Below, piece after piece: positions 1 through 51,798 of a stretch of DNA of 51,798 nt. Position numbers and translations under genes: made by a program. This DNA comes from Planctomycetota bacterium (GTDB taxonomy: Bacteria > Planctomycetota > Phycisphaerae > Sedimentisphaerales > Anaerobacaceae). The stretch lies in NCBI GenBank assembly GCA_014384025.1, contig JACNGQ010000101.1, positions 1 to 51,798 on the forward strand. The letters run 5' to 3'. The number at the start of each line of letters is the position of its first letter. The stretch's first letter is position 1. The notes below the pieces were generated by a model that was not told the origin of the DNA, searched no databases, and was given only the letters and a program-made list of their open reading frames with translations.

Positions 1-150
1 GAGAATCCAACTTTAGCTCACTTTAGGCATTTTAGACACTTTAGGCACTTAAGGCGATTTGGCTCTCTCTACAACTGTAGAGAACTCTCTACAAATCACA
101 CCTTTTTATGCAAAACAAAGCCAATTTTCCCCATTTTTCACCTAAAAACG
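1..150. other. Non-coding left edge with palindrome
   Basis: No gene is visible. A CTTTAGGCA-like motif recurs in the first 55 bases. A perfect 8-bp inverted repeat with a 2-base centre (TCTCTACA-AC-TGTAGAGA) lies at 66-83, and a further direct copy of CTCTCTACA follows from about 86. The centre is too short for a stable hairpin loop, so this looks more like a palindromic site or part of a dispersed intergenic repeat than a terminator. Confidence 0.4.
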
Positions 151-165
151 ATGATTTCACAAAAA

Positions 166-310
166 ACAAAGCCAATTCAAACCCAATTAAAGCCAATACA
201 AAGCCAATTAAAGCCAATACAAAGCCAATTAAAGCCAATACAAAGCCAATTTAACCCAATTCAAACCCAAAACAAACCCAATTCAAACCCAAACAAACCC
301 AATTTCAATG
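166..310. repeat. AAAGCCAAT-type short-period tandem array
   Basis: Alternating half-units AAAGCCAATT and AAAGCCAATAC form a roughly 21-bp period, repeated about three times. They decay on the right into CCCAATTCAAA and CCCAAACAAA variants. In one frame the array reads K-P-I-Q-(S/T)-Q, so gene callers may predict a short hypothetical protein, but that frame simply runs on antisense through the neighbouring URO-D gene. There are no unique spacers between units, so it is not a CRISPR. Arrays of this composition are, from general knowledge, common between genes in Phycisphaerae-type genomes. It lies just past the stop codon of the last gene of the minus-strand block. Confidence 0.75.
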
Positions 311-318
311 CCCATTGT

Positions 319-335
319 CCTAAGCTTGTCGAAGG
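319..335. repeat. CCTAAGCTTGTCGAAGG dispersed intergenic motif
   Basis: This 17-base motif sits between the AAAGCCAAT array and the URO-D stop codon (343-345). Sequences of the type CCTTCGACAAGCTNAGG are familiar as dispersed intergenic elements in many bacterial genomes; here only one copy was noticed. Its position next to the minisatellite suggests both belong to one composite intergenic repeat. Confidence 0.4.
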
Positions 336-342
336 TCATATC

Positions 343-1509
343 TCACAAGCTGAAGCTGGTGGCGAGGCGGAGTATTGTTTCGTAGTTTTTCATTACTGTG
401 GGGGTTATGGTTCGGCCGTAAGGGGCGGAGGACGGCATGAGGACGAAGCCTTTGCCTTGGCCGGTGGTTCCATCTATCAGGGTTTTTTCGACGATTTTCT
501 CGAAATCAGCCGGGGGGCAATTTTCTACGTCGGCCATTTCGAGATTGCCGAAAAGTACCAAGTCTTTACCGTACTTGCTGCGGACGTAGTCAAGCTCTAC
601 ATCGCCCTGCGGGGGCGGCTCAATCGGGTCAATGGCTGTCGGGGCCATCTCCATAATATAATCAAGGACGGCTCGAATTCGGCCGTGACAGTGAATTCGG
701 GCAAAACCGCCGTATTTTTGAATGGCCTCTACCATCGGCCCGGTGTAACGGACTACATACTCTTTGAAAAGGTTCGGGGGGAGGTAGGGTTCCGTGGCAT
801 ATTCGGGGCCGTATATACGCCACAAATGGCCGGGGAATGATTCGGCCACTCTTTCAGTTCTGGCCTGGATATGTACTGAGAGCTTTTCGAGCAAACGATG
901 GAAGAGCTTCTGCTGGGTCAATGCGATTACAGTAAAATCTTCCATACTGAACAAAGAGGCGGCAGCGCAAATCGGGTCTTCTGTATCGACCATTATAATA
1001 CCACTGTCACCCAGCTCTTTGTCTTCTTCTATAAGACTTGTAACATCGATGTCTTCTGCGAATATTTCATCAGGCAGCTCCAGATAGGCCGCAACGTCTT
1101 CCGGGCCCTTTAGAAGGTGCTGCACCGTCCAGACGGTATCGACGTCGGGACTGCGGCGTGTCAGCGATGTCATATTCCTATCGCCGATTTTCAAATTTGT
1201 GAATGTGAAAAGACAACCTTTCTCCATATATTCTCCGGTCTTGAAGAATTCATCGCGGCAATTGCCGCCGGCCGGGGCCTCAGATGTCACTTCATGGGAG
1301 CGCGGCTTTACGGGGCTGCGCATACGAATAAGGTCTGTTTGCCGCTCAGCAAGCTCAAGCAACGGCTTCCAGGACGGATCGTTATAGATATTGAATTCAT
1401 CGGGGTAAGAGGGGTCATCTTTGAAACCGCCTATTTCATAGAAATTAACGGCGGGCCGGTCAACCGGTTTGCCGCACAACGTAGCCATCAATCTTTCGCG
1501 CCTGTTCAT
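343..1509 (-). CDS. Uroporphyrinogen decarboxylase (URO-D) family protein
   Basis: The 388-residue product has the MNRRERLMATLCGKPVDRPA start typical of the URO-D superfamily members that resemble corrinoid methyltransferases (MtaA/CmuA-like). These usually act on methyl groups or are of unknown role rather than making heme. The RIHCHGRI segment (about residue 272) fits the family's metal- or substrate-binding region, and a GNLEMADVEN segment follows. The start is supported by AAAGGAG ahead of ATG. It is the last gene of a tight series: the small membrane protein stops 12 bases upstream, and the symporter precedes that. Context suggests use of an imported solute, but substrate and reaction cannot be read from sequence. 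It lacks a signal peptide, so it should be cytoplasmic. Confidence 0.85.
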   Translation of the reverse strand: MNRRERLMATLCGKPVDRPAVNFYEIGGFKDDPSYPDEFNIYNDPSWKPLLELAERQTDLIRMRSPVKPRSHEVTSEAPAGGNCRDEFFKTGEYMEKGCLFTFTNLKIGDRNMTSLTRRSPDVDTVWTVQHLLKGPEDVAAYLELPDEIFAEDIDVTSLIEEDKELGDSGIIMVDTEDPICAAASLFSMEDFTVIALTQQKLFHRLLEKLSVHIQARTERVAESFPGHLWRIYGPEYATEPYLPPNLFKEYVVRYTGPMVEAIQKYGGFARIHCHGRIRAVLDYIMEMAPTAIDPIEPPPQGDVELDYVRSKYGKDLVLFGNLEMADVENCPPADFEKIVEKTLIDGTTGQGKGFVLMPSSAPYGRTITPTVMKNYETILRLATSFSL

Positions 1510-1521
1510 TAGGCTCCTTTA

Positions 1522-1704
1522 TTATTCGGCCGGGCTATCTTCCTCGACGGCGCCTTGTTCAGATTGTCCGGAACGCTCAGTAAGGTTTTTGAACAGAGAA
1601 CGAATGTTGAAAAATCCGCCAATCGTAACAACTATTGCAAGCCCTGCAAAAAGGACAAGACTTACAATAAAAAAACCGGTCCAAAAGTTAATCCAAAAAT
1701 TCAT
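1522..1704 (-). CDS. Small single-pass membrane protein next to symporter
   Basis: This 60-residue protein has one strong hydrophobic stretch at about residues 8-31 (WTGFFIVSLVLFAGLAIVVT) and a polar, acidic tail ending EEDSPAE. Its AAGGAG ribosome-binding site overlaps the TAA stop of the upstream symporter, and its own stop is 12 bases before the URO-D start. Translation is therefore probably coupled along symporter, small protein and URO-D. I recognise no family. The other symporter in this window (27256-28842) is also followed directly by a small membrane protein, which suggests an accessory role, for example in stability, assembly or regulation. That role is inference. Confidence 0.75.
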   Translation of the reverse strand: MNFWINFWTGFFIVSLVLFAGLAIVVTIGGFFNIRSLFKNLTERSGQSEQGAVEEDSPAE

Positions 1705-1717
1705 ATCTTGTTACTCC

Positions 1718-3379
1718 TTAGCCTGAAGAATATGCGCGTTTCTGCGGAAATAAAAGAGAGCCGATTATCATTGCCAATATTGCAAGGGCTATGACAGTCA
1801 GCCCAACAATTTCACTGCCAATCGTATCATATACTTCGACCGTCTTTGTGGTAATCTGTTCAATGGGAATGTTCTTAACGACAAGAACCGTCTTTTCGGT
1901 AACCTCTTCTATTGGTATTTCTTTTGTGAAACCGAATTGTAACTTAATCGGATTTAACAGGAATCCGAGCTTATTTTGCACGGGCGTCAAACCGATAACA
2001 GCAAGAAAGCCACAAACCAGAGCTAAGTACGCCCCGACTTTACTGGCCCGCTTCCAGTACAGGCCGAACACCAACAGGGCAATGGCCCCTGTAAAATAGA
2101 TGGCCCCGGAGATTGCCATGTAATCCCATAAATCCTGGCCTAAATCGTACCAAAGCCCCCAAACTAAAATGAAAATACCAATAGCTATTATAAATATTCG
2201 CGTCAGTAACAAACGTGCTTTCGAAGACAATCCATTTTTGAAACAGGGCGCCACCACATCCTGGGTGAGCACGGAACTCCAGCATAACAGGTAACTATCA
2301 TGAGTGGACATAAACGCCGCCAGCATTCCTGCGGAAATGATACCTATCAAACCAACCGGAAGGATCTGACTCAAGAATATGGGCATTGCCATCAGAGTTA
2401 CCTGTGAATCTACGGAACCGCTATCAGGAAGAAAAACATTTTTTAATGACTCATGCCCGGCGATATAGGTTAAAGCACAAATTCCCAAAAAATACGGCAG
2501 AAGAAATCGCATAAGAAAACCGATAGAAGCCCAAGTGTAGATTTTCTTAACGGTACGAGTATTCTCGGCCGAACAGGCACGAATCACCGCTGTTTGCCAA
2601 ACCGCGCAACTGACCAGTCCCAGGAAGAACATCCACACAACATAGGGAACGCCGAAACCCTCACCGTGAAAAGGGTCGAAACCCGCCCGGCCTTTTAACT
2701 GAGAAACTGTTTCAATAATGTTCCCCCAGCCCAAATATCTGATGGACAACAAACTCGCAGCCAAAAGGCCGAACGATAAAACTACGAATTGTATATAGTC
2801 GAGAACCACCACCGAAACCATCCCGCCCAGAGTAGTGTACAACAATACCATCCCCAGCAAAACAGACATAATAATATTGAGGTGAACGGATCGAGTCAGG
2901 CCGGTGATACCCATTACAAAAAGAGAGCCGGCTTTGAGGAACATTCCCATATTGAGTATCCCAGACAAAGCCAATATGATTCCGCCAAGAATGCGTACGC
3001 CCCGCCCGAACCGCTTCTCATAGAATTCAGGTATGGTCATTACCTTCATACGTCGCAAGGGCACCACGATAAATCCGGTCAGCCCCACAACTAAAGTTAC
3101 AATAGCAGCGGCCAGAGCAATGTGAAAGGCAGCGAAGCCGCCGGTAAAACCTTTTTGAGACGAATACATCACCGTAACCAAACCTAATTCGGTCCCAATC
3201 ATTGTCGCAATCGCCAGGAAGGTTTTTAAGCCCCGGCCGGCAACCATAAAATCCGTAACATTGGTTATATATCGCCTTATATAAACACCAACCGCTACAA
3301 CGGTTATTAGATAGCCGACGACGATACACCAGTCTAAAGAGCTAAAATTGGTTTCAATTCCAACAGCATTCCAGTCCAT
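1718..3379 (-). CDS. Sodium:solute symporter (SSS family)
   Basis: This 553-residue integral membrane protein has about 13-14 hydrophobic segments and SSS-family features: a VGVYIRRYITNVTDFMVAGR start after TM1 and a GGMVSVVVLDYIQF segment. It probably uses a sodium gradient to import a sugar, amino acid or similar solute. The start has GGAG seven bases upstream. Residues 488-519 hold an unusual polar insert before the last TM, made of two 16-residue copies beginning IPIEEVTEKT and IPIEQITTKT. The gene follows the hexosamine kinase by 98 bases and is coupled to the small membrane protein after it. An amino sugar is a reasonable guess for the substrate given those neighbours, but this is unproven. 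Confidence 0.92.
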   Translation of the reverse strand: MDWNAVGIETNFSSLDWCIVVGYLITVVAVGVYIRRYITNVTDFMVAGRGLKTFLAIATMIGTELGLVTVMYSSQKGFTGGFAAFHIALAAAIVTLVVGLTGFIVVPLRRMKVMTIPEFYEKRFGRGVRILGGIILALSGILNMGMFLKAGSLFVMGITGLTRSVHLNIIMSVLLGMVLLYTTLGGMVSVVVLDYIQFVVLSFGLLAASLLSIRYLGWGNIIETVSQLKGRAGFDPFHGEGFGVPYVVWMFFLGLVSCAVWQTAVIRACSAENTRTVKKIYTWASIGFLMRFLLPYFLGICALTYIAGHESLKNVFLPDSGSVDSQVTLMAMPIFLSQILPVGLIGIISAGMLAAFMSTHDSYLLCWSSVLTQDVVAPCFKNGLSSKARLLLTRIFIIAIGIFILVWGLWYDLGQDLWDYMAISGAIYFTGAIALLVFGLYWKRASKVGAYLALVCGFLAVIGLTPVQNKLGFLLNPIKLQFGFTKEIPIEEVTEKTVLVVKNIPIEQITTKTVEVYDTIGSEIVGLTVIALAILAMIIGSLLFPQKRAYSSG

Positions 3380-3477
3380 ATTATTCTCCGTTTATAAAAT
3401 ACCTTAACAACATACTTTATACTTTCTGCAAGTGCTATACAAAGAATCCTTTTATTTTAGAATATCAAAGAAGCAAA

Positions 3478-4587
3478 TCAATCGATCTGTTGAAAAACCT
3501 TTTCGACTACTTCGTTCATAGCCTCTTCCTGGGCGACCATAGACCGGACCAGCTTCATCTGTGTTCGGGTGCGGTCGAGATTATGGTCTTTGCGGTTAAC
3601 CTTATAGTAGATATCACCAGCCAGATAATCCGTAAGAAACCTGATAAGCTGTTCAAAGGTGATTAGCTTCGCAGCAAAAGCAAGGTGCTCTTTCTCTGTG
3701 GAAGTGAGAAAATGGCTGCTTTGCTCGGCAAAACCTCTAACGAAGACTTCAAACATCGGCAGGTTCATAGCTACTTTTGATAAGTCGCGTTCATCCTCAT
3801 CAGCGAAAGTGGTCCCAGTACGAATCATATCACCAAAATCATAAATTGACAGGCCCGGCATAACGGTATCCAAATCAATTACGCAAACACCTTTGTTGGT
3901 ATTTTTGTCAAGCATCACATTGTTCACCTTAGTATCATTATGCGTAATACGAACGGGGATTTTACCTTTATCGGCCAAATTCAGCAAGACATCACAGATG
4001 GACGCATTATCAAATAAAAATTTAATTTCCGGTTTTGCATTTTTCGCCCGATTACAGGTGTCTTCTTTAAGAACACGCTGGAAGGTCTTAAATCGCAAAG
4101 GTGTGTTGTGGAAGTCAGAAATGCTCTCATGCAGGGCCGGCCCGGGGAGGTCAATCAGCATTTTCTGGAACCAGCCGAACATTCGTGCCGCTTCATACGC
4201 CAAATCGGCGGAATCAACAGTATCGTATGCAACAGCGTCCTCTATGAAATTATACATCCGCCAAAAGTCGCCATCAGCATCTTTATGAAAGCACGCATTA
4301 TCAACAGTGCTGATAACATTCAACTGGCGAGATGCCAGGAGCGGATCAATTTCCTGCATACGGCTTTGTATGTGTTCGGTAACCCGGATAATGTTTTGCA
4401 TCACTGAAGGAGGATCTTCGAACACAGTGTGATTTATTCGTTGTAGTATATATCGGACAATATGTTTGTTCTTCTGAGTGGTCAGGATGTATGTATCATT
4501 AATGTGACCACGAAGCAGAGGTTTTATTTCAGTTAACTCACCCTTGATACAAAAATGTTTTACGATTGACTTGATGTCGTGTTTCAC
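3478..4587 (-). CDS. nahK: N-acetylhexosamine 1-kinase-like phosphotransferase
   Basis: This APH-fold kinase closely resembles NahK, which phosphorylates GlcNAc/GalNAc at C1 using ATP. Visible motifs are RGHINDTYIL near the N-terminus (nucleotide loop), RITHNDTKVNNVM (catalytic Asp and Asn) and CVIDLDTVMPGL (metal-binding Asp), followed by YDFGDMIRTG. I place the start at GTG 4587, giving 369 residues. It forms a GTGA overlap with the stop of the upstream nucleotidyltransferase; a longer ATG start at 4644 would overlap that gene by 61 bases. Kinase and nucleotidyltransferase together would convert free HexNAc to HexNAc-1-P and then to UDP-HexNAc. The exact sugar specificity is inferred. Confidence 0.85.
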   Translation of the reverse strand: MKHDIKSIVKHFCIKGELTEIKPLLRGHINDTYILTTQKNKHIVRYILQRINHTVFEDPPSVMQNIIRVTEHIQSRMQEIDPLLASRQLNVISTVDNACFHKDADGDFWRMYNFIEDAVAYDTVDSADLAYEAARMFGWFQKMLIDLPGPALHESISDFHNTPLRFKTFQRVLKEDTCNRAKNAKPEIKFLFDNASICDVLLNLADKGKIPVRITHNDTKVNNVMLDKNTNKGVCVIDLDTVMPGLSIYDFGDMIRTGTTFADEDERDLSKVAMNLPMFEVFVRGFAEQSSHFLTSTEKEHLAFAAKLITFEQLIRFLTDYLAGDIYYKVNRKDHNLDRTRTQMKLVRSMVAQEEAMNEVVEKVFQQID

Positions 4588-5495
4588 GATTGATCCCAGA
4601 GGTTTTCCGGATAAAGACCTTGCTCTATCAGCAGGCGAATACATTTTGCCGCATTGGCCGCATCTTTACGATAAGTAACTCCAAAGCATTTGTCATTTGC
4701 GCACAAGACTTTTACTTTGGCTTTTTCTTTTTCTATGAGTTCATCCACAACAGTTGGTATGAATAGCTCCGAATCCCTTTCATTGCCTCGGTCTTCGAGA
4801 AATCGCTTAAAGCTTACTTTGAGGTGCCGGAAGATTGACGGCTGGAATCCCCACATATTCCTCGAAACAATTTCATTGCCGGTCAGAGCATGTTCTGTTC
4901 CATCGTCCTCAAAATAGCGGGCACCGGTCGATGTTTTTTCGACTTTTTTACGTTCGATAATCTCCCTTAAGAACATATGTTCATCACACCGGCACACACC
5001 CCTGGCAACAGAACCATATTCACTTAAGGTATCCCTGAGGGTATAACCGACCATTGCGTAATCGTTGCATGACAGGTCTTTTGCAGTGAGAAATCCGGCA
5101 ATTGCTTTAAATGCATCAGGGCCGTAGTAGTCATCGGCATTAATGACTGCAAACGGTTCATGGATTAAATCGCAGGCAACGAGTATGGCATGTCCGGTAC
5201 CCCAAGGTTTGTCTCGGTCTTTCGGCAGTTTAAAACCTTCAACACAGGTGTCCACTTCCTGGTATGAATACGCTGTTTCGACAAGGTTATCAAACTTATT
5301 GCCAATCTTTTCTTTGAAAGCATCTTCAAAGCAATGTCGAATCACAAAAACGATTTTGCCAAATCCGGCATTTATGGCATCATAGATAGAATAATCGATA
5401 ATTATTTCGCCGTTGGGACCAATAGAATCAATTTGCTTAAGTCCACCGTAGCGAGTACCCATCCCTGCAGCCAAAATCAATAAAGTCGGCTTCAT
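4584..5495 (-). CDS. Sugar-phosphate nucleotidyltransferase
   Basis: This 303-residue protein has the NTP_transferase fold. The signature LILAAGMGTRYGGLKQ (residues 5-20) binds the nucleotide, and VINADDYYG (about 118-126) carries the metal-binding Asp. It should condense a sugar 1-phosphate with an NTP to give an NDP-sugar in the cytoplasm. The last codons overlap the start of the NahK-like kinase by four bases (GTGA), which strongly suggests the two act in sequence, with HexNAc-1-P as substrate. It lacks the hexapeptide-repeat C-terminus of GlmU, so acetyltransferase activity is not expected. Substrate assignment rests on context. Confidence 0.85.
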   Translation of the reverse strand: MKPTLLILAAGMGTRYGGLKQIDSIGPNGEIIIDYSIYDAINAGFGKIVFVIRHCFEDAFKEKIGNKFDNLVETAYSYQEVDTCVEGFKLPKDRDKPWGTGHAILVACDLIHEPFAVINADDYYGPDAFKAIAGFLTAKDLSCNDYAMVGYTLRDTLSEYGSVARGVCRCDEHMFLREIIERKKVEKTSTGARYFEDDGTEHALTGNEIVSRNMWGFQPSIFRHLKVSFKRFLEDRGNERDSELFIPTVVDELIEKEKAKVKVLCANDKCFGVTYRKDAANAAKCIRLLIEQGLYPENLWDQS

Positions 5496-5533
5496 TCAAA
5501 ATCCTCTTCTTTGATCCCGATATCATATCTTTT

Positions 5534-6217
5534 CTACCTACTCACCCTTGTTCTATTAGAACCCCCATAAGCCCCTCCGTTTGGAGAGCTATAGAATCCT
5601 TGTCCGGCCAAACCAGTGCCACCGAAGGGCATCCCGCCGCCATTAGGCATTCCGCCAAAGCCAAAGGGCATACCAAATCCGGGCATAAAGCGATAATTAG
5701 CAGGCGCACTGACTAAATCTGTGATATCATAAATACGAGTTTTCATTTTCCTCGGCAAAGAGTCTCGTGTTGTGATAATGATAACTCCTTTATCAACTAC
5801 ATATCCCAATTTTTCCACACCACCTCCCGAAACCGACATCAACAAAATTTTCAAATGCGTGCGTAAAGGAACTCCCGAAAGGCCATCCATTCCAATAGGA
5901 GTTTCTCTATAGATGTCCGCATTCTCCTCCAAATCTTTCCAAAGCACTACGATATTTAACGGACGTACCGTTGAATTACGCAAAATGTCAATTGCTTCGT
6001 TGAAAGGCATATTTGGTTTAAAGCTCGAAGGACTTGCAGTTGTCCTTTTTAGCTGCTTGTATGCTGTTTTGGGTATTTGTCTAATTTGATTTTCCGAATT
6101 GCTTTGAATGTACGGTCCTTTTGAATTTGCTCCGTATGTTTCTGTGAGCAAAAGAAAAACGCTCAATAGCGTAATAACTATTTTGCTGAAAGATTGTGTT
6201 AGTATTTCTTTTTTCAT
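5534..6217 (-). CDS. Exported STN/secretin-N-domain-like protein
   Basis: The 227-residue product starts with a signal peptide (KIVITLLSVFLLLTETYGA). Residues about 65-160 resemble the small alpha/beta domains at the N-termini of secretins and TonB receptors: an FNEAIDILRNST helix, a strand with LNIVVLW, SGVPLRTHLKILL and an EKLGYVVDKGVIIITTR hairpin. The last 50 residues are rich in Gly, Met, Pro and Asn and look disordered. It lacks a secretin pore domain. Planctomycetes carry many such stand-alone proteins with unknown roles. The pseudopilin gene lies immediately upstream, hinting at a type II secretion-like context, but function is inference. Confidence 0.65.
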   Translation of the reverse strand: MKKEILTQSFSKIVITLLSVFLLLTETYGANSKGPYIQSNSENQIRQIPKTAYKQLKRTTASPSSFKPNMPFNEAIDILRNSTVRPLNIVVLWKDLEENADIYRETPIGMDGLSGVPLRTHLKILLMSVSGGGVEKLGYVVDKGVIIITTRDSLPRKMKTRIYDITDLVSAPANYRFMPGFGMPFGFGGMPNGGGMPFGGTGLAGQGFYSSPNGGAYGGSNRTRVSR

Positions 6218-6259
6218 TTTTTGCTCTCTTTTTCTTATGGTAACAAAAAGTGTTCCAAT

Positions 6260-7027
6260 TCAAGGTATAGACACATCATCGTTGGGCTTAAAGTTCCGGT
6301 GCCATTTTAGTGTCCACAATTCTTCCAGGTAAACTCTTTCTATATGGCTGTCCACAAATCCAATATTAGTAGCTTTTTTGTGCCGGTCAACACAGAAACG
6401 CCCCATAAAGTATCCTTCACCGTGGGGATAGCCCGGATATCCTATCTCTCCGGACAGGTCATCGGGCACTGCATCATTAGCGAAAGGCCACGAACCGACC
6501 CACACCGAATCTCCTAACAGCGGGACACGCTGCTGAGCATCCGAATACTTCATAAAGAAATTTGCCGCAGGAAATGCCGGGGCATAAATCGGATCATCGG
6601 GTAATAACCAAAGATTCAGTCCGTAGCTGCCTTCACCACCCATGAAACGCCACGAGGTATAAGCTGAACCGTAGAACGATGTCTCAGAACTGTCCCGGCG
6701 TTTTGTCACAGGACAAAAAGTCACTTTCATCACACCCTCCAAATGTTCTTCCGGATTGTTCTTATAATCCTTAGCGCTCAGATATGGAGCCAACTGGTGG
6801 AACCAGTACATGCCGGATTGATGAGAAAATGGCATAGTTCGGTCATCGTGATCAAGTGCGTAAAGATTCATAGCCAAGCACAACTGGCGGAGGTTACTCT
6901 GACAAGCACTTGAACGCGCCTGCTTGCGGACATAACTAAGTGCGGGCATTAAAATAGCCATCAACAATGCGATTATGGCGATTACCACCAGGAGCTCAAT
7001 GAGTGTAAATGCCAAACGCTTACCCAT
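6260..7027 (-). CDS. Type II secretion pseudopilin-like protein
   Basis: The 255-residue product begins with a classical prepilin signal, [20 protein letters not shown], with the conserved Glu five residues after the predicted cleavage/methylation point. It is followed by the long N-terminal helix with [18 protein letters not shown]. Near the C-terminus, [18 protein letters not shown] matches the H-X9-DG-like closing motif of planctomycete DUF1559-related pseudopilins. GAGG lies upstream of the ATG. Planctomycetes encode large numbers of these; they are thought to be processed by a prepilin peptidase and exposed at the envelope, but their specific roles are mostly unknown. Confidence 0.88.
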
Positions 7028-7133
7028 AATGGTACCTCAATTTATCAAGCACAGGGCCTGAAACTGAAAACCGATGGTACAGTTATTGAGTCAATAATCA
7101 AGAGAAATGTTGGTTTTGGCCTGGAGGTAAAGA

Positions 7134-8282
7134 TTAATTTGAGCTGGAGTTGAGGATGACGGATATGAATGACTCATTTTCAAAGAGCTGTTTCGCAAGC
7201 ATGGCATACCCTTTGTCCAGCGGATGACTGGCATCTGCATACCACTCGCTGGGTAATGCCGGAGCCATATAGCAGGCAATGTTATTTTGCTGCAGCCATA
7301 GAGCAATCTCACTTTTCATCTGTCGATATGTTTCTATGCTCTGGCCTTCGAGCATGTGCTCGTTAAACGGGCCTATGAGAACGAATACGCTGTTACCTCT
7401 TTCGGTCAGCAACTCAACCGATTTCCGGAAAAATTTCCACTGCAGCGACGTCTCAAGCTTAACCCACGGGAAATCTTTTTGGGCAGTCCCTTTCTCTATC
7501 CAGGAGACATATTCGTTCTGATTATCGTTTACCTGTTTAGGAAGCTCAAGGGTTACAGCACCGGCAGGATTCTTATAGGGGTGCTCCAGTGTCCATGTGG
7601 GTATATCCATATTCTCAAAATAAGTTACCTTCAAATGTGATGCCCAATTTAAGAAAGGCACATATCGCTCTGTTACAGCGGAAAATCTCCCGGAATATGT
7701 CTCTCTATAACAGGGGATTTTCGGAAAAAACTGAGGGGCCAATTTGGGATGATTGAAACTAAACTCTTTTGTGGACTGTAAATCCTGTTTACTTGAACTC
7801 ATCCATAAAGGATTAAAATGCAGCACAATCTTCCTGCCCGAGATGTCACGGCCATAGTATTTCAGCAAACCCGATAATGCCACGGGGTGGATGCCATCCA
7901 CACCCAAATTGGTAAATTGGTCACGGCCAGTAATTTCATTGAGATAGTGCGACAATGTATTGTCCTGAGAAACGTAATGGCCCCAAACGACGGAATCTCC
8001 AATTACAAGTGTCTCGTATTTTGAGATTGCCCATCGGCAGTATCGGTTGTACAACCAGTAGTCGCTACTTAACTCATAAGGCAGGCGAAAGTCGGGTTCA
8101 GGCTCAAATTTCTCTACTCGTTCCCAAAGCTTAGGCCCAAAACAAAATACAAATGAAGCCACGATTATAACGAAAATCAATTCATATCCGGACAATCGCA
8201 CACAGTTGGAACTGAAAGCAACCTCAGATTTCCGAGGCGGACATGAAATATTTTGATTCTCTAATATGCCGCTTTCATTCAT
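7134..8282 (-). CDS. SGNH-hydrolase-like membrane-anchored protein
   Basis: The 382-residue protein has an N-terminal transmembrane anchor at about residues 33-50 and a large extracytoplasmic domain. The nucleophile block is LVIGDSVVWGH (Ser97), and the catalytic Asp/His block DASH lies at residues 350-353 in WYADASHPLDKG. Together these match SGNH/GDSL-type esterases or acyltransferases, as found with MBOAT proteins in AlgI-AlgJ/AlgX and DltB-DltD systems. The MBOAT gene ends 43 bases upstream on the same strand. I infer that the pair moves an acyl group, probably acetyl, across the membrane onto a polysaccharide or other envelope polymer. The acceptor is unknown. Confidence 0.75.
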   Translation of the reverse strand: MNESGILENQNISCPPRKSEVAFSSNCVRLSGYELIFVIIVASFVFCFGPKLWERVEKFEPEPDFRLPYELSSDYWLYNRYCRWAISKYETLVIGDSVVWGHYVSQDNTLSHYLNEITGRDQFTNLGVDGIHPVALSGLLKYYGRDISGRKIVLHFNPLWMSSSKQDLQSTKEFSFNHPKLAPQFFPKIPCYRETYSGRFSAVTERYVPFLNWASHLKVTYFENMDIPTWTLEHPYKNPAGAVTLELPKQVNDNQNEYVSWIEKGTAQKDFPWVKLETSLQWKFFRKSVELLTERGNSVFVLIGPFNEHMLEGQSIETYRQMKSEIALWLQQNNIACYMAPALPSEWYADASHPLDKGYAMLAKQLFENESFISVILNSSSN

Positions 8283-8325
8283 CGCATTTTACCTTTAGTT
8301 AAAGAACTTTAAGGTCTCATTAATA

Positions 8326-9702
8326 TCAGAACTGCAAGTAGATAAACGCCTTGTCACTTGTAGGAGCAAAGACCACCAGATATACAATCAACAAAAGAAC
8401 AATTCCTATGCGGACGGTTCTTAGCTCAAGGAGCCGCCTCACCCGGGATTCATAGGCAAACTGATAAAGCCACACAGCAAATATCAAAACCAGGGCAAGC
8501 AAGGGACAATAAGGATTTTCCAGTCCGGAACTGAATATTCTTACCAAAATCACCCATGCATCATTTATTGTATCAGCCTTGAAGAAAATCCACGCAAAAC
8601 TGACAAAGATAAAAACAAGCAGTTGTTTTACTATTTTCGGCATCCTATCTTTGTAGAATGCGGTTCTCTCCAGCTCACGAGTACAAGAATATCCGAGTGC
8701 ATGGACAGCACCCCAGATAATGAATGTCCAAGCAGCACCATGCCACAAACCTGAAATTACCAAAGTAAGAAACATATTTCTGTAGGTGTTAAACCTGCCC
8801 TTGCGGTTGCCTCCGAGAGGAATATAGACATAGTCCCTGAACCAGGAGGAAAGGCTGATGTGCCATCTTGACCAGAAGTCACCCAGGCCCGTTGCCAAAT
8901 ATGGATTATTGAAGTTCAGCATTAAGCGAAAGCCCATCATTCTCGCTATGCCCCGTGCCATATCCGTGTAGCCGCTGAAGTCGAAATATATCTGCCAGGA
9001 AAACAAAAAAGTGGCCAGAATCAATGCCGGTGCATGAAACTGCTCAGGAGCATCGTATACCTTGTCAACATACATAGCCAAATAGTCGGCCAAAGCAACT
9101 TTCTTGAAAAAACCGACGATAAAAAGGGAAATACCTTCTGTCACATCCTGTACGGACACCCTTGCCGGTTTATGCATTTGCGGGAGTAAATTCTTGGCTC
9201 TTTCAATCGGCCCGGCCAGTAATCGCGGGAAGAGTGAGACAAAGGCAGCATATTTTATCAGGCTCGTCTCTCTCTCAACGTTACCACGATAGTAATCAAT
9301 TGTGTAGCTCATTGACTGGAAGATATAGAACGATATGCCAACAGGTAAAAGTATGCCGGGAGAAGCAAGGGCATACGGAATTTTCAATGAAGACAAAAGA
9401 AGATTTAAGTTGTCGGTGATGAATCCGCCATATTTGAAAAATCCAAGCAGTCCGAGATTATTTATAACGCTGATGGAAAGCCACATTTTTCTGCGTGGGC
9501 TTTTTTCCATTTTCATCACGACGAAGAAGTCAATCAGTGTCGAATACGAGATAATAATGAGATACAGGGGATTGAAACAGGCATAAAAGAAGTATGATGA
9601 AGCCAAAAGCCATGGAAATCTTAGCCTGGTGTTCTTGAGAGCCAGATAGGCTGGATAGACAATAATGAAAAATAGTGCAAACGGCCAGGTATGAAATAAC
9701 AT
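8326..9702 (-). CDS. MBOAT family O-acyltransferase (AlgI/DltB-like)
   Basis: The 458-residue polytopic membrane protein carries the MBOAT hallmarks. These are ALADYLAMYVDKVYD, the FDFSGYTDMARGIARMMGF motif, WSRWHISLSSWFRDYVYIPLGGNRKG, and SGLWHGAAWTFIIWGAVH with the family's catalytic histidines at about residues 321 and 334. Family members transfer acyl groups from a cytoplasmic donor to a lumen-side acceptor. The length matches AlgI-type proteins. It sits between the SGNH gene (43 bases away) and the FGE-HDAC fusion (13 bases away), so all three are probably co-transcribed. Confidence 0.93.
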   Translation of the reverse strand: MLFHTWPFALFFIIVYPAYLALKNTRLRFPWLLASSYFFYACFNPLYLIIISYSTLIDFFVVMKMEKSPRRKMWLSISVINNLGLLGFFKYGGFITDNLNLLLSSLKIPYALASPGILLPVGISFYIFQSMSYTIDYYRGNVERETSLIKYAAFVSLFPRLLAGPIERAKNLLPQMHKPARVSVQDVTEGISLFIVGFFKKVALADYLAMYVDKVYDAPEQFHAPALILATFLFSWQIYFDFSGYTDMARGIARMMGFRLMLNFNNPYLATGLGDFWSRWHISLSSWFRDYVYIPLGGNRKGRFNTYRNMFLTLVISGLWHGAAWTFIIWGAVHALGYSCTRELERTAFYKDRMPKIVKQLLVFIFVSFAWIFFKADTINDAWVILVRIFSSGLENPYCPLLALVLIFAVWLYQFAYESRVRRLLELRTVRIGIVLLLIVYLVVFAPTSDKAFIYLQF

Positions 9703-9715
9703 TCCTTGTGTCCCT

Positions 9716-11578
9716 TTATCTCGTCAAGACCTGAATGTGAGCTTCTACAGAATCAGCCAATCCTTCCAGGCCATATCCCCCTTCAAGAACGGACACAAGC
9801 CGGCCTTCACAGCACTTTTCAGATATCTCTTTGACAATCTGTGTCAGTTGAGCAAATCCTTCCGCAGTGACCTTCATGCCTCCGAGCAGATCATCTTTAT
9901 GTGCATCAAATCCGGCAGATATGAGGACAAAGTCGGGAGAAAAGGCAAGGGCAGCAGGCTCGAGTTTCTCTTTGAAGGCTCTCAGATAATCAGAATCTCC
10001 GGAACCAATTGGCAAAGGAACGTTAATGTTATAATTCAAACCACGTCCATCACCCTTTTCTGCTTCGCTCCCGGTGCCCGGATAAAAGGGGTAACGGTGA
10101 GTACTGAAATACAGAACCGAAGGATCCTCGTAAAACGTCGCCTGAGTACCGTTGCCATGGTGGACATCCCAATCCACAATGAGTATATCCGAGAGGTTAT
10201 GTTTCTTTTGAATATATCGTGCACCTATGGCAACATTGTTAAAGATACAGAATCCCATTGCCTTATCCTTTAGTGCATGATGGCCCGGAGGACGAATCGC
10301 ACAAAAGGCATTTGTGGCTTTTTTTTCTATGACAGCATCAATAGCGGAAAGCACACCCCCTGCTGCTACCAGCGCTGCTTCATAGGATTTTGCTGATATC
10401 GGAACATCCATGGAATCAAGGTATCCTGCATTGTTCTCGCAACTTCTTTTAACACGCTGAATATATTCGGGAGAGTGAACCGTTGTAAGCCATTCGGAAG
10501 GGACCGGCTTCGGCGACAGTTTGAGCAATTTAGAATATAATCCACTTTCCTTCAATCTGGCGGTTATCGCGACCAATCTCTGAGGCGCTTCCGGATGGCC
10601 TGGTGTTGTTTTATGTTCGAGATATATGTCGTCATATACCAGTGCCGTCTTTGATGTTTCTCGAAGCTGCTTGTCTTTGGATTCCTGCAAAGCCGGGCCA
10701 CTCACCATATCCTTCTCAGTAGATATGTTATTAGATGCATTTCTTACACAGCGAAATCCTATGGCATCGCTGGCAAGACAGGTATCATCGATAGAAGGAT
10801 CGCTCGAACGATATGATGACCGGCAACTGTCGGCACTGGAGTTCCATGCTCCGCCTCTCAAGACCCTTTCCTTACCTTTAATTGGTCCCTTCGGATTCTT
10901 TTGGTCGCTGTTTTTGTAATAACTCTCGGAATAAAAATCATTGCACCATTCTGATACATTTCCATACATATCATAAAGCCCCCATGGATTGGGTTTCCTG
11001 TTTCCAACCGGATGTGTTTTTTCTGATGAGTTCTCAGCGAACCATGCATGGTCCTTTAAGTTCCGGACATCGTTGCCAAAGCTAAAATTTGTGGTGGTGC
11101 CGGCCCGGCAAGCATACTCCCATTCGGCCTCCGTGGGCAATCTGTATCCATTTGCCTGGAAATTACATTCCCAGGTCTCTTCATCGTAGCAAGGTTCGAG
11201 ACCCTCCGCGAGTGAACGCTCGTTGCAAAATCGAGTGGCATCGGTCCAGTTGATCTGTTCTAAAGGATTATTCGGATCTTTGAAATGAGAAGGATCAGAG
11301 ATTTGAAATTTCTTGAATTGCTCTTGAATTACCTCATATCTGTCCATCCAGAACGAGCTGATCCATACCTTATGCACCGGAGACTCATCCGGTGAATTGT
11401 TCGAACTGCCCATATCAAACCAGCCTTCAGGAATTTTTACCATCTCAATTCCTGTCTTCGTTGTTATAGCCTCCAGCGTACCGGCCTCATCCTCAACACG
11501 TCGACAACCTGAAACAATTGTCAATAGAATCAGCAGCCAAAAGGCTTTACTCATCAATTTTTTATACGGGATGGTCAT
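9716..11578 (-). CDS. Lipoprotein: FGE/SUMF1-like domain fused to HDAC-fold domain
   Basis: The 620-residue product begins with a lipoprotein signal; lipobox VSGC places the lipidated Cys at 25. Residues about 40-280 form a formylglycine-generating-enzyme-like (SUMF1) domain: EGWFDMGSS, YRLPTEAEWEYACRAGT, NPWGLYDMYGNVSEW, LRGGAWNSSADSC, IGFRCVR. In place of the two-Cys active site of true FGE only one Cys is seen, so sulfatase activation is doubtful. Residues about 305-620 are a full histone-deacetylase/acetylpolyamine-amidohydrolase domain: RPPGHHA (429-435), DWDVHHGNG (469-477) with zinc ligands, SAGFDAH (554-560), and EGGYG near 600 with the likely catalytic Tyr. Known bacterial HDAC-fold enzymes are generally cytoplasmic; here the signal predicts export. 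Next to MBOAT and SGNH genes, it may deacetylate envelope molecules (inference). The domains share one uninterrupted frame. Confidence 0.9.
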   Translation of the reverse strand: MTIPYKKLMSKAFWLLILLTIVSGCRRVEDEAGTLEAITTKTGIEMVKIPEGWFDMGSSNNSPDESPVHKVWISSFWMDRYEVIQEQFKKFQISDPSHFKDPNNPLEQINWTDATRFCNERSLAEGLEPCYDEETWECNFQANGYRLPTEAEWEYACRAGTTTNFSFGNDVRNLKDHAWFAENSSEKTHPVGNRKPNPWGLYDMYGNVSEWCNDFYSESYYKNSDQKNPKGPIKGKERVLRGGAWNSSADSCRSSYRSSDPSIDDTCLASDAIGFRCVRNASNNISTEKDMVSGPALQESKDKQLRETSKTALVYDDIYLEHKTTPGHPEAPQRLVAITARLKESGLYSKLLKLSPKPVPSEWLTTVHSPEYIQRVKRSCENNAGYLDSMDVPISAKSYEAALVAAGGVLSAIDAVIEKKATNAFCAIRPPGHHALKDKAMGFCIFNNVAIGARYIQKKHNLSDILIVDWDVHHGNGTQATFYEDPSVLYFSTHRYPFYPGTGSEAEKGDGRGLNYNINVPLPIGSGDSDYLRAFKEKLEPAALAFSPDFVLISAGFDAHKDDLLGGMKVTAEGFAQLTQIVKEISEKCCEGRLVSVLEGGYGLEGLADSVEAHIQVLTR

Positions 11579-11635
11579 TAACTATCTTCCTTTTTTTCAG
11601 CTTTTTTTAAGTGCCGGCAAAACGAAACTTTGGTC

Positions 11636-12673
11636 TCAACGTGTTGTTGTAATCGGCACCCAATCAGGTTCTTTGTTGTGATTGCCGTCTCCGGTGATTT
11701 CCACCCACTTGCCTGTCATATCACTGATACAGATATTCCAGCCTGGCGCTTTGCCGCCTACCATTTCAGTTGCCTTTGGGCCGTGACTGAAAGCAATGTA
11801 CTTGCCATCCGGTGAGAAATCAGTGTGATACACTTCATATTCTTCTCGACACTTTATAACACGGCGAACATCAGTCACCTGAGGTGCAGAGGATGCAAGA
11901 TCGATATCAGCCATGCCTAAATCCCAATCAGTCAATCCCCAAGTTATCTTTTTACAATCAAAGCTAAAATCAGGCCTGCAACCCGTGACACCAAACCTGG
12001 TTAAATCATAAATATTGGTACCATTAGCTTCAATTACCAAGTTGGCATGTTTGAAACCCATGCCTCCGTGCACTGTAGCAACAAACCAATTACCGTCCGG
12101 CGACCAGCAAATATTATAAAGATGATACAGGTTTTTGTTTTGATGCTCTCTGTGTTGCTGCGTATCTATATCATAAAAGAAAATCCCCGTAGTGGCATAA
12201 TCTTTAATGGTATAAGGGGCAAATTCCCCCTTTAGATAAGCGATAGTTTTGCTATCAGGACTCCAACATGGCTGCCGGGCATTATCAGCAACTTTGACCC
12301 GTCCGGTCCCATCTATGTTGATATAATAGACATTTCGAACCTTCTCTTTTCCGGCCATTTCATCTGCAACGAAACATATCCTGGTGCCATCGTTAGAAGC
12401 GTGAGGATATAACTCATCCACATCAGGAGTCCGGGTTAGATTAACAGGATTGGAGCCATCCGCATTTATCAGGTATAGTTCCCAATTTTCCCTGCCATTG
12501 GTCTTACGATAAGTTTCATATACAATCCTGAAAGGGATTTCTTTGAGATTTAATTCAGATTTTGGATAAGGTGTTTGCCTAAGCTTAGAATCATCTGGCA
12601 ACCTTGGGGCGCAAAGAGCTTCATTAGCCACAAACAAACTCAAAGCAAGAGCAAAAAAAGCATATCGTCTCAT
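11636..12673 (-). CDS. Exported TolB-like beta-propeller protein (copy 2)
   Basis: I take ATG 12673 as start, preceded by AAAGGAG, which gives 345 residues beginning MRRYAFFALALSLFVANEALC, a signal peptide. A longer upstream start at 12721 would run into the neighbouring gene. The rest is a PD40/WD40-type propeller with repeated segments such as YPHASNDGTRICFVADE, QPCWSPDSKTIAYL, ICWSPDGNWFVATV and DFSPDGKYIAFSHG. Such propellers bind proteins or ligands in the periplasm; no catalytic site is visible. It is a clear paralog of the gene 14 bases upstream, and both end in HNKEPDWVPI. Function is unknown. Confidence 0.85.
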   Translation of the reverse strand: MRRYAFFALALSLFVANEALCAPRLPDDSKLRQTPYPKSELNLKEIPFRIVYETYRKTNGRENWELYLINADGSNPVNLTRTPDVDELYPHASNDGTRICFVADEMAGKEKVRNVYYINIDGTGRVKVADNARQPCWSPDSKTIAYLKGEFAPYTIKDYATTGIFFYDIDTQQHREHQNKNLYHLYNICWSPDGNWFVATVHGGMGFKHANLVIEANGTNIYDLTRFGVTGCRPDFSFDCKKITWGLTDWDLGMADIDLASSAPQVTDVRRVIKCREEYEVYHTDFSPDGKYIAFSHGPKATEMVGGKAPGWNICISDMTGKWVEITGDGNHNKEPDWVPITTTR

Positions 12674-12687
12674 TGTAATTTTCTCCT

Positions 12688-13737
12688 TTACTCGGTGGTC
12701 TTTTGTGAAATCGGCACCCAATCGGGTTCCTTGTTATGCTTGCCGTCGGTAGTAATTTTTACCCAATTTCCGGACATATCACTCACACAGATATCCCAAC
12801 CTCTCGCTTTACCACCAACCTGCTGGGCTCCGTTGAAAGGGCCATAACTAAAAGCAAGGTACTGCCCATCCGGTGAAAAATCGACATGATAAACTTTGGA
12901 CTGCCGGAGGCATTCGAGAATCTGGTGTATATTAGTCACTTTGGGTGTAGGGCCCGTCAGGTCGATATCACCCACTTTTAGATTCCAGTCAGTCTCCCCC
13001 CACACCAATTTGTTACCTTCAAGATTAAAATCAGGCCGGCACCCTTTAACCCCCCACCAACCCAGGTCGAACACTTTCGTTCCATCGGTCTCAAAAGCCA
13101 GGATAGCATCGCTGTAGCCCATGCCTCCCTGCACAGCAGCAGCAAACCAATTTTCATTGGGCGACCAACACAGAGCATAAATGTGTTGTAAACTTTTATT
13201 TGGATGTGGTGTATGTAAACCGGTCTCAAGATCGTAAATTATAAGCCCCGAGGTTGCATACGGCCTTTCATTGTATCGTTCAAATTCTCCCGGTAGATAA
13301 GCTATTTTTTTGCCGTCAAAACTCCAGCACGGCTGCCGGGCGTTTGAGGCAACCTTGAAACGTTCGGTTCCATCAATCTTCATATAATAGACACTTCGAA
13401 CTTTTCTTCTGCCAACCCCTTCATCAGTAACGAAACATATCTTTGTACCATCGGGAGAAACATGTGGATACATCTCATCCACATCAGGAGTGGTGGTAAG
13501 ATTGGTCGGATTGGAACCATCGGCATTTATCATGTACAATTCCCAGTTTTGCCGGCCTTCGGTTTCCCGGTAGGTCTCATGTACAATCTTAAAGGGGACG
13601 TCCTTCAGGCTCAGCTCGGCACGCGAAGATGTAACACTTCTCGGCCTGAGCCTGTTTCGTGCTTGTGAACCACTTACAACATTATTTGTTACAGTTAGAG
13701 TGAGTATTATCGATATATAAATGCCTAAACTTTTCAT
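12688..13737 (-). CDS. Exported TolB-like beta-propeller protein (copy 1)
   Basis: With ATG 13737 as start (a TTG two codons earlier is an alternative) the product is 349 residues, with a signal peptide (GIYISIILTLTVTNNVVSG). Propeller blades contain YPHVSPDGTKICFVTDE, QPCWSFDGKKIAYL, LCWSPNENWFAAAV and VDFSPDGQYLAFSYG. It aligns over its whole length with the next gene downstream, with many identical stretches (WELYMINADGSNP versus WELYLINADGSNP). This is therefore a tandem gene duplication followed by divergence. No catalytic residues are recognised. Confidence 0.85.
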   Translation of the reverse strand: MKSLGIYISIILTLTVTNNVVSGSQARNRLRPRSVTSSRAELSLKDVPFKIVHETYRETEGRQNWELYMINADGSNPTNLTTTPDVDEMYPHVSPDGTKICFVTDEGVGRRKVRSVYYMKIDGTERFKVASNARQPCWSFDGKKIAYLPGEFERYNERPYATSGLIIYDLETGLHTPHPNKSLQHIYALCWSPNENWFAAAVQGGMGYSDAILAFETDGTKVFDLGWWGVKGCRPDFNLEGNKLVWGETDWNLKVGDIDLTGPTPKVTNIHQILECLRQSKVYHVDFSPDGQYLAFSYGPFNGAQQVGGKARGWDICVSDMSGNWVKITTDGKHNKEPDWVPISQKTTE

Positions 13738-13819
13738 TGACAACCCTGTTCTTAATTTTTGCCATTATCACCCATTATAGTCTTGAAATAAGCTCACATA
13801 TGATTTTCGGCAGGAACAG

Positions 13820-15403
13820 CTATCCCTCGGGCAGTTCCAAAATTCGAAAATCATCAAATCGAATCCAGTGCTCGGCATTGGCAGGACCGTTGTAGCATTG
13901 TATGCTGACCTTGTCATCACCCGGTGCAGGCAGTTTACCATCAGCCGCCGTTTGAAACTCACCCTCGGCATCCGGACGGAACTGGGCAATGAAATTATTA
14001 TTCGCTACAATCAGCCGAAGCTGGACAGTCTTGCTTGAAACAGGCTTTCTCCCCGGAATAATCATCAGTTTTCCATCAACCAACTCCTTAACAAGCTTAA
14101 ATACGGGTTTACCGTTATTATACCAGGTTATTCCAGCCTGCTCATACTGTTGGGTAGGTTTGGTTGTATTAGTGACTGTTACATCAAAGGCATATTTACC
14201 CCGGCTGCGATCCGGCGCTTGACGAACCAAAGCATTTTTGACGTTATGTGCCACGCCCGGTTCAACACGAATTTCCAAGGCACCCTGTCTCATACGCCAG
14301 GCTTGAGGATTCTCCCTCAGCCATTTCCATCCGCCAGCTAACGTGCCTTCAAATTGTTCCTCAAAGATAACTGTCTGGCGATTATCCTCGTCTTTGATAA
14401 TCGGCGTGAGAACAATATTTCGATAATTAATGGCTGTGTGATCACCTTGTAGATAGATAGGACCAGGTTTGAATTCATCCGACCACATCGCGCCACCGGT
14501 ACAACCAAGAAGCGGTTCATTGTCAATAATCACTTTATCATTTAATTCCACTGTTACGTGGCGATCCAAAAGAGTGATATTCATAGTTTGCCATTGCCCC
14601 GCCGGCTTCTCAGCATTCACAACAGGTTTAATTCGGCTGTAAACTCCTCCCATATTATGTGAATCGAGCTGCCTACCATACGAATCGCTGACCTGAATTT
14701 CATAGATACCTCGCAAATAAATCCCGCTGTTCTCTCCCTTTGAAACGTTCACTTCTAACTTCAAGTTGAAGTCCTCGAATTCGGCTACTGTGCGAAGATT
14801 GCCATAGGAAATATGACGTTTTCCCTTTTGCTGAACAGGATTATTAACAAGAATACCATCTTCAACCGACCAGCCGTTGGTCTGCCCCGGATTAGTCAAC
14901 TTCCATCCATCGAGATTGTTTCCATTGAACAGCACTATTGGCTTGCCGTATTTAACTTCGGACATATCCGGCTTCGGAGGCAGTGGAGGAATCCGCTTGC
15001 CTGTGAATTCATTCCGATCAACACCTTTTCCATTCGAGCGAGGCCGGGTTTGTATTAAACGCAGTGTATCATCCGAGACTCTTGCAATAATCGTCTCTGT
15101 CCACAATGTCTGAATCACCTTGCCATTTTCGTCTTTGCGTTTAATCTTATTATCACGCTCAAGCTTTAGGGCGTCACCATCCATTTTGGTTCGGGTGACA
15201 GGAACTACACTTCCCCCACCCCACAGAATGCTTGCCTTCAAATCCCCGTCCATTTGTTCAACACCCAGCCAGCCGGCACCTCCACCGGGAATGGTCAATG
15301 CCCAGCGTCCAATAAAGGGATTGGCTGATTCAGCGGCACAAACCGTTACACAAGTGAAACATAAGGCTAAGAATACTGAGGTACAACGAATGTTTTTATT
15401 CAT
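13820..15403 (-). CDS. Secreted DUF1080 plus DUF1349-like protein
   Basis: The 527-residue product has a signal peptide (TSVFLALCFTCVTVCAA). Residues about 25-130 form a small beta-rich domain (NPFIGRWALTIPGGGAGW). Residues about 150-335 match DUF1080, also described as a 3-keto-disaccharide hydrolase fold: PIVLFNGNNLDGWK, NLKLEVNVSKGENSGIYLRG, PAGQWQTMNITLL, GPIYLQGDH. The last 180 residues resemble a DUF1349-type concanavalin-like sandwich (QYEQAGITWY, FRPDAEGEFQ, FDDFRILELP). The likely role is binding or hydrolysis of oxidised carbohydrates outside the cytoplasm. It heads the long minus-strand block and has its own upstream intergenic region. Confidence 0.85.
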   Translation of the reverse strand: MNKNIRCTSVFLALCFTCVTVCAAESANPFIGRWALTIPGGGAGWLGVEQMDGDLKASILWGGGSVVPVTRTKMDGDALKLERDNKIKRKDENGKVIQTLWTETIIARVSDDTLRLIQTRPRSNGKGVDRNEFTGKRIPPLPPKPDMSEVKYGKPIVLFNGNNLDGWKLTNPGQTNGWSVEDGILVNNPVQQKGKRHISYGNLRTVAEFEDFNLKLEVNVSKGENSGIYLRGIYEIQVSDSYGRQLDSHNMGGVYSRIKPVVNAEKPAGQWQTMNITLLDRHVTVELNDKVIIDNEPLLGCTGGAMWSDEFKPGPIYLQGDHTAINYRNIVLTPIIKDEDNRQTVIFEEQFEGTLAGGWKWLRENPQAWRMRQGALEIRVEPGVAHNVKNALVRQAPDRSRGKYAFDVTVTNTTKPTQQYEQAGITWYNNGKPVFKLVKELVDGKLMIIPGRKPVSSKTVQLRLIVANNNFIAQFRPDAEGEFQTAADGKLPAPGDDKVSIQCYNGPANAEHWIRFDDFRILELPEG

Positions 15404-15697
15404 AAGAGGTTACCTTTCAAAATATTTGAAAATTAACAAAATTAACACACATATCTTATGCCTTAATGGATAAATTGTCAATTGGATTTACAATTTATAC
15501 CTATCGGGTTACGCCACCTTAATATCACTCATTATCATCATTTTCTGTTCGAACTTGAAAGAGTTGCTGTTTGGTTGTATATTTATACAGGCGGGGAAAC
15601 AGGAGGCCGTGGTAGGTATTATTAAACAGTGTATGTATTAGGGCGCACTGACTTGGACAATAGAAACTGTGAAAAATGAACCGGAGAACCATTAGCC

Positions 15698-17758
15698 ATG
15701 GATCAAATAAAACCACATAACTCATACCATATCGACAGACGCCGATTCATGGTATCTTTAGGGGCAGGGGCTATCGGAGCGGCTACAGTTTATGCTACTG
15801 GAGGAACGAACAGACCAAGCAAAAAGGGGAAACTTCAAAAGATATCCACCGGTTGGCTGAATCCACCATCGGAATTTTCTCTTTGTCCGTTTTGGTTTTG
15901 GAACGATGAACTCTCGGAGCAAGAGATTATTCGCCAAATCGAAGATTTCCGGGCACATGGTGTCTATGGATTTCTGATTCATCCAAGGGCAGGGCTGCCC
16001 AAAAGCATCGACTGGATGAGCAAGAACATGATTAAATTCATGCGCATTGCTATTGAAGAGGCGGCCAAACACGGCATGTGGGTAATGCTATACGATGAAG
16101 GTATGTACCCGAGCGGCTCATCGAGCGGACAGGTTGTTAAAGAGAACGCCGCCTTTCGGACACGTGGTCTGTTTGCTATTGATCTTGATGAGACGGAGCC
16201 AGGCACGGAGAAATACGATATTCATATTGGGGCAAACGGTGAACCTGAACCGTCTCAGGGCCAAAATCTCGTGGCTATTATTAAACGCAGACGAAACGGA
16301 CATCGAATAGCAATCGTTGATAGATCTATCAGGGATGAGTATTCTATAATTCGGGGATTACACTTTCTTGATGATGATCCGCCCAGACGAGCTAACCATA
16401 AAGAAGTTCCAGAGAACTCGCCGCCCGCCGCGGACATTCTTAATCCCGAGGCTGTAGCTTGTTTTATTCGCATGGTATATCAGCGTTACTACGATGAGTT
16501 CAAAGAACATTTCGGAAAAACAATTCATGCCGTATTTACAGATGAACCTTCTTTCCTGGCCAAACGTTCCGAAAAAGGCGCTGTAGCCGGCACAACGGGC
16601 ATACTCGAACACGTAAATCGATTTCTTGGCTATGACTTCACACCCTACCTTCCTGCCCTTTGGTACAAGGATGAACCGGATGCCGAACAGTATCGCCGTG
16701 ACTACTTTCGAGCCCTGCAAGCAAGGCTTGAAGAGACGTTTTACAAACAAATTTCTCGGTGGTGTGATTCTCACGGAATCGCACTGACCGGTCACCCGGC
16801 CGCTCCTGACGACATCGGGCATCTGAGGCATTTTCACATACCGGGGCAGGACATTGTCTGGCGTTATATCGAACCGAATAAAGCCAATGCTTTAGAGGGT
16901 TCCCAATCAACTCAGGGTAAGTGCGCCTCTTCAGCAATGATCCATCTCGGCCGAAGACGCAACTTGAACGAATACTGCGGAGCGTACGGACACAATTTTA
17001 CTTTCGATGAAATGAAATGGCTGACCAACTGGCTAATTGCCCGCGGCTGTAACATGCTGGTTCCACATGCCTTCTACTACTCAGTTAGAGGTCCTCGCAT
17101 CGATGAGCGTCCGCCCGATGTCGGCCCCAACAGTCCCTGGTGGAAACAATATAAGCCCTTTGCTGATGCGAGCCGGCGTTTGTGCTGGCTGAACACTGAC
17201 AGCAAACATGTCTGCTCGCTTGCGATACTCGGTCTTAATGACCACTTACCATGGCAAGCCGCCAAAGTCTGCTTCCAAAACCAGCTCGACTTCAATTACC
17301 TTGAAGCCAGACACCTTTGGGAAGATGCGCAAGTGAGACCAGATGGTATCCATATCGCAGATATGTACTATAAGGTGCTAATTGTTGAATTTGATCCACC
17401 ACCAGAAGCAAAAGAGGCGTTGCAAACATTAGAGCAGGCCGGTCGCCTTATTCGTTGGGAAAAAGCTGATAACAAAACTTTGCTACTGGCGAAAATCAAC
17501 AGCCAGATACCTCAAGACATCAGTTTTTCACCTGTTGAGCCAGACCTTAGAGTCCGTCACGTTATAAAAGACAGAATACACTACTACATAATCTTCAACG
17601 AAGGCCAAGAGCACGTCGCATTCAAGTTGACCGCTTCGACTCAAGGACGGCGATATTTACTTGATCCTCAAACCGGTCAACAGAATGCAATCGATGCTGA
17701 TATGTTACTACAAATGCGGCCTCATGAGCTTAAGGTATTAAGTATTGTGAGTTCGTAG
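15698..17758 (+). CDS. Tat-exported glycoside hydrolase, GH106-like
   Basis: The 686-residue product has a twin-arginine signal (RRRFMVSLGAGAIGAATVYA, from residue 14). The barrel starts with LCPFWFWNDELSEQEIIRQI and continues with GVYGFLIHPRAG, GMWVMLYDEGMYPSGSSSGQ and HAVFTDEPSF. The Asp282-Glu283 pair in the last motif is in the position expected for a catalytic acid. This pattern is shared by the alpha-L-rhamnosidase GH106-like superfamily. At 686 residues it is shorter than classical multi-domain GH106 enzymes. A short C-terminal beta domain (about 600-686) ends the protein. It is divergent from the DUF1080 gene, sharing a 294-base upstream region. Substrate is unknown; rhamnose-containing glycans are possible. 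Confidence 0.75.
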   Translation: MDQIKPHNSYHIDRRRFMVSLGAGAIGAATVYATGGTNRPSKKGKLQKISTGWLNPPSEFSLCPFWFWNDELSEQEIIRQIEDFRAHGVYGFLIHPRAGLPKSIDWMSKNMIKFMRIAIEEAAKHGMWVMLYDEGMYPSGSSSGQVVKENAAFRTRGLFAIDLDETEPGTEKYDIHIGANGEPEPSQGQNLVAIIKRRRNGHRIAIVDRSIRDEYSIIRGLHFLDDDPPRRANHKEVPENSPPAADILNPEAVACFIRMVYQRYYDEFKEHFGKTIHAVFTDEPSFLAKRSEKGAVAGTTGILEHVNRFLGYDFTPYLPALWYKDEPDAEQYRRDYFRALQARLEETFYKQISRWCDSHGIALTGHPAAPDDIGHLRHFHIPGQDIVWRYIEPNKANALEGSQSTQGKCASSAMIHLGRRRNLNEYCGAYGHNFTFDEMKWLTNWLIARGCNMLVPHAFYYSVRGPRIDERPPDVGPNSPWWKQYKPFADASRRLCWLNTDSKHVCSLAILGLNDHLPWQAAKVCFQNQLDFNYLEARHLWEDAQVRPDGIHIADMYYKVLIVEFDPPPEAKEALQTLEQAGRLIRWEKADNKTLLLAKINSQIPQDISFSPVEPDLRVRHVIKDRIHYYIIFNEGQEHVAFKLTASTQGRRYLLDPQTGQQNAIDADMLLQMRPHELKVLSIVSS

Positions 17759-18373
17759 CAACGGCCGAGATAATATACTTTAGCATGGGCGATGTATTTG
17801 TTAGTGTACGAATTGGTGGGAGATGATATACTGCCCCCCTACCACTTAGATATACAACTTTTGTTGTCAGATCGATGAGTCGGCTGTTATATGTTTTTCC
17901 CGACGATTCAAAATGAAAAAACTATAGAGGTGTGTGATTGGATACAATTTTTTAGAAGCGCAAAAAAGAAGGAGACAGGCGATTTTTGTTCAGCTTTTCA
18001 TTCACCCAGTCTCCATATTGCATAGTGCCTTCACATGCATTTTCGTGTTTAATGCTTTACAGCGTAAGCCGCCATTACTTGCACTCACAACATATTAAGT
18101 ATACAAAATATCAATAGCTATGTCAAGATAATTTAGAGATATTGCAGGTATTCTCTTTTTAATTTTAAGGTCCGATATTCTAAAGCTAACCTTATGATAT
18201 CCCCAAGGACGTTTTAGTCCTTTAATTACTTTTTAGGAGTTTAACATTGATGGACATCTCGTGAAAATTCACAAATAAAATGAGCTGATTTTACAAGCCG
18301 CAAGAATCATTTGTTTACAGGCAATTTATTTGGTAAACTTCACATCTTAGGATGAAACTGTAAGGAGAATGTT
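17759..18373. other. 615-base intergenic region without a gene
   Basis: No ORF with a convincing start was found. A possible weak hairpin (TGGTGGG with CCTACCA) lies around 17814-17849. A 6-bp stem AAGGAC/GTCCTT with a 6-base loop at 18205-18222 is followed by a T-rich stretch. An inverted repeat GTTTAC/GTAAAC with 14 bases between the arms lies at 18313-18338, about 35 bases before the next start codon, where an operator might sit. GGAGAC near 17970 is mirrored by GTCTCC near 18010. Nothing matched a known RNA. Confidence 0.4.
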
Positions 18374-18682
18374 ATGTTGATAGTCCACGTTTTTGTTCAT
18401 GTAAAATCTGATCAAGTTGAAGCATTTCAGCAAGCCACCCTTGAAAACGCTCATAACAGCATTCAGGAACCTGGTATTGCACGATTCGATATTATCCAAC
18501 AACACGATGATTTAACACGTTTTTTGCTGGCCGAGGTCTATCGAACTCCAGATGATCCTGCCAGGCACAAAGAAACAGCTCATTACCAAAAATGGCGAGA
18601 TACCGTGGCAGATATGATGGCTGAACCGCGAACCAGTATTAAATACACAAATGTATTTCCTGATGAACAGGGCTGGGATTAA
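18374..18682 (+). CDS. Antibiotic biosynthesis monooxygenase-fold (LsrG-like) protein
   Basis: The 102-residue product has the short ferredoxin-like ABM fold. Visible elements are [51 protein letters not shown] and HYQKWRDTV, the pattern of LsrG/YgiN-type proteins. LsrG isomerises phospho-AI-2, and other members are cofactor-free monooxygenases acting on small quinol-like molecules. AAGGAG precedes the start. It is followed after 31 bases by an iron-type alcohol dehydrogenase, so the pair probably acts on one small-molecule pathway; which one cannot be told. Confidence 0.85.
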
Positions 18683-18713
18683 TTGCATTATTTTACGTTG
18701 AGCATGAGAGACA

Positions 18714-19865
18714 ATGAGATTTGAATTCGCAACATCCACCCATATAATCTTCGGCGCCGGGACAATCCGAGACGTCGCGCTCTTAGCAGCCGAGATGGGA
18801 AAACGCGCTTTTGTTGTCACAGGGCAAAGTCTCGAACGAGCCGAACCGCTCCTCGAAAAACTAAATAAACAGGGAATTGAATATGCCAGGTTCGGTATTA
18901 CCGGTGAGCCGACAACGACTATAGCAAAACAAGGTATTGAACAGGCCCGCCGGGCCAAAAGTGATTTAGTTATCGGAATCGGAGGCGGCAGCGCCTTAGA
19001 TACCGGTAAAGTCATTGCCGCAATGCTAACCAATACCGGTGGGCTGGAGGATTATCTTGAGGTTGTAGGTCATGGTAAGCCGCTAACGCAAAGCCCGGTA
19101 CCTTATATTGCGATTCCAACTACAGCAGGAACAGGCGCCGAAGTCACCCAAAATGCCGTGCTGAGTGTACCTGAACATCAAGTCAAAGTAAGTTTACGTG
19201 GTCCATTGATATCTCCCCGTTTGGCCGTGGTTGATCCAGTGCTGACTCATTCAATGCCACCGTCTATTACCGCCAGTACAGGTTTGGATGCGCTCACTCA
19301 ACTCATGGAGGCCTATGTTTCCAATAAGGCAAACCCACTTACAGATGGCATATGCCGAGAGGGCTTAAAGCGAGCGGGTCGTTCTTTACGACAAGCTTAT
19401 GAAGACGGTAACGACTCTACGGCCCGTGAAGATATGGCTTTGGCAAGTCTCTTTAGCGGGTTAGCTCTTGCAAACGCAAAATTAGGGGCTGTGCATGGTC
19501 TTGCAGGTCCGTTAGGAGGTATGATTCCCGCTCCTCATGGAACGATATGCGCCCGGCTTTTACCATACGTTATGGAAGCTAACGTACAAGCATTGCAGAA
19601 CCGCGCACCCGGCTCTCCAGCTTTAGCCCGTTATGATGAGATAGCCCAACTATTAACCGGTATTAAGGCAAAAACAATTGATGGAGTAGATTGGGTGCGA
19701 AATATTTGCCTGGCATTAAAAGTTCCCCCCCTATCGGAGTTTGGATTGAAAGAGCAGGATTTTCCGACAGTAGTTGCAAAATCTCAAAAGTCAAGCAGTA
19801 TGAAAGGGAATCCTATTTCATTGACAGATGACGAATTGATGGCAATCCTGAAGAAAAGCAAATAG
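18714..19865 (+). CDS. Iron-containing alcohol dehydrogenase
   Basis: The 383-residue protein belongs to the group III (Fe-ADH) family that oxidises alcohols or reduces aldehydes with NAD(P). Motifs are HIIFGAGT, the dinucleotide loop GGGSALDTGK (90-99) and PTTAGTGAEVT (135-145), then TGLDALTQLMEAYVS and AVHGLAGPLGG...PAPHGTICA with metal-ligand histidines. At residue 196 a Gln stands where FucO-type enzymes have a metal-binding His (DALTH); Asp192 and the later histidines are kept. Length is normal. It is cytoplasmic and probably co-transcribed with the LsrG-like gene. Substrate is unknown. Confidence 0.92.
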   Translation: MRFEFATSTHIIFGAGTIRDVALLAAEMGKRAFVVTGQSLERAEPLLEKLNKQGIEYARFGITGEPTTTIAKQGIEQARRAKSDLVIGIGGGSALDTGKVIAAMLTNTGGLEDYLEVVGHGKPLTQSPVPYIAIPTTAGTGAEVTQNAVLSVPEHQVKVSLRGPLISPRLAVVDPVLTHSMPPSITASTGLDALTQLMEAYVSNKANPLTDGICREGLKRAGRSLRQAYEDGNDSTAREDMALASLFSGLALANAKLGAVHGLAGPLGGMIPAPHGTICARLLPYVMEANVQALQNRAPGSPALARYDEIAQLLTGIKAKTIDGVDWVRNICLALKVPPLSEFGLKEQDFPTVVAKSQKSSSMKGNPISLTDDELMAILKKSK

Positions 19866-19911
19866 TAGCCCGCTTCTTATGAGACGCGTTTTTTCTGCCT
19901 GCCTTGAAATT

Positions 19912-22900
19912 TTACGGATTGACAACTCCGGGTGAAGGAGCAGAGGCGGCCCAGTTGTCAGGATCGTTGCCGTAGTTTTGCGGTGACACCCTGGACAAAG
20001 ATACAAAGTTGTCATCCCGGACTGTCGGCCAGTGGTCAATGCCATCGGGGGAATTCTCAGGATGAGAGCCATCGCTGTAAGTGACTCTATCAACGCGAAT
20101 GTAATAAAGTAAGCCGGACTCGTCCACGTCACCGGGCATCGAAAGCTCCAGCCTCTCGCCGGCATTGTTCAGGCTGCCATTGTAAGGACCAAGAATCTTC
20201 TCAACAGGGACATCCGGATACCGCCAGACAAACGCCTCCGGGTCTTTGACCACCAGCAAATATCCGCCGGCAGGTATGGTAATGGGAACATCTTCAGGGA
20301 AGATAAAATCAATACCATCGCTGAACTTCCAGGGCTGAACTTTGTCAAAATCATATAAAGTAACAGGTTCGGCGCTGATATTGTGCAGCTCTACATATTC
20401 ATACTGGTCATTGGTATATGAGCCGCCAACGGGCCAGGATGGGTTGTACATAATCTCGTTAATGACTATCGGGCCGACCTTCGGATAAGCATTAGCAAAG
20501 CCCGGAGTATTTTCAGACATCGGTACAAAGTTGTAGTTGCCGGTACTGGGCTTATAGTATCGGCCAAACGATACGCCGGTCTCTGAACCGCCGAAATCCT
20601 CCACGTTGCGATACCCTGTTAAAAGACCACTTTCGGCTGAGCTTAGATACAGTCGTTCACCGTTCTCACTTAAAGAAAAGGTCTGATAAGAGCCCGGGGC
20701 AGCCATGTTTTTGAAATGCTGGTCTTCATAGAAAACGATATATCCATCCGGAGCAATTATTGTCCCTGGGGCAATCTGGTATTTCATAAGATCAGAGCTG
20801 CTGTCGCTGAGGAACCAGCCGCCAATATCTATAGCAGCATTGGTAGTATTATGCAGTTCTATCCAGTCCGCGGCATCTGCGTGTGAATGAGCTAATACTT
20901 CGTTAATAACAACTGCGTCGAGATTGGGGATCATACCGCTGTCATCTTCGCCCGGTGAACCGCTAAGGTATGCACTTGCGCGCCAGGAGTCTTTTTCATT
21001 CCAGCCGTATGGGTCGGTGTTAGCAGGGTCAATTACTGTCAGAGAGAAACCATCACCATCGGTGATGGAGCGCCAGCCGTCACTGTAGTCAAAATCCAGA
21101 ATAGTTTGACCAATGGCATCTTCAAGTCTGATTCGTTCTCCCGCGTCATTTAACCTTCCTGAATATTGGCCGGCTATATCAAAAGCCGTGCCGTATCTTG
21201 TTTCAAAAGCCTGGCGGTCCTGAACGACTACTACATATTCGTTAGAGGCAAGCTCAATATTCGGAAAGGTAAAATCAATCCCGTTTGTGAATTTAGCCAA
21301 ATTCAGATTAATAGTTTCGGCCCCGATGTTTTTCAGCTCAACGTATTCGGTGTTCGGGTTATATGGATTATACATAATCTCTGTGATGCGCAGGTTGTCT
21401 GCTAATGGATCTATAGCAAAGATTGCCTCGTTCAATGAACTCCACGTGTCGCCTTTAAATATGCAGGCTTTGACGTGAGTACTGTGGTCCAGAGTGATTG
21501 GCTCAGTATATTGAAATACATTAGGCAAAGAACCGCCGCTATGAGAAGGAATATTTTCCTCGGCAATTAGTTCGGCGGAGATCAGAAAATCAGAATCCAC
21601 TGTGGATGAATTCAAACCCTGGATGGCCAAGATGTTGTAATCAGGCTGAAGCGCGTCGAGGAAAGCAGAAATATTTATGCTCTCAAAGTTAAGAGCCTCA
21701 GAGTCGGAGCGGCCGGCATCGGCGCTTGAATTCCAGGCCGGGGTATCGGTAAAATTGCGTCTGGCCACTTCGATACCATTGATATAGGCGATGAAGCCGT
21801 CGTCGTAGCGGACTTTGAGCGTCATAAAATCAAAGTTACCAGGACCACCATCAAAAGTAAACGGAATGCGGATGTAACATGTAGCATTTTTTCTGGCCAT
21901 CAAGCCTCCGACATCAAGGCTGATGAGGTTTTCATAGCCTAAACCCCTTTCATATCCGACGCCACCCGGGCTTCCGAGGCTAACCAGCCAAGCTGAGTCA
22001 TCGAAGGGCCCGCCACCTTTCCAATTGTCGCTGATAGGGTCAGTCGGCACAAACGCACGCTTAGTGTCACCTTCGGCAGCAAGAGTGGTACTGATTTTGT
22101 CGCCCGGTTCGATTGTTGTCAGGCGCGGATCGGAACCATCGAGAGTGTAATAAATGGTGCCAAACGAAGCAGCCATTGTCAGATTAAATCCCGGATCAAC
22201 CTGGCCGCCCTGCAGGCTAAAGAGTGGCGGAGCAGTGGTAAATTCTGTTGCGATTTGAGCATCCATCCACGTCAACCGCTCCTCAAGCCAATTTTTCATC
22301 CAGCCGATTTCTCCATCATAGGTAGTAAAGGCGGCTTTATAAGCAGGATCCATCTCATCAGGGTTAGGCCATACGTGAAAACCAAGAATGCGCCAGCGGT
22401 CAAAGTTTCGTACCTGTGCATCACCGAGCAATTCAACGGTATCATCAATGTCCTGAAGCAACCTATTCGTACTCAGCAAACTTTGACGTAAAACAAACCA
22501 TCTGTCGGCATAACGCGACTGAAACTCCGGGTCCTGGAATAAGCGACGCCACCATGGATAGTCACCGGCACTTATTAAGTCGTAGTACCATCCAGTTGGT
22601 ATCCAGCCATCAAGGTAATCGGCATTGCCGAGTGATAAGTTGTAATCCCATGCAGGCCCCATATTCAGCTTGCCGCCTCTGTCCTTGAACATATAGGTAC
22701 TAAGGCGAAAACCATCGATATTTTTAGTAAGCTCGACAAGAATGTGAGTATCAATAAATGAATCGACATCTATATACTTAGCATATCCATCGATGGGATC
22801 AGTAAAGTCCGGTCCGTACAGCACTGCCTCGAACTCATTGATATAGCCCTTAATCCAATTCATCTGCTCTTGTGTAATTTCTGTTCTATCCGGCTCCAGG

Positions 22901-24408
22901 TGTATAAGGCTCAGCCCTTTACTGGTAGTAAATTTTAGGTTGCCCGGATCTTCTTTGTCTTTCTTGACAATGTACCCGCCGGATATATTAGGCTCAGTGT
23001 TATCAGAAGGGTCAAGTTTTGTGATATTGACGCGATTTTTACCCAGTTTAATCTTTTCCATCAGAATGTACACGCCCACATAATCGTCCATCGAGACTCC
23101 CTGGCCGTTGGTATTCAGAAACAACTCGAAATAACGTGTGCGGACTGCATATTGACCCATATCATTGCTCCACTTATAGGTCAGAAAATTACGCATGAGT
23201 GATTTATCAGAATAGGGAGCAGAGAGAACCCAGTCTGATTCAGCGGGAAAACCAAGAATAGAAACATCTTTGTCCGTATTATTTTCATCTAAAGTTTCAA
23301 AGTGGTACTGCTTTTTGGCAAAACCTTCTGAGCTTTTGCCACGAATATTAAGGCCGGCCCTACCCATGAAATCCGGTGTATTGGTCAATCGGGCCCTGCC
23401 ACGATCCTTAGTATCGATGAATTCGGCAAAAGTCAAAGTCTGAGTCTCGGTCGTTTGGCCGACACTTTTACCGAATGTATCAATGACCGCGATGGGCAGG
23501 TTGGAACTGAAATTCCGGATATCCGGTTCAAGAAAGACGTAAGCCGTTGTCCTGACATTTGAGAGCTTCCAGCCCGGCTTAATTGCCTTGGCCCGCAGAT
23601 TTGTGGTCGTTGTGATTAGAAGAGGGTCAGTATAGAGCATACCACTCGGGGCCCTCCCACGACCGGTAGTATCATACGGCTCACTGCCATCGAGCGTATA
23701 GTATATAACGGCACCTTTGGTTTCAGTGGCGAGTGTGACCGAAAAAGGCGTGGTATAAAAACCGTTTTCGTGGCTGAATTTAGGCTCATCAACAAAGCCC
23801 AAATATCCACCAGTATTTTCCTCCCCCGGAGTAGGATCAGCAATGAAACGCCAAACATCATTAGCATCAGGATAGCGTCCGTAGGAAATATCAGTAGTCT
23901 GGTCGAGAAAAATAACGCTGTCAATCAGAGAACTGCCATCCGTATCGAACAGGCCGATTTCCTCACCACCGGCACTTAGCCTGAAATTAGCATGCAATCC
24001 TTCGTCGGCGGTGTCGTTATCTGCCCATATCACCAAAAAGCCGCCCTGCGGAATGATAGTAGCTCCTCGAGTATCACTGTGTATGCGCCACTTATCAGGA
24101 ATAGAGAGGTTATCCGTCAGGTACATACCAGCCAAATCAATAGGCTCAGAGCCAAAGTTGTAGATTTCGATCCAATCATCATATTGATCCTGTGGGTCCA
24201 TGGCGGAACCGTTGTTGGAAGCTACGAATTCATTTATCACCAAAGGAATGCCGGATGGTTGCCACTGGTCAGCCTGCAAAGTTAAATCAGACATATTACT
24301 TGTATCATCATTATTGAGGTCATTAACTGGATAATCCGCCTTCGCAGAGCTAATCAATGATAGTGATAATAACAAAGTAAGTAATGAGATTGATAACCAA
24401 CAGCGCAT
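19912..24408 (-). CDS. Giant secreted CotH-kinase/lamin-tail-domain protein
   Basis: This protein has about 1500 residues. I prefer ATG 24408 because AGGAAGG lies upstream; ATG 24429 is in frame and adds seven residues. Order: signal peptide; short dockerin-like stretch (NDLNNDDTSNMSDLTLQADQW); lamin-tail domain (VINEFVASNNG); chitobiase-C-like segment (AVIYYTLDGSEPYDT); CotH-like domain at about 320-740 (RGKSSEGFAKKQYHFE, YVGVYILMEKIKLGKNRVNI, GPAWDYNLSLGN); a second YYTLDGSDP segment; a jelly-roll-like region; then three more lamin-tail domains (LRITEIMYNPYN, VVINEVLAHSHADAADWIEL, VINEIMYNPSW). CotH proteins are atypical kinases phosphorylating secreted proteins; whether this copy is active is unknown. 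It is likely cell-surface or extracellular. Confidence 0.88.
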   Translation of the reverse strand: MRCWLSISLLTLLLSLSLISSAKADYPVNDLNNDDTSNMSDLTLQADQWQPSGIPLVINEFVASNNGSAMDPQDQYDDWIEIYNFGSEPIDLAGMYLTDNLSIPDKWRIHSDTRGATIIPQGGFLVIWADNDTADEGLHANFRLSAGGEEIGLFDTDGSSLIDSVIFLDQTTDISYGRYPDANDVWRFIADPTPGEENTGGYLGFVDEPKFSHENGFYTTPFSVTLATETKGAVIYYTLDGSEPYDTTGRGRAPSGMLYTDPLLITTTTNLRAKAIKPGWKLSNVRTTAYVFLEPDIRNFSSNLPIAVIDTFGKSVGQTTETQTLTFAEFIDTKDRGRARLTNTPDFMGRAGLNIRGKSSEGFAKKQYHFETLDENNTDKDVSILGFPAESDWVLSAPYSDKSLMRNFLTYKWSNDMGQYAVRTRYFELFLNTNGQGVSMDDYVGVYILMEKIKLGKNRVNITKLDPSDNTEPNISGGYIVKKDKEDPGNLKFTTSKGLSLIHLEPDRTEITQEQMNWIKGYINEFEAVLYGPDFTDPIDGYAKYIDVDSFIDTHILVELTKNIDGFRLSTYMFKDRGGKLNMGPAWDYNLSLGNADYLDGWIPTGWYYDLISAGDYPWWRRLFQDPEFQSRYADRWFVLRQSLLSTNRLLQDIDDTVELLGDAQVRNFDRWRILGFHVWPNPDEMDPAYKAAFTTYDGEIGWMKNWLEERLTWMDAQIATEFTTAPPLFSLQGGQVDPGFNLTMAASFGTIYYTLDGSDPRLTTIEPGDKISTTLAAEGDTKRAFVPTDPISDNWKGGGPFDDSAWLVSLGSPGGVGYERGLGYENLISLDVGGLMARKNATCYIRIPFTFDGGPGNFDFMTLKVRYDDGFIAYINGIEVARRNFTDTPAWNSSADAGRSDSEALNFESINISAFLDALQPDYNILAIQGLNSSTVDSDFLISAELIAEENIPSHSGGSLPNVFQYTEPITLDHSTHVKACIFKGDTWSSLNEAIFAIDPLADNLRITEIMYNPYNPNTEYVELKNIGAETINLNLAKFTNGIDFTFPNIELASNEYVVVVQDRQAFETRYGTAFDIAGQYSGRLNDAGERIRLEDAIGQTILDFDYSDGWRSITDGDGFSLTVIDPANTDPYGWNEKDSWRASAYLSGSPGEDDSGMIPNLDAVVINEVLAHSHADAADWIELHNTTNAAIDIGGWFLSDSSSDLMKYQIAPGTIIAPDGYIVFYEDQHFKNMAAPGSYQTFSLSENGERLYLSSAESGLLTGYRNVEDFGGSETGVSFGRYYKPSTGNYNFVPMSENTPGFANAYPKVGPIVINEIMYNPSWPVGGSYTNDQYEYVELHNISAEPVTLYDFDKVQPWKFSDGIDFIFPEDVPITIPAGGYLLVVKDPEAFVWRYPDVPVEKILGPYNGSLNNAGERLELSMPGDVDESGLLYYIRVDRVTYSDGSHPENSPDGIDHWPTVRDDNFVSLSRVSPQNYGNDPDNWAASAPSPGVVNP

Positions 24409-24598
24409 ATTAGCCAAGCCCTTCCTCATCGGTGTAGTTAAACCGCAACCAAGAATTTAATCTTCATAGCTTATTAATCTCAAATATTCTACCATATTAA
24501 GAGCTACAAAGTCAATAACTTTTGCTCATACGATTACCTGCAGTCAGATATGATGCCGATAATATTTCTCGAAAATGGGAAAAAACTATCCTGCAATG

Positions 24599-24631
24599 AA
24601 AAGGAGCCTATACCTAATCGGTAGAGGCTCC
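24599..24631 (-). terminator. Intrinsic terminator after the 712-residue protein gene
   Basis: On the minus strand the sequence forms a 12-bp stem (GGAGCCTCTACC with GGTATAGGCTCC, one mismatch) around a 5-base loop, followed directly by TTTTC. It begins 47 bases after the stop codon at 24679, the right place and orientation for a Rho-independent terminator. Confidence 0.75.
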
Positions 24632-24678
24632 GAATTTGTAATATCAAGCATGCAATTATTTCATTCCTGCTTGTAAGC

Positions 24679-26817
24679 TTACGGCACTTCAGGCTCCTGT
24701 ATATACAAACGAATATCATCGAAGAACACCATACCTGCACCGCCGGCCACAGGATTGCTCCTGTTGCCGAAGCCAAGAGTAATAGTATTGACATTGGCAA
24801 GGTTGACACCCTGGTCTGCGAATAACTGAAGGTCAATATCCCATTGGGTCCATGATTCTATCAGCGCTGCATCAGGATTATCATTGGTGACCACCGCGCT
24901 GTTATTGAGAACAACATACATAGTCTCGGCAGCATTGCCCACTGCGCCTGCATACCAAACCGTCAGCGTATTGACGCCTTTCTCTGTCCAATCACGCGGG
25001 TAAGTCAAGACAGAAGTCGCTTCGGATTTCCCAACAGCGTTGTCGTAGGCTAACGGCATCGACTGATTACCACTGTGAACATTAGCTTGCTCGGCAAAAG
25101 GAGGATTAGGATAACCAACGACAGAACCGTTAGTTGCGGGATTATCAAATCCGTCAATCCAGGCAAGATATATCCTGTTGCTCCCGGGTTCCTCTTCATT
25201 AAGATTGTTGTAGCTCTCAAAATCATCCACGACAAGGAAATTGGCAGTAGTAAAGCTCCAGAGAGGCCCTGTCCACGGACTGTCGGCATTGGCACTATTG
25301 GCTTCATCAATACGCCAGTAGTAAGTAGTATCCCACTCAAGCTGTCCGGGTTCATAGCTCTCAGAACCAAGGTTGCCACTGCTTTTTAATTCCAGAGAGG
25401 CTGCATCGGCGCCAAAATAAACTTCATGTGAAGCTCCAAAGCCCGGTGCCCATGTAAGAACAGGTGTTTGTGTTACATCCACAGCGCCATTAGCCGGCTT
25501 AGGGCTGCCGACAGCGCCCTGAGTTGTAAAGCTCCAGACATCGCCTTTGTAGGTAGCGACAGCATCAAACTCGTCCACACGCCAGTAGTAAGTCTTCGCC
25601 AATTCAAGCGTACCTGGAGAATAGGTCGTAGCCCCCTGAGGAAGCCCACCGGAGGCATTGTTCACATCATCAAAATTATCGCCAAAATATATAGTGTGCA
25701 ACTTCGCACCATAACCTACCGTCCATTCAAGAACCGCATCCGGGTCAACAGACTCGGCACCATCAGGCGGGTTGGGATTGTAGGCAGTCTTCGGAGGAAC
25801 CCGAAAGCTCCAGATATCACCTTTGCGTATCGTGCCGTCGCCTTCAATCTCATCGATCCGCCAGTAATATGTCGTACCCGGTATTAGACCATCCGGATAT
25901 GTAAATCCGGGAAAACCGACAACCATAAACGTTGCAAGCTGGTTACCCACAAATGTTTCTCCGGCGCCATCGTTCACATTATTATAATTTTCACCAAAGT
26001 ACACATCGTGTGAGGCCGCAGATTCTGCCGGCGACCAGCCCAAGCTTGCCCAAGTATCCTCATGGTAAGCACTATCAGCCGGCGTTGGATTGTAGGCCTT
26101 TCCCGTTGATCTGGCTGTCACAGTGGTCTTCCCAGGATTTCTGACATTATAATCCAGACTGGGAAGACCCCCGCCGCCGTAGAAAATAATCTGTCCTGCA
26201 TCGATAAAGCCGTTAATTACCTCAGTTAGATCACCATCCAAGACCAACGTACCATCGCCGACATCTATCAGGCCAACATCTGTCATCCTAAGGCCACTGC
26301 TGCCAATATTAACAGTGCCACCATTAAGGTATAATTGTCCCGCCTCTCCGGTACCCGTCGGAATTATCAATTCTCCACATGTAATTGTACCACCGGTCAT
26401 AATCCAGGTACCTGTACCACCGCCCCATCCAAGCTCGAATTCCGAACCAACCGTTATGGTACCGCCACTCATATTAAATGTGCCGTGGGAGCCGGCTCCA
26501 TCACCCCACCAAATGTAATCTCCTATATCAAGAGTTCCACCCGTCATCGTCATCGTAGGCTCACCAGATACTTCACAAGACAGGCCGTTAATTTTCGCAT
26601 CAATTCCATCCCGAATAATCGGACCATTCGGCGCTTTTGCGGCTGGTACATCGACAAAAACATTATCGCCGGCACCTGGGACCTTATTTGAATCCCAGTT
26701 AGCCGGATTGTTCCAGAGCTTGTCACCGCCAGCATTAGACCAATGGACGTCCGCAGCGTTAGTTACAGAACCAAGAACTACAACGACAAGTACCAAATAT
26801 GTCAATTTTCTACACAT
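24679..26817 (-). CDS. Secreted fibronectin-like repeat protein with beta-helix N-domain
   Basis: The 712-residue product has a signal peptide (LTYLVLVVVVLGSVTNAA). Residues about 25-235 are rich in short TGGT and SGGT turns (MTMTGGTLDIGD, FNMSGGTITVGS, WIMTGGTITCGE), as in right-handed beta-helix or passenger-type repeats. Three fibronectin-III-like repeats follow, each with the YYWRIDE or YYWRVDE and DVWSF signature. The last 170 residues start FLVVDDFESYN and end VFFDDIRLYI, resembling a carbohydrate-binding jelly roll. It is probably an extracellular or cell-surface glycan-binding protein. AAGGAGGA precedes the ATG, and a terminator hairpin follows. Confidence 0.85.
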   Translation of the reverse strand: MCRKLTYLVLVVVVLGSVTNAADVHWSNAGGDKLWNNPANWDSNKVPGAGDNVFVDVPAAKAPNGPIIRDGIDAKINGLSCEVSGEPTMTMTGGTLDIGDYIWWGDGAGSHGTFNMSGGTITVGSEFELGWGGGTGTWIMTGGTITCGELIIPTGTGEAGQLYLNGGTVNIGSSGLRMTDVGLIDVGDGTLVLDGDLTEVINGFIDAGQIIFYGGGGLPSLDYNVRNPGKTTVTARSTGKAYNPTPADSAYHEDTWASLGWSPAESAASHDVYFGENYNNVNDGAGETFVGNQLATFMVVGFPGFTYPDGLIPGTTYYWRIDEIEGDGTIRKGDIWSFRVPPKTAYNPNPPDGAESVDPDAVLEWTVGYGAKLHTIYFGDNFDDVNNASGGLPQGATTYSPGTLELAKTYYWRVDEFDAVATYKGDVWSFTTQGAVGSPKPANGAVDVTQTPVLTWAPGFGASHEVYFGADAASLELKSSGNLGSESYEPGQLEWDTTYYWRIDEANSANADSPWTGPLWSFTTANFLVVDDFESYNNLNEEEPGSNRIYLAWIDGFDNPATNGSVVGYPNPPFAEQANVHSGNQSMPLAYDNAVGKSEATSVLTYPRDWTEKGVNTLTVWYAGAVGNAAETMYVVLNNSAVVTNDNPDAALIESWTQWDIDLQLFADQGVNLANVNTITLGFGNRSNPVAGGAGMVFFDDIRLYIQEPEVP

Positions 26818-26830
26818 AATTAGTCCTCCT

Positions 26831-26917
26831 TCATTTAAATATTAAAGCTGAATGTCTATTGAAATGAAAACACCTTAACTCCACGAAACGTTGTTCTTCC
26901 TGAAGCTCTGTGTTCAT
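26831..26917 (-). CDS. Possible 28-residue leader peptide ORF
   Basis: On the minus strand ATG 26917 is preceded, nine bases upstream, by the very strong Shine-Dalgarno sequence GGAGGAG. The frame encodes MNTELQEEQRFVELRCFHFN and eight more residues, and its TGA stop directly abuts the AAGGAGG of the 712-residue secreted protein, whose ATG is 13 bases after the stop. Such spacing suggests translational coupling or a regulatory leader. No hydrophobic segment and no known family are visible. It could be chance, but two strong ribosome-binding sites in succession are unlikely. Confidence 0.4.
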   Translation of the reverse strand: MNTELQEEQRFVELRCFHFNRHSALIFK

Positions 26918-26934
26918 ACACAACAACTCCTCCT

Positions 26935-26996
26935 CAATAGGAAAGCTGTATAATTTCCCAATAGTAAGAAATTGAAACCCATAAACCTATTGGTTT
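26935..26996. promoter_or_regulatory. Cluster of CAATAGG motifs with palindrome
   Basis: CAATAGG occurs at 26935-26941, CCAATAG at 26958-26964, and the perfect-armed palindrome AAACC-TATT-GGTTT at 26983-26996 contains CCTATTGG. Three related motifs within 62 bases between divergent genes suggest binding sites for a regulator of the secreted protein, the symporter or both. This is inference from repetition only; the rest of the 438-base gap is AT-rich and without a gene apart from the leader ORF. Confidence 0.35.
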
Positions 26997-27158
26997 ATTT
27001 ATACCAAATTTCCGTTTATCCTGTCAAACGAAATCTTAAAAAACTTAAAAACTCGTGGACTTAGCATTCGCAGGTGTTTGGAATGGAGATTGAGAGAATT
27101 ATTAAGGAAGGAACGAATCAGCTATGGCGTCAAAATCTGTGAGAACACATTCATAGTG

Positions 27159-27188
27159 TTGGCACTGTCAAGACAGATGTGTTATTAT
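27159..27188 (+). promoter_or_regulatory. Candidate sigma70-type promoter for symporter
   Basis: TTGGCA (27159-27164) and TATTAT (27183-27188) each match the consensus at five of six positions, with an 18-base spacer. The spacer starts with the palindrome CTGTC-AA-GACAG (27165-27176), which could be an operator. The start codon lies 68 bases downstream of the -10 box. Confidence 0.45.
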
Positions 27189-27255
27189 CACGCGACTGAG
27201 AGACCTAATATAAATACTAATAAAACAGCAACATTGTTTTCTTAGGAGACTATAT

Positions 27256-28842
27256 ATGGCCTGGCCGGACATTGTAATAATCATTGGTTATTTCGTTATC
27301 GTGCTGAGTTTGGGTTTGTATTTCAGCAGATATATGAAATCGCAAAAGGATTTCTTCCTTGCCGGGAAAAATATGCCATGGTGGATAGCAGCCTGTTCTT
27401 TGCAGGCAACAGACATAGGCCCGGAAACATATATAGGCATTACAGGAATAGTCGCAGCTACCGGATTGGCGTGGCTCAATTATGATTGGCTACCCGCATG
27501 TACCATTCCTTGTATAATTTCAGCCTGGATTTTCATGAGACATTATCAAAAAAGCGGCGTCTATACTATCCCTGAGTTCATGGAAAGAAGATATGACTCT
27601 TCAATGAGGGCACTATGGGGGATATTATTCGTTTTAGTAAGGACACTCACTTTGGGTGTCGTAATTTATACGATGTCACTGCCAATATCCTTGATTATCG
27701 GGTGGCCTTCTTGGGTATCGTTACTCGTAGCCGCCGGCGTGACAGGTGCATACTGCTTCCTGGGCGGTCTAAAGGGAGTGATGATTACCGATGTTCTTCA
27801 ATTTATCATCATGACCGTATGCGCAACAGGGTTAGTCTTTTTTTCCATGAGGGCCGTCGGAGGGTGGGCTGGTCTTCGTGAGGCGCTGCCTTCCCAAATG
27901 TTTCACGTAGTATTAAGCAGGTCCGAAGGGAACGCCGACACATGGTGGGGAGCAATGTTCATAGGTTCGCTTTCTTTAGGTCTGGCGTATTGGTGTACAG
28001 ACCAAAACACCCTGCAAAGGACTTTTGCCTGTAGAACACTTGAAGATTCCAGAAAAGCGTTGGTGGTTGGAAGCATAATGAAGTTTCCGATGACATTTAT
28101 CTGGGGGCTTTTTGGTCTTTGCGCAGTTGTATTGTACCCTCAGATAGTCAAGAGCAATCCGGATGATGCAATGCCGAAAATGGTTGCTGAATTACTTCCG
28201 GTCGGCACCGCCGGCGCGGCGATTACGGCACTTTACGCCGCCGGAATGTCATCGTGCGATTCATTATTGACTTCAATGTCCACAGTACTAACCAGAGATA
28301 TATATCAGAGATTTTTAGTAAAGAACAAACCGGATTTACATTATGTCTGGGTCGGACGAGCGGCTATCCTTATACTTCTGTTTTGCAGTTCACTGTTCGC
28401 AGCCACAGTTCCAGGTTTTTTCAACACTGCATACGAGGCATGGCAAACTGTCCTTTCTTACATACAATTTCCATTGTTTATGACACTTACAATAGGGATA
28501 TTCTATAAAAGAGCAACTGCCCTACCGGCTTTCATTGGCTTATTGGCAGGTACAGCATTTGCGGTAATCCTGGACAGGTCAATCGGCCCCAGAGTCATAC
28601 CATATTGGTGGTCATTCGTATGGGCAGGATGGGCGGGAGGAATCCTGACAGCAGTAATTACCATTGGGGGCAGCCATTTTACCGAACCCTACGCGGAAGA
28701 AAAATTAAAGGGTTTATGCTGGGGAACTATAGAAGAAACGGAAGAAAAAAAACCAAAACTGATAATGGATTGGCGCTTCTGGAGCGTTGTAGCTTTGGTA
28801 ATTGGAATATCGCTGACATTAATCTTCTGGCTGGTTTTATAG
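27256..28842 (+). CDS. Sodium:solute symporter (SSS family)
   Basis: The 528-residue polytopic membrane protein has about 13 hydrophobic segments with SSS motifs: LGLYFSRYMKSQKDFFLAGKNMPWW after TM1, GVYTIPEFMERRYD, CFLGGLKGVMITDVLQF, and ALYAAGMSSCDSLLTSMSTVLTRDIY in the substrate/sodium region. AGGAG precedes the ATG. It differs from the symporter at 1718-3379 and lacks that protein's C-terminal polar repeat. A 69-residue membrane protein follows after eight bases. The nearest enzyme genes are exported oxidoreductases and secreted glycan-binding proteins, so a sugar or sugar acid is a plausible substrate; this is a guess. Confidence 0.92.
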   Translation: MAWPDIVIIIGYFVIVLSLGLYFSRYMKSQKDFFLAGKNMPWWIAACSLQATDIGPETYIGITGIVAATGLAWLNYDWLPACTIPCIISAWIFMRHYQKSGVYTIPEFMERRYDSSMRALWGILFVLVRTLTLGVVIYTMSLPISLIIGWPSWVSLLVAAGVTGAYCFLGGLKGVMITDVLQFIIMTVCATGLVFFSMRAVGGWAGLREALPSQMFHVVLSRSEGNADTWWGAMFIGSLSLGLAYWCTDQNTLQRTFACRTLEDSRKALVVGSIMKFPMTFIWGLFGLCAVVLYPQIVKSNPDDAMPKMVAELLPVGTAGAAITALYAAGMSSCDSLLTSMSTVLTRDIYQRFLVKNKPDLHYVWVGRAAILILLFCSSLFAATVPGFFNTAYEAWQTVLSYIQFPLFMTLTIGIFYKRATALPAFIGLLAGTAFAVILDRSIGPRVIPYWWSFVWAGWAGGILTAVITIGGSHFTEPYAEEKLKGLCWGTIEETEEKKPKLIMDWRFWSVVALVIGISLTLIFWLVL

Positions 28843-28850
28843 GTGATAAT

Positions 28851-29060
28851 ATGGAAGAAATGAATCAAAGAAAAGTGTTAGGAATAAGCTTACTGGCATT
28901 TGCCATACTCATGCTTACAGTTTGCTTTATATATCAAATAATCACACCATCAGTAAAATTCGTAGACATATGGTTTTCCTATCTTGTAGGGACAGTTCTT
29001 TTAATTATTGGGTCGTTGATGGCTTTTGTAAAACACGCCGAACAACCACTTGATAAGTAG
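28851..29060 (+). CDS. Small two-helix membrane protein next to symporter
   Basis: ATG 28851 follows AGGTGAT, and the product is 69 residues: a short charged N-terminus (MEEMNQRK), a first hydrophobic helix (VLGISLLAFAILMLTVCFIY), a connector (QIITPSVKFVDIW), a second helix (FSYLVGTVLLIIGSLMAFV) and a short polar tail. The symporter stop is only eight bases upstream, so the two are surely co-transcribed. I know no family for it. Its position matches that of the 60-residue membrane protein following the other symporter. Small subunits of SSS transporters are known in some systems; that it is one is inference. Confidence 0.75.
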   Translation: MEEMNQRKVLGISLLAFAILMLTVCFIYQIITPSVKFVDIWFSYLVGTVLLIIGSLMAFVKHAEQPLDK

Positions 29061-29190
29061 CGGCCATAGTCACCGCGAAAATCCCAACCAGTGCTAAATC
29101 AGATGTATTAGTTTTATTTTCTATTGCCACCTCAGAAGATGAAATAATACAACCGCAATTGGTAATTCTATCCATCAAAACAGTTTACGC

Positions 29191-30624
29191 TTAAGCCGAT
29201 AAGTCCGGCACAACATATGGCTCGCGATAGAAGCCACGAACCAGACGGTTGGCTTGTTCATTATCCTTGAAGCACTCGTTCTGCCGGTCTATCTCCAGCC
29301 ATGGTCCGAGTGATACTGTTCCGGCGTTTACATTGATTTCTTGGGCCTTAAGGTGCTCAAGCATCCGCTTGAGCATGTCTCTGAATATTGGAATGTCCCG
29401 GACCTGGGTGCGCATCTCCTTGCGAGAAGCTTCCAGACCCAGCCTGAGCGAAATGTTGCCGGTATGGGTAATCGCAGTAGAAATATGTCCTTCGAGAACT
29501 TCAGCTTTTAGATCCTCCCGACGGCCGTTACGAACCGCCTCAATGAAGTTGACAAAGTGATCACCATCACCGCTGAATTTTTTAACCTCTTTACCTTCGT
29601 TATCCCGAGCCAGGCCACGATAAAGACTTACCGAGCCGCCTTCACAATCCACAATCACGCCTACTCGTTCACCACGAAACTCCGGCATTTCATCAGAACC
29701 TTTGGCTTTCGTAAGGTTGTGAACCTCATAAAACACCGGCGCCTTGGGAAAATCATAATAGATTATCTGCGCATTCGGGACATCACAGGCATCGTCGAAT
29801 ACGAACCGACCACCAATACTCATCACCCGGCGGGGAAGCATCTTCTCTCCCAAGCACCACCGAGCCACATCCACCTCATGGACACCCTGATTGCACGATT
29901 CTCCATCACCGGTGTTCCAGTCAAAACTACAGTCATATTGGAGTTTATCCCGATAGATAGGCACCTTTCTGGCGGGGCCACACCAGAGGTCATAGTCGAT
30001 GGAATCGGGGATCGGGAGCGGAGAGTTGCGCTTGCCGCACGAAGAACGCTGCTTGTTGGCAAAAGCCGTGATGTATCTGATTTTACCGAGGTTTCCTTCC
30101 TGAATCCACTGTATTGCCTTAGCGATGGAACTCTGCGAGCGACGTTGGGTGCCGCACTGAACGATACGATTGTACTTTCTGGCAGCGTTTACCATCTGCC
30201 TGCCTTCCCAGATATAATGCGAAAGTGGTTTCTCTACATAAACATGTTTGCCGGCCTGAGAAGCCCAGATTGTACTAAGGCCATGCCAATAGTTCTGTGT
30301 CGCATTGGCAATCACATCTATATCTTTGCGGTCGAGCAACTTACGCATATCAACGTATTGGCCAACCTTGTGGTCATATTTCGATTCGATTATCTTGGCA
30401 GCCTCTGCCATACGCTGCTGGTCTGGATCGCTCAAGGCCACGATGGTTACACCTTCCTGCTTTTCGAAGGAGGGTATATGGGCCCCCACGCCGCGACCGC
30501 CACAACCGACCAAGCCCACATTAATGCGGTCATTCGCCCCTCGTACCCGCGAATACGGCAGCGCAGTAACAAGCCCCAGAGAGAAAGTACCTTTTAGGAA
30601 ATCCCGACGGGTAATACCTTTCAT
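29191..30624 (-). CDS. Tat-exported Gfo/Idh/MocA family oxidoreductase
   Basis: The 477-residue product begins with a twin-arginine signal (TRRDFLKGTFSLGLVTALPY). The NAD(P)-binding Rossmann fold starts at INVGLVGCGGRGVGAHI, and the family's EKPLSHY motif carries the conserved Lys-Pro. The substrate-binding C-terminal domain includes DWNTGDGESCNQGVHEVDVARW. Such enzymes oxidise or reduce sugars and inositols; exported Tat-dependent members are expanded in Planctomycetes and presumably carry a bound cofactor. A strong AGGAGG lies before the start. A second family member lies at 31395, so the two may act on related sugars. Substrate unknown. Confidence 0.9.
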   Translation of the reverse strand: MKGITRRDFLKGTFSLGLVTALPYSRVRGANDRINVGLVGCGGRGVGAHIPSFEKQEGVTIVALSDPDQQRMAEAAKIIESKYDHKVGQYVDMRKLLDRKDIDVIANATQNYWHGLSTIWASQAGKHVYVEKPLSHYIWEGRQMVNAARKYNRIVQCGTQRRSQSSIAKAIQWIQEGNLGKIRYITAFANKQRSSCGKRNSPLPIPDSIDYDLWCGPARKVPIYRDKLQYDCSFDWNTGDGESCNQGVHEVDVARWCLGEKMLPRRVMSIGGRFVFDDACDVPNAQIIYYDFPKAPVFYEVHNLTKAKGSDEMPEFRGERVGVIVDCEGGSVSLYRGLARDNEGKEVKKFSGDGDHFVNFIEAVRNGRREDLKAEVLEGHISTAITHTGNISLRLGLEASRKEMRTQVRDIPIFRDMLKRMLEHLKAQEINVNAGTVSLGPWLEIDRQNECFKDNEQANRLVRGFYREPYVVPDLSA

Positions 30625-30726
30625 AATTTATTCCTCCTTTTAACTCCACTATGTAAGAGATTGAATCGCGTACTCAAAGCAACAACCGCTGCATGCACTC
30701 CAGCAGGTGTCAGCTTATGTTCCCTG

Positions 30727-31137
30727 CTATTTCTCTTCCAACGAATCCGATAACAAGTGGTTGGCAGAATGCATTGTCTCAGTTATCTCGGCCAATTCGT
30801 CCAGGTTTTTTGCCGATTCGATAGAGCTTAGAACCTCCACCAGCTCAGCAGCTCCATTAATCTTATCAAGATTATTGTTCTCCATAGTTACCAGTATTTG
30901 CCTGACCCTCTTTGACAAACGCTTACGAAAAAACCCGACCTGATCTTCATTCAAAGCGCCTTCTTTCCAGGATGGTTCAAATTCATGGAACGCAGTGCAA
31001 GCCTTCTGTATGTATAAGAGAACTATACCTTTTGCCGGGTCTCCTGAAGAAAAAATTCGTGCCCATTGAAACTCCTCATCCCGCCAGTGCTCATCCTCTA
31101 CCGTAGTCTTATAGTCTGTCTTGTTTTGTGAAGCCAT
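30727..31137 (-). CDS. Hypothetical soluble helical protein
   Basis: Taking ATG 31137, this gives 136 residues beginning MASQNKTDYKTTVEDEHWRD. A longer form from 31212 adds residues with no clear ribosome-binding site. The sequence is charged and mainly helical (FFRKRLSKRVRQILVTMENN, AAELVEVLSSIESAKNLDELAEI), without signal peptide or membrane segment, so it should be cytoplasmic. I recognise no domain. It lies 102 bases upstream of the exported oxidoreductase on the same strand, and divergent from the second one. Confidence 0.6.
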   Translation of the reverse strand: MASQNKTDYKTTVEDEHWRDEEFQWARIFSSGDPAKGIVLLYIQKACTAFHEFEPSWKEGALNEDQVGFFRKRLSKRVRQILVTMENNNLDKINGAAELVEVLSSIESAKNLDELAEITETMHSANHLLSDSLEEK

Positions 31138-31394
31138 AGTATGAGTCCCTGTTATCTCGTGGTCGGAACAGCCACTTGCATTGATAAATCGGTAATTCCA
31201 AAAGAATATCAAATAACTTGAGAGATAACAATTCTTTTATTCTTTCGTATAACGACCTGAAATTATGGTTATATCTTGGCAGCTCATTAGATTACTTCAA
31301 AAATATCTTGAGTCTTACCTTTATTTCATTTATTCTGTTGGTTTACTTGAAATCACATTTCTCATAAATATAGTGATTACAAAGGAGGTAACCA

Positions 31395-32747
31395 ATGAAA
31401 CGTCGTACATTCCTTAAACAAGGCACTGCAATCGGAACAGGATTCGTTGTTCTTAAGTCCGGAATCCTCAGAGGTCAGTCGCCGAACGAGAAACTCAATA
31501 TCGCCGGGATAGGTGTTGGCGGCATGGGCAGAAATAATCTCAGCCGATGTTCCGACGAAAACATCGTTGCATTATGCGATATTGACCAGGAATATGCCGC
31601 CAAGACATACAAGAAATATCCTAAGGCCAAGGTATATCGCGATTATCGCAGAATGCTCGACAAACAGAAAGATATCGATGCGGTCATAATCGCCACCCCT
31701 GACCACTCACATGCCGTTATCGCTATGGCGGCAATGAATAGAGGCAAACACGTTTATGTCCAGAAACCACTTTCTCATTCGGTTTATGAAGCACGCATTC
31801 TCACTGAGACCGCCAGAAAAAATAAAGTAGCTACACAGATGGGCAATCAGGGCCATTCCGGTGACGGCACCCGGTTGATATGCGAATGGATATGGGACGG
31901 GGCCATCGGTCCGGTTCGAAAGGTGCAGGCCTGGACTAATCGCCCTGTCTGGCCGCAGGGTGTAGAGGTTGACAGGCCAAAGGACAGACCGCCCGTTCCA
32001 TCAACACTGGACTGGGATAAGTGGCTCGGACCGGCTCCTTACCGCCCTTACCATCCAACGTATGTGCCGAACAGTTGGCGGGCATGGTGGGATTTTGGAA
32101 CCGGTTCACTGGGAGATTTGGGATGCCATATTTTGGACCCGATATTCTGGGCACTTAAGCTTAAATACCCGGTAAGTGTTGAGGCCTGCATTTCCACCTA
32201 TTGGCACGAGTTTTGGACGAAGACAGAGCCGAAAAATGAAACTTATCCCCGGTCAACAATTGTTCGTTATAAGTTTCCCGCCCGCATGGATATGCCTGAA
32301 GTTGATTTGACCTGGTGGGATGGCGGGATGACACCGCCGATACCTGAAGAACTCGAAGAAGGACGACAAATGGGAGACAGTGACGGTGGTGTTCTTTTCA
32401 TAGGGGATAAAGGAATATTGATGTGCGGCTGTTATGGCAAGAGTCCCCGCCTGATACCAGAAACGAAAATGAAACAATATAAAAGACCATCGCAGACAAT
32501 CAACAGGATACCGGAGGGAATTGACGGGCACGAAAAAGATTGGATCAGAGCCTGCAAAGGCGGAAAGCCTGCAAGCTCAAATTTCGACTATTCCGGACCA
32601 CTTTCGGAAATGGTTTTGATGGGGAATCTTGCCGTTCGCTACCCGGGCCGGAAGCTGATTTGGGACGGATTGAAAATGAAAGTTACAAATGACGCAGATG
32701 CAAATGCATACGTTCGACGAAAATACCGAAAAGGATGGAGCCTATAA
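31395..32747 (+). CDS. Tat-exported Gfo/Idh/MocA family oxidoreductase
   Basis: The 450-residue protein has a twin-arginine signal (KRRTFLKQGTAIGTGFVVL), a Rossmann fold from LNIAGIGVGGMGRNNL, and the motif QKPLSHSVYEAR with the conserved Lys. The C-terminal domain includes WWDFGTGSLGDLGCHILDP, which supplies the family's Asp/His active-site residues. The start follows AAGGAGGT. It differs clearly from the member at 29191-30624 and belongs to the type often annotated as exported dehydrogenase in planctomycetes. Probable role: oxidation of sugar derivatives outside the cytoplasm. Confidence 0.9.
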   Translation: MKRRTFLKQGTAIGTGFVVLKSGILRGQSPNEKLNIAGIGVGGMGRNNLSRCSDENIVALCDIDQEYAAKTYKKYPKAKVYRDYRRMLDKQKDIDAVIIATPDHSHAVIAMAAMNRGKHVYVQKPLSHSVYEARILTETARKNKVATQMGNQGHSGDGTRLICEWIWDGAIGPVRKVQAWTNRPVWPQGVEVDRPKDRPPVPSTLDWDKWLGPAPYRPYHPTYVPNSWRAWWDFGTGSLGDLGCHILDPIFWALKLKYPVSVEACISTYWHEFWTKTEPKNETYPRSTIVRYKFPARMDMPEVDLTWWDGGMTPPIPEELEEGRQMGDSDGGVLFIGDKGILMCGCYGKSPRLIPETKMKQYKRPSQTINRIPEGIDGHEKDWIRACKGGKPASSNFDYSGPLSEMVLMGNLAVRYPGRKLIWDGLKMKVTNDADANAYVRRKYRKGWSL

Positions 32748-32804
32748 TTACTAAACTAATTCGTATCTGAGCCGTCCATGTGCCTTTTGACCGTTAAAAG
32801 CCAG

Positions 32805-35800
32805 TTAATTTTGTATCGAAAGCGCCTTTTTACAGAGTTCCCGATACTTATTCTGCTCTTTTGAGCCCTCATGTCCGGCGACCCCCTCTTTCCATGCCAA
32901 GCGCGCATCCTCAAGACGTTCAAGGGCTTCCAGTGCCCTTCCCCGCCAGTACTGCGCCTGTGCTTCCTGGGGTTTATTTGAGCGTCCGACTCCAATGTTT
33001 TCCGGATAGGTTAAAGCCGCCTCAAAATCATGCAAGGCCCCTTTCAAATCCTTATTTTCAAGGCATCTTTTGCCCCTTTCCAAATGAGCTTTATGGAATA
33101 AATCCCATGTGATTGTCTGGCCTTCCCAGTTAACAAAGTACGGTGTCGATTCGAGTAAATCAACAGCATCACCGTATCTTTGTTCATCAAGATAAGCCTG
33201 AGCAAGCATAATAATAATATCGGCACGTTTGAGCTTCTCAAATGGTGTTGATTCAAGAACTTTTATGGCTTCCGGGCGTTTGTTTACCGCCAGGAGAACG
33301 TCCGCCAGGTCCCGATACAGTGTTTGGTCCTTAGGCCGGGCAATGATGGCTTTGCGGTACAGTTCTTCAACCTTCGACAGGTCATTCTCGATAGCCCAGG
33401 CATAAAGGCCGAGATTACGAAATGCTACACTCAATGATGAATCTATATCAGCCGCTCTTTGCCATTGCCGGAGAGCTTCAGATAAACGCCCAAGATTACC
33501 ATAAAGATTTCCAAGATACAGATGTGCGTTAGCATCATCAGGATTTTCCTCGATGGCATACTTAAATACCTCAATTGCTTCAGGGCGGGATGGGAAAATA
33601 TAATCCTTGTCAATCCCGGCAGCCTGGTCAAGGTACGCCCTGGCTTTGATGCGGTCTTTCTGCATTGATGCAAAATAGGCTAAATAATATATTGGCAATG
33701 GGCTGCACTCATTTTCCTGCACCGCCTCGACACATACTGCTGAAAGCAACTCTTCAGCTTCTTTTGCCAATCCGAGCTGGCCAAAAACAAGAGTGGCCTC
33801 CAACATTTGAAAATCATCCTCTCCTACAAAATCTCGTGCTTCACTCACAAAGCGGTTCATCCGGACTTTGTTTTGCAGCGCAATAAGAGCCCCTGGAACC
33901 AAATCCGTAGGATTCTGGGCAATTCTTTCTTCAGCGTATCTGTATGCCAATTTTGTTTTTCCCGCAGCATACAACGCCAATAACAAATGATTTTTTGCCT
34001 TAGTATCTCTCGGGTTTAATCGGACCGCTTTCTCGAATGCCTCAACAGCCTTTAAGTATTCTCCCGAGCGCATATAGGCCCGTCCCGCCAAGTCATGGCC
34101 GAGAGAAGCTGTACCATGATATTTAACCGCTTCATAAGCACACCTCACTGCTTCTTTATTGTCTGCCAGTCTTAAATGACTCATACCAAGGAATATCCAG
34201 GATAATCCATCACTGGCATCTCTATCCAGGGCCTTCTTTAGCCGCCGGACCGCCTGTGAATAGAGTCCCGCTTCTATATCAAGCACAGCTAAAGCCCGAA
34301 GCGCAGGTGAAAACTGCGCATCTTCTTTCAATGCCATTTCATAGTATTCGCGTGCCTTCCTGCGGTCTGTCGCAAGGTCATACTTTCGGGCTTTGAGGTA
34401 TTTTTCCTCTAAAGTAAGCTGCTCATCAGGCTTTCTCATTAATTTTGAAGTCTCAGGTGGAGAAATCTTAGGAATAGGTAAAGGCGTAGTAAAGGAAGCA
34501 AGAACCTGCCCTTTTTTAGTCTTGATTGTTATATCAACCGGCGAGCGTGGAGCTGAGAAAAGCGTCAGTGTTTGTTGACTTTCAGGGGTAAGGTTTATGG
34601 TTTTTCTGAGAAGTTTCTGAGATCCCTGAGAAAAGGTGCAGACAGCCCCGGAGAACTTACCCGTTGAGAGGATACGCAATTGGAGCTTTTCATCTTCACG
34701 AGCAGTTTGAATGGCTACGTCCTTCGTTGCATATTCGAAGCCGTCGGCGAGTCCGTGGACAGGATACCAATATTCCTGCCATGAGACCTCTGCTCTCGGC
34801 AGCAACATGCCGTAATCAGATTGAGTCGGCAGTGGTCCGCTCTGGACCTCAATATACGGACCGTCATTATCGGTCAGGTTCTTTTGACTTACCAAACCAA
34901 AATCCCAGGTCCCCCATGTCCATGCTTTTTTGCCGCTTAGCTCATGGTGGTCGGCCACCTGCACAATACCACGATCCATATCCACATCATAAGCCCCAAA
35001 GAAATCAAACACGCAGTCAACAGAAAAAACAGAAGCATAAGTATCATAATTCTTCAGCCAGGATATATCCTTACCTTTATGAATGGGCCAGGAAAAGAAT
35101 TCAACGCCGTTATGGTCTGTTCCGAGAGTCATAGGATAGATAAACCGGGTTCCTTCCCGGCACGGAAAAGCTGTGCAATTCCAGAAATAGTACGGACTGA
35201 TCGCATCCGTAGGATTAAAAATGCGAATCTTCTCATCCAGATAGGCCTTCCCCGGGTGCAAAGTCACCCGCACGGTCCATTGTGTGCGCTGGCTCTTTTC
35301 CAGATTATTAATTTCAATGTAAGCCGAGCCATCTTTGTTTTGCCCGATAAGAGCATCGACAGGCGACAATATAGTTACAGTGTGTCCGTGCGGCCCGGTG
35401 TTCCATTCGACACCTCCACTAATCCAGGCCCCGCGCATTGCTATCATACCCGGTTTTATCACATCATTAAGATGGAACATTTCCTTGCCTTCAGTTTTGT
35501 CGAAAACCGAATGCAGACGGCCACCCAGTTCGGGAAGGCAGGTAACTTTCAGATATTCGTTCTCAAGAAACAGGGCTTTGTAAGTTCGATCTGCTTTGGT
35601 TCTGTAAAGATGGTCCTGCATCGTATAAGGGTAGATGATAGAGCCTTTGAGTGTAGTCGAGTATTTTACATCACCTTCGAGGGCCCAAAACTTTGGATTA
35701 ATATCTTCCGACCATCCATAGGTGGGAATCGTTATAGTACCCTCCCACGCTCTTGTTTTCGCCCAACTTTGACTCGAAAGCATTAAAGGTAAGCCGGTGG

Positions 35801-35840
35801 AAAGCAGAATTAAACAGAAATGTTTGAAAAGATTTCTCAT
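32805..35840 (-). CDS. Exported DUF5107 and TPR-repeat protein
   Basis: Start at ATG 35840, preceded by GAGAGGTG, gives 1011 residues. A signal peptide (HFCLILLSTGLPLMLSSQSWA) is followed by a DUF5107 domain at about 30-400, a beta-rich aldose-epimerase-like fold (LKVTCLPELGGRLHSVFDK, SGGVEWNTGPHGH, YYFWNCTAFP). From about 470 to the end are at least ten tetratricopeptide repeats (AREYYEMALKEDAQFSPALR, GEYLKAVEAFEKAVRLNPRD, GRLSEALRQWQRAADIDSSL). DUF5107-TPR proteins often occur with glycan-degrading genes. It probably binds a sugar ligand and scaffolds other proteins outside the cytoplasm; catalysis is uncertain. Confidence 0.87.
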   Translation of the reverse strand: MRNLFKHFCLILLSTGLPLMLSSQSWAKTRAWEGTITIPTYGWSEDINPKFWALEGDVKYSTTLKGSIIYPYTMQDHLYRTKADRTYKALFLENEYLKVTCLPELGGRLHSVFDKTEGKEMFHLNDVIKPGMIAMRGAWISGGVEWNTGPHGHTVTILSPVDALIGQNKDGSAYIEINNLEKSQRTQWTVRVTLHPGKAYLDEKIRIFNPTDAISPYYFWNCTAFPCREGTRFIYPMTLGTDHNGVEFFSWPIHKGKDISWLKNYDTYASVFSVDCVFDFFGAYDVDMDRGIVQVADHHELSGKKAWTWGTWDFGLVSQKNLTDNDGPYIEVQSGPLPTQSDYGMLLPRAEVSWQEYWYPVHGLADGFEYATKDVAIQTAREDEKLQLRILSTGKFSGAVCTFSQGSQKLLRKTINLTPESQQTLTLFSAPRSPVDITIKTKKGQVLASFTTPLPIPKISPPETSKLMRKPDEQLTLEEKYLKARKYDLATDRRKAREYYEMALKEDAQFSPALRALAVLDIEAGLYSQAVRRLKKALDRDASDGLSWIFLGMSHLRLADNKEAVRCAYEAVKYHGTASLGHDLAGRAYMRSGEYLKAVEAFEKAVRLNPRDTKAKNHLLLALYAAGKTKLAYRYAEERIAQNPTDLVPGALIALQNKVRMNRFVSEARDFVGEDDFQMLEATLVFGQLGLAKEAEELLSAVCVEAVQENECSPLPIYYLAYFASMQKDRIKARAYLDQAAGIDKDYIFPSRPEAIEVFKYAIEENPDDANAHLYLGNLYGNLGRLSEALRQWQRAADIDSSLSVAFRNLGLYAWAIENDLSKVEELYRKAIIARPKDQTLYRDLADVLLAVNKRPEAIKVLESTPFEKLKRADIIIMLAQAYLDEQRYGDAVDLLESTPYFVNWEGQTITWDLFHKAHLERGKRCLENKDLKGALHDFEAALTYPENIGVGRSNKPQEAQAQYWRGRALEALERLEDARLAWKEGVAGHEGSKEQNKYRELCKKALSIQN

Positions 35841-35922
35841 AATTATCACCTCTCATTTACACTATCAAATATGAATCAGCACTTATTTTATTGAAATACT
35901 TCACATCCTGAAAGTCTATAAT

Positions 35923-37857
35923 TTAATTGTCTTTGACTGCAAAATCAACTCGCCGGACCCAAATGCGACCTCTTGCAGGAATGAACAAGTCCAGCGATAC
36001 AGTACTTTTAGAATTAGCTGTTCGGGCGGGGATTGGCTTTTCAGTGAACCCATCGATAAATCGATTAGATTTATTGTTCTGAATCTGAATGGTAACAGCA
36101 ACTCTCACCTCTTCATCATTGAAGTTTTGGACAACACAATTTCCTTCGTCAAAAGGATGGATAGTAACACAAGCCTGACCATCAAGAACAGGAAGCAAAG
36201 GTTTTGGCGATATAGTATTGTTATTCTCTGTTATCATACGATTGCCGAATATCGCACGAAAAGCGGAAAGAGCCGATCCCTCCATATCGAGCAGGCCCAT
36301 CGGCCGCGGACAGAGCAAAACCTCCCCTACGGCATCAAAGTCTGCTTGATTGTAGGTGTGTGTGTTTAGCAGCGCAATACGACCACTTGGCGTTTCATTT
36401 ACAGAAAGAAGCACAAGCTGTTTACCTCCGGCGGTGCACACTATTTCTTTCGACATAAGTCCGGCTTCTATAGGTGACTCTAAATTAATCATCGCATCCG
36501 TGTTCTCGAAATTCTGAGTCTTCGGTGAAGAAGACAATAGCCGGGCACGAATCGGCTCTGATTTTATCTTCGTGCTGATTCCCGCAATACGCTTAAGCTC
36601 CTCCGCATCGGGTGATGCAATTAAAAGACTTGTAGTGATTATTAGATAAGCACCTCCGGCACGTGCCTTTTTTATATGATTGAGAAGATATGGGTCTGCA
36701 GCCGCCTGTGCAGGCAGAAAGATAACCGGAGCACTTTCTGGAAACTTGTGCACCGGTACAAGGGGAATGCCGAGCATTCCCAAAAAGTCCATGATATACA
36801 TATCACCTCCGGGGTCACTGTTGGGAGGCTTGTAGGCAGGGATGCCGATCACGGGGTGTTCGCGGACGAAAGCGGCCAGTTCGGCAAGCTGGTCGAACTC
36901 GGCTATTACCTTTTCGTGGTCCGGGTGATCCTGCATAATATTGTTGAAGTTGAAGAAAACCAGTTCCGGCGCACCGGCAAGCACACCCATGTAGGCCTGG
37001 TCAAGAAAATCGTATTCGAGACAGTCACCATGGTCAAACCAGGCGCCACCAATCTTGTCGCCGGCAATGTCCGCAAGCCAGCGATAATTTATAAATCCTT
37101 CATAGGGCTGCACAAAACCAAATCGTTGTGTGTTGCGGCCGCGGGTCTCCGTACCAACCCAGACTTTATCGAAGATCTGAGGAAACGTCTCCGTGTCATA
37201 GCCAAACAGATGGAACCGGTCGTACCACTGGGGATATTTGACTATCATCGTGATGGCTGGATTGACCTGCCTCGCAGGCTCGACGAAGATTGATTTGGCC
37301 AGTTCGGTTAGCAAAGCACGCCGATATTCACCCCAGGAACGGTTGCCTCTGGCAGTATTCGATTCCTCGCTTACGTCACCCGTGCAAAGGAAGTCATCAA
37401 CGATAAAAGTATCGAAGATACCCGCCGCCGTTCGGATGACTTTCTCGATATCACGTTGGGTCTTTTTATTTTGCCAGTTGAACCAGCCAAGGGGACCTTT
37501 TTGACGCACGCCGAAATCACCACCGGGCACTGTGGCGATACCTCCAACTACATCGATATTTTTTTCCCGGAGCCAGTTGCGTACAAATATCAGGTGTTCC
37601 GGCAACACGATATGACCGCCACGATAAACTTCGACGTAAAGTTTAGTAATTCCCATGCGCTGGATAGTTTCCCAAGCGCGAGCTCGAATTGTCTCATTAG
37701 TAGCAAGCTGTTCGACATGATGCGATGTTACGTAAGAGCCAAAACGCAAATCACCCATCCGTGCCCGAGCTTTATCAACTTGACCTTGGGCGGAGCAGTG
37801 GCCTGATATATTCATTATTACAAGCGCTATCGCACAAATCAAAGCAGCCGGTTTCAT
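35923..37857 (-). CDS. Exported TIM-barrel-like protein of unrecognised family
   Basis: The 644-residue product has a signal peptide (ALICAIALVIMNISGHCSA). Residues about 35-330 look like an alpha/beta barrel of glycoside-hydrolase type: GITKLYVEVYRGG, GGIATVPGGDFG, FDTFIVDDFLCTGD with two acidic residues, MIVKYPQWYDRF, FDKVWVGTETRG, IGGAWFDHGDCLEYDF. Residues about 330-520 suggest a glutamine-amidotransferase or beta-galactosidase-trimer-like domain (LLNHIKKARAGGAYLIITTS), and a C-terminal beta domain follows. I cannot name the family. The layout suggests a glycosidase. GGGAGG precedes the start; the DUF5107 gene lies 73 bases downstream. Confidence 0.7.
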   Translation of the reverse strand: MKPAALICAIALVIMNISGHCSAQGQVDKARARMGDLRFGSYVTSHHVEQLATNETIRARAWETIQRMGITKLYVEVYRGGHIVLPEHLIFVRNWLREKNIDVVGGIATVPGGDFGVRQKGPLGWFNWQNKKTQRDIEKVIRTAAGIFDTFIVDDFLCTGDVSEESNTARGNRSWGEYRRALLTELAKSIFVEPARQVNPAITMIVKYPQWYDRFHLFGYDTETFPQIFDKVWVGTETRGRNTQRFGFVQPYEGFINYRWLADIAGDKIGGAWFDHGDCLEYDFLDQAYMGVLAGAPELVFFNFNNIMQDHPDHEKVIAEFDQLAELAAFVREHPVIGIPAYKPPNSDPGGDMYIMDFLGMLGIPLVPVHKFPESAPVIFLPAQAAADPYLLNHIKKARAGGAYLIITTSLLIASPDAEELKRIAGISTKIKSEPIRARLLSSSPKTQNFENTDAMINLESPIEAGLMSKEIVCTAGGKQLVLLSVNETPSGRIALLNTHTYNQADFDAVGEVLLCPRPMGLLDMEGSALSAFRAIFGNRMITENNNTISPKPLLPVLDGQACVTIHPFDEGNCVVQNFNDEEVRVAVTIQIQNNKSNRFIDGFTEKPIPARTANSKSTVSLDLFIPARGRIWVRRVDFAVKDN

Positions 37858-38159
37858 AAGCCCGCCTCCCGTATTTCAATATACGTTCAATGTTTTCCCA
37901 TGTCCCTGATCCAAATTGCAGTTTCGGTTTTTTAGTACCAAACTGCCGCTATCTTAGTAGCCGAGCAGCCAAAAAGCCAGTCAAAAGCACATAAATCAGT
38001 TGTTCTAAATTTTCTTTTTATCACTTTGATTCCGCCTTCTGGATTTTGGGCAAGGAAAGCCGAATTGATTGCGCCCAAGTTTATCCTACAAATTACCCCG
38101 AGATATGTTAAAATACAAGCCTTGAACGAACTATAAAATATTTTGAACAGGTAATCAAG
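37858..38159. other. Divergent intergenic region
   Basis: This 302-base gap lies between two divergently transcribed exported-enzyme genes. It must contain promoters for both, but no -35/-10 pair close to consensus was found; TATAAAAT occurs about 25 bases before the plus-strand start. No hairpin, RNA or ORF stands out. Confidence 0.4.
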
Positions 38160-39638
38160 ATGCCATTAACCAAACAAAAATCAGAATCATCAACAAAGTT
38201 CAACATTTACCTTATATTTGGAATTTTTATATGCGTGGTGTTGTTAAAATTGGCCTGCAATGTTTTATCTGCAAATGCCGCACAACCGGCAAATAGGATT
38301 AAGCCGATCCAGTTACATCCGGACAATCCCCACTACTTTCTGTGGCGCAGCAAACCGACAGTTTTGATAACGTCCGGTGAACATTATGGGGCAGTGCTAA
38401 ATCGATCCTTCGATTACAAGAAGTATCTTAAAACTCTTGAATCGTATGGTTTTAATCTGACTCGGACATTCAGCGGGGCGTACTGTGAACCTATCGGGGC
38501 GTTTAAGATTCAAAACAATACTTTGGCACCGGCAAAAGACCAACTGATATGCCCCTGGGCACGAAGCAATATACCCGGATACGCAAATGGCGGTAATAAA
38601 CTCGACCTTACGAAGTGGAATAGTGCTTACTTCGAACGGCTGCGAAGCTTCGTTAATGAAGCGGGCAAATGCGGTGTTGTGGTCGAACTTGTATTATTTT
38701 GTCCGTTTTACAAAGACGATATGTGGAAACTCAGCCCTATGAATGCCGTCAATAATATCAACGACATCGGCAAAATGGACCGCACTGAGGTTTACACGCT
38801 AAGTCATCCCAAACTATTGGCTGTGCAGGATAGAATGGTCAGCAGGATAGTGAAGGAATTAAAGGACTTCGATAACGTCTATTATGAAATCTGCAACGAG
38901 CCGTACTTCGGCGGTGTAACGCTCGAATGGCAAAAGCACATCGCTGAGACCATAGTCAAGGCCGAAGCAAAGTTCAAAACAAAACACTTGATTGCTCAAA
39001 ACATCGCCAATAAATCCGAGAAAGTCGTCAAGCCGAATCTGAATGTTTCGATTTTCAACTTCCATTATGCCAAACCGCCAAAGGCCGTAACAGAAAACTA
39101 TGGCTTAAACAAAGTAATTGGCGACGATGAGACGGGCTTTGCAGGCAGCGAACCCACACCGTATCGGCTCGAAGGCTGGGACTTTATCATCGCAGGCGGC
39201 GCAGTCTATGATAATCTCGACTATTCGTTCACAGTCGGTCACGAAGATGGAACAGAAGAAATCAATGCTCCGGGCAGCGGTGGGCCAGTGCTGCACAAGC
39301 AACTGGAGATTCTCAAGGATTTCATCAATAGTTTAGATTTTATCAAAATGAAGCCGGACAATTCGGTTATCAAAGGTGGAATTCCGGATAAAGCAACCGC
39401 ACGGGCACTGGTCCAGGCAGGCCGTACTTATGCTATTTACATCAATGGAGGTAATGAAGCAAAACTAATCGTGGAGCTACCCAAAGGAACTTACAGAGCG
39501 GAATGGGTGAATACAAAAACAGGAAAGGTTGATAAGACCGAGACGTTTCAACACGATAATGGCAATCGGACATTGTCTTCATCTAAATATGTTGACGATA
39601 TCGCTCTGAGGATTCAGTTAATATCAAAAAGCGGATGA
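38160..39638 (+). CDS. Exported GH5-like glycoside hydrolase
   Basis: The 492-residue product has an N-terminal membrane/signal segment (FNIYLIFGIFICVVLLKLAC). The barrel at about residues 45-400 carries the clan GH-A pattern. YEICNEPY holds the likely acid/base Glu247, and IGDDETGF holds Glu324, which may be the nucleophile. The early motif FNLTRTFSGAY is typical of DUF4038/cellulase-like enzymes. A short C-terminal beta domain (GRTYAIYINGGNEAKLIVELPKG) resembles a putative collagen-binding or GH-associated module. It likely cleaves beta-linked polysaccharide outside the cytoplasm. It is divergent from the unrecognised exported barrel protein. Confidence 0.8.
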   Translation: MPLTKQKSESSTKFNIYLIFGIFICVVLLKLACNVLSANAAQPANRIKPIQLHPDNPHYFLWRSKPTVLITSGEHYGAVLNRSFDYKKYLKTLESYGFNLTRTFSGAYCEPIGAFKIQNNTLAPAKDQLICPWARSNIPGYANGGNKLDLTKWNSAYFERLRSFVNEAGKCGVVVELVLFCPFYKDDMWKLSPMNAVNNINDIGKMDRTEVYTLSHPKLLAVQDRMVSRIVKELKDFDNVYYEICNEPYFGGVTLEWQKHIAETIVKAEAKFKTKHLIAQNIANKSEKVVKPNLNVSIFNFHYAKPPKAVTENYGLNKVIGDDETGFAGSEPTPYRLEGWDFIIAGGAVYDNLDYSFTVGHEDGTEEINAPGSGGPVLHKQLEILKDFINSLDFIKMKPDNSVIKGGIPDKATARALVQAGRTYAIYINGGNEAKLIVELPKGTYRAEWVNTKTGKVDKTETFQHDNGNRTLSSSKYVDDIALRIQLISKSG

Positions 39639-39694
39639 TTGCATTATTAAATTAAGAAAAGCAACAAATTCGGCAAAAAATAGAGGTTTTCAGT

Positions 39695-42142
39695 ATGCAG
39701 CTATATAAAGCAATAATTGCAGTTGTCTTAGCAACTATAATTCCGGCCAATGTAAACGCTCAGCAGACTGACTTGGATGACATATCAGCATATTATGGAT
39801 TTGGAGAAATAGAGATAATCAAATTAGACTGGGACATAAAAGACTTAACGGTTGCCGATTTCAATGGTGACGGTCGAAATGATATTGCAGTCGTAAACAA
39901 CGCAAAGGCCAAGATAGAGCTTCTGATTCAAAAAGAAACTGTCGGGCCCGGGGAAACAGATGTTGCTGTTGATCTTAATGACGTTGATGTAAATACAATC
40001 ACCCCCCTTACTCGTTTTGACAAACAGAGTATCGCGGTTTCAGAAAAAGTGTATAGCCTTGTTTGTGGTGATTTGAATTCAGATGGAATGATGGATTTGG
40101 CTTTTTATGGCGAGCCTAAGGGGCTGTATGTATTATTGCAAAAAGCCGACACAGCCGAAACGGGCCCACAGGAGGCATCAATAAAACCATTGAGCTGGCG
40201 AATTAAAAAGAGATTTGAGATTGATGATGGTCTGTTAACTTCCAATATATTAGCCTGTGCCGACCTGAATAATGATGGTGCTGAGGACCTGGCTCTGGCC
40301 GGCCGTGATGGTGTTTATATCGTTGTGCAAAAAAAAACTGGCTCATTGGCTGAACCAGTGAAATATCCGACATCTACACAAACATTAAGCCTCAAAACCG
40401 GCGACCTGAACGGTGATAATATAAATGATCTTATACTTATGACGAATGACATGGAAAAACCGGTCCATGTTCGATTCGGCCTTAAAACAGGACAATTAGG
40501 CCCACAAGTACGATTCTTTATTGAAAGACCGTTCACATTTCAGGTTGAAAATATCGATGATACGACTGGTGATGAAATACTGACTGTTGACGGCAGGAGC
40601 GGGCGGTTAATCTGTTACAAATATTCCATTGAAAACCAGGAAGATGCCGACTGGCCGATCCTTTTTTATCCTCTTACTTCAGGTGAGGCGGACACAACAC
40701 GCGATTTGGTAATCGGCGATTTCGATGGTGACGGCCTTTCTGATATCACAATTAGCGACCCAGGTGCAGCGGAACTTATTTTCTACAAACAAACACCCAA
40801 AATCGGACTTGCTGAGCCGGTTAGATTTCCGGCTTTTACAGATATCACGAGCTTATCTGCGGCCGATATTAATGGTGACGGGAAAACCGAACTGGGTGTC
40901 TTGAGCATTAAGGAAAAAGTAGTCGGCTTAACTAAGTTCGAAAACGATAGACTATCATTTCCACAGCCTATCGATTTAACAGGCCAGCCGGTGGCGATGG
41001 AACTGGCGGATGTTGATAATGATGGCAACGTGGATTGCCTTTATATATCGATAGACGATAGTGATATTAGAAGCCTAAGAACTATCTATAATCTCGCGGC
41101 AAAAGAGGAACAGCGAATCAATTTGACAACAGTTACCGTCAGAAAGCCTAATATTGTCGAAAATGTTGATGAAAACAGGTCTGCCTTAGAGCTTAAGAAG
41201 CTCACCTCCAACCCGGACGGCTTGAAAGTGCTCGATGTTGACCAGGACGGCTTACAGGATGTTCTGATATTCGTCAGCTACGAGCTTCCAATATTAGTTC
41301 GCCATGTGCGAAAAAGACAATTTGAAATAGTTGACTCACCGAAATCTCTTTCCAGTCTGATTAAAGATGCGTCTCTGCGTTCAACTGCCATGGCCAATGT
41401 GGACGGCAAGTCGGGTCAAGAGCTTTTAGTAGCACAAAAGAACTTCGCAAGAAGTCTGGTTTTCTCAGAGGGCCAAAGCTGGAGTATTATCGACCAATAC
41501 AATGCCAAGAACACAGAGAACCAAATATCGGCTGTGGCAGCTTTTAATATTTACGGTGAGTGCCTGGAAACCGGGCCTGCAATTTTACTGCTGGACGGAA
41601 GAAAAGGACAGCTTCAGATACTTAAAGCCAGTGATGACAAAACCTATCGAGTCGAAAAAGAATTGGACGTCGGCAGATGGAATGATGCTTTACATCTCAA
41701 AATGCTTTTTGCGCAGCTTACAGGCAACCACGCTTATAGCCTCCTGCTGTTTGACAGTGGGAAGTATGCACTTATAACTCCACCCAGCGGCAGCAATATC
41801 ACGCAGCATTTGGAACAATTGTTCAGTTACGAAACAAAAATAAAAGACGGGATATACGGCAACCTTACTGCAGGAGATATAAACAAAGACTTCAGAACCG
41901 ATATTATTATGGTAGAATACAGGAACAATCACATTGAATTACTTGCCTTGGATGCCGGTTTCAAGCCGATTCCGGCAATGCGCTTTAAGATATTCGAGCA
42001 GAAAGATTACCGCGATAGTAAGGGGCTCCCTAAGTCCAGAGTTGAGCCGCGAGAGCTAAAGGTCGTTGACATCACAAGCGACGGCAAAGATGATTTAGTA
42101 ACTGTTGTCCATGACCGTATAATTATTTATCCTCAAGATTAG
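39695..42142 (+). CDS. Exported FG-GAP/VCBS-repeat protein
   Basis: The 815-residue product has a signal peptide (KAIIAVVLATIIPANVNA) and about ten DxDxDG-like calcium-loop motifs spaced 50-80 residues apart, such as DFNGDGRNDIAVV, DLNNDGAEDLALA, DFDGDGLSDITIS, DVDQDGLQDVLIF and DITSDGKDDLVTV. Together they form one or two integrin-like propellers. Such proteins are secreted or surface-bound and mediate binding; no enzyme domain is visible. Next come two membrane-protein genes in the same direction, 81 bases away, so they may share a transcript. Confidence 0.88.
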   Translation: MQLYKAIIAVVLATIIPANVNAQQTDLDDISAYYGFGEIEIIKLDWDIKDLTVADFNGDGRNDIAVVNNAKAKIELLIQKETVGPGETDVAVDLNDVDVNTITPLTRFDKQSIAVSEKVYSLVCGDLNSDGMMDLAFYGEPKGLYVLLQKADTAETGPQEASIKPLSWRIKKRFEIDDGLLTSNILACADLNNDGAEDLALAGRDGVYIVVQKKTGSLAEPVKYPTSTQTLSLKTGDLNGDNINDLILMTNDMEKPVHVRFGLKTGQLGPQVRFFIERPFTFQVENIDDTTGDEILTVDGRSGRLICYKYSIENQEDADWPILFYPLTSGEADTTRDLVIGDFDGDGLSDITISDPGAAELIFYKQTPKIGLAEPVRFPAFTDITSLSAADINGDGKTELGVLSIKEKVVGLTKFENDRLSFPQPIDLTGQPVAMELADVDNDGNVDCLYISIDDSDIRSLRTIYNLAAKEEQRINLTTVTVRKPNIVENVDENRSALELKKLTSNPDGLKVLDVDQDGLQDVLIFVSYELPILVRHVRKRQFEIVDSPKSLSSLIKDASLRSTAMANVDGKSGQELLVAQKNFARSLVFSEGQSWSIIDQYNAKNTENQISAVAAFNIYGECLETGPAILLLDGRKGQLQILKASDDKTYRVEKELDVGRWNDALHLKMLFAQLTGNHAYSLLLFDSGKYALITPPSGSNITQHLEQLFSYETKIKDGIYGNLTAGDINKDFRTDIIMVEYRNNHIELLALDAGFKPIPAMRFKIFEQKDYRDSKGLPKSRVEPRELKVVDITSDGKDDLVTVVHDRIIIYPQD

Positions 42143-42223
42143 CCAAAAACTCTTTGCATTTTGCTTGTTAGCGGGTAGCCTTAATTAATAAAATAGAAAG
42201 TGGCTTTTTTAGGAGCGGAGCAA

Positions 42224-44566
42224 ATGCAAGGTCCTTTCATGCTTTTAATTCTGTTGGGCGTCGCTTGTCTGGTAAGTGGTCCGATTGCATTAATCATTAG
42301 TATTATCGCTTTGAATAAGACAAAAGAAATGTATCGTCAGCTACTACTGAGAAAAGTAGAAAAACCAAGGAGAGAAGAAAAGGTCGCAAGGCCGGTGATT
42401 AGCGAAAAGCCGATTGAAGTAACGAAAGAGGAGCGACCGGCAGAAACAGTTAGAGCGGCTGAAATTGAAGAGCCGAAAAAAATCAGTCAAGATCTTTTAA
42501 AAGCCGCCGCTGAACGAATTAAAGAAAAAGAAAAAGGAGTTGCCGGTCGAGAAACTATTTCGCTTGAACAGCGGATTGGCACACGGTGGATACTTATTGC
42601 AGGCATCATTACGGTAATCTTCGCAGCAGGATTTTTCCTTAAATACGCTTACGACACTAATCTAATAGGGCCTTTGGGTAGAGTGGTTATAGTTGCAATC
42701 TTAGGCCTTGTTGCATTAGCGATCGGAGAAATAACACGGAAGCGAGGATATGGAATCGTTGCCAAAGGTGTAACAGCACTGGGTTTTGCGATACTGTATG
42801 CAGCAGTTTTCTCAGCTTACCGATTTTACGGATTGATTGGTTCGACACCCGCTTTTGCTATTTCAATACTCGTTACAACAGCAGCAATGCTTTATGCGGT
42901 GAGCATGAATGAGATTGTGGTCGCCTTTTTGTCTTTGCTTGGCGGTTTTTTGACGCCTGCGATAGTCTCAACGGGGGAAAATCTTCCAACACCTTTATTC
43001 ATTTATGTCCTGATTTTAGGTCTTGGTGCAATGCTTTGCGCATACTACCGCAAATGGCGAGCAATAAATATTCTTGCTTTCGCCGGAACATTTCTGCTCT
43101 ACATAGGATGGTTTGAGAAGTTTTACCGACCCACGATTCGGTCGGCCGAGGGCATACCTGAGCAGATGGCCATCGCACTGGCATGGCTTACCATCTTTTT
43201 CACAATTTACCTTGTGCTGCCGTTGCTTCATGAATTGATAAAAAAAGTCAAAGCCAAAGAGGAAGATATCCTGCTCGTTCTTGCCAATTCAGCGGTTGTG
43301 TTTTATTACCTGTGGATTATTTTGTTTGAAAAATATCGAACGGCCCTCGCCTTTTGTGCTCTGGCGCTGTGTGCAGCACATTTGGTTATGATGACAGTAG
43401 TTACCCGACGGAACAAAGACGACCTGAATTTGCGATTGGCTCTTCTGGTGATTGGACTGTTTTTCCTGACCATTGCAGTGCCTCTCTACCTGAAGATGTA
43501 CGCGATAGCAATGGCCTGGGCGGCGGAAGGCATTATCCTGGCAGTAATCGGACTGCGGTATCGCAGCCACTGGACCCAGGCGGGCGGGGCTATTGCGCTT
43601 TTATTAAGTTTCGGCCAACTGCTAAGACAGTTACCGATGCATACCGGAGCATTTAACCTCGTATTCAATCCTGCTTTTGGCACATGGTGTTTTGTGGCAG
43701 GTTCGCTGCTTGTATGTCACATCATATACAGAACGACTTCAGAATTACCAGAAGATCAGCGAGGACCAATCACACAAGTTCTGTATGCGGCCACAACGCT
43801 TTTGTTAATGGCGGCGATAACGATGGAGTGGTATTGGCATTGTGATTACAATATTGCGAACAGCGCAATCGGGAACAATCACTTTCTTAAAGGGATGGTA
43901 ATAATATTCACGGGATTCCCATTGCTGCTCCTTGTTCGGCCTATCTGTCCAAAGGGGATTTTGTGCAGGATTCTGGCGATGATTTTAGCGGGAGCGGGGG
44001 CGATTTTCACGATGCTGGTATTCAGTGAGTTTTACAGCCGTTACTTTGTGATTTTCGCAAACCTTGAATTTGGAATCGTCCTTGTGTTTGTTGCAGCTCT
44101 TTTCGCGTCAGGCTGGCTGCTTAGCAATGAAAGTGAAGAGAGTAAGTATAACCAGATATTCGCAACAGCGTTTGTACTGGCAGGGATATTTGTACTGTGG
44201 GTGTTGCTAACTAAAGAAATATATCTGTATTGGTATTGGCATAACAGGTTAGCGGAAAAAACCCCAAATTGGAGGTTTCTATCGCATATGTATATATCGG
44301 TAATGTGGGCGGTTTATGGTGCGGCTTTAATGACAGTCGGCTTCTGGCGAAAGAAGAAAATACTGCGGTATATTGCAATTGGATTGTTTGCTCTGCTATT
44401 AGTGAAAGTATTTATTCTGGATACAAAGACTGTGAAAAGTGTGTACAGAATCGCTGCATTTTTAGCTACGGGAGTTACTTTAGTGGGAGTATCTTATCTT
44501 TATCAATTTTTAAGAAAGAAAGGCTTTTTCGAAACAATACTGGATGAGGAAAATGTGGATAGGTGA
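42224..44566 (+). CDS. DUF2339 polytopic membrane protein
   Basis: Start at ATG 42224, with AGGAG eight bases upstream, gives 780 residues; a GTG 24 bases earlier has no such site. One N-terminal TM is followed by a charged, helical stretch (residues about 35-110, rich in Lys and Glu), then about 20 hydrophobic segments from RIGTRWILIAGIITVIFAAGFFLKYAYD onward. This matches DUF2339, a family of large integral membrane proteins of unknown function. It is followed directly by a DUF3999 protein, a pairing also known from other Gram-negatives, which suggests a shared envelope role. Confidence 0.9.
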   Translation: MQGPFMLLILLGVACLVSGPIALIISIIALNKTKEMYRQLLLRKVEKPRREEKVARPVISEKPIEVTKEERPAETVRAAEIEEPKKISQDLLKAAAERIKEKEKGVAGRETISLEQRIGTRWILIAGIITVIFAAGFFLKYAYDTNLIGPLGRVVIVAILGLVALAIGEITRKRGYGIVAKGVTALGFAILYAAVFSAYRFYGLIGSTPAFAISILVTTAAMLYAVSMNEIVVAFLSLLGGFLTPAIVSTGENLPTPLFIYVLILGLGAMLCAYYRKWRAINILAFAGTFLLYIGWFEKFYRPTIRSAEGIPEQMAIALAWLTIFFTIYLVLPLLHELIKKVKAKEEDILLVLANSAVVFYYLWIILFEKYRTALAFCALALCAAHLVMMTVVTRRNKDDLNLRLALLVIGLFFLTIAVPLYLKMYAIAMAWAAEGIILAVIGLRYRSHWTQAGGAIALLLSFGQLLRQLPMHTGAFNLVFNPAFGTWCFVAGSLLVCHIIYRTTSELPEDQRGPITQVLYAATTLLLMAAITMEWYWHCDYNIANSAIGNNHFLKGMVIIFTGFPLLLLVRPICPKGILCRILAMILAGAGAIFTMLVFSEFYSRYFVIFANLEFGIVLVFVAALFASGWLLSNESEESKYNQIFATAFVLAGIFVLWVLLTKEIYLYWYWHNRLAEKTPNWRFLSHMYISVMWAVYGAALMTVGFWRKKKILRYIAIGLFALLLVKVFILDTKTVKSVYRIAAFLATGVTLVGVSYLYQFLRKKGFFETILDEENVDR

Positions 44567-44584
44567 TTGATTGCGAGGTTTAAG

Positions 44585-45943
44585 ATGATAAGAATCAGAA
44601 TTTTAATGACAGCTACAGCTCTGCTGCTGGCCGGTATAGTAAATAGTGTTTTTGCAATTGAACTGACCGAGTGGAAATATAAGGTTGAGGTTGCCATTGA
44701 AGAAGGTGCCGGCGAGTACTGTAAATTGATACTTACCCCTGATGTTTACAACGACGCAAGGCCTGATTTGGGAGATATTCGACTTGTTAACACCTCCGGC
44801 GAACAGGTTCCTTACGTGCTGGTCAGGCCAAAAGACACTACGGAAAGTCAAAAGTATGAGCCGGATGTAATCAACCGCTCTACAAATGCTGACATAGCAG
44901 CTATGGTGACGCTGGACTTCGGAAAAAAGACGGTGAAGAATTCCATTGAGGTTATAACTGATGGGAACAACTTCAGGCGAGCCGTTAAAGTTGAGGGCTC
45001 CAACGATAATATTGAATTCTTTACATTAGTTGAGCAAGCGTACATTTTTGCAGTTACTTACAATAGACGATTCGAGCAGATTGATTTACCGAAGAATGAT
45101 TACCGTTATTTGCGGATCACTGTTCGGCCAATGATAACGGAAGAAAAAAGTCCTGTTATTGACGAAGTAAGAGCATTTAAGACTGAGAAGAGCCTCGCTG
45201 AACGCAATTCTGTGGAGATGACACTCATAGAGCAAATCGAAGATGAAAAAAGCAACTCGAGTATTTACGTGTATGACCTTGTTTATCGTCGCCTGCCGGT
45301 AAGTGAAATCGAACTCGAAGTAGCTGATGATTCGTTTTACAGATATGTAACTATCGAAGGCAGAGACGCCGAAACACGTGAGGTCAAAGTTTACAGTGAA
45401 GATAACAGGCAGCGGACCAGAAATATTGAGGTAAAGTGGGAAAGAATAATTAATAACACGATTTACAGATATACCGATGCAAACGAACAAAAACATGAAA
45501 GACTGGCTTTGAGTATTCCTTCCGGCTCAAGGATTCACAGGTATCTAAAAATTACTATCAGGAACTACGATGACAGGCCTGTTGGTATAAAGTCGGCATC
45601 TGCAAAGATGATAGCTCACAAGATAGTGTTTACAAATATCGATGATGTCGTGCCTACCTTGTATGTTGGCTCGGAAGATGCAAGAACACCGCAGTACGAC
45701 CTTGAGTACAGGTTGAGTAATCCGTTACAGGTCAAAGCGAGGGCCGCTAAGCTGAGCGGTCTTATCAGTAATCCACTATTTGGACAAGTTGAGAAACCAT
45801 CTTTAGCATGGACAGAGAAACATAAGGTTTTGCTGTTGATAATTATGGTGGTGATGGCACTGGTTCTGGGTGGATTCATATTGAAATCGTTCAAATCTAT
45901 CCAAAGTGAACAGGTTGAAAGAAAACCTCCCGGAAATCATTAA
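44585..45943 (+). CDS. DUF3999 family exported protein
   Basis: ATG 44585 follows GAGG and gives 452 residues; a TTG at 44567 is in frame but lacks support. A signal peptide (ILMTATALLLAGIVNSVFA) is followed by LTEWKYKVEVAIEEG and a beta-rich body (YVLVRPKDTTE, YRYLRITVRP, RIHRYLKITIRNY). A C-terminal transmembrane helix (VLLLIIMVVMALVLGGFIL) ends in a short basic tail. This is the organisation of DUF3999 proteins. It lies 18 bases after the DUF2339 gene. The pair probably forms a complex with the soluble part in the periplasm; the function of the family is unknown. Confidence 0.85.
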   Translation: MIRIRILMTATALLLAGIVNSVFAIELTEWKYKVEVAIEEGAGEYCKLILTPDVYNDARPDLGDIRLVNTSGEQVPYVLVRPKDTTESQKYEPDVINRSTNADIAAMVTLDFGKKTVKNSIEVITDGNNFRRAVKVEGSNDNIEFFTLVEQAYIFAVTYNRRFEQIDLPKNDYRYLRITVRPMITEEKSPVIDEVRAFKTEKSLAERNSVEMTLIEQIEDEKSNSSIYVYDLVYRRLPVSEIELEVADDSFYRYVTIEGRDAETREVKVYSEDNRQRTRNIEVKWERIINNTIYRYTDANEQKHERLALSIPSGSRIHRYLKITIRNYDDRPVGIKSASAKMIAHKIVFTNIDDVVPTLYVGSEDARTPQYDLEYRLSNPLQVKARAAKLSGLISNPLFGQVEKPSLAWTEKHKVLLLIIMVVMALVLGGFILKSFKSIQSEQVERKPPGNH

Positions 45944-46008
45944 CTGAAATATGTGTAAAATGACCGCTGAGTGACGAAAGGTTTTTGTCGTAGTTATAGA
46001 TGGATGGA

Positions 46009-46038
46009 TTGACAATGCATCAAATTAATTGGTATGAT
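46009..46038 (+). promoter_or_regulatory. Near-consensus sigma70-type promoter
   Basis: TTGACA (46009-46014) matches the -35 consensus perfectly, and TATGAT (46033-46038) matches the -10 at five of six positions, with an 18-base spacer. The glycosyltransferase start lies 30 bases after the -10 box, giving a short leader. Confidence 0.65.
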
Positions 46039-46068
46039 ACTAATAACAATATAATATAGCTTGATAAT

Positions 46069-47124
46069 ATGAGAGTAAATGATGACATTTTGGACTTGCT
46101 CAGAGAAAAGGGAGCTGAAGCTGCTCGGAAAGCACAACGAGGGGTAATTTTACAACCGGGAGCAATTGGTGATTGTATATTAACACTGCCGCTGGCTGCA
46201 TTTATGAAAGAAATCCTCGGATTGGGCAGTGTCGATATTCTTGGGCACAGTGAATATGTCGGCATCTTACCGGGTAGAACCTGCATTGACAGCATTAGCT
46301 CCATAGATTCCATCGATCTACATCGGTTATTTACAGAAACCGAAGCATTTAATCTCACTGACAGAGATCCTCTGATAAATGTATTTTCGAGTTATGCCTG
46401 GATAGCAACCTTTTTAGGCGAGCCGGACAGTAACTTTGAACAAAACCTGATTTTCACAGCTAATTGCAGCCACAGCGCAGAAGTTATAACCCTATTTTTG
46501 AAGCCGCCAAAAAGTTTTTCCGGACATGTAACCGACTTTTACATACAACATTTTATAAGCCATAGCGGTTTGTCTTTGCAATCCTGGCAGGTTCCGCACG
46601 GCGATTGCTTAATAAAAACAACCGAGGTAGATATCGCACGAGGTAAAGAACTGCTAAAAGGGATGGGGCTTGGATATGGTAAAAAACTCGTGGTTATTCA
46701 GCCCGGCAGCGGTGGGTTACACAAATGCTGGCACCTGGACAATTTTTTGGCTGTAGCGAAAAAGCTCGATTCAGAAGGTATTGAGGTCATTTTCTTATTA
46801 GGACCGGCTGAACTGGACAGATTCAGTAATGCAAAAATTGAGAAAATAGGCAGTATTGCAAAGTATTTAAGAGATTTGTCCCTAGAGCAGGTATTGGAAC
46901 TGTTAAGTCATGCAAATGCTTTTATCGGCAACGACAGTGGAATTACGCACATTGCTGCCGTCTTGGGAATCAGAACATTAGCTATATTTGGCCCGACCAA
47001 TCCTGCTGTTTATAGACCCATTGGGCCGGATGTAACAGTATTTACGAATAATACAGCAGCTTTTGCCAAAGAACCATCAGCAAGCCTGCAAAGTAAGATT
47101 TTGGATGTTTTAATAGCAGAATGA
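46069..47124 (+). CDS. Glycosyltransferase family 9 (heptosyltransferase-like)
   Basis: The 351-residue protein has the GT9 motifs: VILQPGAIGDCILTLPLAA near the N-terminus, VVIQPGSGGLHKCWHLDNF (from about residue 206) and FIGNDSGITHIAAVLGIRTLAIFGPTNP, which bind the nucleotide sugar and phosphate. GT9 enzymes add ADP-heptose or related sugars to the lipopolysaccharide core on the cytoplasmic face of the membrane. A 20-residue extension precedes the first motif. A strong promoter lies upstream. Lipid A genes follow, which supports a role in lipopolysaccharide. The sugar is not determinable. Confidence 0.88.
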   Translation: MRVNDDILDLLREKGAEAARKAQRGVILQPGAIGDCILTLPLAAFMKEILGLGSVDILGHSEYVGILPGRTCIDSISSIDSIDLHRLFTETEAFNLTDRDPLINVFSSYAWIATFLGEPDSNFEQNLIFTANCSHSAEVITLFLKPPKSFSGHVTDFYIQHFISHSGLSLQSWQVPHGDCLIKTTEVDIARGKELLKGMGLGYGKKLVVIQPGSGGLHKCWHLDNFLAVAKKLDSEGIEVIFLLGPAELDRFSNAKIEKIGSIAKYLRDLSLEQVLELLSHANAFIGNDSGITHIAAVLGIRTLAIFGPTNPAVYRPIGPDVTVFTNNTAAFAKEPSASLQSKILDVLIAE

Positions 47125-47207
47125 ATATCCGAAAAGTCCCATTCAGACCAGATTATCCAACATATTATACAAAAAACTCTTGTTTCAATAGAGATAAATC
47201 CAAACAG

Positions 47208-47237
47208 TTGACCATCGGCGAGTTTCTCTGCTATAAT
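47208..47237 (+). promoter_or_regulatory. Near-consensus sigma70-type promoter for lpxD
   Basis: TTGACC (47208-47213, five of six) and TATAAT (47232-47237, perfect) are separated by 18 bases, the same spacing as in the promoter before the glycosyltransferase. The lpxD start lies 70 bases after the -10 box. Confidence 0.7.
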
Positions 47238-47307
47238 AAACTGGTTTTGGTATTGCCCTTTGATTGATGGAAGTCGAGTACTCTAAAATTCTCATAAAGG
47301 TCCTAAT

Positions 47308-48381
47308 ATGCAGGAAAGAACGTTGGGTGAATTAGCTGAATATGTGGGGGGGCGGATCTGCGGAGATCCTGGCGTGAGAATCAAATCTGCCTCGACACTT
47401 GCACGGGCGGGTGAAGGTGATATTAGTTTTCTAACCAATCGCAAATACGAAAAACAACTACGAACAACCAAGGCAAGTGCAGTAATCGTAGGCAAAGAGA
47501 CCCCTTCTACTTTAGTTCCTCTTTTGATAGCCGATGATCCTTACTATACCTTTATGCAGATAATGGTGTTGCTTCACGGACATCGGAAGCATAAAAAAAT
47601 AGGAATAAGCCAACGAGCTTCTATTGCCGACAGTGCAAAAATTGGTGCGGACTGTCACATTCATGATTTTGTAACAATAGCCGATGATGTAAGGATCGGC
47701 GACGGCTGTATAATATATCCCTGCGTGCACATTGGGGAAGCTGTGCAAATTGGTAATGACAGTATAATATATCCCAATGTTACTCTTTACGATGGTTGTA
47801 AAATAGGCAATCGCGTAATCATAAATGCGAATTCGACAGTCGGGGAAGATGGCTTCGGCTACGCCACTCATAAGGGCATACATCATAAAATACCACAAAC
47901 CAGTATTGTTATTATAGAAGATGATGTCGAAATCGGTGCTTGTTGCGGGATCGAGCGAGGTACACTCGGCGATACTGTAATAGGCCAAGGTAGTAAGCTG
48001 GGAGACCTTGTTGCAATAGGCCATGGCACAAGAATCGGTCCACATTGCTTACTTGTAGCCCAAGTGGGAATTGCCGGCTCGACCAGCCTTGGGCATCATT
48101 GTACAGTCGGCGGGCAGGCCGGTATTGTTGGTCATATTAATATTGGAAATAACGTTACTATTGGGGCCCAGGCTGGAGTCATTAATAACATTCCAGATGG
48201 CAAAGTGGTTATAGGGGCACCTGCCATCGATGCGAACCAAGGCAGGCGAGCATACGGCATCATACAAAATTTGCCTGAAATGCGGCAAAATATTCGTAAC
48301 CTCCAGAACCGGATTGAAGGAATTGCCTCACCTGCCGAATCCGATCCTGAAAAAAAGTCTGAGCGGGATCACGGCTCGTAA
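47308..48381 (+). CDS. lpxD: UDP-3-O-acylglucosamine N-acyltransferase
   Basis: The 357-residue protein is the third-step lipid A enzyme, transferring a 3-hydroxyacyl chain from acyl carrier protein to the amino group of UDP-3-O-acyl-GlcN. An N-terminal uridine-binding domain (TLGELAEYVGGRICGD, DISFLTNRKYEKQL) is followed by a left-handed beta-helix of hexapeptide repeats at about 105-320. The conserved GEDGFGYA stretch and the GHGTRIGPHC segment, which carries the probable catalytic His, are intact. The C-terminal helix (LPEMRQNIRNLQNRIE) is normal. Length fits the family. Its own promoter precedes it; lpxI follows. Confidence 0.95.
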   Translation: MQERTLGELAEYVGGRICGDPGVRIKSASTLARAGEGDISFLTNRKYEKQLRTTKASAVIVGKETPSTLVPLLIADDPYYTFMQIMVLLHGHRKHKKIGISQRASIADSAKIGADCHIHDFVTIADDVRIGDGCIIYPCVHIGEAVQIGNDSIIYPNVTLYDGCKIGNRVIINANSTVGEDGFGYATHKGIHHKIPQTSIVIIEDDVEIGACCGIERGTLGDTVIGQGSKLGDLVAIGHGTRIGPHCLLVAQVGIAGSTSLGHHCTVGGQAGIVGHINIGNNVTIGAQAGVINNIPDGKVVIGAPAIDANQGRRAYGIIQNLPEMRQNIRNLQNRIEGIASPAESDPEKKSERDHGS

Positions 48382-48534
48382 AACCCGACACACCAGCCGA
48401 CTGCTAAACAAGGGAAATGAAATACGAATATCGAACAGGAAATATTGACAAATGCACTTCTGACAAGTGTATCATATTTTGAACAGGACATTCCCTTGAG
48501 CGAGATACAAGATACGAGATACGAGGCACGAGAC
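48382..48534. repeat. ACGAGATACGAG-type short repeats before lpxI
   Basis: The gap between lpxD and the preferred lpxI start holds GAAATACGAATATCGAA (from about 48418) and iterations of GATACAAGATACGAGATACGAG (about 48502-48525). In open frames these read as EIRIS and TRYE-type peptides. Related short repeats are, from general knowledge, common intergenic filler in planctomycete-like genomes. The region is open in the lpxI frame, so it could also be read as an N-terminal extension. Confidence 0.5.
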
Positions 48535-49356
48535 GTGCTTGGCTTAATTGCCGGAGAGGGTAGATTGCCTTTTCTTGTAGCTGCCGGGGCGAAAAAGGCG
48601 GGATTAAAAGTTATTTGTGTCGGCCTTGCGGAAACGCCGGAGGGTGGCCTGGTTGACGAAGTTGATGTATTTTACAGAGTTGCGCTTGCCCGGCCCGGGG
48701 CCTGGATACGAAAGTTAAGAAAACACAGCGTAACCAGAACGATTATGGTCGGGCGGGTTTCAAAAGGACGACTTTTCACTCCATGGCGAATCCTGCGGTA
48801 TCTGCCCGACTGGCGGGCATTCAGAATATACTACTGGCGGTTACGCAATGAAAACAAACTAACAGATTCACTCTTATGCGCCTTAGCCGACGAACTGGCA
48901 AGCGGAGGAATAATATTGGAGAATTCAATTATGTATTGCAAAGAACACTTAGCAACGGCAGGAGCGATGACAGCAGATCCTCTTCGCCCCTCAGTCAAAG
49001 GAGATATCGAATTCGGCTGGGAAATAGTCAAAAAACTTGGCGAACTTGATATAGGCCAGGCAATTGCAGTGAAAGAAAAGGAAGTGATTGCCATCGAAGC
49101 GATAGAAGGTACTGCCGAGATGATTAAGCGGGCCGGCAGATTTTGTAAATCCGGCGGCTGGACACTAATCAAGGCCTCTAAACCCCAACAGGATATGCGA
49201 TTTGATGTGCCATGCGTGGGACCAGATACTATCAGAAGTTTAGCCGAGAATGGAAGCAAATGCCTGGTAGTGGAAACAGACAAAACGATAATTATCGACA
49301 AATCCGAAACAATTAAACTTGCCAATCAATTAGGCATAACCATTTTTGGGCATTGA
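48535..49356 (+). CDS. lpxI: UDP-2,3-diacylglucosamine pyrophosphatase, LpxI type
   Basis: The product belongs to the LpxI (DUF1009) family that hydrolyses UDP-2,3-diacylglucosamine to lipid X. I prefer GTG 48535 as start, with GAGG eight bases upstream, giving 273 residues that begin LGLIAGEGRLPFLVAAGAKK as in other members. A TTG at 48445 would add 30 residues encoded by repeat-like DNA. Conserved stretches are TIMVGRVSKGRLF, KLTDSLLCALADELASGG, DIGQAIAVKEKEVIAIEAIEGT, GGWTLIKASKPQQDMRFDVPCVGPDT and the C-terminal VVETDKTIIIDK. Its presence with lpxD shows a lipid A pathway using the LpxI branch instead of LpxH. Confidence 0.92.
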   Translation: MLGLIAGEGRLPFLVAAGAKKAGLKVICVGLAETPEGGLVDEVDVFYRVALARPGAWIRKLRKHSVTRTIMVGRVSKGRLFTPWRILRYLPDWRAFRIYYWRLRNENKLTDSLLCALADELASGGIILENSIMYCKEHLATAGAMTADPLRPSVKGDIEFGWEIVKKLGELDIGQAIAVKEKEVIAIEAIEGTAEMIKRAGRFCKSGGWTLIKASKPQQDMRFDVPCVGPDTIRSLAENGSKCLVVETDKTIIIDKSETIKLANQLGITIFGH

Positions 49357-49400
49357 GGTACTATAATTTTACCGGAACACATATCCCCAAGTGAAATCGT

Positions 49401-50759
49401 ATGGCTGAATTTCCATTTCAACTTGTAATCAACCGCACTTATCCACGGAAACGTCGGGAGTGTCTGTTATGTACCGCCCTTCTAAGAGCCATTCCCGGCA
49501 GACGAAAGGTTTATGATGCCTCGTGGGGCAACAAAAGTGTTATTGCAAAAGTGTTTTCTCACAAGATTAGCGCAAGGCGCCATTTAAGGCGAGAATGGCA
49601 GGGATTGAAATTGCTGGTGAGCCATGGAATTAGCGCACCGGAACCTTTATTTTACGGACATACTGAAGATGGTCATTGGGCGGTTGTGGTTCAAAAAATA
49701 CCCGAATCATCAACGATTTCGGATATATTTCTCCAAACACCGGATCCATGCAAGAAGCTGAGCTTGTTAGTTTTGATCTGCAAGGAGATGGCCAAACAAC
49801 ACATCAAAGGGATCTTACAAAAAGATTTGCACTTGGGAAATTTTTTATTAAGAGAAGGTAAGGTTTTTGCGCTTGATGCCGGACAGATGCATTTCCTGCG
49901 GCGTGAGGCTGATAGAAAAAGCAGTATTTCTCAGTTAGCGATGCTGGCGTACTATTTGCCGGATAACAATACGCAGTCCATAACGACATTTTGTGAGGAG
50001 TATTTCCAAGCTCGCGGCTGGCGTTTTGGAATGGCAGACCAAACTTTATTTCAAAAACAATTAGCTTCACATCAAAGAAGAATGGTCAGAAAAGGGCTGA
50101 AAAAGTGCATGCGAACAAGTAAGAGGCAGCTTCGAGTTAAAACAACAAGGTATATTGCCATGTTTGATAAAGTTTTTAGTCCGGAAACCAAATCACTTGG
50201 TTTTATAGAGGAATTAGATAAACTAATGGACGAAGGACAGATTCTAAAAAACGGCAACACCTGTTATGTTTGTCGCCTAATGTTAAATGGCCGGGATGTG
50301 GTGGTTAAACGCTATAACCATAAAGGCTTTATTCATTCATTGCGCCACACCATCAAGAAATCCCGTGCCCAACGAGGTTGGCTTCAAGGCCATAGGCTCG
50401 GGATGCTTAACATAGCTACTCCGAAACCATTGGCCTATATAGAAGTGCTTAAAAAAAAGCTTATATGGAAATCTTATCTGGTTACCGAATATGTTGATGG
50501 ACAGAAACTGTATGATTTCCTGCAGGACAGTAATGTTACCAAAGAACAACACTCAATGATAATCCAACAGATTAAAGGGCTGCTCGACAAAATGGGGGAA
50601 TACCATATCACTCATGGGGATTTGAAGCACACAAATATTTTGGTTACAGATAATGGGCCTGTACTGACAGACCTTGATGGGATGAAAGCACACAAATTGA
50701 GCTGGACATATAAAAGCGGTCGAGCAAAGGACTTGCAGCGATTCATAAAATATGAATAG
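49401..50759 (+). CDS. Tandem WaaP/Kdo-kinase-like protein
   Basis: The 452-residue protein holds two kinase-like domains. In the first (about 1-215), VIAKVFS offers the ATP-binding Lys, QKDLHLGNFLL the catalytic Asp and Asn, and FALDAGQ the metal-binding Asp. In the second (about 255-452) the equivalents are VVVKRYN, ITHGDLKHTNILV and VLTDLDG. Both look catalytically complete. They resemble the lipopolysaccharide kinase family (WaaP, KdkA), which phosphorylates heptose or Kdo in the inner core. Family proteins usually have one domain of about 250 residues, so this is a duplication-fusion. It lies 44 bases after lpxI. Acceptors of the two domains may differ (inference). Confidence 0.82.
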   Translation: MAEFPFQLVINRTYPRKRRECLLCTALLRAIPGRRKVYDASWGNKSVIAKVFSHKISARRHLRREWQGLKLLVSHGISAPEPLFYGHTEDGHWAVVVQKIPESSTISDIFLQTPDPCKKLSLLVLICKEMAKQHIKGILQKDLHLGNFLLREGKVFALDAGQMHFLRREADRKSSISQLAMLAYYLPDNNTQSITTFCEEYFQARGWRFGMADQTLFQKQLASHQRRMVRKGLKKCMRTSKRQLRVKTTRYIAMFDKVFSPETKSLGFIEELDKLMDEGQILKNGNTCYVCRLMLNGRDVVVKRYNHKGFIHSLRHTIKKSRAQRGWLQGHRLGMLNIATPKPLAYIEVLKKKLIWKSYLVTEYVDGQKLYDFLQDSNVTKEQHSMIIQQIKGLLDKMGEYHITHGDLKHTNILVTDNGPVLTDLDGMKAHKLSWTYKSGRAKDLQRFIKYE

Positions 50760-51145
50760 GCCCGCTGTGCCATCACAAGCAGCGCAAAGATTCTTTTGAA
50801 AAACCAATCAAAAACCTAACTGGGATTCGGTATCCCTTGCCTGGTAATTAAGTGGAAGAACCTCTTGAATTGAATCCCTCTTCTCACAAAAAAACGTGGT
50901 TTGAATCATATTTCACTTGACTTTTTTTCCTAACACGTAAAAATCTCGTTAGAAACAGGGAATATGATTAGAATTGTTGGCCTAATAAAGCAGTCAGAGA
51001 CGAATGGAGTCGCTTACCAAGAAATGACTTTCATCATAAACAAATCAAGTAATAAAAATGAGGGATTCTTCCAGATTGTGACCAGGCGTTTTTTCACATT
51101 CTAAAGATGCTTAGGGTGCTTTTTTCAAGGAGGATAAGCTGACGA

Positions 51146-51310
51146 ATGGAAAATACACAAGTGGAAGAATTAGGGCAATCGTTCGCCAAATACGTTCATT
51201 CAGCAATAATATCCTTGCTGCGCGAGTATCATTTATCCTGGAAAGTAGATGGAATCAAAATCTATAATATATCAGGAGTCAGGGGAGACGATAATTTGCC
51301 TGTTTTGTGA
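51146..51310 (+). CDS. Possible 54-residue small protein
   Basis: The frame starts MENTQVEELGQSFAKYVHSA and ends DDNLPVL. AAGGAGG lies about 12 bases before the ATG, longer than ideal spacing. It is soluble and unlike any family I know. Isolated in an AT-rich tract, it may be spurious. Confidence 0.25.
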   Translation: MENTQVEELGQSFAKYVHSAIISLLREYHLSWKVDGIKIYNISGVRGDDNLPVL

Positions 51311-51584
51311 GGCTTCTTAAATCAGAGTATCATATTGCTTGTTGTATATTACTGGACAGCTATTCACTGTCTTATAAGAAAACTCTTCTTTTACCCATAG
51401 GGTTATATTGCAACCCACAGGGACGGAGTTTGCCTATTAGAAAGGGATGGTTAGCGAGATTTTTCATTGTAACAGTAGGTGAATAAGGAGACAAGGTCCT
51501 ATCGATGGGAGGATCTTACTGCTTCATTATATAGTGTTTTTCAGGGTAGTTCAATAGAGTTTATTGGATATCGTTTCTTAAGAA

Positions 51585-51731
51585 ATGTTATACGAATCAG
51601 TCAAAGATACAGAATCAGCGGCATTCTCCAAAGAGCTTTTGAAAAATAAGGTTGACTCCTTTTTAAAAAGAAGCGAAAAAGAATCTGTGTCATTTATGAT
51701 GGACATTAGAGGAGGTGAGCTTGTTATTTAA
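51585..51731 (+). CDS. Possible 48-residue small protein
   Basis: The frame reads MLYESVKDTESAAFSKELLK and continues with a Lys- and Glu-rich helix to GGELVI. There is no good ribosome-binding site (only AAGAA just before the ATG). It could be a relic or chance ORF; no family is recognised. Confidence 0.15.
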   Translation: MLYESVKDTESAAFSKELLKNKVDSFLKRSEKESVSFMMDIRGGELVI

Positions 51732-51798
51732 TGTTAGTAAGCAGTAAACTTTCGCACTTTTTATGCAACAGATTTTAATGGTTTATCAACAAAAACAT

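Follow-up and report, generated by a model that had tools for sequence, protein, structure and literature searches.

A candidate dual lipopolysaccharide inner-core kinase beside lpxD and lpxI in a planctomycete, with one constant and one exchangeable kinase domain

Phosphates on the lipopolysaccharide core, best known from Proteobacteria with their single-domain kinases, hold the outer membrane together via divalent cations. The envelopes of Planctomycetota are poorly understood. The window analysed here, a 51,798-nt stretch of planctomycete DNA, holds one open reading frame with two kinase domains (A and B) behind lpxD and lpxI. The question is what two such domains do in one chain: a sequence-only reading had proposed that they phosphorylate two core positions, or that one half regulates the other. 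The features concerned are as follows.

46069..47124, + strand: GT9 family glycosyltransferase, heptosyltransferase-like (PF01075, 95.2 bits; order conserved in relatives)
47308..48381, + strand: lpxD, UDP-3-O-acylglucosamine N-acyltransferase (TIGR01853, 329 bits, cut-off 242.5)
48445..49356, + strand: lpxI, UDP-2,3-diacylglucosamine diphosphatase (Pfam LpxI_C 156 bits, LpxI_N 89 bits)
49401..50759 (stop codon counted), + strand: putative tandem lipopolysaccharide kinase A+B, 452 aa, ATG start (open reading frame, translation, PF06293, relatives)
49401..50105, + strand: kinase domain A, residues 1-235 (residue tallies, fold)
Codons in A: Lys50 49548-49550; Glu65 49593-49595; Asp142 49824-49826; Asn147 49839-49841; Asp159 49875-49877
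50124..50756, + strand: kinase domain B, residues 242-452 (PF06293 alone, residue tallies, fold)
Codons in B: Lys303 50307-50309; Gly326 (alphaC Glu position) 50376-50378; Asp407 50619-50621; Asn412 50634-50636; Asp424 50670-50672

The genes follow one another as lpxD, lpxI and kinase, the kinase ATG lying 44 nt past the end of lpxI, and the order GT9, lpxD, lpxI, kinase is also found in relatives. About 50 non-redundant A+B frames, the window's own among them, were read and are open, so the fusion is real and no chance frame; a frameshift or assembly artefact as its source was thereby ruled out. Both halves are under purifying selection: against a relative with 92% identity (L047), dN/dS was 0.28 for A, 0.11 for B and 0.12 for LpxI. 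Upstream of the GT9-lpxD-lpxI-kinase block, window positions 42200-45943 carry a gene for a DUF2339 membrane protein and, directly behind it, a DUF3999 gene. On the 3' side, from 50760 to the contig end at 51798, there were short frames only and no ORF of >100 aa. A fragment at a contig edge of the same genome (G000, C193:2-193) shares 53% identity with the N-terminal 64 residues of A; it is perhaps a paralogue, perhaps a contaminating contig.

The whole protein matched Pfam PF06293 (Kdo/WaaP) with 68.8 bits in 2 stretches (cut-off 21.3). Scored by half, B passed alone (56 bits) and A failed (17 bits); the A-type proteins of relatives reached 34.9 and 49.9 bits. Two kinase folds were predicted in the AlphaFold model (11 sequences), with a mean pLDDT of 75.9 and a pTM of 0.50, too low for the arrangement of the two halves to be relied on. 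The domain search and structure prediction suggested with the sequence-only reading have thus returned PF06293 twice and two predicted kinase folds, and its claim of two kinase domains in one protein beside lpxD-lpxI is borne out by the reading frame, the PF06293 matches and the LpxD and LpxI neighbours. In an HMM-HMM comparison, A and B matched with 98.6% probability and 20% identity. At that identity the halves are old relatives, and a recent internal duplication was ruled out as their origin.

In the predicted structure, A matched PRPK (residues 7-225, Z 16.6) and WaaP 6dfl (residues 11-233, Z 14.8, 211 aligned, rmsd 4.9), and B matched PRPK (residues 261-452, Z 15.9); WaaP was in the fold-match list for A only, and its absence from the list for B carries no weight. 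The best PDB matches were PRPK/Bud32 and RIO kinases, for both halves by fold and for A also by profile. Although these are the closest solved folds, they have another genomic context, and the NCBIfam Bud32 models gave 44.6 bits for B and 23.3 bits for A, far below their cut-offs (125 to 372). Among the NCBIfam lipopolysaccharide-kinase models, the Kdo kinase NF002475 (cut-off 142) came first for B, at 43.1 bits, and for A, at 14.8 bits; the RfaP equivalog (cut-off 170) gave 16.3 bits for B and no match to A at E 0.1. The WaaP-like label originally put on the domains fits the kinase fold and the alignment of A with 6dfl, but not the NCBIfam ranking, in which the Kdo kinase comes first. KdkA phosphorylates Kdo at O-4 and consists of one domain (model length 241), whereas the window protein, for both halves of which it is the best lipopolysaccharide-kinase model, scores far below its cut-off and has two. 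An A+B protein of another genome (G230) matched the same model with 76.8 bits in two stretches, one spanning 7-216 of 241. By fold and Pfam the halves belong to known lipopolysaccharide-kinase families; they fit no equivalog.

The catalytic residues of A are K50, E65, D142 (in KDLHLGN), N147 and D159 (in LDAG), and those of B are K303, D407 (in HGDLKHTN), N412 and D424/D426 (in DLDG). Each half thus has the Lys, the HGD/KDL-type Asp with Asn and the DxG-like Asp that had been read in it, and these are near-invariant in relatives. In 57 non-redundant A domains the Lys was present 56 times (plus 1 gap), the alphaC Glu in 54/57, and the catalytic Asp, Asn and Mg Asp each in 57/57. In 92 non-redundant B domains the Lys was kept in 89/92, the catalytic Asp in 83/85 ungapped, the Asn in 84/86 and the Mg Asp in 83/84; the alphaC Glu was present in 0/92, with mostly small residues at the position, and E65 of A faces G326 of B in the HMM-HMM alignment. 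One residue alignment includes a row (L081) that is a C+B protein (see below) lined up as if A+B.

The WaaP residues K51/D163/D188 have their counterparts in K50, D142 and D159 of A and in K303, D407 and D424 of B. Measured against WaaP, the halves are complete for Lys, Asp and Mg Asp, but B is without the alphaC Glu, which from the alignments is a real departure. A shares the kinase fold, Lys, alphaC Glu and both Asp with the heptose(I) kinase WaaP/RfaP; it differs in having K/R/E before the catalytic Asp where WaaP has H-R-D, B is shorter at the C-terminus, and the place of WaaP H168 is taken by Asn in both (A 57/57, B 84/86). WaaP has bound acyl-ACP and has a three-helix C-terminal subdomain; the alignment of A with almost all of 6dfl is consistent with such a subdomain. 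In solved WaaP the alphaC Glu (E78) holds the ATP Lys, according to the accessible text of PMC6147952.

A third PF06293 kinase, C, is RfaP-like and is found fused after or before B in relatives. Its alphaC position was not Glu in 45/48 rows, with the other catalytic residues kept, so the absence of this Glu alone is no mark of a dead kinase. Among relatives, B occurs as A+B, as B+C (L049, L051, L053, L056, L059, L163, L164), as C+B (L054, L060, L081, L082, L089, L098, L165-L167, L179, L180) and alone (L061, L062, L064, L066, L068, L173-L175). One genome (G145, L161) encodes C and B in two unfused genes that overlap by 4 nt, with an RfaP-type gene nearby. Within a single genus (g21), the slot behind lpxI holds A+B in G041 and B+C in G039 and G040.

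Among the matches listed for the 161 genomes of the order, A was present in 54, C in 65 and both in 2. Genomes in which A is accompanied by a truncated B (G023, G123-G125) count towards A, as do fragments at contig edges (G080, G115), but two weak matches (G134, G136) do not; the list for C omits short fragments (G089, G108, G109), and counting G089 as C would raise the genomes with both to 3. With kinship ignored, 21.8 co-occurrences were expected (Fisher p 4e-13). A and C are close to mutually exclusive. In five genera (g2, g12, g21, g40, g46) some species have only A and others only C; a sixth genus (g41) is represented by one genome, G081, which has both domains. On a tree of the B domain the partner of the fused proteins switches at least 10 times, and, with only starred branches counted, at least 6 changes are still required for A+B and 3 each for C+B and B+C; this was a quick tree of 87/92 rows (150 aa or more) in which 37/84 inner branches are weak and fused partners below 90 bits were scored as B alone. 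In G089, 137 aa of a C kinase (L088:2201-2611) are encoded immediately upstream of an A+B gene whose B falls inside a C+B clade; the piece is perhaps a remnant of a reverse exchange.

At the lpxI slot, B+C proteins open with the N-terminal residues of A and then pass straight to where B starts: in L059, MAEFPFQFFIKRNLSNRRAELLTFR is followed by GLKKHL, and in L057, from the window's own genus (G071; the contig breaks off before whatever follows B), MAEFPFQIFVKRTSLKKQAELLTYR is followed by EFKKHLRTSER. The A+B proteins start with MAEFPFQL and reach GLKKC.RTSK only past the entire A domain. A weaker likeness to the start of A was seen in L053 and L056. On this remnant of the A start before B, the simplest reading would be that A was lost in frame and C was added behind B.

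Where 900 nt or more of upstream sequence is available, lpxI is the gene directly before the kinase in 20/45 A+B, 5/6 B+C, 4/10 C+B and 2/14 loci with B alone; the other 25/45 A+B genes are not directly behind lpxI. In two such loci (L043, L086), GT2, GT4-type and PF13524 glycosyltransferases and FkbM methyltransferases are nearby. One of the two (L086) also has an ABC transporter whose membrane domain and ATPase domain share one chain, which we liken to MsbA, presumably built in the same way. Elsewhere a GT9-kinase fusion is found at a distance of 1.2 kb from A+B (L045), or A+B runs on into a GT2 glycosyltransferase, giving 811 aa (L030/G034). In a protein of 792 aa in G131 (L090:5137-7512), A+B is followed by a third domain that is kinase-like.

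The genome of the window holds further genes of the pathway. Contig C80 carries, in order, lpxK (C80:3610-4593, 264 bits), hldE, gmhA, a gmhB-like phosphatase gene, a GT9-kinase fusion and a GT4-type gene; kdtA is on contig C191. HldE and GmhA fall just under their NCBIfam equivalog cut-offs (334.9 vs 345 and 195.2 vs 209.45 bits). With these genes present the acceptor sugars are likely available, and the case of a genome with no heptose or Kdo acceptor was ruled out. The fusion is the following feature.

L125:7937-9907 (contig C80): GT9 heptosyltransferase fused to an RfaP/WaaP-type kinase, 656 aa

Its kinase has HRD and then His at the Asn place, as WaaP does, and scored 92.5 bits against NCBIfam RfaP (cut-off 170); the C profile was nearest to it (C 97.0, B 44.8, A 28.3 bits). 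GT9-kinase frames of ~630-730 aa were found in many genomes of the order (including L045:383-2401). Judged by these motifs and scores, the fusion is the candidate for the canonical heptose kinase of the genome, and A+B would then be not its canonical WaaP but an additional kinase.

The two halves have not fared alike in the order. B has lost catalytic residues in three genomes (G003, G050, G075) and is truncated in six (G023, G024, G027, G123, G124, G125); among the matches listed, a full B was present elsewhere in 2/9 of these genomes (G124, G125). A was broken in 0 genomes, with its Asp, Asn and Mg Asp intact in 57/57 rows. Where both occur, A looks more constrained than B; the window's close relatives show the opposite trend, with the lower dN/dS in B. 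Given the decay of B in 9 genomes, the pairing of two activities in one protein is not always retained.

We infer, with somewhat better than even confidence, that A and B phosphorylate two different positions of the inner core, as a dual lipopolysaccharide inner-core kinase. This part of the earlier proposal is the best supported of the readings, on the catalytic residues in both halves, the swapping of partners and the adjacent unfused genes. Purifying selection on the two halves, the lipid A and core gene context, the GT2 fusion and the near-exclusion of A and C also speak for it; against it stand the missing alphaC Glu of B, the decay of B in nine genomes, the 25/45 A+B loci away from lpxI and the resemblance of both halves to Bud32/PRPK, which is about as good as that to any lipopolysaccharide kinase. 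Each half would have its own eukaryotic-like kinase fold and bind ATP in its N-lobe, and the catalytic Asp of each would activate a hydroxyl on the lipid-anchored core, so that, on the inner face of the inner membrane, phosphate from ATP would reach two different sites of the Kdo-heptose core while it is being built on lipid A. Of the two modules, B would be the fixed one and A the exchangeable partner, swapped in relatives for the RfaP-like C; the fusion would couple the two phosphorylations and fix their ratio. B, being nearest the Kdo kinases, may act on Kdo, and A, being replaced by the RfaP-like C, may act on heptose.

The main rival, which we consider unlikely, is that only one half is a lipopolysaccharide kinase, while its partner half, by binding ATP or the acceptor, serves as scaffold, membrane anchor or regulator, B being the likelier helper. 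The missing alphaC Glu in every B domain and the decay of B beside a steadily intact A fit it, but B almost always keeps Lys, Asp, Asn and Mg Asp and has a low dN/dS. If the missing Glu meant inactivity, both halves of the B+C proteins would be dead; B also occurs as a stand-alone gene, and its partner has been swapped for a different subfamily. Because that swap has happened many times, the suggestion that one half regulates the other is weakened for A as the regulator; it survives for B as a degraded helper, since B is without the alphaC Glu and broken in some species.

It is improbable that the halves act in series at one position, building a pyrophosphate. Two competent-looking kinases in one chain fit this as well, and the sequence cannot separate it from two-site phosphorylation, but in the accessible text of PMC6147952 and PMC4702295 the family is described as phosphorylating sugar, so that a kinase acting on phosphate would be a further step. 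The same low standing goes to an acceptor other than lipopolysaccharide, with the halves as Bud32/PRPK- or RIO-like kinases or ATPases on a protein or a tRNA-modification complex. The PDB matches and the Bud32 scores are what speak for it; against it are the shortfall of every Bud32 score from its cut-off, the lpxD-lpxI context, the GT2 fusion, the core-gene clusters and the exchange with an RfaP-like domain. That one half replaces the lipid A 4'-kinase LpxK, as its place beside lpxD and lpxI might suggest, is very improbable and was ruled out in the own genome, which has a separate LpxK match, as have 146/161 genomes of the order; the Pfam scan gave no match of the kinase protein to PF02606 (LpxK).

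We put forward tentatively, at a little under even confidence, that core phosphorylation in Planctomycetota relies on a plug-in two-kinase enzyme, in which a constant B is joined to an interchangeable A or C placed ahead of it or behind it. A would have been excised in frame, and C attached, repeatedly, and the pairing would set a fixed two-phosphate pattern of the core, beside a fusion that would phosphorylate heptose on its addition.

The protein does not stand alone in the phylum. A sample of 392 phylum genomes yielded a further clear A+B protein from outside the order (that of G230, 464 aa), more diverged A+B-like proteins (L102, L103, L107, L116) and, from other families, tandem kinases of the C+C-like type, 537-584 aa long (L109, L113, L115, L118, L119). 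The architecture is thus a recurrent planctomycete feature and no singular oddity. As to plasmid-borne relatives, only two matches turned up in the plasmid collection, both weak and partial.

A parallel in the literature is the Pseudomonas cluster waaP-wapP-wapQ-PA5006, in which several kinases act on one inner core; in the accessible text of PMC8005017 and PMC8707732 they are described as separate genes, unlike the fused domains here. A two-domain lipopolysaccharide kinase is unmentioned in the accessible text of PMC6147952, PMC8005017, PMC8707732, PMC1262709, PMC4702295, PMC3087551 and PMC9138534, and no description was found in the titles and abstracts searched, which cover subscription journals thinly. 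The lipopolysaccharide-kinase parts are known; the fused and shuffled architecture is apparently new, as far as the literature searched goes. We take PA5006 to be a possible two-domain kinase.

For the biology of these envelopes, two or three kinase modules in varied orders, in one genome with a glycosyltransferase, form a natural series from which it may be learned which module places which phosphate. The same family lets one ask why two modules stay in one chain. B, with all catalytic residues but the alphaC Glu, is a test case for how a kinase dispenses with that Glu. If the plug-in proposal is true, the fusion itself, rather than the identity of the partner, would be what is kept.
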